DNA of 64,000 nucleotides from Neoarius graeffei (taxonomy: Eukaryota > Chordata > Actinopteri > Siluriformes > Ariidae). Below the pieces are notes generated by a model. The model was not told the origin of the DNA. It saw only the letters and a list, made by a program, of their open reading frames with translations, and did not search any database. Within the stretch, counting starts at the first letter, position 1. The number at the start of each line of letters is the position of its first letter. Below are positions 1-64,000 of the stretch, piece after piece. The position numbers and the translations under genes are program-made. The stretch is taken from contig NC_083577.1 of assembly GCF_027579695.1 (NCBI RefSeq), positions 43,750,198 through 43,814,197 on the forward strand, in the 5' to 3' direction.

Positions 1-22
1 CACAGTACCTGAGTGAACCTCT

Positions 23-745
23 TGTGACCGATTGGGCTACACCCCTCAATCTGAGTCATGATTATTCCAGCTTTGTGGTTGGCAGAGCCACAAGCAAGGG
101 GAGTACTGGCGCAACTTTTATTCTGATAAAAAGTCAGTACTGAGTGCCATAGGATCCTCTCATTCCGCTGTGGCATTGTAGCCAGTGCACCTGTGTGGTG
201 GCTGGCGTGAAGTCTCCCATTTCAGCTGGGAGTAGTGTTGCCAGGGGTTCTTTGCCTTCAGTGTTCTTTTTGGTCTAGTCGAGGTTTATGATCGAGGTCT
301 GGGCAAGCCTTAGTGGTGAAATGAATGACACCGGAACCATCTGAAGCGAGCGGTCTAATTGTGTCGGTCCCATCAATCAGTGAGCCTGTTTTCATTTAGC
401 ATCGTTTGGTATCTGCGGTGGTATCGTACACTTGCCTCGGCTTCCCACACCGACAGCAAGTTGCTGTTCCGTTGCCATCTTGTGTTGGTCCACATCCGTT
501 TGGGGCAGCCATTCCATCTCTGCATTGGCTATTCTGTCTAGTCCCCTGTCTGAGTTGATGTTTATTGTTTTCACAATTAACGCGGGCTATGTTCGTGATT
601 ATGTATTTGTGTTTTTGTGTGATTAATTTACTTACGTCTTGTCTGTGTTTTTATTTACTTTCTGTTGTCTGGTGATTAGTGGCTGGGGTTGTGTAGTGCC
701 TCTGGTGTTGCATGCACCAGCTAATTGCTCTTGAGTGTTTGTGAG

Positions 746-801
<56 letters not shown>

Positions 802-1768
802 TAGCATATTAGTAGTGAGTGGTTGTATGCAGGTGTGGCAACCAGGGCGGCTGCACTCCCACCTCTGCTGGTCCTGTATGTCCATGTCAACTCTTTGCTA
901 GCTCTCTGCTGCATAGGATAAGTATTTCATTTTCCCTCGGTTTGGAGGTTTGGTAGCCAACATTGTTGACTATTACCCTGTGCTCAATCTCTCTTCTCTT
1001 TCTTTGGGCAGGTACTGGGAGCTCTGTCCAGAGCAGCCGGTCTTCAGGTGGTGGAAGTCCTTCACGTTTCCTTCGCTGCGTGCACAGTTGGTGTTTTTTA
1101 TATTCTCTTGCAGTGCTTATTTGCTTAATTTGTGTTTATTCTTTCACGTGTGGTGTTTTCAGTGTCTCTGCTGTCCCTTTCCTCTGTGCTGCCTGTGGTA
1201 AGTCCCAACTCTGACCCTAGCTCGTTATTCTTCTTACCCCTTTCTAATAGCAATATAACAGCAGAGAGCAGCCTTGTCCCCAGTGTGCCACGTGCGTATG
1301 TCACCTGGCCCCCTCTGTTCCCATCCCCCCCGTTGTTGAATGGGCCATATGCGCCCTGGAGTGTTATGGTGATGCCCCTGTATGGCACAGCCTCATAAAT
1401 GTTTGTTTGATGTCCTTGTGATGTGTTTATTGTATCGTATTGGTTGTTAATTTGGATTCTCATGGTGGCTCAGGGTCTGTCCAAGCTGATCTGACAGCCT
1501 GGTTCTTCGTTCCAGCCCATCTGCATATTTTGCACATTGTGCCTGCTGTCAATTTCGTGAACTGTGAATAGTGTTTTAATTATTGCATAACTTGTGATTT
1601 TAATAAATATGATTGTGAACATATCTCTGGCCTAAGAGTGTCTTTTGAACCTGTGTCCTGTTTTTGTAATACATTGGTGTGATATTGAGGTTCCTAGTGG
1701 CCTTCCCCCACCCTAGGTGGCATAGTCGGTCAAATACCAAATTTCTAAACTTAAGTGCCACTGTTACA
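23..1768 (+). repeat. 5' LTR of Ty3/gypsy element A
   Basis: It matches 9102-10711 along its length and begins TGTGAC and ends GTTACA. It contains a (TG)n run at about 749-798 and an AATAAA-type signal near 1600. Relative to the 3' LTR it carries about 145 extra bases around 1381-1525, so the two LTRs differ by an indel as well as by substitutions. Short open frames inside it are not genes. Confidence 0.93.
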
Positions 1769-1770
1769 TC

Positions 1771-1786
1771 TGGCGTAGCCGGCAGG
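1771..1786 (+). promoter_or_regulatory. Primer binding site, tRNA-Ser type
   Basis: Two bases after the LTR end the sequence reads TGGCGTAGCCGGCAGG. The remembered 3' end of vertebrate tRNA-Ser(AGA) plus CCA is complementary to this with one mismatch. The position and the TGG start fit a primer site. The tRNA identity rests on memory and would need checking against fish tRNAs. Confidence 0.75.
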
Positions 1787-2018
1787 CTTGACACTCTTTA
1801 AGGCAGAGATACAAGTTATATTTTTAGATAGAGGTACAAGTGCTATTGTTGGTGTTGCTGTAATTTGTTTTTTTTCTTCCTTCCTTTTACAGATGGAGAT
1901 TGTGGATCGGCACAGTTTGACTTTTTGAGTGACAACAGAACAGTAGCTTCCCATTAGACTGGGGCAACTACTTTGAAGTAGGGTGTCTGAATTGTTTTTG
2001 TTTAGCCGCATTGCTAGG

Positions 2019-3074
2019 ATGGAGGATGAATTACAACAGCTGCGAGATCAGGTTGCCCAATTGCACGCGGAAAATGAGCGCCTTCGTCAACAGCCTACCG
2101 CTGGTTCTGCACAGTTACAGGGTCCCCCGTTAGGGTCTGTCCCAGCGCCTCAGGGTGTAGAACACGTAATAGTTATACCCAGAGACCGGAAGTGTGCGAC
2201 GTTTTATGGTAGAATGGGAATTAAGATCATTGAGTGGATTGAGGAGGTGCAGGCATACATGCGGGCTCGGCACCTGTCTTTAGTAGATCAGGCATACTTC
2301 ATCTTTGACCATCTAGAAGGTGAGGCAAAGGACGAGATTAAGTATCGCCCAGCGGCTGAACGCAGAGACCCCCCAAAAATTTTGGATATCTTGAGGGAGC
2401 TTTATGGCTGTAGTCAGTCTTATGTGACTTTACAGCAGGCCTTTTTCTCCCGGCAACAGCAGGAGGGGGAGTCCCTGCAGGAATTTTCTTTAGCCCTTCT
2501 GGCATTAATGGACCAGGTAAAGAGACGGGCCCCTGATGGTGTGCCCAACTCTGAGGCTCTTCTTCATGACCAGTTTATTGAACATGTCTTAGACAGCAGT
2601 CTTCATTGGGAACTGAAGCAGTTTGCCTGGCGTGAGCCTCAAGCTACACTGCTGGAAACGCGTAGGGAGGCTATGACGTGGGAGCAGGAAGGATTCCCCG
2701 GGGGGGCTAGGGCACGGAGTTTCTCTTTGCCAGCTGCATATGGTGTACAATACGGTATACAGGGCCGCCCCCCTTTAGCCTCTCCTACGGCTTTTCAGGG
2801 TAATGAGTTGGGGGAGTTGAAAGAACTTTTGAAGCGGCAGCAGGAACAGCTGAACCAGCTTACCCAAACTGTGGCCTCTCTACAGCAGGCACCAGCTTAC
2901 ACTCGTCCGTCGCGTAATGGGTCCGTAATATGTAGATGGTGTCAACAGCCGGGTCACTTTGCACGAGACTGTGATGGGCAACGAGTTCCTTTTCGACTGC
3001 AAGCCAGCTTGAGTTCTGGGCAACCCTCCAATATGGGAGGGGCCTACTTCTCTTCTCAGCAGTCGGGAAACTGA
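2019..3074 (+). CDS. gag: Gag polyprotein of Ty3/gypsy element A
   Basis: This 351-codon open frame encodes the structural protein of the retrotransposon particle. I start it at ATG 2019; the frame stays open upstream to GTG 1983, but there is no earlier ATG. The N-terminus is a short coiled coil (EDELQQLRDQVAQLHAENERL). The middle carries the conserved gag helices, around IIEWIEEVQAYMRARH and FFSRQQQEGESLQEFSLALL. A CCHC zinc knuckle (CRWCQQPGHFARDC) lies near the C-terminus and should bind the RNA genome. The frame ends at TGA 3072-3074, directly after a frameshift heptamer, and pol continues in the -1 frame. Gag is the only undamaged frame of this element. Confidence 0.88.
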   Translation: MEDELQQLRDQVAQLHAENERLRQQPTAGSAQLQGPPLGSVPAPQGVEHVIVIPRDRKCATFYGRMGIKIIEWIEEVQAYMRARHLSLVDQAYFIFDHLEGEAKDEIKYRPAAERRDPPKILDILRELYGCSQSYVTLQQAFFSRQQQEGESLQEFSLALLALMDQVKRRAPDGVPNSEALLHDQFIEHVLDSSLHWELKQFAWREPQATLLETRREAMTWEQEGFPGGARARSFSLPAAYGVQYGIQGRPPLASPTAFQGNELGELKELLKRQQEQLNQLTQTVASLQQAPAYTRPSRNGSVICRWCQQPGHFARDCDGQRVPFRLQASLSSGQPSNMGGAYFSSQQSGN

Positions 3075-3105
3075 AACCCACTGAGCTGCCAGGCCACAGC
3101 TCAGT
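3065..3105 (+). promoter_or_regulatory. -1 ribosomal frameshift site between gag and pol
   Basis: The heptamer GGGAAAC at 3065-3071 is read G GGA AAC in the gag frame, which is the X XXY YYZ slippery form. The gag stop TGA follows at once. After an 8-base spacer comes a perfect 9-bp stem, actgagctg (3080-3088) and cagctcagt (3097-3105), around an 8-base loop. The pol frame is -1 to gag and is open from before 3062. Loop bases may pair with the TGGGGG downstream as a pseudoknot; that part is conjecture. Confidence 0.82.
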
Positions 3106-3148
3106 TGGGGGACTTGCTGACTCTTCACACCGGGCGCTTTCCACACTC

Positions 3149-4126
3149 ATGTCGTCATGTCCAACCCTTGATGTCATTATAGGGGGCGTGTTTGTCCCGT
3201 GCTTGGTGGACACAGGATCGATGGTGTCCACCATAACAGAAAGTTTCTTCTTAACCCAGTTTGAGCCATGGGGCGAAGAGCAGCTCCAGTCTTGCCATTG
3301 GCTGCAGTTGAAGGCAGCCAATGGGCTGTTTATTCCGTATATAGGCTACTTGGAATTGGATTTTGTTCTGTGCAGCAAGGTTATACCCCGGTGCGGTGTC
3401 CTGATTGTGAAAGACCCCCAGGGAGGCCCTCCCAGCGTCCCGGGGGTCCTTGGTATGAATGTGATAAGCCGGTGTTATCAGGAACTGTTTGGGGCACATG
3501 GCCCTGCATTGTTTCTCTCTCCTTCTGTTTCCCAGGCCCCAGGTCCAGTCATTGAGGCTGTACAGCTCTGTAATTTGGCTGCAGCTCAAGTTCCACACTC
3601 GCACTATGGAGCCGCCCATGTTAGGGGTCCACAGGCGGTGAGAATTGGTGGTGGCACCATGCAGTTTGTGGCAAGTACCTGCTCGGAGCAACTTTCAGGC
3701 CAGACCACACTGTTTGAGCCATCTGAGTCTGGGTTACCAGCTGGTTTGCTGGCCTCACCCTGTTTGGTCCAGGTACATTGGGGCACTGCCTTTGTGCCTG
3801 TGGTGAATGTGGGAGTGACTGATGTGTTGCTCTATCCACGGGTCAGTTTGGGGTCTCTGACCAGTGTGGAGATAGTTAGTCTGCCAGCTGGGGTTTCAGA
3901 GGTCCACCCCATTTCAGCATCCATCTCTTCCCACGTAGCCACAGAGGAATGTGAAGACAGAGTGGCCAGTGTGGATCTATCTGCCTTTTCAGAACCAGAG
4001 CAGGCCGAAGCGAGAAGCTTGCTGAGGCGTTACCATATGGTCTTCTCCAACCATGAGAGTGACTTGGGGTGCACCAACTTGATATCGCATGACATCCCAT
4101 TGCTGGATGAGGCACCTGTTCGGTAA
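3149..4126 (+). pseudogene. pol: Aspartic protease and linker of element A pol
   Basis: This frame is open from inside gag, so translation would enter by the -1 frameshift; ATG 3149 is only the first methionine. The retroviral-type protease active site is CLVDTGSMVSTI near residues 18-29. It would cut the Gag-Pol polyprotein. The rest is a long linker up to the RT N-terminus (HDIPLLDEAPVR). The frame closes at TAA 4124-4126, but RT homology continues in the same frame straight after it, so this is a nonsense mutation and not the end of the gene. Confidence 0.85.
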
Positions 4127-4848
4127 CGACATCGCTGTATCCCACCTTCTGACTACGAAGCCATGAAAGCTCATATAAACCAGCTCTTGGAATCGCAGGT
4201 AATAAGGGAAAGTAGTAGTCCTTACGCATCTCCCGTCATCTTGGCTAAAAAGAAAGATGGTAGTCTGCGCATGTGCGTAGATTACCGCTTGCTGAATAGC
4301 AAGACGCGGAAGGACTCGTTTCCCCTGCTGCGAATTGAAGAAAGCTTGGATGCCCTAGCTGGGGCTCAATGGTTTTCCACACTTGACCTCGCTAGTGGCT
4401 ACAACCAGGTGCCAGTCTTGGAGCAGAATAAGCCCAAAACAGCCTTCTGTACTCCATTTGGTCTATTTGAATGGAACCGGATGCCTTTTGGGCTTTGTAA
4501 TGCTCCAAGTACCTTTCAACGTCTGATGCAACAGATGTTTGGAGACCAGCAGTGCCAGTTGCTTTTGTTGTATTTGGATGACATTGTTATCTTTTCCTCT
4601 TCCGTCCATCAGCACTTGCAGCGCCTGGAAACCATCCTTAGCCGTCTCCACATTGAAGGCTTAAAGGCCAAGTTGGAGAAGTGTGCCTTCTTTTGCCAAC
4701 AGGTTAAGTACCTGAGGCACGTCATTTCTCGTGAAGGGGTTGCCACAGATCCATCTAAAATTGAAGCGGTCTCGACTTGGAAACAACCTCATCATGTTTC
4801 TGAGCTGCATTCTTTTTTGGGCTTTGCGGGTTATTACCGCCGCTGGAG
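4127..4848 (+). pseudogene. pol: Reverse transcriptase domain of element A pol
   Basis: Same frame as the protease, immediately after the TAA at 4124. Conserved RT blocks appear in order: VIRESSSPYASPVILAKKKDG, MCVDYRLLNSKT, FSTLDLASGYNQV, FGLCNAPSTFQRLM, and the catalytic YLDDIVIF at about 4571-4594, then FLGFAGYYRRW. The RT would copy element RNA into cDNA in the cytoplasmic particle. Near 4845 the frame shifts: after GYYRRW the plus-2 frame turns to unrelated residues and RNase H resumes in another frame at about 4850. No catalytic residue looks altered within the domain. Confidence 0.87.
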
Positions 4849-5751
4849 GGTTTTGCGAAGCTGGCGGGCCCGCTGCACAAGTTGGTGGCTGACCTATCCA
4901 ATAGGAAGGTCAAACGGGGAACTGGGCAGGATCTGGGAACCGCATGGAGAGGGCAGTGTGAGGAGAGCTTCGAAGCCCTGAAGGCCAAGCAGGTGTCGGC
5001 ACCTGTCTTGGCCTATGCCGATTTCTCCCGTCCTTTCATTCTGGAAGTCGACGCCAGCCATAGTGGCCTTGGCGCTGTACTTTCCCAGGAATGGGAGGGG
5101 GTGGTCCGGCCGGTGGCTTATGCCAGCCGAGGTCTTAGGCCCACTGAGCGCAACATGAGCAATTATAGCTCTATGAAATTGGAGTTTCTTGCGCTCAAGT
5201 GGGCCATGACCGAAAAGTTTAGAGAATACCTTCTGGGCCAGCGGTGAGTGGTATTTATGGATAATAACCCCTTGAGCTATTTACATTCTGCTAAATTGGG
5301 GGCCACAGAGCACCAGTGGGCCGCACAGCTGGCAGCCTTTGACTTTGAAATCAAGTACCAGTCGGGACGCAGCAATAAAAACGCTGATGCCCTGTCTAGG
5401 CAGCACATGTCTGGAGCCAGTTTGGGGGAGTATGTGCTTCCTGGGACGGTAGTCCCAGCAGATTTACAGCAAGCCCCTGCAGCACCCCAAGCTGGCCCAG
5501 CTGTATAAGCTTCCATTTCTGTGTTCCCTCAACGGTCGGCTCTGGAGGTTCGGGCCCTTCAAGAAGCTGGCCCAACGTTGAGGACTGTGTTAACCTTTTG
5601 GCATAGGGGCTCTCCACCCACCGCAGTGGAGAGACTGGTAGCTTCCAAGCCGGTATTGGGCTTTTTGCGTCAGTGGTCTCGCTTGGTTGAGAGGGAGGGA
5701 GTACTATATCGTCGCATCTTTAGATTGGATGGGAAGGAGGAATTGTTCTAG
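4849..5751 (+). pseudogene. pol: RNase H domain and linker of element A pol
   Basis: After the frameshift near 4845 the frame reads the end of the thumb and connection region (FEALKAKQVSAPVLAYAD), then RNase H (FILEVDASHSGLGAVLSQE, VAYASRGL, KLEFLALKWAM, VVFMDNNPLSYL, ALSRQ). RNase H would degrade the RNA template during cDNA synthesis. Three in-frame stops interrupt it: TGA 5245-5247 inside the domain, TAA 5506-5508 in the linker, and TAG 5749-5751 just before the integrase zinc finger. The frame stays the same through all three, which points to point mutations. Confidence 0.85.
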
Positions 5752-6582
5752 CTCCTTTTACCCTCCTCCCTTCAATCTGAAATTCTACAGCAGCTTCACC
5801 AAGACCACGGCCACCAGGGAGTGGAGCGCACAGCTGAACTTGTGCACCGCCGCTGTTTTTGGCCAGGGTTGCTCTCCGATGTCCAGCAGTGGTGTAGGGA
5901 ATGTGGCCGGTGCCAGTTGGCAACAGATTCGGGCCCTCACTCGCATAGTTTCATGGGCCACCTCCTGGCATCTCGGCCCAATGAAATTGTGGCGATCGAC
6001 TTCACCCAGTTGGAAGCGTCTAGAAATGGAGTCGAAAATGTGTTGGTCATGACGGACGTTTTTAGCAAGTATACCCAAGCTGTGCCTACCCGTAACCAAC
6101 GAGCCCAAACTGTCGCTCAGGTACTACTGCATGAGTGGTTTTATAGGTTCGGGGTGCCTAGCCGTATCCACTCTGATCAGGGGAGGTCGTTTGAAAGTGG
6201 GCTTATACAGCAGCTTTGTTTACTGTATGGTGTAACAAAATCCCGCACCACTCCCTACCATCCAGCAGGGAATGGGCAATGCGAACGGTTTAACAGGACC
6301 CTCCATAACTTGCTTTGCACTATACCAACTATCCAGAAGCATGAGTGGATGTCTTGTCTCCCGCAGGTAGTATACTGTTATAACACCACCCCACATCACA
6401 CCACTGGAGAGTCTCCCTATTTTCTTATGTTTGGGCGGGAACCCACGCTCCCCATTGATTTCCTCCTGGGACGCGTTCAAGAACCATTGCCAGGGACAGT
6501 TCAACAGTGGATCATCGAACATCAGGAAAGGTTGAGGTTGGGCTTCCAAGGTGCACGGGACCGGCTGGTGGCCGCTGCAGAA
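5752..6582 (+). pseudogene. pol: Integrase of element A, N-terminal and catalytic parts
   Basis: This stretch encodes the HHCC zinc finger (the histidines around 5800-5815, then CRECGRC) and the DDE catalytic core: AIDFTQ, HSDQGRSFES and GQCERFNRTL give the D, D and E. The enzyme would insert cDNA into the genome. The frame is open from after the TAG at 5749 but is cut at 6583 by a hAT transposon. The remaining C-terminal part lies at 8378-9106. Subtracting the 1787-bp insert and one 8-bp TSD copy (1795 bases) puts both halves in one frame, so the insertion did not otherwise damage the gene. Confidence 0.88.
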
Positions 6583-7414
6583 TAGAGGTCTGCGCGGGAC
6601 AGAATTTTCAGTCCCGCTCCCACCCGCTCCCACATTGCGCAGTCCCGCTCCTGCCTGCTCCCGCAAAGAATTATGATTTTCAGTCCCGCTCCCGCCCGCG
6701 CCTACCATATTTTGTCCCACTCCCGCCCGCAAATCCCGCATGATGCAGACGTTCACGTTATTTCTCATGAAAGTTCTTGTCATTGGCTTGGGGAATTAAA
6801 CATGCTGAGCTTAGCTGAGCTCTCCACTGACCGATCCTTCATTTATTGTAAGTTTATTGTTTAGACTCTGACATTCTGCTGCCACATTTCAAGTTGAGCG
6901 CTGCATGCGCTCATGATTGACAGCTCTTGCTTTGATTGACAGCTCTCATTTTGCGCACTCGCACTCCCACTTCCGAGTCTGTGGCGTTATGATTCCAACC
7001 GTGATTTCATTCTCCTCTCATATGAAGTGCTGCGCAACCACAACCAGCTCCTCAGATTATACACTGTCTATTTCTAGCTTTAAATTGAACAATCTGTGCG
7101 ATACACAGTCCTTTTTAATACTAGTTAACAGGGCCGGTTCTGGAGGGGTAGCAACGGTAGCATTTGCACCCGGGACTGGTGTGGAGAGGGGCCCCAAAAA
7201 ATAAGATAAAATAAAAAATAAAGAGTTCTCTCTGTTCCTGAATAAGTGCATTACTGAGTGTCTCTGAGCAAAGGACAGCCTGAATGTTGCAACCTCCCTA
7301 TTGGCTGTTTATTGGTTGTTTGTAAAAATGTATCAATTGTTGCCCTTCCCACAGGAATCATTGCGGGCTCAAGAGATGAGACCTGACAAGTTAGTTCATT
7401 GGTAGCAGAACAAA

Positions 7415-7618
7415 ATGTCTGGACAAAAATTGGGTTTTCAGAAAAGGAAAGAAAATAAACGCAGGGTCGAAAATACAAAAAAGGAGGCAGAAAATGCAAA
7501 ACGAGTATACAGTATACTTCTTGGCTTAGTAGACGAACAGAAGAAATCGAGGACACAGGGATGGTTACTTTTTAAGGCAGCCCACCGTGGCTGTGCAAGC
7601 TGTCAGTTGTGTCATTGA
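7415..7618 (+). pseudogene. Remnant of hAT transposase N-terminus
   Basis: A 67-codon frame starts MSGQKLGFQKRKENKRRVEN. Many zinc-finger hAT transposases of fish start with a similar basic segment (family memory). It ends in the tandem repeat that follows. It lies in the middle of a deleted hAT copy, which supports the reading, but the match is short and the call stays tentative. Confidence 0.45.
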
Positions 7619-7710
7619 ATAGTTACTTTAGGCAGCCCGCTGTGGCTGTGCAAGCTGTCAGTTGTGTCATTGAATGGTTACTTTTTAAGGCAGCCCACCG
7701 TGGCTGCAGG
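7562..7710 (+). repeat. Tandem repeat inside nested hAT
   Basis: A unit of about 56 bases (ggttactttttaaggcagcc, then ccaccgtggctgtgcaagctg and onward) is repeated about 2.6 times. The second unit has a 3-base deletion and the third is cut short. Confidence 0.85.
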
Positions 7711-7797
7711 CTTATTTATTATAGCCCATTTAGTTAAAATAGTTGATGTAAAATGTTTATAGTTATAGTTATGTGATGGTTGTCCTGATTTAGACTG

Positions 7798-7828
<31 letters not shown>

Positions 7829-8377
7829 TTGGGGGGGTTGCGCGATGTTGCACCCAGGTCCAGATTAGGGCAGAACCGGCCCTGCTAGTTAATACTTTTT
7901 AATACTTTTTTAAATACCTTTTAATACTTAGGACTAATACTCTTCACTTTTTAACGGTAAATGTACCTCTTTTTAAAGCAGCACTTACTTCTGAAGCACT
8001 GTGAGCTTCACTAGAGGAGCTCTGCTCTTCTGCCATGATCGGAGATCTCAAACATGGAAGAGCGGAAAGGAATCGGAAATGTACGCGAGATTAGACCACA
8101 TTCGCAAATTTAGGCATCTTAAAATGTTATTAATGCCAAATAAAATATCCAGCACAAATTATATACGATAGACATAAATTAATCATTTATAAATGTTATT
8201 TTAAACACATTTTTAGTTAGTGGGACTGCAGCTAATCACTTCTCCCACCCGCGCCCGCATTGTGCACTCCCCCTCCCGCCCACACCCGCAATGAGCTTTC
8301 AAAATTTGTCCCACGCCGCACTGCTTTGCGTCGGGTCCCGCGGGACTCCTGCGGGAGTGCAGGGCTCTACTGCAGAA

Positions 8378-9106
8378 CGTAGAAAAAAGCGTCACGATTT
8401 ACAGGTGCATGAAGCCCCTTTACTAGAAGGCCAGTTGGTCTACCTAAGGGTCCACAGCGCTAGAGGTCGGCATAAGATTCAAGACCTCTGGAGTCCGGTC
8501 TCGTACCAGATACTCCGAGCACCTGTTGGACACGGGGCAGTTTACACCATCGCTCCGGTGAGCAACCTGCAAAAAGCCCGAATGGTCCATCGTGACCAGT
8601 TAAAGCCGCAGTTCCCTCTGACCTATGTCACGCAGCAGCCTTCAGTTCTAGCTGCTGCTTATCCCGTTCCCTCTGACCAGCCACCACCTGAGGAGGAGCA
8701 AGTTTTGCTCATAGTCCGTGATTTTCCACCAGCGACGCGTCCTCTCCCGGTTCTTGGATCATCGCCTGGGGCCTCAGGTTCCACTTGTGAGTCCGTTGAC
8801 ATGGGTCCATCTCAGGGCGTTACTCCGTCTCTTGGGGTTGCTGGCTCAGAAAGCACCCCTCTGACACCTGGGGCGGGGCCTGTAGAGGAGGCCTCTGGTT
8901 CCACTACAGCTGGTTGTCATCATACATCACGCTCAACAGCCGGACGGCACTCCAACCTGCACCACCTTCCAAGGTCAGTGGGCCAATTAATCGGGCTACC
9001 CCCTTCGCTCCTGGTTGTGGGATCGGGCCAGAATACCTCTTGCCACTCTAATCCATCATGGGTAGTCGACGGGGCGCCGACTCAAGAAGAGGGGGGTAGA
9101 ATGTGA
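8378..9106 (+). pseudogene. pol: Integrase C-terminal part of element A
   Basis: Downstream of the hAT insertion the integrase frame resumes. It encodes the SH3-like C-terminal domain (GQLVYLRV, GAVYTIAPVSNLQKARMVHRDQLKPQ) and then a long Pro/Ser/Gly-rich tail without chromodomain features. The stop TGA at 9104-9106 lies in the first bases of the 3' LTR, an overlap seen in other compact LTR elements. The open frame that starts further upstream at 8291 includes transposon sequence and is not the real start. Confidence 0.85.
9085..9101 (+). promoter_or_regulatory. Polypurine tract of element A
   Basis: The purine-rich run aagaagaggggggtagaa ends directly at the 3' LTR start (9102). This is where plus-strand DNA synthesis is primed. 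Confidence 0.88.
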
Positions 9107-9825
9107 CTGATTGGGCTACACTCCTCAATCTGAGTCATGATTATTCCAGGTTTGTGGTTGGCGGAGCCACAAGCAAGGGGAGTACTGGCGCGACTTTTAT
9201 TCTGATAAAAAGTCAGTATTGAGTGCTGTAGGATCCTCTCATTCCACTGTGGCGTTGTAGCCAGTGCACCTGTGTGGTGGCTGGTGTGAAGTCTCCCATT
9301 TCAGCTGGGAGTAGTGTTGCCAGGGGTTCTTTGCCTTCAGTGTTCTTTTTGGTCTAGTCGAGGTTTATGATCGAGGTCTGGGCAAGCCTTAGCAGTGGCT
9401 TGAACGACACTGGAACCAGCTGAAGCGAGCGGTCTAATTGTGTCGGTCCCATCAATCAGTGAGCCTGTTTTCATTTAGCATCGTTCAGTATCTGCGGTGG
9501 AATCGTACACTCGCTGCGGCTTCCCACACCGACGGCAAGTTGCTGTTCCGTTGCCATCTTGTGTTGGTCCACATCTGTTTGGGGCAGCCATTCCATCTCT
9601 GCATTGGCTATTCTGTCTAGTCCCCTGTCTATGAGTTGATGTTTATTGTTTTCACAATTAACGCAGGCTATGTTCACGATTATGTATTTGTGTTTTTGTG
9701 TGATTTAATTTACTTACGTCTTGTCTGTGTTTTGATTTACTTTCTGTTGTCTGGTGATTAGTGGCTGGGGTTGTGTAGTGCCTCTGGTGTTGCATGCACC
9801 AGCTAATTGCTCTTGAGTGTTTGTG

Positions 9826-9883
<58 letters not shown>

Positions 9884-10711
9884 ATTAGCATATTAGTAGT
9901 GAGTGGTTGTATGCAGGTGTGGCAACCAGGGCGGCTGCACTCCCTCCTCTGCTGGTCCTGTATGTCCATGTCAACTCTTTGCTAGCTCTCTGCTGCATAG
10001 GATAAGTATTTCGTTTTCCCTCGGTTTGGAGATTTGGTAGCCAACATTGTTGACTATTACCCTGTGCTCAATCTCTCTTCTCTTTCTTTGGGCAGGTACT
10101 GGGAGCTCTGTCCAGAGCAGCCGGTCTTCAGGTGGTGGAAGTCCTTCAAGTTTCCTTCGCTGCATGCACAGTTGGTGATTTTTATATTCTCTTGCAGTGC
10201 TTATTTGCTTAATTTGTGTTTATTCTTTCACGTGTGGTGTTTTCAGGGTCTCTGCTGTCCCTTTCCTCCATGCTGCCTGTGGTAAGCCCCAACTCTGATC
10301 CTAGCTCGTTATTCTTCTTACCCCTTTCTAATAGCAATATAACAGCAGAGAGCAGCCTTGTCCCCAGTGTGCCACGTGCGTATGTCGCCTGGCCCCCTCT
10401 GTTCCCATCCCCCCCCCTTTGTTGAATGGGCCATATGCGCCCTGGGGTGTTATGGTGATGCCCCTGTATATTTTGCACATTGTGCCTGTTGTCAATTTCG
10501 TGAACTGTGAATAGTGTTTTAATTATTGCATAACTTGTGATTTTAATAAATATGATTGTGAACATATCTCTGGCCTAAGAGTGTCTTTCGAACCTGTGTC
10601 CTGTTTTTGTAATACATTGGTGTGATATTGAGGTTCCTAGGGGCCTTCCCCCACCCAAGTTGGTGTAGTCAGTCAAATACCAAATTTCTAAACTTAAGTG
10701 CCACTGTTACA
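9102..10711 (+). repeat. 3' LTR of Ty3/gypsy element A
   Basis: Direct repeat of 23-1768, from TGTGAC to GTTACA. It has a longer (TG)n run at about 9829-9882 and lacks about 145 bases present in the 5' LTR after the motif gatgcccctgtat. It is followed by the TSD ctct. Confidence 0.93.
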
Positions 10712-11788
10712 CTCTGGTCCTTTATGACCCACCACTCCTACTTAGATCAAAAGATGCAGGCTATCTGCTGGTACCTCATATAGTGAAGGCTACATCAGGG
10801 GGCAGAGCCTTTTCTTACAAAGCCCCACAGTTATGGAACAGCCTTCCAAGTAGTGTTCAGGACTCAGACACAGTCTCAGCATTAAAGTCTAGGCTGAAAA
10901 CATTTCTATTTAGTCAAGCCTTTTGTTAACTTTATTAGGTAAAGGAGATGATCTGGAGGGTCCTCAGGCATAGAGTGTTTTGGTAAGCTGGGATGTATGG
11001 ATGCTGTCAGTCCCTCACTCACTTGAGTTTGTTGATGGTGCAGCGGCTGGCTGCTTTATGTCTCGGGGCGCCCTCATGTCTGTGTTACCTTCTGGCTCTC
11101 CCCTTTTAGTTATGCTGTCATAGTTAGTTTTGCCAGAGTCCCTGCTTGCACTCAGTACAAAATGTATACTGTTCCTTCTCATCAGGTGACACTGGGCATA
11201 CCTAACAACCTATTTTCTCTCTCTCCCCCCCGTCCCTCTGAGTTACAGGTCAATCCTGAGATCGAGATGCTGACCTCTTCTGCTCCTCGGACCTGCCTGA
11301 TCCATCCTGAAGCCCTACGTCTGGCTGGAGTCTCATCACATCGCTTGCGTGGAGGACGGCCCCATATGGACAGTTGAAAGTCACACTTGGAAGATGCTCT
11401 GGACACTTACAGTAATGCTTTTATGACTGAGTACTACAGTTGACTTGCTAACTTTAGGACTGCATTTGTTACGAACAGATTTGCACTCAAGTTTCCATCA
11501 ATGAAGAGTTTATAACTTCAGCAAAACAGACTTCATGTTAAAACTTTAAAAATGTTAGAATCACACTGTTATCACCCAAATGAGGATGGGTTCCCTTTTG
11601 AGTCTGGTTCCTCTCAAGGTTTCTTCTTCATGTCGTCTGAGGAAGTTTTTCCTTGCCACTGTCACTACAGGCTTGCTCATTGGGGATAGATTAGGGATAA
11701 ATTAGCTCATGTTTAAAGTCATTAAAATTCTGTCAAGCTGCTTTGTGACAATGTCTATTGTTAAAATCGCTATAAAAATAAACTTGAC
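10712..11788 (+). mobile_element. L2-like LINE, 3' end (host of element A)
   Basis: The beginning translates to a typical end of a non-LTR reverse transcriptase (LWNSLPSSVQDSDTVSALK, then RLKTFLFSQAF). The tail from about 11590 (ctggttcctctcaaggtttc, gaggaagtttttccttgcca, ending aaaaataaacttgactt) is the 3' end I associate with fish L2-type LINEs. The family name is from memory. Element A inserted at its start; bases 1-22 of the window should be the other side. Confidence 0.7.
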
Positions 11789-11839
11789 TTGAAAAATAAA
11801 CTCGAATTTTGAAATGAAAAATATGACAATGACAACCCT

Positions 11840-12060
11840 GTACTTTTGCACACCTTAAGACCTGTTTGCATGAAGAATGGGATAAAATAAACACCTGAAT
11901 TGCTTCAGCACTTGGTGTCAGTCCCTAAAAATGTTTTAAGTGTTGTGAGAAAAATGCCAAGTTTACAAAGTGGCAAAAGCTTTACCTTCCCAAAATTTTT
12001 TGAAATGTGTTGCAAGAATCAAAATTAAAACAAGTGTTTTGCCAAACACTTGTTTTATGC
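11840..12060 (+). mobile_element. Tc1/mariner-like remnant
   Basis: Broken coding similarity to a transposase C-terminus (HEEWDKI, then residues like LVSVPK) and a tail like that of fish Tc1/mariner copies. It is short and much degraded. From 12061 to about 12593 I see only AT-rich sequence with no recognisable feature. Confidence 0.4.
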
Positions 12061-12593
12061 CAAACATTGCTGATTTAATTTTGGCGAAGCCATTTGCCAG
12101 TCTTCCTTTCGAGGAAAAAATTTAAATTAAAAAGCAGGGTAGACCAACGCCTCAAATTGACTTGGTGAAAAAGGTAGAGAATAATACTCATTCCTTTCAG
12201 CTCTTCTGGTACGAGAAAGTGAATTGGCTAACAGCAAGTGACCCACATCAACAACAGTAAATAGGCTATTTTAGTAATATGTCATGGATGGACCAAAAAT
12301 ATAGAATCTATTTAAAATGTTTATGCTGAGTATATTATATTGGAATATATATTTTTCTGGATATGAATTAAACACAGCTACAATTTGGAAAACATTTTTA
12401 AACAAAAACACAGCCGAGAACATTTCACACTACAGACCTGGATTAAAAGTGAAGGGTTATCAAAATTGTCAATAAAACATTTCTCAGTCAAAATAAGTAA
12501 AATATATGGAAAGTGTCATTGAATGAAATGTGTGGCACCCAGCTCTACTGCTGAGGTTCCTGACAAAGAGCTGCTTTCAATAATGATCAATTT

Positions 12594-13792
12594 TTAAAGG
12601 TCCCATGGCATGAAATTTTCACTTTCTGAGGTTTTTTAACATTAAAATGAGTTCCTCTGACCTTCTTAAGTCACCCCAGTGGCTAGAAATTTCATAATGT
12701 GTAAACCAAACTATGCCCACCCTTTGTCAACATTTGAGAATGGCGCGTCAAAATGGCACGTTGATAGGCTCTTCCCTTTACTACGTCAGCAAGGGAGATG
12801 ATCCCCACGCCCCCCCTCTGGATTCCCACCCACTGTATGGATTGCCCGCCCAGCTAAAAAGTTGCCACCAAACATGGAAGTTGAGCTGTACATGGATGTG
12901 ACAACACTGAAAGGAGTCTGTTTTTACTGCCGACGGGAGAGCCCCTGACGACGCAGTGGCTTAATTTTATTTACTCCAATAATACGCCGTTGAGTCTACC
13001 TAAGACAGTATCTGTTTGTCGGAAGCATTTTCCTGATGAATGTTTCCACAACTTGGGACAGTACAGGGCAGGTTTTGCACATCAACTGTCACTGAAGCCT
13101 GGGTCCATACCAAGCATCCCTGCCGCATCAGCCACAAACAGTGAACAAGTAAGTGTATAACTGTTAAGTCGTTTTGCTGTGTTTTAAAATCGGTGCGTTA
13201 GCCTTGCAATGACTACATTAGCTGTGCAGCTAACCACTTCCTGCGGTTAGCCAGGTACTCTGCGCTACAAAACAAAAAAGCATGCAGCATGCTCTGTTAA
13301 ACTGAGTTTAGTCTGGAAATTGACTGTAACTTATGAGCTTATGTTTTGCCGTGTTTTAAAATCGGTGCGTTAGCCTTGCAATGGCTACATTAGCTGTGCA
13401 GCTAACCACTTCCTGCAGTTAGCCAGGTACTCTGCGCTACAAAACCAAAAAGCATGCAGCATGCTCTGTTATAATAGCCAATCAAAACAGTTTTTACAAA
13501 GACACCCACATTTTTTTTAAGTCACTCATTCATTTTATTTGTTTGTTTGTTCAGTAAAAACCCAGACATTTGTTGAATTTATTTTATTTCCTCGCGTCGC
13601 ACCTTAATGACATCAGCGCGTGGTATTTTTCCCTTCGCGGTTTGTTCCTTCTCTCTCGCCATAGTAAGACACCCACATCCGCTTGTTATGACCCACTGGA
13701 GGTAGCGTCACAGTGCTGTTAGCCAATCAGAGGTAACACATTTACATGTCATGAATATTAATGATAAGAGCTGAAATCCTGTCACTCTCCCG
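12594..13792 (+). mobile_element. Kolobok-like transposon with THAP remains, 3' truncated
   Basis: It starts with TTAA (12594-12597) followed by aggtcccatggcatg. A related copy at 49926 starts TTAA then aggtctccttgcatcg. TTAA targets and THAP transposases are known for Kolobok elements. Between 12874 and 13150 there is a broken THAP-like frame with paired cysteines (FYCRRE) and VCRKHFPDECF, LSLKPGSIPSIP. The right part (13478-13792) matches the reverse complement of about 50090-50396. It is cut off at 13792 by an LTR. Confidence 0.62.
13165..13471 (+). repeat. Direct duplication in Kolobok-like element
   Basis: A block of about 130 bases (gtgttttaaaatcggtgcgt to gcatgcagcatgctctgtt) occurs at about 13173-13300 and again at 13352-13471 with few differences. 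Confidence 0.85.
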
Positions 13793-14541
13793 CCACACAC
13801 ACAAACACATCTTAGCTAGCCACACGGCTAATTCCTTTGTCTCATTAGCAAGCTAGGCTAACCTTTTTGCTTAGGCCACAGGCCACACACAAACACACCT
13901 TAGCTAGCAATCCATGCTAACTTTTTGTTCAGGCCACACACAGGCTAATTCTTTGTCAGTCCACGTGGACACACAAACACACCTTAGCTAGCAATCCATG
14001 CTAACTCTTTTGTTCAGGCCACACACACAGGCCTCACAAACACATCTTAGCTAGCATTCCTTTGTATTAGCTAGCGACACAAGGCTAATCTGTGTCTCCA
14101 CACGTGACCAACACATCTCAATTAGCAACCAAAGCTAACTCTCTTGCTGTACTTAGAAACGTGGTCATAAGGCTTCTCACACACACATACACACACACAC
14201 TACATGTTTCATGTTTAATGTTTATTTCCCTTTAATACACACACTACCTCACTGTTTGCTGAAGATTTCAACTGTTATTATTCATTTTTATCTTTGTCAT
14301 AATAAATTCCATTATTGAAACTGTGTGTTTATTTGTTGTCCCGATATTTTTGAAGTTGCCCAAATCTCAAAAGAATTCCAAGGTGCATATGAGTTATGTA
14401 ATACAGTAAGTGATCATAATAATTTGGAACATACCATAATTTAGTTGTTTGATAATTTATTATTAAGCATCAAAATTAAAGGTATTATTTAATAAGACTG
14501 ATTTAATGAGATTGATCACTTAATCACCAATTGCACCCACA
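13793..14541 (+). repeat. LTR of the tRNA-Met-primed element, 5' truncated
   Basis: It ends ...gcacccaca at 14541, directly before a primer site. The same sequence ends the solo LTR at 48927, where flanking DNA then diverges, which fixes the boundary. The first half holds short tandem repeats built on cttagctagc and ccatgctaact. The start is cut at the junction with the Kolobok-like element. Confidence 0.78.
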
Positions 14542-14548
14542 ATTAAAT

Positions 14549-14566
14549 TGGTGCCCCGTGTGAGGA
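14549..14566 (+). promoter_or_regulatory. Primer binding site, elongator tRNA-Met
   Basis: TGGTGCCCCGTGTGAGGA is, as far as I recall, complementary to the last 18 bases of vertebrate elongator tRNA-Met including CCA without a mismatch. It starts 7 bases after the LTR end. Confidence 0.82.
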
Positions 14567-14866
14567 GATTGGTGTTAACTTCTTGAATATTGTTGCAACA
14601 ACAGATAAACTATCAGTTTGATTCAGGAGTTGCTAAGGTATATCGCCAGGTGTGTTAGACAGTTAACAGTAGCGTGATAACCATATCACAAAATACTAAG
14701 AACCTATTGATAACTTAGGATAAGAAATAGCATTTCCAAACAAACAAACAAACAAACAAAATTTATTGATTAATTAATTAATTACACAGTTAATATTAAT
14801 TAATAAAAATTAATTCATAAATTAACTCATTGATTAATTAATTATCCAATATCCAATCTAAGTAAA

Positions 14867-16210
14867 ATGGCATCCCCTCGTGTCTCAGAAATTGAAGATG
14901 ACACTCAAGACGTGTCTCTCCTTGAGGTCATTGCAGACCTCATTCACTGCTCTGCCTCCGAAAAGGCAAACATTAGGAACACAAGTAAACGTGAATGCCA
15001 AAACAACATAGATAACTCGAACAAACATATGAGAGATCCAAAAGGAACAACTATTAGTGTCCAAGCGGCACTAGGTAAGCTATTCCTGTCATACTTCCGA
15101 GATACTGATTCAGAAATCAGACGCCTCCACGGAGAGGTTGAAAGGCTGACCACCAGCAACGCCGAGCTGGCAGCCAATAATAATGATTTATATTGGGAGC
15201 GTGAGCTCTTGAAAACCTCCCTTGATGATTGCGCCAAAAGGCTAGATAAAGCCGAAAAGGCTGCCAAGAGGGCTGCCGAGGAGCAGACCCCCCCCAAGAA
15301 GAGCGCAAGGGGCGTGAAAGACCCCCAACAATGCGCTGAAGCTCAGAGCTCCAAACCAGACACCGTAGATTACCTGGTCGAGGACCAGACACCCCGCCAA
15401 ACTCCATCAACTCACTACACGACTTTGTCGTTTAGCCAGGGTGGAGCCGTACTGTGCTCATCCCGAGCCCAGACCCATAACACACCCAGGTCAGTTTGCT
15501 ACAGTGCCCCTGATCCATCTTCGGATGAATCAGGCTATGAATCTAGTGCGAAACGGGAGCAACACCAGAGTAGCTTAGATAGTGAGTACTCAGGAGAGCC
15601 AAGAAGGCCACACAAGGATGTGCACCAAACTCTTCGCTTACGGCAAATTGACCTACTTGCCAACGATGTCGAGCGATTCGATCCCAACAATAAAAGAACC
15701 AACGTAAATGATTATTTACAAGAAATAGACCGATGTCTGATGGACCTGCCGAAAGCCACAACGCGAGAGAAACTTAAGCTGATCTGGAAAACCTCCAGTA
15801 GCAGCGTTCGTGCCTTTTTAGAGACACTACCCCCAAACGTTCGCGATAGTTACTCGAAACTTCGCAATTACATGAGGGAAGAATATGTGCCGTACACGGA
15901 TGAAACCTCCGTGACATTGTGTGCTATACAAATCAAACAAAAATGGTCTGAGGCTCCTCGTGAATATTATAGACGGCTACGTACTGCCTATTTCCAGGGT
16001 AGTAGCGCACCAGGCTTGGAAGAAGATAGAGGCTTTAAATCCCTCTTCTTGCATAACCTCCACCCAAGCATGCGGACTCAAGTCACACTGACGTGTCGAC
16101 AGGGTTTCCATTCGTTGAGGAAAATTAGGCAACTAGCCCAAATGACCTGGGAGACCATCGTCAAAACCGCAAACGGAAACGATGATGAACCCAGAGTCCT
16201 TAGTCTCTAG
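14867..16210 (+). CDS. gag: Gag-like protein of the tRNA-Met-primed LTR element
   Basis: An intact 447-codon frame from ATG 14867. The N-terminal 140 residues form a helical, partly coiled-coil region (IRRLHGEVERLTTSNAELAANN; LDKAEKAAKRAAEE). A Ser/Pro-rich linker follows. The C-terminal half (about 260-440) looks like the gag capsid core of fish LTR elements: DVERFDPNNKRTNVNDYLQEI, ATTREKLKLIWKTSSSSVR, FFQ-like YYRRLRTAYFQG, LFLHNLHPSMRTQV. It would form the particle shell. It follows a primer site at the usual distance. I cannot name the clade. The frame being open while pol is gone suggests either a young deletion or use in trans. Confidence 0.75.
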   Translation: MASPRVSEIEDDTQDVSLLEVIADLIHCSASEKANIRNTSKRECQNNIDNSNKHMRDPKGTTISVQAALGKLFLSYFRDTDSEIRRLHGEVERLTTSNAELAANNNDLYWERELLKTSLDDCAKRLDKAEKAAKRAAEEQTPPKKSARGVKDPQQCAEAQSSKPDTVDYLVEDQTPRQTPSTHYTTLSFSQGGAVLCSSRAQTHNTPRSVCYSAPDPSSDESGYESSAKREQHQSSLDSEYSGEPRRPHKDVHQTLRLRQIDLLANDVERFDPNNKRTNVNDYLQEIDRCLMDLPKATTREKLKLIWKTSSSSVRAFLETLPPNVRDSYSKLRNYMREEYVPYTDETSVTLCAIQIKQKWSEAPREYYRRLRTAYFQGSSAPGLEEDRGFKSLFLHNLHPSMRTQVTLTCRQGFHSLRKIRQLAQMTWETIVKTANGNDDEPRVLSL

Positions 16211-16244
16211 AGTGCAGACGGGCCCCCACTGGCCTTAGAAGGAG

Positions 16245-16636
16245 GTGAAGCTCCAAAAGGGGGACCCCCCTGGAGAAATCCCGGTCCGAACCTCCCCTTG
16301 CCGAGCCATCACCAGGGTGAGCGGAGAAATCGGCAAGGTAAGGCCAGGAGGGACCGAGGGCAAGGTCACAGTGACCATGGCAACCGCCCATCACATGAAA
16401 AGGGTCGTAGGGAACAAGGCGGTTGGCAGCAAGACTGTCATCCCTGCTCTAGCCAGAGACGGCAGGAGTGTTCCGACCGTAGCTCCAAACGTAGGGGTAG
16501 AGGTGACCAACACAGTGACTCAGACCAACCTGGTGAGTTCCGCTCAGAGCTGGATTCTTTAAAAGCCCAGTTGGCTGAGATTAAAGAACTGTTACAAAAA
16601 AGGTCAGACCCCTCAACAGATAAATCGAAATGAGCG
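16245..16636 (+). pseudogene. Basic RG-rich gag tail or nucleocapsid region
   Basis: Right after the gag stop, the frame from about 16298 to 16633 encodes an Arg/Gly/His-rich segment (RRNRQGKARRDRGQGHSDHG) and then a helical end (LDSLKAQLAEIKELLQKRS). This resembles a nucleic-acid-binding gag tail. It lies in another frame than gag (14867 frame 2, 16298 frame 2 after shift of register is not continuous because of the stop at 16208), so it is either reached by readthrough or is a broken continuation. Assignment is inferred from position and composition. Confidence 0.45.
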
Positions 16637-16880
16637 TAAAAGGGCAAAGGCCTACTACGACCGAAAAGCCTCCCATCACGAATATCAAATAGGCGACGAA
16701 GTCCGATATTTTAACTTTACCAAGCCAGTAGGAGTTTTTAAAAAAAAAAAAAATCCCTACCACACTGGTCGGGACCTTTCGATCGTAGGAAAACCATTCC
16801 CCGTCGCGTATCGCACTAGGACATCCAGGCCCAATCAAACGCTCTCATATCGATTTCCATAACAATCAAATCAAGCCTTT
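16625..16880 (+). pseudogene. Integrase C-terminal tail left after pol deletion
   Basis: The sequence encodes NERKRAKAYYDRKASHHEY and GDEVRYFNFTKP, which match the C-terminal end of LTR-element integrases, then a poly-A run at 16740-16753 and a degraded remainder. It directly follows the gag tail, so protease, RT, RNase H and most of integrase have been deleted. Confidence 0.65.
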
Positions 16881-18469
16881 TGAACAGTCTTCACTCCAAA
16901 AAGGCGGGGACAATAGCTAGGCCCATCCTGTCCACCTAGCTTGTATGCCTCACTCACCCATAAGCGTACACCAACATTCCCAGTCACATTTTCATATCAA
17001 ATACATAACATTACACACCAAGCTGGATAAAATGGTCTGCGTCCCTGACAGCTTTAGCCGCAGTAGCACACGCTTTCTGGCCAGACCACCTGCTGCTATT
17101 ACTTCTCCAGAAGATTAGGTTTACGAACCCAAACACTAATACTTCTTTTCTTCCTTCATTTCTTCTCTTTTCTTGTTTTTTTTATGCATAGGGAATTAAA
17201 CTATACATGTTTCATGTTCAATGTTTAATGTTCCTTTATAGATGTGACTTTGACCTAGAGTGATTATATGCCCAAAATGCCTCTGCCTCCAACTGTCTTG
17301 CTGGAACTCATGAGTTTACACAGTTTTCACAGGACACCATGGACTGTACAGAGCAAGGCTACCTCAAGGACTATGGACATGTGGACTGTACGGTACTGTG
17401 CTCTCAGTTCTACGACTCCATCATACCCCTGAGACCAAAAGGGGGAATGTAGGTACAGTAGCAGCAATTGAATTTTTCCTGTTCCAACCGCACGCCATGC
17501 GACTGCCATACGACTGCCGTGCAGTTCCCAGCTGAACGCCAGGTGGCTGCCATGAATGGCTCAGACCCCCTCCCTCTCCTATTTTAATTCTAAACACGCC
17601 CATTCATTCGATTCCACGGTGTTGCCATTAGATGGCGCTTCTCTCATAAAAAAAAATCTTGAAATGATGTGTGAAGCTTTTGTACTGCGCTTCCCAATTT
17701 CAGTCAGAAAGTAGCTGTAGAATAGATACATAAATGTGAGGTAAATTTTACCCAATTTAAGTATTTCATAGCTTTTTATTTCAGTTATTTTATACTCAAT
17801 ATATGGAATTAAATCTACCCCAAACAAGTCAATGCAAAATGTTACCTCAGATTTATTGGGTAAATTCTATATGGTAGGTTACTTTTTCAGTGCAGGAGCA
17901 GACAAAACTGCGGGTCTTGGTAGTCTGGTGGTTACTGCACATGTCCTGTACCGGTAACTCCTGAAACATGGTTTGATTCTTGCCTTGGGTTTACTCGCTC
18001 AAAAATAAATATTTTTAAAAAATGACTCTTGCAATGAAGCACTGTGCACTTTTTAGTGTTACATGTAGTATCATCCGATCATTCAAGTATTCCATTTAAT
18101 CTGAAAAACAAAAAAAACACTCAATATTTCATTTTCCTGTTTTTCTGTATGACCAAAAAATGAGGGATTGGTGTTTGTTTTCCTTTTTCCAACTCAAAAC
18201 AGAACAAATAATAAACAGGGAAACCAAAATGAAATAATAACTCTAATTTACGATTATTGATTTTCTCTATTCCCCACACTACATTAGCCTTCCCATGATC
18301 CTCAGCGACAGTCCATCATCATCTCTGCGTCTATGAAACAGAAAAAGTGCATGTGCATGTACTGTATATATCAAGTAATTTATTCATACATCCTATTCAT
18401 TTAATATATTAAGCTGTTAATGTTAAGCTGATGATCTCTTAATTATTATTATCTCAATTTAATAGTAAT
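16881..18469. other. Degraded 3' part of LTR element and unassigned DNA
   Basis: A polypurine-like run, ccaaaagggggaatgtagg, lies at about 17438-17456 and could precede a 3' LTR, but I cannot match what follows to the LTR at 13793-14541. A stretch at 17905-17990 has weak tRNA-like boxes and may be a SINE piece. The rest is AT-rich with poly-A or poly-T runs and no convincing gene. Confidence 0.35.
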
Positions 18470-20252
18470 CTGTACTCGAGTTGAGGGGGGATGGGGGGAT
18501 GCCTTCCCCCCTGGAATAAAAAATGGTCAAAATCATCCCCCCTCTAAAATGGGCATCCCCCCTCCCTTCCCTTGAGCAATTTTATCAATAAATGTGGACA
18601 TTACTTTTATTTAACATTGGAATTAGAAATGCCATTCCACATAGCTTTGCTGAAACTGAGCATACAGTAAGCTACCGCGAGAGAGGGCACGCGCAAGCGA
18701 AGCGTTTGAGGAGGTGACATTCAGTTGGGGTTCCGTTATTTTTTATTTCATTCGGCGTCAGTGACAGCAGTGGATTGCAGCATCATGGCCAAGCGGAGTG
18801 GACAGCAAGACCTAAGCAAGTTCGGCTTTAAGATGGCAAGAAAAAAACATTTCAGGAGGTAAGTCAAGAGTTACGAATATCAGTCACACTTTCTGTGAGC
18901 CCACTATCATGCTGTAAAGTTCCCGATATGGAGCCTAATTTGTGGGCGGCGGATAACAACACAGCTATCATAATGAATGTTAGTTTGGAGTCTATCCAGC
19001 TATCGATAGCTTATTCAGGTTCATGTTAGCTTTGATTTCTTGTATAAGGCCATTAATTTAATCAGCCTGGACGTTCGTTTGTTATTCTTCAGGTAACAAA
19101 AAGTGTTATTCAAGACAGGAAGGCTAAAATAAATGACACTAGCAGTTTTGAAGGCTTTATTGCCTCATTAGAGAGCCGGTCACAACATGTAAGGCAGAGC
19201 AGGATTGGTGTAGGACTTGACAAAGTGTCTGCTAAAATGCAGCTTTCTTTTTCTTCGTCATAGGCTCTTCTTCTGTCTCCTCAATGGGCCTTTTCCCCTT
19301 TCCAAAGAAACTTTCCAAAGATGCCTGCTTTTAACTCATTTTGCTAGCTTGTATCCAGTATGTATCAAAGTGCTGGTATGTATCGAAGCAAAGTATCAAA
19401 GTATCCAAGGCAGCTCCTTGGTAACCGTCAATGTTACGGTGTCACGTGACCTAGATAACAGCGGGAATCAACGTTACAGAAAGAATCCGGTCATTTTTCA
19501 AAGCTCAAATCCTCGTTCAGATAATAAATAAAACAGAAATAACATTATAATTATATTTAATTAAATTATCTTATCCACTGCTCTTTATTCCAGATGACAG
19601 TCAGCAGCAACTGCAACACAGTGCGACAGGAGCTGGAGGACCCGGAGTGTGAGACAATACAGGAGCAAGCAGGAGAACCAACAGCTGAAGAGCTGAAGAT
19701 TTACAATTTACTGTTGCTTGTTTTAGCTTATTGGTTACCTACCTACCTCTGTATTTAATTCAATGTTCCCAATGTTCAGCTTTGAATAAAAATTCTATTG
19801 ACTTGATATGAAAAGATTCAGTTGTTTATTTACATTGCCTGCTGAGGTTTTAATAAATTATTTACCAAATGATTTAAAAGGAGCCTACCATGACTATGAA
19901 GTTGCACTTCAAATTTGTCATCTGCATTTCACCCTAATATGGAGAATGTGGTAGGTATGTCAGCCAGGAGACTGACTAAATATGACACGACATCCACACT
20001 GTGCATGTTTTACAGTAAAATACCAGTGTATTATGTTTTTTACAACAATAAAAATGGTACACAGTGTGTACTACACACTTTATCAGCACAAAATACAGTA
20101 TATCTGGTAAATGAACAAGGTCCAAAGACCTACGTTGTATGCAAACCCTCCTAAAAGCAAACCAGTTTCCCACCGACGGACCGACCGATGGGTCGACACG
20201 CGACTAAAAATTTCACCATCCCCCCTGGTTTGATTTTACAACTCGACCACTG
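18470..20252 (+). mobile_element. Deleted hAT transposon with first-exon remnant
   Basis: The 8-bp TSD atagtaat lies at 18462-18469 and 20253-20260. The ends are ctgtactcgagttg and, inverted, cagtggtcgagttg. Subterminal G-rich runs (ggggggatgg) occur on both sides. An exon at 18785 and a possible second exon at 19594 carry transposase-like N-terminal coding, but no catalytic domain remains in the 1783 bp. Confidence 0.85.
18785..18858 (+). pseudogene. First exon of hAT transposase remnant
   Basis: ATG at 18785 opens MAKRSGQQDLSKFGFKMARK, then the exon ends AGGAG with the donor GTAAGT at 18859. A second segment after ttattccag at 19593 reads MTVSSNCNTVRQELED and runs to about 19700. Such short basic starts are common in hAT transposases. 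The rest is deleted. Confidence 0.5.
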
Positions 20253-20350
20253 ATAGTAATAATAAATAATGATAACAATAACAACATGGCATTCATTTTG
20301 TCGCTTTCAACATATTGTGTCAGACCAACTTTGCTTTTTATTAGAGGACA

Positions 20351-20592
20351 TGAATCAGTGTATCATGTTCTTTCTATTTTCAAATGGCAATCAAAAATCA
20401 AAAAATGAAAAAGTGACTGGTTATTTTATTTGTTTTTATTTTAACACAAAAAAAGAAAAAATGACTGGTTTTTCATTTTTTTTTATATGAGCCTAAAATT
20501 GAAATGAAAAACCTTTTTTTTTTCATTTTTTGATTGCCAATTAAAAATGGAAAGAACGAATGATACACAATCTGTGTATCATTCGTTCTTTC
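20351..20592. repeat. Fold-back repeat with perfect 20-bp palindrome
   Basis: The arm at about 20356-20405 (tgtatcatgttctttctatt, then ggcaatcaaaaa) is inverted at about 20515-20575. Inside the right arm, gaaagaacgaatgatacaca (20550-20569) and its exact reverse complement (20573-20592) are separated by three bases. It may be a MITE end or a fold-back element. Confidence 0.75.
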
Positions 20593-22422
20593 TTTTTTTC
20601 AGTAATACACAATGACTCGGCCAGGCCCTTTCTTTAGTGTAATAAGAGACAGTAGAGAGGTTCATGCCATTTGTCTATTTTTATTAACCGGTACAGTGTA
20701 ATCACAAAACAGTATCGTATATTTGAACCGACAAGAGACAGTTACCGTATCATTTCCCACTATGCCCTCCTTTGTTCCTAATAACCAGATTTATCACGTT
20801 TAATTATTAACAATTATAATAATAATAAATCAATATAAAACCCCGACATCTACAGAAGATTTTCAACAAATAGGGGGCAGGGAAGCTCGCACACAGCAGC
20901 GAGTGATCTGTGATGAGATGATTTTGAGAAGCAAAAAAAAAAAAACGCTCAACACCAGCAAATGTGGATTAAAGCAGAAAATTGCGTTAGGTAAAATCAT
21001 TTTAGAAATTTTGGAAATCATTACATTTTTGTTTTTTCAATAAAAATAATATTTTTTAACTTTATAATGTTTAGTTACGTGCCGGGGCTCTGTCAGTCAT
21101 TGATAGCCCAACTAATCACAGCGCTGTGGTTCTTTTCCTGATCCTTGGCATTGTGTTTTTTCTTTCTTTGTTGATAATGTGTTACCGTATGTGAAAAGGC
21201 CCACTTCTGCTGCATGTCCCCTCCTCTCTGCAAAAATTGTGTATTCCTCTCAAGGTGCTGTCTCCATTGTATTGTGAACAGCCACTCCACCCCCCACTGA
21301 GGTTGCTATTCATGAATGGTAATTTGGTTTTAGGTTACACCCTAATTTCAGTGACAATTTACTCTGCCAAGCTTACAATGTCAGAGGACAGAGGACTGAG
21401 TGCCCCCAAAAACACAATTTCAGCTTGGAAAAACTACAGATGGTATAACTTCAGGAAGAAAATAAACATTTATTTCACACTAAGAAAAGCAGACTCACTA
21501 CACATGGAGGCTATACAAAGCACAGAAATGTAGCATAGAGTTGTCCCATCTAGTAGTTTCCACATTCCCATGGTGAGTCTTTCCTACGGTACATTTGCCA
21601 CAGGTGTATTTGTGGCAGCGTACACAAAGTTCAGTGCTTCTGTTATTATTGCAGGGTGCACTGTCCTTCCCAAGCCCCATCCTCAATGCTCCACAAGTGC
21701 CTGGTCAGCACCCCCATGTTATACAGTATTTGGGTTATTATTCCATTATAATTTGAGGCTAGGTTTTGGGCTAGGGGTTGGGTTAGGGGTGAGCTCAGGT
21801 TGGGGTTAGAGCCAGGATTTGGGGTTAGGGTTAGAACTGATCCTTCTTGGTTGTCTTGGTTGTGATGAAGTCTGGTTAGGGTTAGAAACAAAGAGGCTAT
21901 TTCTCAGGTAACACAATAATTAGGCTTCTTTACACAACAATGGGAGGCAGATAATGGTACGTTAGACTTATTCACAAATTTGGGGGGGGGGATTTCATTG
22001 CAGACTAAAGTCTGCACTTTGGGCCTTCTAGTGTTAAAAATATGCTGTTAACTCAAAACACTTCTTATTCATTGCAAAACGTTTATTTCAGCGCTGTATA
22101 CAGGTATTGAGCACACAATGTGACCGCTTTTATGCGGTAGCCTAATAATAATAGAACAACCCGAAAATTGCAGGGTAACCCCAGACCTGTGCAAGTGATG
22201 CGCTACTGGCAAAAGAGCCAGCGATGTATGAAAAAAACCCACACCTTGGACCAAATACATATTATTTTCGGCACGCTGCTCCACCAGTCTGTAATGGTAT
22301 TTTTCATACGATTACATTACGGTGTAAATGTGGTCTTGAGAAAAAAAAACATGTTTGCAGACCTTTTGTTAAAATTGCTAAAAGTGATGTTGTAATATTA
22401 ATATGTAATAAAAAATAATATC
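20593..22422. other. Unassigned AT-rich region with telomere-like run
   Basis: I see no gene here. At about 21765-21885 there is a degenerate run of ggttaggg-type words (ggggttgggttaggggtgag; ggggttagggttag), similar to interstitial telomeric sequence but too irregular to be functional. A G-run of nine lies near 21981. Confidence 0.5.
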
Positions 22423-22431
22423 ATCAGACAT

Positions 22432-22779
22432 GGCAGCACAGTGGTGTAGTGGTTAGCACTGTCGCCTCACAGCAAGAAGGTCCTGGGTTCGAGCCCAGCG
22501 GCCGACGAGGGCCTTTCTGTGTGGAGTTTGCCTGTTCTCCCTGTGTCTGCGTGGGTTTGCTCCAGTTTCCCCCACACTCCAAAGACATGCAGGTTAGGTT
22601 AACTGGTGACTCTAAAGTGAGTGTGAATGGTTGTCTGTGTCTATGTGTCAGCCCTGTGATGACCTGGCGACTTGTCCAGGGTGTACCCTGCCTTTTGCCC
22701 ATAGTCAGCTGGGATAGGCTCCAGCTTGCCTGCGACCCTGTAGAACAGGATAAAGCGGCTAGAGATGATGAGATGAGAT
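22432..22779 (+). mobile_element. tRNA-derived SINE (HE1/V-SINE type)
   Basis: It begins ggcagcacagtggtgtagtgg with a tRNA-like A box, has a B box in gggttcgagcccag, and ends with taaagcggctagagatgatg. A 9-bp TSD, atcagacat, lies at 22423-22431 and 22780-22788. Open frames through it are incidental. Confidence 0.9.
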
Positions 22780-22876
22780 ATCAGACATTATGATCTTAGA
22801 AAACGCTTTAGTGACGAACAGTTACAGACAGTAATATGTCGTGATATTATATTATAAAAATATTAGGCTATATATT

Positions 22877-23248
22877 CTCATCTCATTATCTCTAGCCGCT
22901 TTATCCTTCTACAGGGTCGCAGGCAAGCTGGAGCCTATCCCAGCTGACTATGGGCGAAAGGCGGGGTACACCCTGGACAAGTCGCCAGGTCATCACAGGG
23001 CTGACACATAGACACAGACAACCATTCACACTCACATTCACACCTATGGTCAATTTAGAGTCACCAGTTAACCTAACCTGCATGTCTTTGGACTGTGGGG
23101 GAAACCGGAGCACCTGGAGGAAACCCACGCGGACACGGGGAGAACATGCAAACTCCACACAGAAAGGCCCTCGCCGGCCACGGGGATCAAACCCAGGACC
23201 TTCTTGCTGTGAGGCGACAGCGCTAACCACTACACCACCGTGCCGCCC
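22877..23248 (-). mobile_element. tRNA-derived SINE (HE1/V-SINE type), minus strand
   Basis: Full-length inverted copy of the same family. The 12-bp TSD aggctatatatt lies at 22865-22876 and 23249-23260. It faces the copy at 22432 across about 97 bases, so the pair could fold into a long hairpin. Confidence 0.92.
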
Positions 23249-23547
23249 AGGCTATATATTAAAATATATTTAATTTATCTTCTAAAATAACAGACTGTAC
23301 TCATATCACAACCGGTTTATTTCACCATTGGAGATCAGATCACAGAAGACATGCGTTACATGACTCATTTTAAGGATTTAAGTAGGCTATTTAAAAGCAA
23401 TGTCGGATCCGAGGACGAATCGACAGGTCGAGAGAAACAGACAAAGAACCAGAGATTCACATGCCAGTTTATTCGCACAGTCACTTCATCAAAATGAAAA
23501 CATTCTTGAAAACGTCTTATAGTGTCTCTGTGTTTATGTTTTGTCTT

Positions 23548-23596
<49 letters not shown>

Positions 23597-24815
23597 GTGA
23601 TGGGTGTGCGTCTATGTGGAAGTGTGTAATGATCTTGAATCAATCATAATATAATAACATATTTTTGCTGACAGTAAGGTACAGATAGATATCAGAGTCT
23701 TGGCTTATGATCAATATTATGGTTAATATTCATGGAATAGCATGGAATGTTTAAACACAGATAATGTCTAGTCTACAGAGAAGGTCAAAGACACTAGTTT
23801 GCACAGAAAGGATCTTAATAATTAAACATAATTTCTTAACACATAAATGTGTGTTAAGTCAGTAAATTACATCTTGATTTCATCAACATAAGTAAAATAA
23901 CAAATAACAATATGTCTTTAATAATGCTAAAACAAGGAATGTTATAAGAAAATAAACAAAAAATAAGAACAACTTAAACACAAGAACAATGAGAATATGT
24001 CTGAAAGAGGGAGAACAATTAAACAACTAAGAGGATTAACTCATAACTAAATTAGGTTAATGCTTTTAAACTAAAAAACCCTTAGAATCATAAGATCTTA
24101 ATTATACTGTAATTATAATGCCATTATGAAACTAATCTAAAACTATAAAACTAACATTAATCACGGAATGCATTCATTAATTACGGGATCCAAATCATTA
24201 CCATAGTATATTTCAAGCTTTTATGAAGCTATGACCTAAGTTTCAACTAAATGAATTAACATAAACATGAACTTTAATTCTACCATTTCAGAGTGTGTGT
24301 GAGTCGATCTGACACCAAAACAGACCTTGGTGAATCCTTCAGACACTTCTCTGTTCAAAATACACATTCATATAAAAAAATAAACAAAATGTTCCCAAAC
24401 AATGTCTAGCCGAGACATAAGGTCAACTAATATAATTTTGACACAGAATAATTTGCTGAATTCTTAACTAAACTTACATACAGTGGTGCTTGAAAGTTTG
24501 TGAATCCTTTAGAATTTTCTATATTTCTGCATAAATATGACCTAAAACATTATCAGATTTTCACACACATCCTAAAAGTAGATAAAGTTAATCCAGTTAA
24601 ACAAATGAGACAAAAATATTATACTTGGTCATTTATTTATTGAGGAAAATGATCCAATATTACATATCTGTGAGTGGCAAAAGTATGTGAACCTTTGCTT
24701 TCAGTATCTGGTGTGACTCCCTTGTGCAGCAATAACTGCAACTAAATGTTTCCAATAACTGTTGATCAGTCCTGCACACCAGCTTGGAGGAATTTTAGCC
24801 CATTCCTCCGTACAG

Positions 24816-26576
24816 CCCCGATAGCAGAGGGTCGTTGAAACGACGTAGAGTTTTGGTCAGAATGGTCGGTTTCCGTCGTACGTCAGAAAATCAACGTTGA
24901 AACGGCGCCGTGAAACGTCGATTTCTCCGCCGTCTGAGAGGGTCGATTTATCACCGTTGAATCAACGTGGGTAAAGGTTGATCTGTCGACCGTCAGAGAA
25001 GGTTGAATATACGACGTTGAACCATCGTCACTTTTGCCGGCCAGTTTTCAACATTGGTAGGATGAGCAACTGGCCCGTAGCCAGGGGGGATCGGAGGGTT
25101 CGTTCGATCCCCCGCCCCCCCCGCGACACCGCACCCCGGACACACACGCCTCAAGATTACTCAAGATTTATTCATTTGTTCATGTCCGATGAATATACAT
25201 TGATTCACATTTAAATTTACAATATCAAATCCAGACTAATCAAAAAAGAAAAGTAGACTAAGTGAGGACGAGTTAGAAAAACGGGTTCATTTCTCCTATG
25301 TTTATGTTTACACGTTTTGTTCAGACTGCTTTACACCCCAATCCAGTGGGTGGCGGTAATGCCCCCATTAGACCCCTTTCACTGACGTCACCCGAAACCG
25401 GAAGTAAACAAACCCTGCGCCACATTGGAAGACCAACAAACTCGTGATTTGGGGGAAATAACGGCAGCGCGCGGTATGTGAACCCACGAGGCACTTGGTT
25501 CATCAAAAACCTACAATGGTAAACTTTTGTGCTGTGTTAGGGTTCTAACAAAGCTGATGGGAAAGGTGAAAAGAAGTCTTTCTACAGAATACCAGCTGTG
25601 ATTGAGACACAAGCAAACTAAGGAGCTTTCTGCCAGGAGACAGAGAGAGGATTTAGCTGCTTTATGCAGAGCGGATCTGAATACTTCAAGTCTATTTTGT
25701 TACTGGTAAGTCACTAGGCTAGAGTGTTGTAGAACATTTTTTTAAATGTTTACTGAATAAAAACATCCTTAATTTTATCAAATATTCTCTACTCTATATT
25801 TCATTTCTTTCTTTTGTTTTAATTTTCCTCCCTCCATCCCTCTTTGGATTTTAAATATAGTTTTTCCCCATGTCCAAATAATGAGGTAGGGTGGCATTTA
25901 GAAACCCATAGCCTACTGCTGACTTTCTTTATCAATGCTGCATCAAATTAATTTTGGTTATGTTTTTCTGTTTCCATGTACAGGTCTGCGCCGCAGGAGG
26001 AATAGGCCACAATTATAAATAAATCATAAAATGTTTCTAAGAACTTGTTCAAGTGTGTTCTGTTCCTTATAAATGTTAAAAGTTATGCCTCATTAGATAG
26101 CTTGACAAACATTAGGAGAGGTGCATTGTTGCGTGCATTTTTATATCCTGTTGTACATTAAACAGGATGTAGCCTACGCACATTGATATAAATTAAGTTT
26201 CACTTTTATGGTTGAAGTATGCATGTGTGTGTTCATCCTAGGCAAGAGCCCCGATGCTTTATTGTTAGCTAGTTTAATTTAGCCTGTTTTGCTTATTTTG
26301 TAGCCTTCCTGTTGTACATAAAACAGGAAGTAAAGTTGGATGAATCATCGCCGAAAATTCAACTATAAATCGACCGAAATACGTAGTTGAATAAAGGGTG
26401 AAAGGGGGTCTATTCTCTGTCGACCACCAGCCACTTTTCAACGTCGTTTCAACGGAAACTCGTATGAGCAAAGCGGTGTTGAATCAACGTCGGTGATCGA
26501 CGGTGATTCGACGGCGTATAGGTCGAAGAACATGCCGATGATTTCACGTCGAATCAACGACCCTCTGCTATCTGGG
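24816..26576 (+). mobile_element. ISL2EU-like transposon, copy a, inside Tc1
   Basis: The ends are ccccgatagcagagggtcgt and, inverted, cccagatagcagagggtcgt. It is flanked by the dinucleotide ag on both sides, a 2-bp TSD as known for ISL2EU. Both subterminal 250-bp zones are filled with copies of gttgaa/cgacg words in alternating orientation. A THAP exon lies at 25516. A near-identical inverted copy is at 36195-37938. Confidence 0.72.
25516..25705 (+). pseudogene. THAP-domain first exon, copy a
   Basis: From ATG 25516 the frame starts MVNFCAVL and, after a small indel, continues with KKSFYRIPAVIETQ and LSARRQREDLAALCRADL, the zinc-binding DNA-recognition fold of THAP transposases. The exon ends at a GTAAGT donor (25706). 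The reading frame is broken, so this is a relic. Confidence 0.65.
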
Positions 26577-26579
26577 AGA

Positions 26580-27485
26580 ACAGCTTCAACTCTGGGATGT
26601 TGCTGGGTTTCCTCACATGAACTGCTCACTTCAGGTCCTTCCACAACATTTCGATTGGATTAAGGTCAGGACTTGACTTGGCCATTCCAAAACATTAAAT
26701 TTATTCTTCTTTAACCATTCTTTGGTAGAATGGCTTGTGTGCTTAGGGTCGTTGTCTTACTGCATGACCCACCTTCTCTTGAAATTCAGTTCATGGACAG
26801 ATGTCCTGATATTTTCCTTTAGAATTCACTGGTATAATTCAGAATTCATTGTTCCATTAATGATGGCAAGCCATCCTGGCCCAAATGCAGCAAAACAGGC
26901 CCAAACCATGATACTACCACCATCATGTTTCACAGAATGGATAAGGTTCTTATGCTGGAATGCAGTGTTTTCCTTTCTCCAAACATAACGCTTCTCATTT
27001 AAATCAAAAAGTTCTATTTTGGTCTCATCCATCCATAAAACATTTTTCCAATAGCCTTCTGGCTTGTCCACGTGATCTTTAGCAAACTGCAGACGAGCAG
27101 CAATGTTCTTTTTGGAGAGCAGTGGCTTTCTCCTTGCAACCCTGCCATGCACACCATTGTTGTTCAGTGTTCTCCTGATGGTGGACTCATGACCATTAAC
27201 ATTAGCCAATGTGAGAGAGGCCTTCAGTTGCTTAGAAGTTACCCTGGGGTCCTTTGTGACCCCGCCGACTATTACACACCTTGTACTTGGAGTGATCTTT
27301 ATTGGTCAACCACTCCTGGGGAGGGTAACAATGGTATTGAATTTCCTCCATTTGTACACAATCTGCCTGATTATGGATTGGTGGAGTCCAAACTCTTTAG
27401 AGATGGTTTTGTAACCTTTTCCAGCCTGATGAGCATCAACAACGCTTTTTCTGAGGTCCTCAGAAATCTCCTTTGTTCGTGCCAT
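26580..27485 (-). pseudogene. Tc1 transposase, broken
   Basis: The start is MARTKEISEDLRKSVVDAHQ at 27485, a helix-turn-helix N-terminus, followed by GYKTISKEFGLHQSIIRQIV. After a break near 27306 the second half runs from 27209: RRKPLLSKKNIAARLQFAKDH, then VLWMDETKIELF with the first catalytic D. The second D falls in DNDPKHTS (about 26745). The third part is frameshifted, and the C-terminus lies across the ISL2EU insertion at 24660-24815. It cannot make an active enzyme. Confidence 0.88.
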
Positions 27486-27934
27486 GATACACTTCCACAA
27501 ACATGTGTTGTGAAGATCAGACTTTGATAGATCCCTGTTCTTTAAATAAAACAGGGTGCCCACTCACACCTGATTGTCATCCCATTGATTGAAAACACCT
27601 GACTCTAATTTCACTTTCAAATTAACTGCTAATCCTAGAGGTTCACATACTTTTGCCACTCACAGATATGTAATATTGGATTATTTCTCTCAATAAGTTA
27701 ATGACCAAGTATAATATTTTTGTCTCATTTGTTTAACTGGGTTCTCTTTATCTACTTTTAGGACTTGTGTGAAAATCTGATGTTTTAGGTCATATTTATG
27801 CAGAAATATAGAAAATTCTAAAGGGTTCACAAACTTTCAAGCACCACTGTATGTCTACATATATCTTGATTTAACCTACTGATTCTGATTCATATTCTGA
27901 TCATAACCTACATATAATAAAATTTGACCTAACA

Positions 27935-27946
27935 ATCCCCCCCTTT
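27935..27946 (-). promoter_or_regulatory. Polypurine tract of the endogenous retrovirus
   Basis: On the minus strand, aaagggggggat lies directly against the 3' LTR start TGTTAGG. It ends 42 bases after the env stop. Confidence 0.85.
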
Positions 27947-27988
27947 AATACTAATCACAGTATTAACTAGATTTTAATTAGATTAGTG

Positions 27989-29527
27989 TTACACCCTAGC
28001 AGGACGATAATATACATTGTTTTCTCTATGCAGGGGTTTGCAGGTAAGACTATTTATCATCTTATGCATTCTGTCCATCAAGCATCTCAAAATGCAAGGT
28101 CCCAGGAAAATAAACAAAAGAAAAATCACCACTACAGGGATACACATAGAAAAAATAGCAGACCAATTACCAAACAGTCTAGAAAACCACACCCATCCTG
28201 CCGTATCCCCATGTTCATCATGTTCTAGTTGTTGAGCAATCTGTCTCATTTGATGTACTGCTGCACCTATTTCACCATCTGGGTTATCATTAGTAGGAAT
28301 AAAAGTGCAACAGCTGTCTCTGATCATAGCACAAACACCCCCCTTTTCTGCTAACAAAATATCAAGGGCCATACGATTTTGAGTAGTCATTAGACGCAGG
28401 GTGGTTAACTCAGTCCTAATACCATCGACAGCTTTAATGGTTTCATTAACAAGGCTGGCTAAGCGATAATGTGTTAATTCTACATTCTTCCATAGATCAG
28501 CTACACCAAAATGAGGAAACATTGATGTCCAAAACCGGTGCCACCTAGTAGTAAGATGATGTTCCAAGGGTGGAAAATTATGAATGACATCTCGTTTTGG
28601 GCGATGAGCAGAGAGAGGATGGATAGCAGTGATAGCGTTTTTGAGTTGTATGGGAGCGCAAATGCCGGACCACTTGGTGGGAAATGAAACAAGGAGATCA
28701 CTATTACCGCAGTACCAGTACCAGTTTAATGCTAATTTAACACCAGGATAATCATTAGGGTGTGGTGGAACACAATTAGGATGAGCCCTACATGTATTCT
28801 TGATATACCTGATACTGTTGAGTGTACAATCAGTTAGCGGAGGGTTACATCGACATGAATTCGGGACCCAGCGAGGACATGGAGAGGTGGCAGAATTCTG
28901 ATCATATATCTGCTTACATTGAGACTTAGGAATGTGTCCTAAATAAATATTACTTTTTTGAGAGTAATTCATTCTAAAACAGTGAGGGAAAGTGAAATTA
29001 GAAGGCATATCTACTTTCAGAGTAGTGAGAATAGAATCTTGTAATATAATGTCGGGGGTATTTGTGCCATGTGCTAAAGAAGTCTGGTTTAACCTTGCTA
29101 CCACAGAAGGGTGAGGAGAGTAATCACAGAAAGGGCCCCAAAATTTAAAAGGTTGGCCTTTTGGCCCCCAAGCATAATATAAAGCTTCAGAGCATAACGG
29201 CAAAGTTGGGCGTGTAATAATAGTAGAAGACGGCATCAAATGACATACATAACAACTTTCGTTTGTGTGAGCCCATGCAGTCCAGTTAGCGAATTGCCAG
29301 AAGATGTTGTCTCGAGGTCCAGCTCCAGCAGGTAACCCTGCTCCGAGCAATAAGAGAATAGTCACGAGGGCTCGGGCGGGTAACCCTGCCCTGAGCAGAG
29401 ATGAAGCAGCCACAAAAGCTCGGGCGGGTAGCCCTGCCCCGAGCAACGAAGTGGTCCCGAAGGCTCGGGCGGGTAGCCCTGCCCCGAGCAATGATGAAGT
29501 CACGAAACCCGCGATGCGGACCATCAT
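27989..29527 (-). CDS. env: Envelope glycoprotein of endogenous retrovirus, open frame
   Basis: This 512-codon frame is uninterrupted. The leader (about residues 1-70) is hydrophobic and made of repeated SLLGAGLPARAF-like units. The surface part has CYVC (CXXC, near 93-96) and many cysteines. RPKR near residue 311 is a furin-type cleavage site. The transmembrane part has a coiled heptad region, then CAMIRDSCC (CX6CC), and a membrane span IFSMCIPVVVIFLLFIFLG near 460-480 with a short cytoplasmic tail. These are the standard parts of a gamma-type envelope that would mediate entry. While gag and pol are broken, env is intact, which may reflect youth or selection; the sequence alone cannot tell. 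Confidence 0.88.
   Translation of the reverse strand: MMVRIAGFVTSSLLGAGLPARAFGTTSLLGAGLPARAFVAASSLLRAGLPARALVTILLLLGAGLPAGAGPRDNIFWQFANWTAWAHTNESCYVCHLMPSSTIITRPTLPLCSEALYYAWGPKGQPFKFWGPFCDYSPHPSVVARLNQTSLAHGTNTPDIILQDSILTTLKVDMPSNFTFPHCFRMNYSQKSNIYLGHIPKSQCKQIYDQNSATSPCPRWVPNSCRCNPPLTDCTLNSIRYIKNTCRAHPNCVPPHPNDYPGVKLALNWYWYCGNSDLLVSFPTKWSGICAPIQLKNAITAIHPLSAHRPKRDVIHNFPPLEHHLTTRWHRFWTSMFPHFGVADLWKNVELTHYRLASLVNETIKAVDGIRTELTTLRLMTTQNRMALDILLAEKGGVCAMIRDSCCTFIPTNDNPDGEIGAAVHQMRQIAQQLEHDEHGDTAGWVWFSRLFGNWSAIFSMCIPVVVIFLLFIFLGPCILRCLMDRMHKMINSLTCKPLHRENNVYYRPARV
29330..29515 (-). repeat. Tandem repeat in the env leader
   Basis: About four units of 54-60 bases share ctcgggcgggtagccctgcc on the plus strand. 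On the env strand each encodes a version of LLGAGLPARAF. The repeats keep the env frame, so the leader has been lengthened without breaking it. Confidence 0.85.
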
Positions 29528-29760
29528 GGTTGTAGTGAGGTGGTTCCAAACGGTTCACGGGTGGTTCCAAACTGGGCGCGAGATCTCTTCCCCTTTTTGT
29601 TCACAACGTCTCGCAGGCAGTAACTGATTCTCAGTCAGCTGGGCTGCACACAGGTCAAATCTATATAGAGCACAGAGAGAGGAAGAGAGAGAGAGAGAGA
29701 CAGACTGGATAGGGACACAAAAAGCATTAATAGCAAACTGATTATTGTAACACAACTTTG
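29528..29760 (-). other. Spacer between integrase and env with (GA)n
   Basis: It holds a (GA)n run at about 29673-29702 (plus strand) and no conserved frame. In this layout env would be made from a spliced RNA whose acceptor should lie upstream of 29527; I could not place it with confidence. Confidence 0.5.
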
Positions 29761-30699
29761 TTATGGAGCCTTCTTCAGTCGGGTGGCATGGATCCACTGT
29801 GGAAAAAGGTCAGTTAAGACAGCAGTACGAGTAATGGCGACTATTTCTGCAGGTTCACTATATCTAGGTTCTCCCAATTGTCCAAATTGTTTAAAAAGTC
29901 TCACCAGCACCTTGTCTCCCACTTGGAAGGGGTGTGTGTTTGCTGATGGTGGAAATGATATCGTACTATTGACCTTAGTGCAAATTTCATGCAATTTATC
30001 GATAAGGGCTGCAGAATACTCATCCATATGTGTCTTCAAATCAGAGGTACCCAGAGCCGGAGTCCCTTTTCTCCAGGGGACAGGGAACGGTCGCCCAAAA
30101 ATGATCTCGTAGGGGGAATAGCCGCCAAGACTAGGTTTCGATGTCATGCGAATTTCAGCCAGTGTGGCTGGCAATAAGTCTACCCAATTTTTGGAACCTG
30201 TGGTCTGCATAGCCTTAGTTAGTTTGTCTTTCAATGTTCGATTAGTACGTTCTACGATACCAGAAGATTGAGGATGGTACGGAATGTGAAAACGCCAGTT
30301 TAGTGAGAGATACTTACACAGGTCTTGTGTGACCTTTGAGGCGAAAGGGGTACCCTTGTCTGAGTCTATGGCATCGGGAACCCCATAACGAGGTATTATT
30401 TCTTTTGCCAGCGTGCGAGTCACTACCTTTGCATTCTCTCTAGAACACGGAAAGGCTTCTACCCATTTAGAGAATTTGTCCACAATCACCAGGAGATATT
30501 TAAACGGCCCACAGGGAGGCATGTGTGTGAAGTCGATTTGCCATTCTAGGAATGGAGACGTAGGTATGGGTAAACACTCGTGTTTCGCGACTGCTTTGGA
30601 GTGATTGTTCTGTGCACAGATGAGGCATCTCTCGAGAACTGAATCCACCAAACTGTTTAGATTGGCTATACAGAAAAGTTTGTTCATGTCCCCCTTCAC
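29761..30699 (-). pseudogene. pol: Integrase of the endogenous retrovirus
   Basis: A 312-residue frame covers part of the zinc finger (CLICAQNNHSK), the DDE core (EWQIDFTHMP, AIDSDKGTPFASK, GIVERTNRTLK) and a C-terminal domain ending GEPRYSEPAEIVAITRTAVL and WIHATRLKKAP. The catalytic D, D and E are present. It would be a domain of the Pol polyprotein, but the upstream RNase H frame ends at 30696 and this one is in a different frame, so a frameshift near 30700 separates them. The integrase frame itself is undamaged. Confidence 0.85.
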
Positions 30700-32335
30700 C
30701 CCCTTCGTGCACGGTGTGTCACGCCATGAAATTCACGCACAAGGAAGGGAAAGCAATGTGATGGAAGACAAAGGCGGCCATCCTGGCTGTACCATAGGCC
30801 ATCAGAGGCGACATAAGCATCTTGTAGCTGCCAAAAGGCAGAATCATTTGGAGAAGCCGAAGCCTGTAAAGAGATAAGGTCTAAATCTGGGATCAGGCTA
30901 CTAGCAAGACAAGATGTATTACATGATGAAGGGTCTAGACCAGGAGACATGACACCAGAAGCAGCAGCAAGTTTTGCCATACGATCAGCAAGAGAATTAC
31001 CCATGCGTTCAGGGGTGTTTCCCGAGGCATGCGCTTTAGTCTTAACTATGGCGAGTGACCTAGGGAGATGACAAGAATCAATAAGGTTTTGTACTAAGGT
31101 AGAGTGTGAAATGGGCTTCCCATCTGCGGCGTGGAAGCCCCATGACTGCCAAATCTTCCCAAAATCATGAGCCACCCCAAAGGCATAACGAGAGTCTGTG
31201 TAGATTGTGACGTCCTTGCCCTGAGACAAAATACAAGCACGCATTAGTGCATACAACTCAGCTGCCTGAGCAGAAGAGAACGGGAGAGCATAGGCCTCGT
31301 GTACAATGTCAGGCAGGGAACACACAGAATAGCCACAGAGGAAAATACCATCTGAAGGTTTAGAACAAGAACCATCAACAAAGATTACTTCCCCCATCTC
31401 CAGAGGGCTGGAGGAAAGATCAGGCCTGATACTGGTAGTATGCAAGATTTCAGATAGACAATCATGATCAGTGTCCTCTAAGGTGTCACCCTGAGAGTTA
31501 AGAAGGTGTGCGAGAGCGTGACCTACAGTATTAGAGGATGTGGCACGAATTTCGAGATTGTCAGTAGAAAAGAGAATGGTTTCATATCCGGAGCGTCGCT
31601 GTGCAGTCATATGTTGAGTCTGTAAATTTTGCAATACCTGTTTAACTTGATGTGATGAGTGCAAGATCAGTGGGTGAGACAAAACCAATTTTTCTGCATC
31701 TGAAACCATCATAGCACAGGCGGCGACAGCTCTTAGACACGCAGGCAAGCCTTGAGCAACAGTGTCTAATGTTTTAGATAAGAACGCACACGGATGAATC
31801 CCCCCTCCATGCTCCTGAGCCAAAACACCAGACGCCGTACCTTGTTGTTCACAGACGAGGAGATGAAAGGGCTTTGAGTAGTCAGGTAAACCCAGAGCTG
31901 GGGCAGAGCAGAGAGCGCTTTTGAGGGAGTGATAAGCGTTAATCATAGTGTCAGTCAAGGTCAAAGGATGTCGCTGTGGATCTTGATGAGAGATTGCAGA
32001 ACGGAGAATCTTGTCATATGAGGAGCAGTCAGGGATCCATTGTCTGCAATAGTTGATAAGACCCAAAAAAGACATGAGTGCATGCTTAGTGGCAGGGCGT
32101 TTTGTGTCTAGAATCGCCTGCAGCTGATCAGTTGACAGCTTACGACAACCTTGTGAAAGTTCAAAGCCCAGATACTTAACAGTGTCCTTGCAGAACTGGA
32201 GCTTGGTTCTGGAAACCTTGAAACCCTTTTGCGCCAGATGTTGGAGCAGGCGCAATGATGCGTCTTGGCAGATTTCCGGTGACTCAGCGGATATCAGAAG
32301 ATCATCTGCGTATGTCAGGATCACAGAGCCCTGGG
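30700..32335 (-). pseudogene. pol: RT palm end, connection and RNase H of the retrovirus
   Basis: The frame starts at the RT active site ILTYADDLLIS and continues through FKVSRTKLQFCKDTVKYLG, SFLGLINYCRQWIPD and the connection region. RNase H follows: VIFVDGSCSKPSDG, AELYALMRACILSQ, VTIYTDSRYAFGVAHD and NSLADRMAKLA, with the catalytic D and E residues in place. The layout resembles murine-leukaemia-type pol. A one-base frameshift near 32335 separates it from the RT N-terminal half, and another near 30700 from integrase. Confidence 0.87.
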
Positions 32336-33145
32336 AAGGGAGAGGTCACAAAGTGCGCTACGAATTATAGCTGAAAACACAGCTGGAGAATCAATAAAAC
32401 CTTGTGGTAGGCATGTCCAAGTATACTGCTTCCGTCTGTGCATGAACGCAAACAAAGGCTGTGTGTTTTCTCCAACTGGAATGCTGAAAAAAGCAGAGCA
32501 GAGGTCAATGATGGAGAAACAGCAATGATCAGCAGGAACTTGTGATATTACAGAGGAAACGTCAGGTACAATGGGTGCTACAGGAACAATCAGTTCATTA
32601 ATCTTACGCAAGTCCTGCGTAAAATGCCAGGTACCGTCCGGCTTGGGCACGGGGTTGACAGGTGTATTGTACGGGCTAGTACACTCTCTCACCACGCCTT
32701 GTTCAAGGAGAGACTGTAAGATGACATCAATTCCTTTGACTTTATCCTCAGAGAGAGGATACTGGTTAACATAGACAGGAAGCAGGTGTTTCAGCTTAGC
32801 TTCATAAGGAACACAATGAATTAGGCCTACCTCATCCTTCTGTTCAGCCCAAAGAGAGGAGGGGATTTCAGCCAAAGCCGTAGAAGGGTCAGTAGAGGAA
32901 ATAACAGGGTTTACAGAAGTCATGCAAACAGCAGAGATATTTGGCACAGTCACATGTGAAGAAAGATAAGATAAAGCAGGAGGCAGTGAGTCAGGAGTGC
33001 AAATAGTCATCTTGGATCCCTGAAACGAAATGGATAAATGTAACAGACTCATTAGATCCTGTCCCATTAAGTTAAAAGGACACTGTGACATCAACACAAA
33101 AGAGTGATGTTTACGAAGTGCTGGGTCAGCAGGACAGGTTACCAG
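32321..33145 (-). pseudogene. pol: RT N-terminal half of the retrovirus
   Basis: Encodes the RT fingers and palm up to the active site: EQGVVRECTSPYNTPVNPVP, WHFTQDLRKINE, CCFSIIDLCSAFFSIPV, TWTCLPQGFIDSPAVFSAII. It is in the same frame as protease, separated by a TGA at 33146-33148. It ends by frameshift at LSLPRAL, just before YADD. Confidence 0.85.
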
Positions 33146-33358
33146 TCACGGAGGAGTGCAAGGGGAAGAAAAAGGGACCCCATCAATTCCCACAGAGCGA
33201 ACAGTTTTGTTAGACATCGGACCCTCGTATGAATTTCCCACCGAGGACATTGTAGCACCAGTGTCAATTAAGAAAGGGAGCACCTTTCCATTCACAGCTA
33301 ATTCTACAACAGGCAAATCACTAGCTAGATAAGAGTCAAAAGAACAATGTAGCATCAT
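33146..33358 (-). pseudogene. pro: Aspartic protease of the retrovirus
   Basis: It contains VLPFLIDTGATMSSVG with the DTG active site, in the same frame as gag upstream and RT downstream. The frame is closed by TGA at 33146-33148. A further TAG lies upstream near 33376. In related viruses gag and pro-pol are one frame joined by readthrough of UAG, which fits the arrangement here. Confidence 0.83.
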
Positions 33359-33451
33359 GGGGTCACAGCTCTGTAGGCAGCTCTATGCTCGATATGGGCC
33401 CATGCTTGCTGTAGGAGCAGGCAAAGCAAGAGGAGGAGGAGGAAGAGCACG

Positions 33452-34558
33452 CTAAAGATTAGAAGAAGAAGAAGAAGAAGAGGATCTTTGCCGTGCCCTG
33501 TCTTCATCCGCTCTTTTCTTTCTACACTCACGTTTCCAATGTCCTTCTTTACCACAATAATAGCACAATCTATCACCAGGGAATCCCTTATTCCCCGCCC
33601 TGCCTTGTGGATCACCCCAATTCCGCTGTGAGTAACCACTAGCAACGGAAAGGCAGGCCACCTGCTTAGTATCCAAAAGATCATCTCCTTCCAAAACTCT
33701 AATTTTCTCCCCTAGAGCTCTCACTATCATATTACTCCGGTCACTCAAATGATGTTTCAAAACCTTCTGTACATCAGGACGACAATTATTCAGAAATGTT
33801 GAAATAAAGAGAGGATTGCTTTGCTGCTGGTTCAGTGGCATATTTCCCAAACAAGTCCACGTCTCGCTAAAGCGTGTCAAAAACTTTGAAGTGAGTTCAG
33901 CCTTCTCCTGTTTACAATTAGTAACCTGTGAAAGATCACGGCTAGCCTGTCTTCGTGAGAGCAGATAACGCGTCAATTGGTCCTTTAATTCTGCCATAGC
34001 TCTATCAGTTTCTTTCCAGTAAAACTTAATCACATGTTTAGTAGTGGTTTGGCCGTCTTCTTCTACCTTCGTTTCAATCACTTCATATTCATCATTCTCA
34101 GGACCTAAGCAAGGCACGGCGGCCAGCAATGCAGTTTCATCATATCTATCACTGAGAACAGCATGCATGATAAAACGATAATCTGCACCAACCATTTGTT
34201 TATGCCTGCACATTCTTACGAGCATGTCTACAAAGTTGATTGGGTTGTTTATCGAAGGCAACAACTTAATAATATCTTTTAATTCTGATGCCGAAGGTGG
34301 ATTGATCTTGAATCCTTTTCCTCTTCGCGCCCACACACAAGCTGTATTTATTTCGTCGTTAGGATCCGTATTAGAACCGTTCGTCTCATTTCTTCTGTTC
34401 ATTACAGTTTTTCTTCTAGCGCCTGTATTATGAGATACGCTAGGAACGTTATCAGCGGGACATGAAGTGTTCGCCGGTGTATCTACAGGAATGTTTCTTG
34501 CTTCCTCGGATATCAGCGGGGAAACAGAGGCTATGGATCTAGATAAAGCAGGTTTCAC
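33452..34558 (-). pseudogene. gag: Gag capsid and nucleocapsid of the retrovirus
   Basis: The frame covers the capsid (INPPSASELKDIIKLLPSINN, FVDMLVRMCRH, and GPENDEYEVIETKVEEDGQT) and one zinc knuckle, CYYCGKEGHWKREC, then a Ser-rich end. It stops at TAG 33452-33454 with protease continuing in the same frame. The N-terminal matrix part at 34611-34925 is in another frame, so gag is broken by a frameshift near 34615. Confidence 0.83.
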
Positions 34559-34610
34559 CTCTTCATTACGCTTAGGATGTGGTACTAAATTCTTTTGCTC
34601 TTTAGTCTCT

Positions 34611-34925
34611 TTAATTCCATGAAAAATATTCCCATATTGGCTTCATTTTAATCCACTCTAAATAACCTTTGGTCATGTAATCATAATCCCATTCTGGGTT
34701 GCCAAATCCTTCATATATCTGTTTATGTGCCGAAACAAGATACTCTGGTTTAAAAGTTCCTGCACGAGGATAAATTAACCGAGACTGAAATTGTTTTTCT
34801 GACCACTCGGCTAAAAGGTCTAACCAAGGAGTAGTATAGAGTTCTAAATCACATCGATTCATCCAATCCCATGGAGTGTCTTCAAAATCGGGTCTGAGTA
34901 CCTCCTTACTACAGATACCCCCCAT
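34611..34925 (-). pseudogene. gag: Gag matrix part of the retrovirus
   Basis: ATG 34925 opens MGGICSKEV; a glycine at position 2 fits a myristoylation signal that would direct Gag to the membrane. The 104 codons end at TAA 34611-34613, where the capsid frame begins in a shifted register. It is the first ATG frame after the primer site and leader. Confidence 0.8.
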
Positions 34926-35276
34926 AATGGCTGCACGAAGGAATCGTTAAGATTAAAAGCGCGCTCTTCTCATGACAGCTCTTTCACTTCACGAGGCTCA
35001 CTGTCCCGTAAACAAATTACGAGGTTTACCAGTCTTCCCGTGGCTCTACCAAGCCCCGTCACGTCCCGTAAACAAGAGTCTAAAAAGTCTACGAGGTTCC
35101 CCAAAACGTCCCGTGCCTCTACACGAGGTTTACCAACCTGAATTATAAACAACTGGGTCTCTTTTCTTTTTTGAAATTACTACCAACCAGGCGGCAAGTC
35201 TAACCAATCAAATTATAAATTAAAATTAAAATAATTTACTCACCTGGTTGGCAGTATCGCACTTCTGACACCAAAT
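34926..35276 (-). promoter_or_regulatory. Retroviral leader and tRNA-Leu-type primer site
   Basis: The primer site at 35258-35273 (minus strand TGGTGTCAGAAGTGCG) matches, from memory, the 3' end of tRNA-Leu(CAA) with one mismatch. It starts 3 bases after the LTR end AACA. Towards gag, three imperfect repeats of acgggac and cctcgt words could be part of a packaging structure; that is a guess. Confidence 0.68.
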
Positions 35277-35465
35277 TGTTGGGTTCACCCAGAAAGAGAC
35301 CCCGATTCCTTCGTGGGCCCTCGGATCCGAGGACGAATCGACAGGTCGAGAGAAACAGACAAAGAACCAGAGATTCACATGCCAGTTTATTCGCACAGTC
35401 ACTTCATCAAAATGAAAACATTCTTGAAAACGTCTTATAGTGTCTCTGTGTTTATGTTTTGTCTT

Positions 35466-35515
<50 letters not shown>

Positions 35516-36194
35516 ATGGGTGTGCATCTATGTGGAAGTGTGTAATGATCTTGAATCAATCATAATATAATAACATATTTTTGCTGACAGTAAGGTACAG
35601 ATAGATATCAGAGTCTTGGCTTATGATCAATATTATGGTTAATATTCATGGAATAGCATGGAATGTTTAAACACAGATAATGTCTAGTCTGCAGAGAAGG
35701 TCAAAAACACTAGTTTGCACAGAAAGGATCTTAATAATTAAACATAATTTCTTAACACATAAATGTGTGTTAAGTCAGTAAATTACATCTTGATTTCATC
35801 AACATAAGTAAAATAACAAATAACAATATGTCTTTAATAATGCTAAAACAAGGAATGTTATAAGAAAATAAACAAAAAATAAGAACAACTTAAACACAAG
35901 AACAATGAGAATATGTCTGAAAGAGGGAGAACAATTAAACAACTAACAGGATTAACTCATAACTAAATTAGGTTAATGCTTTTAAACTAAAAAACCCTTA
36001 GAATCATAAGATCTTAATTATAATTATAATGCCATTATGAAACTAATCTAAAACTATAAAACTAACATTAATCACGGAATGCATTCATTAATTACGGGAT
36101 CCAAATCATTACTATAGTATATTTCAAGCTTTTATGAAGCTATGACCTAAGTTTCAACTAAATGAATTAACATAAACATGAACTTTAACTCTAC

Positions 36195-37938
36195 CCCAGA
36201 TAGCAGAGGGTCGTTGATTCGATGTGGAATCATCGGCATGTTCTTCGACCTATATGCCGTCGAATCACCGTCGATCACCGGCGTTGATTCAACACCGCTT
36301 TGCTCATACGAGTTTCCGTTGAAACGACATTGAGAAGTGGCTGGTGGTCGACAGAGAATAGACCCCCTTTCACCCTTTATTCAACTATGGATTTCGGTCG
36401 ATTTATAGTTGAATTTTCGGCGATGATTCATCCAACTTTACTTCCTGTTTTATGTACAACAGGAAGGCTACAAATTAAGCAAAACAGGCTAAATTAAACT
36501 AGCTAACAATAAAGCATCGGGGCTCTTGCCTAGGATGAACACACACATGCATACTTCAACCATGAAAGTGAAACTTAATTTATATCAGTGTGCGTAGGCT
36601 ACGTCCTGTTTTATGTACAACAGGATATAAAAATGCATGCAACAATTCACCTCTCCTAATGTTTGTCAAGCTATCTAATGAGGCATAACTTTTAACATTT
36701 ATAAGGAACAGAACACACTTGAACAAGTTCTTAGAAACATTTTATGATTTATTTATAATTGTGGCCTATTCCTCCTGCGGCGCAGACCTGTACATGGAAA
36801 CAGAAAAACATAACCAAAATTAATTTGATGCAGCATTGATAAAGAAAGTCAGCAGTAGGCTATGGGTTTCTAAATGCCACCCTACCTCATTATTTGGACA
36901 TGGGGAAAAACTATATTTAAAATCCAAAGAGGGATGGAGGGAGGAAAATTAAAACAAAAGAAAGAAATGAAATGTAGAGTAGAGAATATTTGATAAAATT
37001 ATGTTTTTATTCAGTAAACATTTAAAAAAATGTTCTACAACACTCTAGCCTAGTGACTTACCAGTATAGACTTGAAGTATTCAGATCCGCTCTGCATAAA
37101 GCAGCTAAATCCTCTCTCTGTCTCCCGGCAGAAAGCTCCTTGGTTTGCTTGTGTCTCAATCACAGCTGGTATTCTGTAGAAAGACTTCTTTTCACCTTTC
37201 CCATCAGCTTTGTTAGAACCCTAACACAGCACAAAAGTTTACCATTGTAGGTTTATGATGAACCAAGTGCCTCGTGGGTATACCGCGCGCTGCCGTTATT
37301 TCCCCCAAATCACGAGTTTGTTGGTCTTCCAATGTGGCGCAGGGTTTGTTTACTTCCGGTTTCGGGTGACGTCAGTGAAAGGGGTCTAATGGGGGCATTA
37401 CCGCCACCCACTGGATTGGGGTGTAAAGCAGTCTGAACAAAACGTGTAAACATAAACATAGGAGAAATGAACCCATTTTTCTAACTCGTCCTCACTTAGT
37501 CTACTTTTCTTTTTTGATTAGTCTGGATTTGATATTGTAAATTTAAATGTGAATCAATGTATATTCATCGGACATGAACAAATGAATAAATCTTGAGTAA
37601 TCTTGAGGCGTGTGTGTCCGGGGTGCGGTGTCGCGGGGGGGGGGGATCGAACGAACCCTCCGATCCCCCCTGGCTATGGGCCAGTTGCTCATCCTACCAA
37701 TGTTGAAAACTGGCCGGCAAAAGTGACGATGGTTCAACGTCGTATATTCAACCTTCTCTGACGGTCGACAGATCAACCTTTACCCACGTTGATTCAACGG
37801 TGATAAATCGACCCTCTCAGACGGCGGAGAAATCGACGTTTCACGGCGCCGTTTCAACGTTGATTTTCTGACGTACGACGGAAACCGACCATTCTGACCA
37901 AAACTCTACGTTGTTTCAACGACCCTCTGCTATCGGGA
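36195..37938 (-). mobile_element. ISL2EU-like transposon, copy b, in right LTR
   Basis: Inverted near-copy of 24816-26576. It is flanked by the 2-bp TSD ac; the left LTR shows the empty site (ttctaccatttc near 24282). The ends are cccagatagcagagggtcgt and, inverted, tcccgatagcagagggtcgt. Confidence 0.75.
37062..37245 (-). pseudogene. THAP-domain first exon, copy b
   Basis: ATG at 37245 on the minus strand, MVNFCAVL, then the same THAP segment as copy a, ending at a GTAAGT donor (37061). It has the same frame break, so the break was probably already in the source copy. Confidence 0.65.
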
Positions 37939-39274
37939 ACCATTTCAGAGTGTGTGTGAGTCGATCTGACACCAAAACAGACCTTGGTGAATCCTTCAGA
38001 CACTTCTCTGTTCAAATTACACATTCATATCAAAAAATAAACAAAATGTTCCCAAACAATGTCCAGCCGAGACATAAGGTCAACTAATATAATTCTGACA
38101 CAGAATAATTCGCTGAATTCTTAACTAAACTTACATATGTCTACATATATCTTGATTTAACCTACTGATTCTGATTCATATTCTGATCATAACCTACATA
38201 TAATAAAATTTGACCTAACACTTAGGAATTAGTTTTATGAAGCAGTGTGAATTTAAACTCAGGAACGGTTTAATTGTGTACACTGTAGGATGTTGAGTTG
38301 ATGATTGTTCTATTTTGTTTTGACCTCTCAGTTGTTTTAATAGATAGGCTGTTGCATGCTTCTACTATCCCTTCCTAACACTCTTAATTTCATTCTTTAC
38401 ACATATTTTGACCTCATCAACATTTCAGTGAATTTAGTAATGCTATAAGCTAGTGAAATTAGCCTACAGCTAATTCTTTTGTCTCATTAGCATCCAGGGC
38501 TAATTGCATTGTCTCAAGGGACCACAAGGCCTCCACCACATGGAGTTAGCTACCAGAGCTAATTCTTTTGTTTCCCCACACACACACAAACACATCTTAG
38601 CTAGCCACATGGCTAATTCCTTTGTCTCGTTAGCAAGCTAGGCTAACCTTTTTGCTTAGGCCACAGGCCACACATAAACACATCTTAGCTAGCAATCCAT
38701 GCTAACTTTTTGTTCAGGCCACACAGGCTAACTCTTTGTCAGGCCACGTGGACACACACAAACACACCTTAGCTAGCAATCCATGCTAACTCTTTTGTTC
38801 AGGCCACACACACAGGCCTCACAAACACATCTTAGCTAGCATTCCTTTGTCTTAGCTAGCGACACAAGGCTAATCTGTGTCTCCACACATGGCCAACACA
38901 TCTCAATTAGCAACCAAAGCTAACTCTCTTGCTGTACTTAGAAACACGTGGTCATAAGGCCTCTCACACACACACAGGGTGCGATTTGTCAAAAAAACCA
39001 GAAGGGGGGGATGGTTTTTTTTAATTATGAAACATCACAAAATTAAAGTAACAATAGGCTAACAGCTCAATAACATCCGATGATATCAAATGAATAACAC
39101 TAAATGAAAATGAACACTAAACCAGAGATAGTAAATTCATCTTCCTATCTCTCTGACTAAATACACGAACACTAACACACAACAAAGTTTGCATTGCTTG
39201 TCGCGTTGCTGTGATGTTTCTCTCCCTCCAGATTAAATGGACAGTGACTTGAAAATCACTAAAATACATGAATA

Positions 39275-39490
39275 CTAAATGAACAGTTTGCTCTGATGGC
39301 GCAGTTCATGTGGCCTTTTCTGCTTTCCCGTCGGTGCGCTATCCGCCGCGTTTCGCCCTTCTTTAATCCACATTTCTGCGAATTTCTCAGCAGGGAAGGA
39401 ACGCACATCTGGCCCATTGACAGCGAGGAAAAGAAGGCTGTTCAGTGTGGATACATTCATTCTGTTGCACTCATCAGTAAGGATGTGATT
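39275..39490 (-). pseudogene. C-terminal hAT transposase remnant
   Basis: The minus-strand frame reads STLNSLLFLAVNGPDVRSF, AEMWIKEGRNAADSAP and ends with TAG at 39275. It resembles the hAT dimerisation region at the C-terminus of the transposase. It sits close to the left end of the hAT-bounded insertion, as expected for the 3' end of a minus-strand element. A SINE cuts it upstream at 39495. Confidence 0.55.
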
Positions 39491-39494
39491 CGTG

Positions 39495-39650
39495 GCTAAG
39501 GTGCCATACCATAAATCTGGGGACCTGGGTTCGATTCCGACCTGAGGTCATTTCCTGAGCCCTCCCCATCTCTCTCCTGCTCATTTCCTGTCTCTACACT
39601 GTCCTATCCAATAAAGCTGGAAAAAGCCCCCCAAAAAAGCAATGCTAATT
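39495..39650 (+). mobile_element. tRNA-derived SINE of a second family
   Basis: The A box (gtggctaaggtgc) and B box (gggttcgattccgac) are well formed. The tail ends ctgtcctatccaataaagct then an A-rich end. It differs from the HE1-type SINEs elsewhere in the window. Confidence 0.78.
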
Positions 39651-40551
39651 TCTGTATAGAACGCAAAGATATTGTTATTATCTACAACCCTACTAACAAT
39701 TTTTGGTTCCCAGAACGTTCCTGGAACACGAGCCTTTGGTTCCAGTTTGGTTCCGGCTACGTTCCCTGAAAGTCATTTTTGGTTCTGTTTAGGTTGTCAC
39801 TTGGTTGGCAGGAAAGTTTAATTTTGGTTCCCAGAACGTTACTCATGTGGTTCCCATTTGGTTCCCTCACCGTTCTCACACCGTCCCTTTATCCTTGTTC
39901 ATGTCATGTTTGTTCCCTCAACATTTCCATATCGTTCCCCTAACCTTGTTGGTTACATGTTTGGTTCCCTAGACATGCTCCTGATGTTCTCCCAACCTTG
40001 TTTATTATGTGTTGGTTCCCACAAGGTTCCCCTACAACATTCTAGTAACCTCGTTGGTTACATGTTTGGTTCCCTCAGTGTTCCCCCAATGTTCTTTCCC
40101 TCACCATAATGTCATATTTCTGTAGTATGTAATTCATTGTAAAAGTTTTGGTTGCATGACAACTATTTACTTCAGAACATATAAGCAGTGATGAATGACC
40201 AGGAAAATGTTGCAGGACTAGAAAGTTTAATAGAAAAAAATATCAAGAATACAACATTGGTAAGGACATCAGCAACACAGTGCAACATTATTATACATTA
40301 TAAAACATCTGACAACTACAGACAATTATGAAAACTATTTCTTAATAAAATACAATAAAGGCAAAAAATAAGAAAAATTTTAGAAATGCCAAAAACGGGT
40401 GCGTGTGCATAGAAGTTGGTGTACGTCTTCAATCTTGAGGACCAGCTGACCTAAAAAGAATAAGAAACAAAACATTTAACACCAACTTAGTGCCAACGTT
40501 TCATTTAATTATTGTGAATATTCAGCGATTGATAAAAGACTTAAGTTTAAT

Positions 40552-42078
40552 TTACCGTCTGTGTGGTGCAAACTTCAGTGCATGCCCAATGCACTCCTCA
40601 ATATCAGCTACCTTCTTGCCAGGGAAGTTCTGCATGCAGGCCTCTACAAATAGAAGTAAAAAAAAAAGTTACACATTTAAATCTCAGTCAAACTTGGCAT
40701 AACACTGATTTGAAAAATGTATGAACACTTACCCGTTATAATTTTGCAAAGGGTTAAGTTCTGGAAAGGCTTTTTTGCTCTCCTCCCCCTCAGGCTGTAC
40801 TGCGCCAGGACATTGTTGGTAGCCACCTGGCGTAGAATGTGACGAATGGCTGCCCCCGGATTCGCCCCTCCCAGGCTTTCAAGGAAACGTTTCTACAAAA
40901 AAAAAAAAAAAAAACAAGAAAAACATAAGTATACAATGAAAATGAATTTGGAGAGCTTATGTGGTCTACTTTCATTAGCCAAATCAATACATTACCAATG
41001 ACAATTTATTTCATATATAATTATGTCCAATTAATTACCATTTGGTTCCTTCTTTCTGGTTGAGCCAGACTCCTGTCTAGCTCCTCCAGCTCCTCCACTG
41101 TGCTGCATAGGCCCAACAGCACATCTTCCTGCAGAGGAGGCTGAGGCAGGTTCGAGACCACAGCAGCCTCCAATGTCTCTGACTTCCTCTCCATACCCTC
41201 CATCCTCCTTTCCATAGCCTCTATCCTCCTCTCCATAGCCTCCATTCTCCTAGTCATTCGCCCCATGTGCTCTTCCATGGCTAGGTACATTTGTGATAGA
41301 ATTCATTTTAGTTTTTGAACATAATATACTTGTCATATGTGAAAATGTGTGTATATAGTACTTACTTCTTTTTGTGTCATCCGTTGTCCTCCATAGGAGC
41401 CTCTTTCGTTCCTCCAGGACTACAGGTAGAATTGAGATGAAATTCATTTTAGTTTTATACCCAATACACTTTTCCTGTGTGAACATCAACAAGTGTGTAT
41501 GAAGTACTTACGCCTTATTACGGCAGCCATGCCTGAAGCCCCCTCCTCTTCGCCATGGGTCATTCCTGAAGTTCTTGAAAAGAAAATTGTTAGTGTTTGC
41601 TTTCTTGGTTAAGAACTTGTAATCAGATAGTAAATATAAAATTCAAAGCAAATGTACCCTCAACTGGGTCGGATGATGTTTGTTCCTCAATGTACGACTC
41701 TTCCAATGTCCGACGGCTGGGTGCTGGACTGACATGGGTTGAGGGACTGCTGCTGTCCTGCTCCGAGCTGCTGACCGAACTTGTTGGCTCTGCCATGAAC
41801 TCAGGGTGTTCTTCAATCTCCGCCGGTTGTATCTCTGGCATGTGTTGAGGTCCATTATGTTGTTGCTCTGCTTCTTGCAGAGCCTGGCCTGTCCTTGCTG
41901 CATCTCGCACAGCCTGCTCTTCCCTGCTTGCTGCATCTCGCGCAGACTCCTCTGCCCTGTTTGCTGCATCTCCTGCATCCAGCTGGGCACGCACCAGTGC
42001 TCGCACATTCAACACCTCTCGCCGCGCCCTCTTCCATTCCTTTGTGTAGATCTGTCTGGCCAACCTCTTTGAACTCAT
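40552..42078 (-). CDS. Six-exon coiled-coil protein with DUF4806-like C-terminus
   Basis: Exons on the minus strand: 42081-41658, 41565-41512, 41419-41366, 41280-41039, 40892-40733 and 40643-40552. Every intron begins GT and ends AG. Phases agree throughout, giving 340 codons from ATG 42078 to TAA 40552-40554. The N-terminus is basic (SSKRLARQIYTKEWKRARRE), followed by an Ala/Glu/Arg helix, a Ser/Pro-rich linker and a coiled coil with heptads (RRMEAMERRIEAMERRMEG). The end reads KRFLESLGGANPGAAIRHIL, LRGRRAKKPFQNLTLC and GKKVADIEECIGHALKFAP, which I recognise as DUF4806, a domain of unknown function. The second-exon acceptor was chosen as the AG that keeps the frame. A 5' untranslated exon may end at a GTAAGA donor near 43113. 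It is the only intact multi-exon gene I see here. Confidence 0.78.
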
Positions 42079-42336
42079 TGGCTGCAATGCAATACCATGC
42101 AAACAATGTGTACCTGTTGCAATGAAAAGCAGGGAAAATTTAAATACAACATTACAACAACAACAAATTTAAGCACAGTGTTTCAGTTTACAACCATACT
42201 TGCACTTGACAAAAATACACACAGGATTAAAACTGGGGATGAGGTAAGAATGTGTGAGACAAACATGACAGTAGCATTGCATTCAATCGAGCAGGAAAGC
42301 AAAACAAATGTGTAACAAAAGAATGGTCTGTTGCAG

Positions 42337-42339
42337 AAA

Positions 42340-42395
<56 letters not shown>

Positions 42396-42396
42396 G
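42337..42396. repeat. (TA)n and (GA)n microsatellite at SINE insertion site
   Basis: An (A)n-(TA)n run at 42338-42378 and (GA)n at 42378-42394 precede the SINE; another (TA)n run follows it at 42764-42787. The SINE appears to have inserted into the microsatellite. Confidence 0.85.
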
Positions 42397-42763
42397 GGCG
42401 GCACGGTGGTGTAGTGGTTAGCGCTGTCGCCTCACAGCAAGAAGGTCCTGGGTTCGAGCCCCGTGGCCGGCGAGGGCCTTTCTGTGCGGAGTTTGCATGT
42501 TCTCCCCGTGTCCACGTGGGTTTCCTCCGGGTGCTCCGGTTTCCCCCACAGTCCAAAGACATGCAGGTTAGGTTAACTGGTGACTCTAAATTGACCGTAG
42601 GTGTGAATGTGAGTGTGAATGGTTGTCTGTGTCTATGTGTCAGCCCTGTGATGACCTGGCGACTTGTCCAGGGTGTACCCCGCCTTTCGCCTGTAGTCAG
42701 CTGGGATAGGCTCCAGCTTGCCTGCGACCCTGTAGAAGGATAAAGCGGCTAGAGATAATGAGA
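42397..42763 (+). mobile_element. tRNA-derived SINE (HE1/V-SINE type)
   Basis: Full-length copy starting gcggcacggtggtgtagtgg and ending taaagcggctagagataatg, between two (TA)n runs. It lies upstream of the DUF4806-like gene, between its first coding exon and the possible 5' exon. Confidence 0.9.
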
Positions 42764-42789
42764 TTATATATATATATATATATATATTC

Positions 42790-44159
42790 TGCAATTACTT
42801 GTTGGCAACTTGTGTCTGCGGCTGGGACTACAATGGATGCATTAAGTCAACGACTTAACTATAATCAATGGAATTAGCTTTTATAGTAGCTATTATAGTA
42901 TTATTACTATAATATTAAAGTCTTAACTATAATCAATGGAATTAGCTACACCAGAAAAGGCAGCACAGAGAACATTCTAAAAATAGCCCATTATTTTTCA
43001 ACTTCATGTATTTTGACTCAACTTGACTAAGCGTAGTGCACCACATCCTGTGAAGCTCCAGCCTGAGACAGTGTATATAAACTAGCCTTTAACCACAATA
43101 AAATGAATCTTACCTTTTCAAGAGTGAATTCCAGTCGTGTAGTCAAGTAGAATCCAAAGCTTTGTTGCCAAAGTAGAAGCTGTTGAAGCAAAAGGTGTTC
43201 TCTGCTTCCGAAGATAGCAGCAATTGATTCTGTTCATTGCGATCAACCCAATTATCCATGTCTTCACAGCCACACCCCCACCACATCAGGCAACCTGGTG
43301 GCCAATCAGCAGTCTATGTTCATTTCAAACTGAGGGCGGTAGTTGCGATACAAACGTTTAGATAGTAAAATGTTAACAAATGACTTCCATAGAACCCACT
43401 CATGATATAAAACTACCACATTCTAAAAATACATTTCTATTTTCTACCCACATAGCCTACCGCATAAAGTTTGCAACAACAACCATTTATTCTAGTAAAT
43501 ATAGAGGCAGATATCCCTTATGTGAAAACAATATTTTTTTTTCTTGCGGCAGGACGGCAGTGTTTCCTGTCCATGAAATTGCCCTCTGCATTAAAGTACA
43601 GAGCCGTTGCAGTATGCCGTTTATTTTTATCCAAACTATAGCATTTACTGCACTAACACTGTAGTAATTCTGTTCTGCACTACAGCATTACTCTAGTAAT
43701 AAAAATTCACTGTAGTGCAGAGTTTGATTCTTTCCATAAAGGATGGCATCATGGTAGCTAACATGCTAAATAAATGGCTGTACTATCGACATACCTTCAG
43801 TTGATCTTGCTGTAGGCGTAAGGTGAAACATTTTCAAATAGATGCATGCTGAATTGCTGTGCCATTAGACTTTTCGTTTAGTGTACAGGGGGAAAAAAAA
43901 CCTCTGCAAAAACGTAAACATCCAGTTGTCCTCTCATTTCCAATGAGCTCTCCAACCATAGCTATTACAGGACATGACATCACACACACGCGAGGCAGTC
44001 TTAAAGGCATACCGCATATTTTGTAGATTAATAATTTCAGTCCACTGCTACAATAATATGCCGTTGTGTACGTTAACTCATGAGTTATATGGCAATCTAT
44101 TGAATTTGCAAAGTGTTGCTGTAGCAGCTTTGTCAGTTACAAAAACAAAAACTGGTTGA
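42790..44159. other. Unassigned part of the DUF4806-carrying element
   Basis: AT-rich with a duplicated word (cttaactataatcaatggaa at about 42856 and 42922). A possible 5' exon of the minus-strand gene lies around 43114-43250. No other coding feature is convincing. Confidence 0.4.
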
Positions 44160-44439
44160 ACCAGTTTCCAAAAGCCACAATGCACACACAATGGCTTTAA
44201 TAGCCCAGCCATTTCATGTGCCTCTGAATGGCTGTCATTAGCAAGTAGGCTAAGCTTAATTGCTCTTGGTCTAGTTTTTTGTGTGAATTTAAAACTCAGT
44301 TTGGAATACTTATAGACCCTTTTCAGTCACGTGACCTTCGTAAACGCGACCGCCATTTTGGACATGTAGTGGACTTCGGCTCGAATCAGTTTGAATGCGA
44401 GGAAGGCGACAAATGAAAAACATAAAAGAAAAAGGAGCG

Positions 44440-44640
44440 AGATGCAGAAAACACCTTCACTATCCAGCGACGTAGGGCATTTACAGGGCGAGCAGAGGGA
44501 GAGATATTTGCAAAAATTGAGGTTAGCAGGCTTAGAGAACGACGTTTACCTGCTTCCACCAGGATTGTTCACTGACGGAAGTACACGAAGCCCTCGTCTT
44601 TACCTGACTTCGGCCCACATGATCTGTATACCTATGTCAT
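44440..44640 (+). pseudogene. Second-ORF first exon of ISL2EU-like copy c
   Basis: The frame reads GEQRERYLQKLRLAGLENDV and LLPPGLFTDGSTRSPRLY. It resembles the start of the second protein of ISL2EU-like elements, which in complete copies carries a YqaJ-type nuclease domain (from memory). It parallels the exon at 60279. No downstream domain is seen. Confidence 0.45.
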
Positions 44641-44668
44641 TAAAAACCCATCACCATACACATACACG

Positions 44669-45323
44669 CCAACGTCCGAGGTTCCGGAGCGCACTCCGGC
44701 TTGCTCCAGGAGTGCTCCGGCCGAGGATCCCCTCAAATTAAGCAGCGCGTGCCGGCTTGCTCCCGGAGTGCTCCGGCCGAGGTTCCGGAGCGTGCTCTGG
44801 CTTGCTCCAGGAGTGCTCCGGCCGAGGTTACAGAGCACGCTCCGGCTTGCTCCGGAGCAAGCCGGAGCGCGCTGCTTAATTTGAGGGCAACCTCGGCCGG
44901 AGTGTGCTCCGGAACCTTGGCCGGAGCAAGCCGGCGCGCGCTGCTTAATTTGAGGGGAACCTCGGCCGGAGCACTCCGGGAGCAAGCCGGCGCACGCTGC
45001 TTAATTTGAGGGCAACCTCGGCCGGAGTGTGCTCCAGAACCTCGGCCGGAGCACTCCGGGAGCAAGCCGGCGCACGCTGCTTAATTTGAGGGGAACCTCG
45101 GCCGGAGCACTCCGGGAGCAAGCCGGCACGTGCTGCTTAATTAGAGGGCAACCTCAGCCGGAGTGTGCTCCGGAACCTCGGCCGGAGCACTCCGGGAGCA
45201 AGCCGGCACGCGCTGCTTAATTTGAGGAGAACCTTGGCCGGAGCACTCCAGGAGCAAGCCGGTGCGCGCTGCTTAATTTGAGGGAGAGCAAGCCGGAGCG
45301 CGCTCCGGAACCTCGGACGTTGG
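44669..45323. repeat. GC-rich inverted tandem array
   Basis: Units of about 55-95 bases combine ggccggagcactccgggagc and gcgctgcttaatttgaggg. The left part (44669-44847) holds them in one orientation and the right part (44849-45323) in the other, with a palindromic centre ccggcttgctccggagcaag at about 44839-44860. The outer edges, gtccgaggttccggagcgc and its inverse, also match. It could form large cruciforms. Open frames in it are by-products of the repeat. Confidence 0.88.
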
Positions 45324-46083
45324 CTCCAGCAGCTATTTATACTGGATCCGGTGTAAATAGCTGCCGGATCATAATTACAGTAAACTAGTAAATACAGTAA
45401 AGGAAAAACTTGAGACTGAAAGGTTTTAACAGTCATCCAAATGACTAAACGTAAACATTGCTACAGTAACATACCAGCTACTTGTTGACATTAGCTAGTC
45501 AACAATAGCTACTACAGAAGAACAAAGAGGTTACAATGGGTTATTTTAGCCTATTTGGTTACACACTCGCCGCCACAGAATGTTAACAGCAATGTAATGC
45601 CTTTTCTGGCTAATTTTATTTGTCTTACCTCCAACAAAGTGGTCACTACACAAGCGTTGGTATGCCGAGGGCTGCCAATCTGTTAATGTCTGCTATCCAT
45701 CTTCTCCGTCGGGATCCGATAAAATGATAAACCTTGCCTTGTTTGTTGATGGTTACTACATCCAGGTGCACAACAATATAGTGGCATGATGGAAGTCTTG
45801 CTGAAAGTAAAAACTAACTTTGCTGCCGTTCCTCAATGTTGGCTGTGGTAAACTACTGGTAGTACACGTCCAAAATGGCGGCCGCGTTTGTCGTGACGTC
45901 ACGTGAAAAGGGTCCATTGAGACGTCTACATTTTATTTTTTATTGTAGTCTACTTGACTTAATACAACTTGCGACATACATACTTATTTTACTGTAACGT
46001 ACTTTACTCTTTCTATTTCAGCTTTGGTTCAATTAATGTGCTATAAAAACAATGAATGGAGAAACAATGAATGAAGGCTGCAC

Positions 46084-46362
46084 CACAGACCTAAAATGAA
46101 CTATACTGGGAGCGCCTGTTCTAAACACTAGGTGGAAACTGGACGCCATCTTACCCCAAACTAACTCAGCTGTGAGTTGTTTAACAGTATTTTATTTATT
46201 TTCGGAGGGATTTTCACATTGCATGCCGATTTTTTATAGGCTACACAGCAATAACAGTTTGCTGTGCGAAGTCTGGAGTAAAGTCTGGGGTAGCCAAAAA
46301 TGGCGGCCGCAGATTCCGGTACCACGTGACTGACTGCCAGTATAGTTTACTTTAGGTCTGTG
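46084..46362. mobile_element. hAT-type MITE
   Basis: The ends are cacagacctaaaatgaacta and, inverted, cacagacctaaagtaaacta. The 8-bp TSD ggctgcac lies at 46076-46083 and 46363-46370. The sister tandem unit near 47515 has the uninterrupted site. Non-coding. Confidence 0.92.
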
Positions 46363-46621
46363 GGCTGCACTAATACAGTGATATGCTCAGTTTTTCATAG
46401 CCAAGAGAAACAAGGAGAGAACATACCAAATCATTAGGGGAAAAAACTGTGTTGTACTGCAGGATAAAAAATGAAATATTGTTTTTTAAGGCCACAAATA
46501 CAATGGGTCCACAAAACTCAGCATCAATAAATGTTGTCTTTAAACCAGTTTGCAAAAGATAAAATACAATGGCCAGCTAATCAGCCATTTAATGTGTGGA
46601 ATCTGAATAGCAGTAGCCTAA

Positions 46622-47317
46622 GCCCATGTTTACATTAGACCATATCAGCGGATCATCAGATTAACGTTTTTAAAACGATTAGTGTGCACACAGCAACACC
46701 AATACACGATTTGCGTGCACACAGCAACACCAATACACGGATACGCTCGGCTCTGCAGGCATCCTGCGCTCCAAATCACTCCGCCCTGAACAGCGAGTGC
46801 CCTCTGGAGGGTGCGCACTCCGGCCCTGCGCAGCTCACAGAGCACGCGAGTGAAGTGCACAAGCTGTGATTCGGGACTGAGCCGCTGTGTGTGTGATCCC
46901 AGCGCATATCACTTACCACTTGCAAGTGGAAGGATGGCAAGCCTAAAGACAATCATAACTACACAATGGGCAGTATTTGGATCAGTATTTGCAGTATTTT
47001 CATACTTTTATACTCTTTAATGAAAGGTGATACAAGGCAGAAGTCCGCACCGTTTTTCAGCAGTCGCGTCACATAACGCCAGCGAATCAGGAAGGTGGAT
47101 GTCACAGTGACGTTGTCCAATGACGACGCCAGCTAGAGCTCAGCACAGCGTATCCGCGTATCTCAATGTTTACACAGCACCGGAGCTGACACGATCTGGA
47201 TTGAATACGTGGACGCTGGCGGATTCCCGTTTCCCGGCGTTTCCAGGTGGTTTAATGTAAACAGACAGTGCATCCGCGAAGAAAACGAGACAGATACGGT
47301 CTAATGTAAACTTGGCC
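46622..47317. mobile_element. PIF/Harbinger-type MITE
   Basis: The ends are gcccatgtttacattagacc and, inverted, ggccaagtttacattagacc. The 3-bp TSD TAA lies at 46619-46621 and 47318-47320, typical of PIF/Harbinger. Non-coding; contains a local repeat gtgcacacagcaacaccaat twice. Confidence 0.85.
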
Positions 47318-48954
47318 TAACAATGGCTGTCATTATCAAGTAATTAGGATCTTGGCCTACTTATGTGTGTCTGCATTTCACTGAATTTAAAACAACTTAA
47401 AACAACTTGAGACATCTGTACTTATTTTATTGTAGCCTACTTTATTCTTTCTATTTCAGCTTTGGTTCAATTAATGTGCTATAAAAACAATGAATGGAGA
47501 AACAATGAATGAAGGCTGCACCAATACAGTGATATGCACACAGTTTTTCATAGCCAAGAGAAAAAGGAGAGAACATACCAAATCATTAGGGAGAAAAAAA
47601 TGTTGTACTGCGGGATATAATTTGAAATATTGTTTTTTAAGGCCACAAATGCAAGGGGTCCACCAAATCCAGCACCAATAATGTTGTCTTTAAACAAGTT
47701 TGCAAAAGATAAAATGCAATGGCCAGCTAATCAGCCATTTAATATGTGGAATCTTAATAGCAGCCTACCAATGGCTTGCATTATCAGGCAATTAGGCTCT
47801 TGCCTACCACACACACAATGAATGGGGAACCCCGTTTGGAATGCAACTTGCAATATAATTCACTTTGTATGGTACTCTTTGCACTCTTTGTAAGTTAGAC
47901 CTACAGTACTTTTGTGTATGTCTCCATTTCACTGAATTTAAAACAAATATCATACCTTTTTGTATTTTACTCAATTTGCACTTTGGTCCAATTTAGCCCT
48001 ACCATAAAAATGAACAGGAGAAATTAATGAATAATGTCACACTAGGCTGGCCTAGTGTAAAATATCAAGGAAACAAAAACTGTCAGCACTGGTTCTCAGA
48101 ACAACCAAAAAACAGCCAAGCATAACGTTGTGTGGTGGTAGCAGTGCAACTACTGGCTAACGTTTCATATGAGTGGTTCCCTAAAAGTTCAAGGAACGTT
48201 AGCCTTTGTTTGGTTTTTGCTGTAACCAAAGGGAACGTTCTTTAAATGGTAGCTTTTGGTTTGGTTATGACCTAACCTTTAGAGAACCAAATTCTAACGT
48301 TCCCTTTACGTCCTCTGTTACTAGGGAATGTATCTATTTGCTGGGGACGTTCGTGAACATCAAAGCTGCCACTTTGGGTCATTTTGAAAGTGAGTGCAAT
48401 GTAGACCATAGAAAACTGTCACAACATGCCTGTCATGTCAACTTTTTTTTGGTTTGTTTGTTTTATTGACGGGGTTGTCCCCAAGGATTTTTTTTCAGCA
48501 GAGATAAAAACCAGAGGGGGGGATGATCCCCACCATCCCCCCCAGCAAATCGCACCCAGCACACACATACACACACTACATGTTTCATGTTTAATGTTTA
48601 TTTCCCTTTAATACACACACATACATACCTCACTGTTTGCTGAAGATTTCAACTGTTATTATTCATTTTTATCTTTGTCATAATATATTCCATTATTATT
48701 GAAACTGTGTGTGTTTATTTGTTGTCCCCATATTTTTGAAGTTGCCCAGATCTCAAAAGAATTCCAAGGTGCATATGAGTTATGTAATACGGTAAGTGAT
48801 CATAATAATTTGGAACATACCATAATTTAGCTGTTTGATAATTTATTATTAAGCATCAAAATTAAAGGTATTATTTAATGAGACTGATTTAATGAGATTG
48901 ATCACTTAATCACCAGTTGCACCCACACTGATATAACCACATGCACTCAGGATT

Positions 48955-49324
48955 CATCTCATCTCATTATCTCTAGCCGCTTTATCCTTCTACAGGGTCG
49001 CAGGCAAGCTGGAGCCTATCCCAGCTGACTACGGGCGAAAGGCGGGGTACACCCTGGACAAGTCGCCAGGTCATCACAGGGCTGACACATAGACACAGAC
49101 AACCATTCACACTCACACCTACGGTCAATTTAGAGTCGCCAGTTAACCTAACCTGCATGTCTTTGGACTGTGGGGGAAACCGGAGCACCCGGAGGAAACC
49201 CACGCGGACACGGGGAGAACATGCAAACTCCACACAGAAAGGCCCTTGCCGGCCACGGGGCTCGAACCCAGGACCTTCTTGCTGTGAGGCGACAGCGCTA
49301 ACCACTACACCACCATGCCGCCCC
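48955..49324 (-). mobile_element. tRNA-derived SINE (HE1/V-SINE type), minus strand
   Basis: Full-length inverted copy. The 12-bp TSD, gcactcaggatt at 48943-48954 and gcgctcaggatt at 49325-49336, differs at one base. Confidence 0.92.
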
Positions 49325-49336
49325 GCGCTCAGGATT

Positions 49337-49925
49337 ACTCTGGCAAACCTTTGTCAATCACTACAATATGGAGTTAGATCCACAAATGCCAGTTAAAACT
49401 TTACTGTGCAAAAAGGTAGCCATATGTTTGCTATGTCCAGAAGCACCATCAATTTCTCTGGCCGATGAGGCACCTGGGATGGACCATCACACAGTGGAAA
49501 TGTGTATTGTACAGGGATGAGAATGGAGTTTGAAGAAATCAGTTGAAAATAATCAACATGTGTAAAGAACACAGAAACGACCTCGTAGGTGGTAGATGCC
49601 ATAGGGGGTGAGTCTGAGAGGGGGTGGTGTGCCCCCCTTTCAGCCTAGAATTTTTTTTTTGTGTCACCCAATCATTAGATGCATTTTCCCAGCATCTAGC
49701 AAGTAAATGTGCAAATATTTCAATGGTAAATTTTCCAATAATTTTACTCTAGATCATTATGCCATTCTGCAAACTACACAATTGAAAGAAAAAACATAGC
49801 AGTCAAATAATCACTTTTATTTACAAGTATTTAGTTGCCATTAAGAATGTCCAAATTTGACCATCAATAAACCTGTTGAAATCTGAGGGTACAAATATTG
49901 AAAATGATTAAGATGATAACGTCAC
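49337..49925. other. Unassigned sequence
   Basis: No gene or repeat that I recognise. It has a short G-rich stretch near 49606-49640 and then AT-rich sequence. Confidence 0.5.
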
Positions 49926-50396
49926 TTAAAGGTCTCCTTGCATCGTTTTTTCATTAATTGTGCGGTGGTCTCTAGTATGAATGAATGCCCTGTGAGCCGG
50001 TTTTGGTGAAAAAAAATGCTGTGGTTCTCCTGTTTCAGGCTGTTCTAGTTTGCTGGAGGAATGGGTGGCGGGAGAATGACAGGATTTCAGCTCTTACTCA
50101 TTAATATTCATGACATGTAAACATGTTACCTCTGATTGGCTAGCAGCACTGTGACGCCACCTCCCGTGAGTCAGAACACACGGATGTGGGTGTCTTACTA
50201 TGGCGAGAGAGAAGGAACAAACCGCGAAGGGAAAAATACCGCGTGCTGATGTCATTGAGGTGCGACGCGAGGAAATAAGAAAAATTCAACAAATGTTTGG
50301 GTTTTTACTGAAGAAACAAATTAATAAAATGAACGAGTGACTTAAAAAAAAGAATGTGGGTGTCTTTGTAAAAACTGTTTTGATTGGCTATTATGG
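49926..50396 (-). mobile_element. Kolobok-like element, second copy, truncated
   Basis: It begins TTAA then aggtctccttgcatcg and is the inverted relative of 13478-13792, including ttcgcggtttgttccttctc on the minus strand. About 150 bases at its terminus are absent from the first copy. It ends at 50396, where LTR-like sequence of Ty3/gypsy element B begins. Confidence 0.65.
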
Positions 50397-50709
50397 TCTC
50401 GATGTCGATGTTTTGACCAATAACAATGTAGATAACAAATTTTACATCACATTCAACGAGATTTAAACGAGACTAAAGATGGCGACTTACAAATAATGTG
50501 TAAACATCGTTGGAGTTAATTGTTATATTCAAAGGAACTATTTTGTGTGTATTAATGCGGCACTAGAGTTAGTAATGAGCTGCGTAGTGATACATTCCAG
50601 AGTGCATCAATGTATGCTGTACAACTTTGAAACTTTACAGAAGCCAGTAAAGAGTTCCATGGCTTGCACTCCGGTATCCTTATTTGTTTGTTGATGAGAA
50701 CACAACAAT

Positions 50710-50724
50710 TGGCGACGAGGATTG
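50710..50724 (+). promoter_or_regulatory. Primer binding site of element B
   Basis: TGGCGACGAGGATTG lies two bases after the presumed LTR end (cacaaca, 50707). It starts TGG as primer sites do. I could not assign the tRNA. Confidence 0.55.
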
Positions 50725-50966
50725 AACTATACGTGCAGTGGATGTTAAATGGAAGTGAAAATTGTCTCCTTTCATCTTTCCACGGTTGTTTTTGCCTACC
50801 CCCGTATTGGAGCAAGCTACGTTGGATGAGTCAAGCTCGCGAGGAAGGGAGGAGGAAAACAAAAGGGCATCGAGGCAGTGAGTAACCTAAAGGAAAAGGA
50901 AAGTAACTTAACACGAAATAAAAGTGGACTGTGTTAACTAGAGGAAACCATAAGCATCTAAAGGAA

Positions 50967-52385
50967 ATGGCTGGATGTGTAGGACAGATGGACGCGTTTG
51001 ATAGTACAGTGGAAGACTGGGCCACGTACGTTGAAAGATTGGAACAGTATTGCCTGGCTAACAAAATCGAGAATGATAGGAAAGTGGCGGTGCTACTGAG
51101 TGTAATGGGTGCTAAAACCTATAATCTGCTTCGTAATTTAATGGCACCAACGAAACCAGCAACCAAATCGTTCAAAGACATTGTGAAAGTGATGCAGAAT
51201 CATTTAAACCCAAAACCACTGGTCATTGCAAAAAGATTTAGATTTCACAATAGAAATCAAAAGAAAACGGAGTCTATCACGGAATACATGGCTGAATTGT
51301 GCAGGCTATCGGAGCACCGCGAGTTTGGAGAAGGATTGTCAGACGCGCTGCGTGATCGACTCGTGTGCGGACTCGTGCACGAAAGCACACAGAAGCGGCT
51401 CCTCACGGAGAGAGACTTGACGCTTGCGCACGCTTTCGAGATAGCCATCTCAATGGAGACTGCTGCAAAGGACGCAGTTGAATTGCAAAAGAAGACAGCG
51501 ACATCTGCAGTCGAATGCACAGTGAACAAAATAGCAGCAAAATGTCCTGAAAAGACGGCAGCTTGTTTTAGATGTGGAAAGACGTCACATAGCCCTGCAG
51601 AATGTTGGTTTAAAGACAAAGACTGTAATTCATGCAATAGAAGAGGGCATATACAAAAGATGTGCAAAAACAAACAAAAGGAGAAGAAGCCAAATTTCAA
51701 ATGGAGAAATAAAAAGGTTAATGAACTGAATGAGGATAATTCGAATGAATCATACTCAGATGAATGTGAGCAGGAATTGGCTTGCCTAGAACATCACTCT
51801 GTTAAAGAAAGTCAACATAATGTCATATGGGTGACACCTGAAATTGAGGGACAGAAACTCAAAATGGAGCTAGACACAGGGTCAGCCCTGTCAATCATTT
51901 CATACAAGGATTACAAAAAGAAATTTGCCAAAATGAAACTGAAACATACCTCACTCACACTGAAGACTTACACAGGTGAAAAAGTCTCCCCATTGGGAAA
52001 ATTAAAGGTGAAAGTAAAGTATGAGAAAACGAGAGTACTGGATCTGTATGTGGTGCAAAATGATAATGTTCCATTATTTGAACGAGAATGGCTGCGGAGT
52101 ATCCAGCTTAACTGGAAATCAATCAAAGTGATGGAGATGTCTGAGAACAGCACTCAACCAACCCCAGAAAGACTGAGGAACTTGCTGGATCGCTTTGCAC
52201 CAGTTTTTCAAGACAGAATTGGAACTCTGGCACAGATAAAGGCAAAGGTAGCTTTAACTGAAAACGCGCAACCGAAATTCCACAAAGCCCGCAACCTACC
52301 TTATGCGCTACGCCCAAAGATGGAAGCAGAGCTCAAGCATCTAGAGGACCAAGGTATCTTGTCAAAGGTGGAATGGTCAGAGTAG
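50967..52385 (+). pseudogene. Gag-protease-RT start of element B, one frame
   Basis: I start at ATG 50967 (MAGCVGQMDAF); the frame is open upstream to GTG 50931. The gag part has FDSTVEDWATYVERLEQYC and QKRLLTERDLTLAHAFEIA. Two knuckles follow, CFRCGKTSHSPAEC and CNSCNRRGHIQKMC. The protease has MELDTGSALSIIS. The RT N-terminus is FHKARNLPYALRPKMEAELK and LEDQGILSKVEWSE. Gag and pol fused in one frame is typical of one branch of fish gypsy elements. TAG at 52383-52385 stops the frame, but RT homology continues beyond it in the same frame. Confidence 0.85.
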
Positions 52386-53295
52386 GCAATGCCCATTGTG
52401 CCAGTTATGAAGAAGAGTGGTGCTTTATGCATCTGTGGCAACTTCAAAGTCAGCATCAATCCAGTGCTCCAGGCAGACCAATATCCGCTACCCCGCATAG
52501 AGGATATATTTGCCTCGCTGGCTGGAGGCAAGATCTAAGATGGCTCTAAGATCGCCTTAGCGCAGGCCTACCTGCAAATGGAGTTAGAAGATTCTTCAAA
52601 GAAATATCTAACAATAAACATGCACAAAGGACTGTTCCAGTACAACAGACTTGTATTTGGAATAGCATCAGCACCTGCTGTGTGGCAAAGAGCCATTGAC
52701 CAAGTTCTTCAAGGCATTCCTGGCACTCAGTGCTATTTAGATGACATGCTTGTGACTGGCAGTGATGAAAATGCTCACCTCACCAACCTTGAATCAGTCT
52801 TACAGAGGCTAGCTGATTTTGGACTGAGAGTGAACAAAGAAAAGTGTGAGTTCTTCAAAGACTCAATGGAGTACTGCGGACACAAGATCAACAAGGATGG
52901 TCTTCATAAAGCACAAGATAAGGTGGATGCTGTCTTGAAGGCACCCAGGCCTGAGAACGTCAGTCAGCTGCGCTCATTTTTGGGCCTTGACAACTACTAT
53001 GCCAAGTTCTTGCCAAACATAGCAACAGTGTTGCATCCATTGAACAGTCTCTTACAAGTGAAAAGTGTGTGGAAGTGGACCAAGTCCTATGAACAGGCGT
53101 TCATGGCTGCAAAGCAACTGATAACATCAGAGAAAGTGTTGACGCACTACAAGCCATTGCGTTTAGCTTGTGATGCGTCACCATATGGAATTGGGGCTGT
53201 ACTTTCTCATAAGATGAAAGATGGCTCTGAATGACCTATCGCATTTGCCTCAAGGTCCTTGAACAAAGCCGAGACTAGAATCAGAGTCAGTAAAC
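52386..53295 (+). pseudogene. pol: RT and RNase H start of element B
   Basis: Same frame as gag. It holds MPIVPVMKKSGALCICGNFK, YPLPRIEDIFASLAGG, QMELEDSSKKYLTINMHKGL, FGIASAPAVWQRAID and the active site CYLDDMLVTG, then FLGLDNYYAKFLPN and the RNase H start CDASPYGIGAVLSH and FASRSLNKAETR. Stops: TAG 52383, TAA 52536-52538 and TGA 53232-53234. Around 52536 the expected residues are replaced, so a small rearrangement is likely. Truncated at about 53295. Confidence 0.85.
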
Positions 53296-53547
53296 AAGCT
53301 AAGGTCGCGTGATTGGCAAACAACACAGGGAAGATAAGGCAAAGAGCAAAAACATGAGAGAGAAAGTGAAAGGGTTAGAAATACAAGAAGCAGTCAGAAG
53401 AAACAAGGCTTGGTATGTACTAAGCAGGCAGACCAATACTTTGCACTAGAGTGTTTGTTTGGGGAGCTGAAATAGAGGGGCAGGTGATTAAGGAAATGAG
53501 AGACAGCTGAAAGGGGGTCTAAGACATCATTTATCAGCTAACAGCTG

Positions 53548-54072
53548 ATGACAAAAGCTGGTTGTCCCAGCAACTTGCTACCGGGCTATATGGGCCCAAA
53601 GAAGATCCCCACTGCTGAGGAAGTCGATGACATAAAAAAGTCACTCAACTTCATAACCGAAGAAGTTTCTGCTGTCAGGCTGCAGCAGAAGAGCATATTG
53701 ACCTTGGTGGAGGAAGTGAAAATGCTGCGGATCCAGAATGCAGAGAAAGACAAGAGGATCGCCAACCTGGAAAGCCGAGTGGCCGACTTGGAGCAATACT
53801 CCAGAATGAACGACGTTGTCGTCACCGGGCTCCAAGTAAAACCTCGGTCATATGCTTGGGCGGTGACCGCTATCAGCGGGGAGGAGCCCGGGGAGCTGGA
53901 TGCAAGCTCCATGGAGCAACAGGTAGCTGCTTTCCTGCAGTCCAAGGGAATTCACCTGGACTGCAATAACATCGAGGCTTGCCACCCGCTACCAAGGAGG
54001 AACACCAGCGACAAGCAGACCATCATCATGAGGTTTGTCAGCAGGAAACATAAGACCGCTCTATTAAATTAA
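53548..54072 (+). pseudogene. LINE ORF1 protein
   Basis: A frame of 174 codons. A coiled coil (EEVKMLRIQNAEKDKRIANL, ESRVADLEQYSRMN) is followed by an RRM-like part (DVVVTGLQV, IEACHPLPRR, QTIIMRFVSRKHKTALL). Such proteins bind LINE RNA. TAA at 54070-54072 ends it, but the same frame continues with similarity (AYKLKGSSVYINEHLTKQNA) to about 54200, so the stop is probably a mutation. Confidence 0.75.
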
Positions 54073-54394
54073 GCATACAAGCTAAAGGGATCCAGCGTCT
54101 ACATAAATGAGCATCTGACCAAACAAAATGCGGGTATAGCCAGGAGTGCACGCAATTTAAAGAAACAGAGGAAAATTCAGAACACTTGGACTGCAAACTA
54201 AGGTGTTTATTAAACTAAATGGTACACCTGAGGAGGCCAAAATATTGGTTGTGAAAAACATCGAGGACTTGGATAAGTATCAGTGACCATCATGAGCGGG
54301 ACCATAAGCCACGCATCTCAGAGGATTACAGAACAGGATTTACTGGAACTAAAATCATTTGAGTACACTGATTACAAATCACAGGATTTGGAAT

Positions 54395-55531
54395 ATGACA
54401 GACCCGGACAATAATTTCTTCTCTGCCATTAACAACAACTGCTGTTATTACACTGATGAACAGTTCAATCGGAGCATTAAAACAGATGGCAAACTCTCAA
54501 TTATCCACTTCAATAGCAGAAGCATGTATGCAAATTTCAATCTCATCAAGGAATATCTACATCAGTTTTCGCATCCGTTCAGCATCATAGCAATATCTGA
54601 AACTTGGATACATAACGTCAAAGGCACGGACTTTGAGCTGGAGGGCTATGAATTTAACTACATAAATAGACAAAACAAGAGTGGAGGGGGAGTGGCCATA
54701 TTTGTGGATAGGGACTTGAAATTCAATGTGATGGAAAGTATTTCAACAGTAATTGACAACACACTGGAATGCATAACAGTTGAAATTTGCAGAGAGAAAC
54801 ATAAAAATATAATTGTTAGTTGTATATATAGAGCTCCAGATTCTAGTATTGAGGTCTTCAATAACTGGATAGAGGAAATGTACTCAAAAGTGAGTCACAA
54901 AACAGTCTTCATATGCGGAGACTTCAATATTGACCTGCTCAATCCAAATAAACACAAAATGACAGACAATTTTATCAACACAATGTACAGTATGGCCTTT
55001 TTCCCGAAAATTACTAGACCCAGCAGAATCACCTCACACGGAGCCACCCTCATAGACAATATATTCACGAACAGTTTTAATGACAATTTAGTAAGTGTAC
55101 TATTGATAAATGATATCAGTGATCATTTACCAGTTTTCTCAGTTTATGAAACAAAATTTGGGAATAATAAACCAGAAAACACAAAACTTTTCAGACGACT
55201 TAGATCAGAGGAATCAATTAACACTTTTAGAAATGACTTGCTGGCACAAAATTGGGATGAAATATACCGACTAAAAGATATAAATAAAGCATACGAGGAA
55301 TTCTTGAGGCTATTTACATCATTATATAATAAAAATTGCCCAATTGTTCAATACAGTAAAAAAGTCAAACATACAGTATGTCCATGGATTACAAGGGGTT
55401 TACAAAATGCCTGTAAAAAGAAAAATACATTGTATAAAGAGTTCATAAAGCAGAAAACTAAAGAGGCAGAGGATAGATATAAAAAATATAAAAATAAATT
55501 TACTAATATTATAAGGGCTGCTAAGAAATAA
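54395..55531 (+). pseudogene. LINE ORF2, AP-type endonuclease part
   Basis: Starts at ATG 54395. The endonuclease motifs are LSIIHFNSRSMYAN, IIAISETWIHN (catalytic E), SGGGVAIFVDRDL, VFICGDFNIDLL, GATLIDNIFTN and INDISDHLPVF (the D and H of the active site). It would nick target DNA to prime reverse transcription. The frame ends at TAA 55529-55531; the linker continues in frame after it. Confidence 0.87.
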
Positions 55532-56140
55532 TATTATAAGAAATTATTAAATGATAACAGAAATAATATCAAAGTAATTTGGAGCACTTTGAACAGTATT
55601 ATAAAAAATGGGTCAGGATATATAAATTATCCAAGGTACTTTCTTAATAATGACAAAGATGAATATAATATGGATGTGGTAGTTAATAGTTTCAACCATT
55701 ACTTTGTAAACATAGGACCAACCTTAGCAGAACTAATCCCGGATCCAGGAACATCTGCTGAAAATCTGGGCAATTTGATAGATAATAATTCTTCTTCAAT
55801 GTTCCTTACAGCAGTGGAAGAAAAAGAAATTGTTGATATTGTTGGGAAATGTACGAACAAAAAAATCTACTGACTGTGATGACATTGACATGATGATACT
55901 GAAAAATTTTATTGATGGAATATCCAAACCATTCACATATATATGCAATTTGTCATTTCTAACTGGTACATTTCCAAGCAGAATGAAAACAGCAAAAGTC
56001 ATTCCTCTGTACAAATCTGGGAGCAAACACCACTTCACAAACTACAGACCTGTCTCACTACTTTCACAATTCTCCAAAATTCTCGAAAAGCTTTTCAATA
56101 ACCAATTGGATAAATTTATTGACAAACATAAACTACTTAG

Positions 56141-56769
56141 TGTCATGGTCCTACCTATGGGTTTCCTCTCTTCAGGTAACATCTCCACTCCTCTCCACTC
56201 AGCATTACCGGCCACGCCCGCATACACTTCCTCTTATTAACTCTCAGTGGCTGTCATTGGCTGTTGCTTATCACCTGCTCCTCCCCTGTGTGTATTTAAG
56301 CTGCTGTCCTCCCAAGCTTCAGTGTCAGATCGTCTTCTAGGTGTCAACTCTGTCAACTCTTCAGTCCTGGTAACCTGACCCTGCATTTCTGTCCCTTATC
56401 TTGCTACCTGATCTGTGACTCTGTGTTCCAGCCTGTTCCCTACTCCTGCCTGTTGTGCTGTCCTGTCTGTCTGCTGAGGGACTTCTCACTGGGAGACTGC
56501 CTGAACACCTAGTGCCATCAGCTTACAGCCTCCCTACTCTGACAACACCTGATCCTGTCTGATCTTTGAAGCTAAGCAGGGTCGAGCCTGGCCAGTGCTT
56601 GGATGGGAGACTGCAGACATCACCACCATACTCCCACCAGCCATTCCTGCCTTTCAGTCCTCCTGCCACTGAACTTCACACATGCACATCCTCCCAACTC
56701 CCTTTCCCCTGTTATCAATAAAACAACATTTAACTTGTGCTCTTGGGTCCTCGTCTGTTTGTCCTGACA
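56141..56769 (+). mobile_element. Solo LTR containing 5S rRNA-derived sequence
   Basis: It starts TGTCATGGTCC and ends CCTGACA, with the 5-bp TSD cttag at 56136-56140 and 56770-56774. A TATA-like tatttaag lies near 56294 and AATAAA near 56717, in the order expected for U3-R-U5 on the plus strand. The end types match a Ty3/gypsy LTR family of fish (memory). It interrupts the LINE reverse transcriptase, so it is younger than the LINE copy. Confidence 0.85.
56480..56614 (+). other. 5S rRNA-derived segment, head-to-tail partial copies, in LTR
   Basis: 56521-56614 aligns by eye with the first ~94 bases of vertebrate 5S rRNA. The internal promoter part is best kept: gaagctaagcagggtcgagc (A box) and cttggatgggagactgc (C box). 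The 45 bases before it (56480-56524) resemble the 3' end of 5S, starting with gggagactgcctg and running into gcttac. So the 3' end of one copy is joined to the 5' part of another, with tgggagactgc at both 56490 and 56604. It is not a functional 5S gene: it is broken up and no T-run terminator follows inside the LTR. Confidence 0.8.
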
Positions 56770-57546
56770 CTTAGTGACCATCAATATGGATTTAGAGCAC
56801 ATAGATCAACATCACTGGCTTTAATAGAATTGGTTGAAGAAATCACCAATTCCATAGAGCAGAAAAAACATGCAGTTGGAATATTCATTGATTTAAAGAA
56901 AGCATTTGATACAATAAATCATGGCATTAATAAAAAAACTGGAACGATATGGCATCAGGGGTATAGTTTTAAACTGGGTTAAAAGCTATTTAAGTAACAG
57001 GAGACAGTTTGTGAAGCTGGGAGATTGCTCTTCCTCATGTTTGGACATAACTTGTGGTGTTCCCCAGGGGTCAGTGTTAGGACCAAAGTTTTTTATACTA
57101 TATATCAACAACATATGTAGTGTATCTAAAGTAATGAAGCTTGTCTTGTTTGCGGACGATACAAATGTCCTCTTTTCTGGTGATAATTTAATGGAACTTT
57201 TGCAGGAGATTACAACAGAAATAAGTGAATTAATAACAGTTCAACAGTAACAAATTATCATTAAACTTGAATAAATCCAAAGTAATATTATTTGGTAACA
57301 ACAAAACAAACACACAAATATTCAAATAGATGGGGTTATTATAGAAAGAGTTAAGGAAATCAAATTTCTTGGAACAACTATTGATGAAAAACTCAGCTGG
57401 AAACCACATATAAAAAAAAACGTACAATCCAAAGTATCAATAAGTATTGCAATATTAAACAAAGTTAAACAGTTTCTAGATCACAATTCACTCCGGATTC
57501 TTTACTGTTCCCTGGTTTCACCTTATTTAAGTTACTGTGCAGAGGT

Positions 57547-58387
57547 ATGGGCAATAATTACAAAAATACAATACATTCATTATTCATTCTCCAAAAAAGA
57601 GCAATAAGGATTATACACAAGGCTGGTTATCGGGATCATACAAATAGATTATTCTTACAGTCAGAAATACTGAAATTTGCAGATCTGGTGGACTATCAAA
57701 CAGCACAAATATTATTCAAAGCAAACAATAATCAACTACCACATAATATTCAAAAACTGTTCACTGAAAGAGATGGGAGTTATAATTTAAGGGGCTTATT
57801 TAAATTTAAAAATTATAGGGTGCGCACAACCAAGAAAAGTTTTTGTATTTCTGTTTGTGGAGTAAAGCGGTGGAACAGTTTAAATGAGGACCTCAAGGGA
57901 TGTCCAGACATGAAACGGTTTAAAAAGATGTACAAGAATTTGATTTTCACAAGGTATAAGGATGAAGGGGATTAATCATAACTGGCTGTTTATTGTGTAA
58001 ATTTTCTTTTTTTCTTTTTTGAGTCTTTGTCTATTTGTTTTGTTTTTATTTTGTTCCCCATTGTGAGCGTGGTATTTGTAGTAAACTTGTGTGTAGACAT
58101 ATGGATATACATATATAATTAATTAATTATATGATATAGTCATAGAGAATTGATATCTGAATATTTGAAGTAATGAGTAATATACAGTGTATGTATGTAT
58201 GTGTGTGTGTATAATAAGGAAGCTCGATAATCAGTTTATATTGACTAAAGTAGAGGGGTGGGATTAAATAAGTTTTTACTTCAGCCCACTCCTTTTCGGA
58301 CACGTAAACTCAAAACTGCTTAGTGCGTCCTTGTTTGTATTTTTGTCTTTTCTTTTGTTTTGATTTTGATATTTTATTATTACCTAG
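57547..58387 (+). pseudogene. LINE ORF2 C-terminus and 3' UTR
   Basis: The frame from 57547 to 57975 encodes LQKRAIRIIHKAGYRDHTNR, VRTTKKSFCISVCGVKRWNS and FKKMYKNLIFTRYKDEGD, the C-terminal region of ORF2, ending at TAA 57973-57975. About 400 bases of T-rich 3' UTR follow. Confidence 0.78.
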
Positions 58388-59034
58388 TGTGATATCCCGA
58401 GAGGCTGCGTCGTCGAGGGGCGCTATGTCACACGCAGATGGCTCCAACTTCTGGCAGCTACAACTCCATCTGGTGGTGGAGTTGGGAACTTCACCCTCAG
58501 CACCCAACATGGCAACACACCTGTGGCCAATGAGGGCCTAATGAGTAAGAGGGCTTTGTGAGAGCTCAAAACTCCCAGGGTGAATGAAGAGGAGAGAGAT
58601 TCATGGACTCCCGTTGCTGAGTGGAACCTGCTGGGCAGAGTATCTGTTGAAAAGCTCATCTGGAATTCTTACCTGAAGGATTTTGCACTGAAGGACTTAC
58701 CTGTGTTATGAATGCCTGCTACTGGGCTGCCACCGGGCTAAAGACTACAGGGATGGTTGACTGGACTCAAAGTAAGGCAGAAGATTTTGTTTGTTCTGAG
58801 AACGGGATATTGGACTGAAGGAAACCTGCCTATAATTTTGTTGTTCTAAAGCCAGAGACATTGCTTGAGTTTGACTTTTGGGAATCCATCTTCATTTGAA
58901 CATTGGACTTTGCGTTACCTTTTCTGTTTAATTTCCTGGCATAACATTAAAAATCTTGATTTATTTTAACCTTTGTGTCCTTGCACTGATTGAAGGGTCC
59001 CGCCGAGAGCCAGCCAGCCTCTCATGATATCACA
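58388..59034. mobile_element. LTR-like or terminal-inverted block
   Basis: It starts tgtgatatcccgagaggctg and ends cagcctctcatgatatcaca; 18 of 20 bases are inverted matches. TG...CA ends, 647 bp length and a late cattaaaaatcttga stretch suggest a solo LTR. However, inverted ends of 20 bases are long for an LTR, and the flanks (cctag and tatta) do not match as a TSD. Confidence 0.55.
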
Positions 59035-59237
59035 TATTATTTAAGGTTTATTTTCTAATTTAGTGGCTTTTTATGTGTTCTTGTTGCAAATGCTGTTTTG
59101 CTTTTCTTGTTATCTGCTTATTTATTCATTGTTAGTTTATTTCAAACATGTAAACAATCATCAGCCACCTACAATGCAGTCCTTGGCAGACTTCCCAGAC
59201 AACTGAATGCACACCAAAACCCAGCTGTTTTCAGTGA

Positions 59238-59950
59238 GTGTGTTTACATGCACATAGAGAAAATCGAATTTCTACCGTAGCTCGACTGAAATCGAAGTTC
59301 TAAATGCCATGGATACATCTTAGCTCGGCTGAAATCGAAACGAACTGGATTTCTCGTAATCGAGCTACGCGACCTAGATTATGCGATTGTAGCCGAGCTA
59401 CTTGGTGCATGTAACCCTATTGAGCTACGTAGTCAAGCTACTTACTTCCCTTCCAGAAGTGACGAGACCACAAGCGGGAAACACAACAGCCTCGGTCGGC
59501 ATGACAACAGTAGTAGTAGCAAGCAGCAGAAGAGATCAGGAGGAACAAGGAGACAAAAAACAAAAACAATTGAACTTTTTGTGTGTTTATTAAGACATAA
59601 GTTAAATTGTAAGCAAAAAATGGACTTTAGAAAAATATACAATTGTGCAAAATACTGTAAGTTGTCTTACAAAACAGTGGTCTGTGCAGGACAGTTTGTA
59701 GCCAACAGGTGGCAATGACATGTGGTGTGAATGTAAAGTGGAAATCACTCCTCTTCTTCATGACGACAACCGGAAGTGTACCAACACGATGGGGCATGTA
59801 GCGCCACCTGTGGCTCGGGTGCACAATGTACCTCACACAATAGCTCGATTTCCTTGTGTGCATGTAGGATTGGATTTCTCTGGCACCCCTGCTGGGACCC
59901 TTAGCTCGATTACTGACAGTAGCTCGATTTGGATGTGCATGTAAACGCAC
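59238..59950. mobile_element. PIF/Harbinger-type MITE with agctcgatt repeats
   Basis: The ends are gtgtgtttacatgcacat and, inverted, gtgcgtttacatgcacat. A 3-bp TSD TGA lies at 59235-59237 and 59951-59953. Both subterminal zones contain many copies of agctcgatt or gagctac words in both orientations. No coding region. Confidence 0.78.
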
Positions 59951-60127
59951 TGAGTGACTCAAGGAGGACAGAGAGAACCAGGAATCCATTGATCACCCTA
60001 ACGACTCTCGAGGCCGTTCACACCCAGCCCCCAGTGACCCACACCAACAGAAGGACTCAACGACACCTTAGGATTGCTTTTCATCCATGAGAGGATAAAT
60101 ACCTGATACCTGTCTGATACCTCCCTA
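59951..60127 (+). mobile_element. Retroelement piece split by an ISL2EU-like element, left part
   Basis: The sequence ggccgttcacacccagcccc to ggataaatacctgatacctc resembles a tail that I have seen near Penelope-like or related fish retroelements. The part after the insertion (61170-61260: ctgaagaagccttttggatg, gaaatgtcttcaag) looks like its continuation. The family is uncertain. Confidence 0.35.
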
Positions 60128-60278
60128 TACATAGTTTTCACTGACTTCACGGCATTCCGGGGAAAGCCCTCCAGCTGCCATCTCGTGGGTCAAACAAAAC
60201 GGACCATCGCCATTACCGGCTACGTTATCTCAGACGAATTTATGAAGTTATATAGTCAGTTTTCTAAAATAAAGATCA

Positions 60279-60464
60279 ATGTCGGCAAAATCAAGCAAAC
60301 AGAAGTATATAGATACATTAGACGACATCTCACGACAACGGTATGCAGCCAAACTGGCCTTGATTGGGGGAATTGACCCCTACGAAGTGGACAAAGATGC
60401 ATTTTCAAGTGACTATGCAGGGCTGCCAAAGCCTGAAACTGCCAAAGCCTGTTCCAAAGCCTGA
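60279..60464 (+). pseudogene. Second-ORF first exon of ISL2EU-like copy d
   Basis: ATG 60279 opens MSAKSSKQKYIDTLDDISRQ, then YAAKLALIGGIDPYEVDKDA, ending at a stop after 61 codons. This resembles the N-terminus of a family of fish proteins with SWIM and YqaJ-nuclease regions, which I recall as the second protein of ISL2EU elements. The rest is missing. The call depends on a short match. Confidence 0.5.
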
Positions 60465-60802
60465 AATTGACTTCATCAAACTTTAAAGGCTGTCTGATAT
60501 ATACAACTTTATATATTCTAGCATTAAATAGACAGTTGAATGTTATGCAACCGTAATAAATTGATTAAACACAAATCAAATCATACAGAATAGACTAAAA
60601 TGTTTTTCAAAAATGACCCTTGCGTGAGTGAAGTGATAAGTGTCAAATAGAAACATGACAAACGAGTGATATTAAGTGTACATTACAATGTAAATGTACA
60701 CTCAGCGGTTCCAGTTAGGCATTCTCCAGAGATTGTTTACACAATGTTTTGGTTTCCAAAAACAAACTTGAACACAATTGATTGTTTATTTAAACAACTT
60801 AC

Positions 60803-61016
60803 CACTTATAAAATGATTGGAGCAGACTTTGCTGTGTTTGGAAGGCTGATAATCCTTGCGGTTGATTCTCGCAAGCCATAGATTTCTCCTTTGTATGCTG
60901 AGTTTCTTTGTTTGCTCACCTTCGTGCTCCCGTACAGTGGGAATTCCATAAAAGCTCCGCTTGACGTCATCATCTGACCTATTACGACAGCCGTGAATAC
61001 AACAGGTGTACACCAT
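60803..61016 (-). pseudogene. THAP-domain first exon of ISL2EU-like copy d
   Basis: ATG at 61016 (minus strand) opens MVYTCCIHGCRNRS. The zinc ligands are CCIHGC at the start and VCSNHF near residue 66, with SFYGIP and RNLWLARINRKD between: a complete C2CH THAP signature, a DNA-binding fold. The exon ends in phase 1 at a GTAAGT donor (60802), where related proteins continue HFISGKP. The exon is undamaged, but no downstream exon is found in the short element. Confidence 0.75.
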
Positions 61017-61260
61017 TGCTAGCTTTAAACAGCCTGCTTGGGTTCTTTTGAAGACTTTGTACTTGCACGCTACAATGTGTGCTCAGTGGCCCGTACGGTA
61101 AGCTTGACCCACAAGATGGCCGCCACTAGGGAATCCCCGACTCTGTGACGTCATGTGCAAACTATGTATTAGTCCGACAGAACTGAAGAAGCCTTTTGGA
61201 TGAGAAGTGAAATGTCTTCAAGAATCTTCAAGCAAGTCCAGTTGCTCTCTTTTACCACCC

Positions 61261-61917
61261 ACAGAGAGACAGCTGAGTTTCAGTCAGCTGGTGACAGAGG
61301 GTGCTGTAGTCCAGTGTGTCCATGTTTGTAGTTTGTTCTTTCTCAGTGGGTTTACTGACATTAGTGTATTACTTTGGGTGCAATACAGGTCAAAGATTAT
61401 TTACAAATCATTGTTTTTGGTTTTAATGTCAACATCCTGTCCCAACTTGTTCTAATTTGGGGTTGTAAATCACAGTCATGAAATTGCAAGCTGTGCAAGT
61501 AAGCTACTATTGTGAGTTACTGAATTTACAAGATAATGTTTTTTTTAAGGTGTTGCACTCTCTTGTAAAGACAACATGCCCACAGTTTGATAGAGAAGCT
61601 GCCTGATCACTCATCAACTGTGCTTATCGCTCACATTAAGTAAGTGTTGAACATGCTGTACTCACCTTCCTAAACATGCTGAGAATAAGCAGTAAAAATC
61701 CTGATAGTACTAACAGAATAAATATCAGCAGCAATCTGGATATGTGTCCATCTATGACTGGGTGTCATACAGTGGCTGTTAACCATCAGCAAATTTCACT
61801 CAGGACAGCTTGAACAAACTGACAGAGAGAAAATGACAAACACCGTACTTATTCTATTTCAAACTGTTTTCATCATTAGTACCTAAATATTTTACTCATC
61901 ATTCTTCTTATTTTTCA
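61261..61917. other. Unassigned DNA with a MITE tail
   Basis: At about 61384-61460, gtcccaacttgttctaattt followed by ggggttgta resembles one end of a common fish Tc1/mariner-type MITE. The rest shows no gene. Confidence 0.4.
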
Positions 61918-62150
61918 CTGGCAGCACAGTAGTGCAGTGGTTAGCACTATCACTTCACTGCAAGAAGGTTCTGGGTTTGAACCCAGTGGCTGATGGGGGC
62001 ATTTTTGTGTGGAGTTCACGTTCTCCCCATGTCTACTCCAGATTCTCCCACAGTCCAAAGACATGCAGTTATGTTAAGTGGCTAAATTGCCCAAAGGTGT
62101 GAATGGTTGTTTGTCTGGGAAGCTGCGACAGGCCTAGCAAGCTGATAGTA
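61918..62150 (+). mobile_element. Old HE1-type SINE, 3' truncated
   Basis: ggcagcacagtagtgcagtg, the B box gggtttgaacccagtgg and cagtccaaagacatgcag are recognisable. It is much more diverged than the other four copies and lacks the usual tail. Confidence 0.75.
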
Positions 62151-62189
62151 AGCGAAGTATGCTCTCAATAGATGCAGACAGCCTTGTAA

Positions 62190-62600
62190 GAGGCTGGCAA
62201 CTGACAGGCCAATAGAGGCTTTGCATCGTCATGTGACCCCCATAGCAATGGTAACTACATCGCCATGACAGGGGGCACGCTTGCAATGCTTCATTCAGAC
62301 AAATTAGTTGTTATTGATCCGTATGGGAAAGTTTTGCTGCATTTTTGGATGTACAAATCATTTTGAACGAAACAAAAACAGATTTTAATTTACCAAAAGC
62401 AATTCATCATCAGGGGGAAAAACTATAGCGATTTTCTAAATGTAGAAGGGAAAAAGGCTAGCAAACATGAGGCAGGACTCATGTTGAATGGAGAGGTCAA
62501 AAAATCTATGGTATGCTCACTTCATTTGCATGAAAGTATGAATAAAAAAAAAAGATTTCAGAACTGCAGCAAGGTGCGCATTCTTATACAGTGAAGTGAA
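62190..62600 (+). pseudogene. Degraded THAP-domain remnant
   Basis: ATG 62324 opens MGKFCCIFGCTNHFERNKNR, a THAP start, then a stop. Later VCSLHLHES (about 62517) fits the C-x2-H part. Several stops and shifts break it. Just upstream, catcgtcatgtgacccccat may be element sequence. The transposon borders were not found. Confidence 0.55.
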
Positions 62601-62952
62601 CCTGAGCAACACAACAGCTTAGCATAGCCTGACCTTTGCCGAGACATAAGTGCATTTATATTCAGGAATCCTTTGAAACGTGTTGTGTGCACGCTTGGGA
62701 ACCAGTCGTATGGGAAATACCTGATGTTGATTCAAGCGCAATCAGCATGTGTATCGAAGGCAACAGAAGCTTTTCAAAGTGTTATCACTGTCATGTTTAT
62801 TTTCTAACCATGTTTATGACTCTGCTTTCAGGTGTGTTTTGTTTTGGTAAATATCATGCCTGCTTATAAACACTCTTCCTGCACGTAGATTTGTCTACCG
62901 CCGCATACCTGACAGAATACTTGCAAAGTCTCTGTGAAAACAGCATGCATAG
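62601..62952. other. Unassigned sequence
   Basis: No coding or repeat feature that I recognise before the Tc1 fragment. Confidence 0.4.
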
Positions 62953-63243
62953 ACTGGTGCTTGAAAGTTTGTGAACCCTTTAGAATTTTCTATATTTCTG
63001 CATAAGTATGACCTAAAACATCATCAGATTTTCATGCAAGTCCTAAAAGTAGATAACAAAAACCCAGTTAAACAAATGAGACAAAAATATTATACTTGGT
63101 CATTTATTTATTGAGAATTATCCAATATTACATATCTGCAAGTGGCAAAAATATGTGAACCTTTGCTTTCAGTATCTGGTGTGACCCCCTTGTGCAGCAA
63201 TAACTGCAACTAAATGTTTCCGGTAGCTGTTGACCAGTCCTGC
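62953..63243 (+). mobile_element. Tc1-like transposon end, interrupted by Ty3/gypsy element C
   Basis: It matches the left 300 bases of the Tc1 copy at 24481 (ggtgcttgaaagtttgtgaa; ccttgtgcagcaataactgc) and breaks at cagtcctgc where an LTR begins. The other half lies beyond the window. Confidence 0.9.
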
Positions 63244-64000
63244 TGTTACGTTTGAAAACGTGTAGTGAATAAAATGAAGCACACGGAACACAGCGGGTGA
63301 AGTTTAACTCCTCGTGTTTACTTACTAGAACCCCGAACCCTGGGCAAGACCCAAGCAACGGAACACAACATACTCAGACATAACACAATGCTTTAAGCAT
63401 AATTGAACTGGCCTGAACTGGACATAACATTTCCCCCCCTCCTACTGAATTTCAAGCATGAAATGTAGATTCAAAGTTCAAAGTCCTCCAAGTATGCAGG
63501 ACGGGCTCGAGTGCGGACGGGCCGCGGGGAGACACGAAACTGTGAGTGGGTGGTCTCAGATGGGCTAGTACTAGTACCCATTGTCGGTGGCAGGTTGATA
63601 GGTGTATCTGTGATTTCCTCAGGGGCTATCTGAGGTGCCTGCTCAGGGGCTGAAGTATAGTGGCTAGCTGGGGGAATAACATGTGGTGTCACAGGTGGTG
63701 TGAGCTTTGGAGGTGCCACTCTGCGGAGACGACTTGCATGCCAACGGCTGCCATCACTGAGCAGGAAAGTGGCTGGGCCTAGCTGGCGAGTAACTTGGAG
63801 AGGGGCTGACCAATATGAGGCCAGTTTGTTGCCCCTGTGGGGCCTGCAGCCCCTAACCCACTCCATGGGCTTGATGTCAGGGGCCTTGGCACGTGCTGAG
63901 TGGTCAAATGCCTGCTTCATGCGGCTCTGCTGGCGAGTGACAGAGGCCTTGACCCTGGATGGCGGCCTCCGGGGCGATTCAGGGCTCAGTCTGTCCAGGG
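63244..64000 (-). mobile_element. Ty3/gypsy element C, 3' part at window edge
   Basis: On the minus strand the 3' LTR runs from 63429 to 63244, with plus-strand ends tgttacgtttg and ggacataaca, only 186 bp. The polypurine tract aggaggggggaa (minus strand) lies at 63431-63442. The integrase end lies beyond it. It is inserted in a Tc1 element. Confidence 0.85.
63471..64000 (-). CDS. pol: Integrase C-terminus of element C, partial
   Basis: The frame runs from beyond the window edge to a stop at 63471. It encodes RMKQAFDHSARAKAPDIKPM, then the SH3-like C-terminal domain (RGNKLASYWSAPLQVTRQLG, TFLLSDGSRWHASRLRRV) and a Pro/Thr-rich tail ending RARPAYLEDFEL. This is the usual end of gypsy integrases without chromodomain. 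No break is visible in the part present. Confidence 0.82.
   Translation of the reverse strand, partial: LDRLSPESPRRPPSRVKASVTRQQSRMKQAFDHSARAKAPDIKPMEWVRGCRPHRGNKLASYWSAPLQVTRQLGPATFLLSDGSRWHASRLRRVAPPKLTPPVTPHVIPPASHYTSAPEQAPQIAPEEITDTPINLPPTMGTSTSPSETTHSQFRVSPRPVRTRARPAYLEDFEL

Follow-up and report, generated by a model that had tools for sequence, protein, structure and literature searches.

Pieces of 5S rRNA sequence are known from the long terminal repeats (LTRs) of short non-coding retrotransposons. In the plant TRIM element Cassandra, which is non-coding and shorter than 1 kb, the 5S-derived region of the LTR consists of conserved boxes A, IE, and C separated by short variable stretches, and a Pol III promoter stands in place of the Pol II promoter (excerpts of PMC10853983 and PMC10886601). 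According to the excerpts of Kojima 2024 (PMC10886601), 5S or tRNA parts also occur in the LTRs of the short non-coding elements Ajax and Helenus. Ajax, a nemertean TRIM with 5S sequence in its LTR and thus an animal precedent, is a non-autonomous element of 421-434 bp primed by tRNA-Leu; both Ajax and TRIMp3 have animal LTRs with a 5S part that spans the three boxes, and 5-bp target site duplications. The same excerpts reason that autonomous partners of TRIMp3 have to rely on a Pol II promoter and that long stretches of LTR sequence are unlikely to be common to the two, and they describe the 5S-headed SINEs of the SINE3 class, in which the promoter half is 5S-derived (PMC10886601). Among the titles and abstract openings listed in our searches, a scope that most subscription papers and Repbase fall outside, there was no coding LTR element with 5S sequence in its LTR.

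The LTR analysed here shares with Cassandra, Ajax, and TRIMp3 the presence of the 5S A box, IE, and C box, but it does not belong to a short (about 1 kb or less) non-coding element. Unlike Cassandra, the present elements code for gag-pol, carry Pol II-type signals, and have a predicted self-priming start upstream of the 5S segment; unlike Ajax, they are about 5.7 kb long and coding, possess a self-priming site, and in many copies show a tail-to-head join of 5S pieces. The sequence-only reading of this DNA had suggested an independent animal case of a Cassandra-like capture. The separation from Cassandra stands on structural grounds, whereas priority among animals belongs to Ajax, as excerpts of PMC10886601 describe it.

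The window, by which we mean the whole analysed stretch of 64,000 nucleotides from Neoarius graeffei, contains a solo LTR with the ends TGTCA...TGACA and the target duplication CTTAG on both sides (Table 1). The LTR splits the reverse transcriptase frame of a LINE (window 55901-57000 outside the LTR), and this frame becomes continuous once the LTR and one copy of CTTAG are removed. The LTR ends, both copies of the duplication, and the restored LINE frame all agree with the solo LTR proposed earlier, and the TATA-like and AATAAA signals named with it are present. Besides the window copy, an exact 5-bp repeat beside the matched ends was found in two of 39 other LTR copies, most of which belong to full elements, where the two flanks differ. 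Other repeats were noticed elsewhere in the window: a direct repeat pair at 23-1383 and 9102-10469 (continuing at 1521-1773 and 10464-10717), 96% identical and about 9 kb apart, which could represent either the LTRs of another element or a part of it that was duplicated; an inverted repeat pair of about 1.76 kb at 24817-26576 and 36195-37937, 98% identical; and short internal repeats at 44668-45324 that match themselves on both strands.

Table 1. Features of the solo LTR in window coordinates; the limits of the 5S boxes, here and in the host gene, are those that we take to be standard
Feature	Position	Strand	Remark
TSD CTTAG, left copy	56136..56140	.	
Solo LTR, Ty3/Gypsy chromodomain element	56141..56769	+	at least 39 other LTR copies in the genome, 94-96% identical
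TATTTAA, Pol II TATA-like box	56293..56299	+	LTR position 153
GTCAGATCGT, inferred 5' end of R (self-priming)	56324..56333	+	complementary to the PBS just after the 5' LTR of full copies
5S rRNA 3'-end piece (5S ~83 to end), tail	56490..56520	+	spacerless fusion to head
5S rRNA positions 1-94, head	56521..56614	+	
AA, site of recurrent AA->CT; CT completes the inverted repeat CTGCT-A-AGCAG	56569..56570	+	CT in 9/40 copies
5S box A (host 51-61)	56571..56581	+	exact in window copy
5S intermediate element, IE (host 66-71)	56586..56591	+	
5S box C (host 78-92)	56598..56612	+	one difference from host in window copy
AATAAA poly(A) signal	56717..56722	+	
TSD CTTAG, right copy	56770..56774	.	

The 5S head aligns without gaps to the 5S genes of the same genome, with 76 of 94 positions identical, and its alignment score of 135 lies far above the maximum of 73 observed in 2000 dinucleotide shuffles. 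In a 1-kb search the Rfam model RF00001 matched 56521-56619 with 25.7 bits (E 0.008), and at its gathering score, 38, this model had no match anywhere in the whole window. Nineteen of 20 other LTR copies were matched as well, the best of them with 36.4 bits and all below the cut-off, and copy L028 gave no match at E up to 1; thus, no scored LTR copy has the above-gathering match expected of a 5S rRNA gene. The 5S tail has a modest score in the window copy (39, a value reached by 4 of 2000 shuffles) and a clear one in the sister copy L097 (53, where 5000 shuffles gave at most 41). A chance similarity is rejected by the shuffle scores of the head in the window copy and of the tail in L097. No spacer separates the tail from the head, which share the letters GCTT at their join. 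The 11-bp word TGGGAGACTGC occurs at both ends of the 5S part, its copies being 114 bp apart. In these respects (the 5' part of about 94 bases, the tail directly before the head, and the repeated word) the initial description was accurate, and only the extent of the 3'-end piece, given there as 56480-56524, had to be reduced to the tail limits in Table 1.

To find other copies, the genome (2.34 Gb, 38 contigs) was searched with the LTR, and the 40 top whole-LTR matches, the window copy among them, were taken as the family set (40 scored of 1779 first-look candidates). The 5S segment stands at the same place in all 40 LTR copies, including the paired LTRs of eight elements, with a 7-nt loss in L028; a single later insertion into the window copy is thereby rejected. 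A 34-base pattern of the control region, which the host 5S genes do not fit, has 435 exact matches in the genome, compared with none for the reversed control. Two 20-base words of the 5S part occur exactly at 39 and 49 places, respectively; for each word the first 20 places were made into loci, some of which are copies already in the family set, and all 40 loci match the window LTR, six being clearly divergent (L061, L062, L069, L077, L092, and L097). Some 5S-word pairs are 2.7-3.9 kb apart (for example L109/L110, L111/L112, and L115/L116) and possibly mark elements that carry LTRs of this kind but are shorter through internal deletion. Eighteen further sister copies, nine of them aligned, were chosen from the matches to the 34-base pattern. 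They display the same plan, with TATTTAA exact in 13, GTCAGAT in 15, and AATAAA in 15 of the 18. The R part of the LTR is shortened, lengthened, or rearranged among them and the 5S tail is absent from 11, but the 5S head is retained.

Relatives lacking the 5S segment were sought with a word just downstream of it, which has 708 exact places, 100 of them listed. The first 30 are all on one contig; 14 of these adjoin an exact 34-base match, as judged by eye, and one (L063) was already in the set. The other 15 and five from the next contig, all without an exact control-region match, were taken, and two partly masked ones were set aside. A 5S-like piece with a score of 90-158 is present in all 18 unmasked places, although the 5' part is missing from L130, most of box C from L131, and box A from L134. 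Since no 5S-less relative was found among these 18 places picked by a word outside 5S, the capture is probably older than this element group. In the 40 copies and in the sister copies shown, 5S is flanked on both sides by LTR sequence, and no pre-insertion LTR occurs among the copies and sister copies examined. Searches for two 5S words in viral contigs and for one LTR word in genome contigs gave no matches, which says little, these collections being viral or prokaryotic. The LTR of the window is thus a member of a large group of coding chromodomain Ty3/Gypsy elements with a 5S-derived segment at a fixed place, and this segment is common to divergent subfamilies.

In the eight elements with both LTRs in the family set, the LTR starts are 5.0-5.1 kb apart in seven and 7.9 kb apart in the eighth, the former spacing giving an element length of about 5.7 kb. 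Pieces of several copies, searched separately against Pfam, revealed gag-type domains (Ty3_capsid, DUF4939, and Retrotrans_gag) and pol-type domains (aspartyl protease, RVT_1, RNase H, Integrase_H2C2, rve, SH3_Tf2-1, and Chromo) in the interior, the protease matches being below the Pfam cut-off and gag above it in one copy only. Judged by this domain content, the parent element is a coding chromodomain Ty3/Gypsy retrotransposon. The likening of the element to a TRIM such as Cassandra was therefore not borne out, given its full size and an interior with gag, protease, reverse transcriptase, RNase H, and integrase. The Ty3_capsid/DUF4939 gag and the combination of SH3_Tf2-1 and Chromo in the integrase are instead features of the self-priming sushi/Tf1-type chromodomain Ty3/Gypsy elements, which we take to be the appropriate comparison group.

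A complement of the primer-binding site (PBS) at the 5' end of the RNA is the layout of self-priming elements such as Tf1 and sushi. The present elements appear to share it: GAACGATCTGACC is located directly after the 5' LTR, and its complement GTCAGATCGT is found at LTR position 184, beginning 31 nt after the start of TATTTAA. Pairing at LTR position 183-184 extends over 8-10 nt in 11 of 15 copies of the 5' LTR and over 5-6 nt in two, and the site or its partner is altered in two. On this basis, we predict that the element self-primes and that the 5' end of its Pol II RNA lies near 56322-56324, which would place the 5S segment inside R, about 200 nt downstream. To our knowledge, a 5S control region in R has not been described in the sushi/Tf1-type group, and it is here that the present elements differ.

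Comparison with the host gene revealed a strongly uneven conservation of the 5S piece. Identity to host 5S was calculated over 28 of the 30 downstream-word places, with the two masked ones left out, a lost position counted as a difference, and nine rows contributing only the 34-base control region (host 56-89). It amounts to 0.93 in box A, 0.92 in IE, and 0.97 in box C, but to 0.77 (62-65) and 0.80 (72-77) between the boxes, and to 0.68 (1-34), 0.67 (35-47), and 0.61 (48-50) before them. The boxes are thus far closer to host 5S than the sequence around them, and this closeness suggests that the 5S piece still does something for the element. Within the family, all three boxes are exact in only 12 of the 40 copies and box A in 20, and no part of the LTR varies more than the control region. 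The early impression of nearly intact A-box and C-box words holds for the window copy but less so for the family, in which box A lies in this most variable part.

The conservation could in principle reflect either the DNA or the RNA. In 5S RNA the strand of box C pairs with letters just after position 94. This partner strand is absent from the head and is available only upstream, in the tail piece, so that a permuted 5S fold may exist in tailed copies. However, among 19 full rows seven are tail-less, and six of these seven retain the core words of boxes A and C and the seventh that of box C alone; conservation therefore follows the DNA boxes better than the 5S RNA fold.

A different picture is observed in the two LTRs of one element. 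In eight pairs, 47 of 473 sites in 5S 35-94 differ (9.9%), compared with 12 of 520 in the rest of 5S and 72 of 4029 (1.8%) in the rest of the LTR (whole 5S part versus rest of the LTR, Fisher P 3e-11). The respective counts in seven further family pairs, partly fetched by words that fix some of the 5S segment, are 28/420, 16/455, and 93/3367. Eight sister-subfamily pairs, which were conditioned on the control region and some of which were chosen for differing listed words, gave 31/754 versus 96/4327 (P 0.0035). Decay of CpG explains part of this hypervariability but is insufficient as the only cause, because the excess remains at non-CpG sites (41/993 pair differences in 5S versus 40/4029 elsewhere), and 18 of 408 sites in 5S 35-94 still differ after removal of CpG and inverted-repeat sites.

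Some of the recurrent changes complete inverted repeats, namely AA to CT at 56569-56570, the adjoining TG to CC (in L109), and T to C at 56592. In a tree from which 5S was left out, the AA/CT site needs 16 changes to account for 19 CT copies of 64 (24 of these 64 had been fetched by words that fix AA or CT), as compared with 1-5 changes at other non-CpG two-state sites and 4-11 at sites with many CpG rows. In mixed pairs it is not always the 3' LTR that carries CT, since L112/L111 show the opposite arrangement. In one yeast assay system, quasi-palindrome changes arose only under high transcription, as far as the excerpt of PMC3820800 reports, and by this likeness a tie between such changes and transcription is suggestive for the present elements.

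Older pairs are no more different in the control region than younger ones (Spearman -0.37, n=8, and 0.19, n=7). Divergence there is 0.099 between paired and 0.110 between unpaired LTRs, a ratio of 0.90, versus a ratio of 0.58 elsewhere, which argues that control-region changes are mostly post-integration and seldom passed on. These data fit, weakly, a model in which new changes seldom enter the source lineage; conversion among copies would give the same ratio, and for the eight pairs the source-lineage contrast is zero or less in 3.3% of bootstraps, with a 95% interval (-0.05 to 1.26) that includes zero. Local gene conversion among LTR copies, in place of mutation, would be compatible with any functional reading of the segment and is consistent both with the ratio near 1 and with the lack of relation to pair age; moreover, for 18 of the 41 non-CpG pair differences at least two other copies share the rarer allele. 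Nevertheless, 17 of the 41 carry an allele absent from the other 38 copies, the AA/CT, TG/CC, and T/C changes fit inverted-repeat templating, and conversion from host 5S genes is not supported, the host letters at positions 47, 65, and 73 occurring in 0 of 40 copies and that at position 35 in one of 40. On balance, we regard conversion as an unlikely, if quite conceivable, cause of the hypervariability.

As for the origin of the segment, 47 host 5S genes were scored of 73,561 first-look candidates; in the loci read they are about 0.8 kb or more apart and often in opposite orientation. On contig C21, at ~39.22-39.29 Mb (L051-L060), opposite-facing pairs of host 5S genes ~0.8 kb apart recur every ~4.6 kb over part of the cluster. 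The spacerless join of tail and head, together with the spaced arrangement of the host genes, points to 5S RNA and not to gene arrays as the source. Both sources had been offered in the sequence-only reading; from the above we infer that an RNA-level join is favoured and capture from a tandem 5S array less likely. The 5S piece of the LTR may also go back to an old SINE, no pre-insertion LTR having been found among the copies examined. It has in common with SINE3 the 5S-derived promoter half that excerpts of PMC10886601 describe; it differs in having no recognised LINE tail, in being flanked by LTR sequence, and in being preceded by a 5S 3' end.

We consider it slightly more probable than the sum of its alternatives that the segment was captured as 5S RNA and is kept as a DNA site for TFIIIA/TFIIIC that aids a Pol II LTR in germ cells. 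The capture would predate the split of the subfamilies: while copying the element, the reverse transcriptase may have switched to a 5S RNA, followed it as far as the 5' end, moved on to the 3' end of another 5S RNA, and then returned to the element. The putative TFIIIA/TFIIIC site would most likely keep the LTR in an open or active state in germ cells, among which oocytes contain much TFIIIA, and help the Pol II promoter, which lies about 200 bp upstream. The genomic RNA would be made from the Pol II promoter, since priming is predicted to use the 5' end of that RNA itself, and short Pol III transcripts from 5S may also arise, but not as genomic RNA. An enhancer role of the segment is something that we only infer, and the post-integration excess of changes is compatible with germ-line occupancy or transcription but is no proof of either. 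A more detailed version, which we hold only tentatively and judge rather doubtful as a whole, is that the captured control region, bound by TFIIIA/TFIIIC in germ cells, is a DNA element of the Pol II LTR, that binding or transcription leaves a bounded mutational hotspot, and that broken boxes are purged in mobile lineages.

A Cassandra-like mechanism, with Pol III starting at the 5S part of the LTR and its RNA either serving transposition or giving short sense transcripts, has several points in common with the data. The boxes are conserved islands with variable spacers, as the excerpts of PMC10853983 report for Cassandra, the 5S segment has the same orientation as gag-pol, and TTTT occurs between the 5S start and the LTR end in only seven of 64 copies. 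The last observation means that Pol III could read into the element, although the argument is weak, as TTTT need not occur in 250 bp. On the other hand, the element is ~5.7 kb long and a TATA word stands upstream in most sister copies. In addition, the predicted self-priming 5' end is ~200 nt upstream of 5S, so that a Pol III RNA started there would be without the self-priming sequence; if the element self-primes from a Pol II-started RNA of several kilobases, the 5S region is unlikely to drive the genomic RNA. We therefore find Pol III initiation of this kind improbable.

Less plausible still is a functionless old capture, conserved in appearance by the chance of which half was captured well. 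Broken boxes in many family copies and the AA to CT change beside box A would be expected of such a passenger, but across subfamilies the boxes are 92-97% identical to host 5S and the neighbouring 5S parts 61-80%, the boxes are kept despite an approximately fivefold higher rate of change there between paired LTRs, and the 5S head stayed when other parts of R were rearranged or lost. A role at the RNA level, in which the 5S-like part, perhaps as a circularly permuted 5S of tail and head, adopts a fold within both UTRs (5' and 3') and is bound by TFIIIA or a ribosomal protein in aid of export or translation, appears very unlikely. It would agree with the predicted position of the segment in R, and hence in the genomic RNA, with the presence, in tailed copies, of the strand missing from the head in the tail piece upstream, and with the best of the covariance-model scores; yet all these scores are below the gathering cut-off, tail-less copies retain the boxes, and conservation tracks the DNA boxes rather than the paired halves. 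The binding of TFIIIA/TFIIIC to the LTR DNA remains our preferred explanation.

The published examples considered here place 5S sequence in the LTRs of short non-coding elements; the present group is coding and combines Pol II-type signals with a conserved 5S control region. Comparison of paired LTRs, which record changes after integration, with different elements, which record the source lineage, provides a sequence-only test of which parts of an LTR are needed, and through its recurrent inverted-repeat changes the group lends itself to a test of template-switch mutation in nature. If the proposed explanation is true, sites for Pol III factors can be recruited into ordinary LTR retrotransposons.
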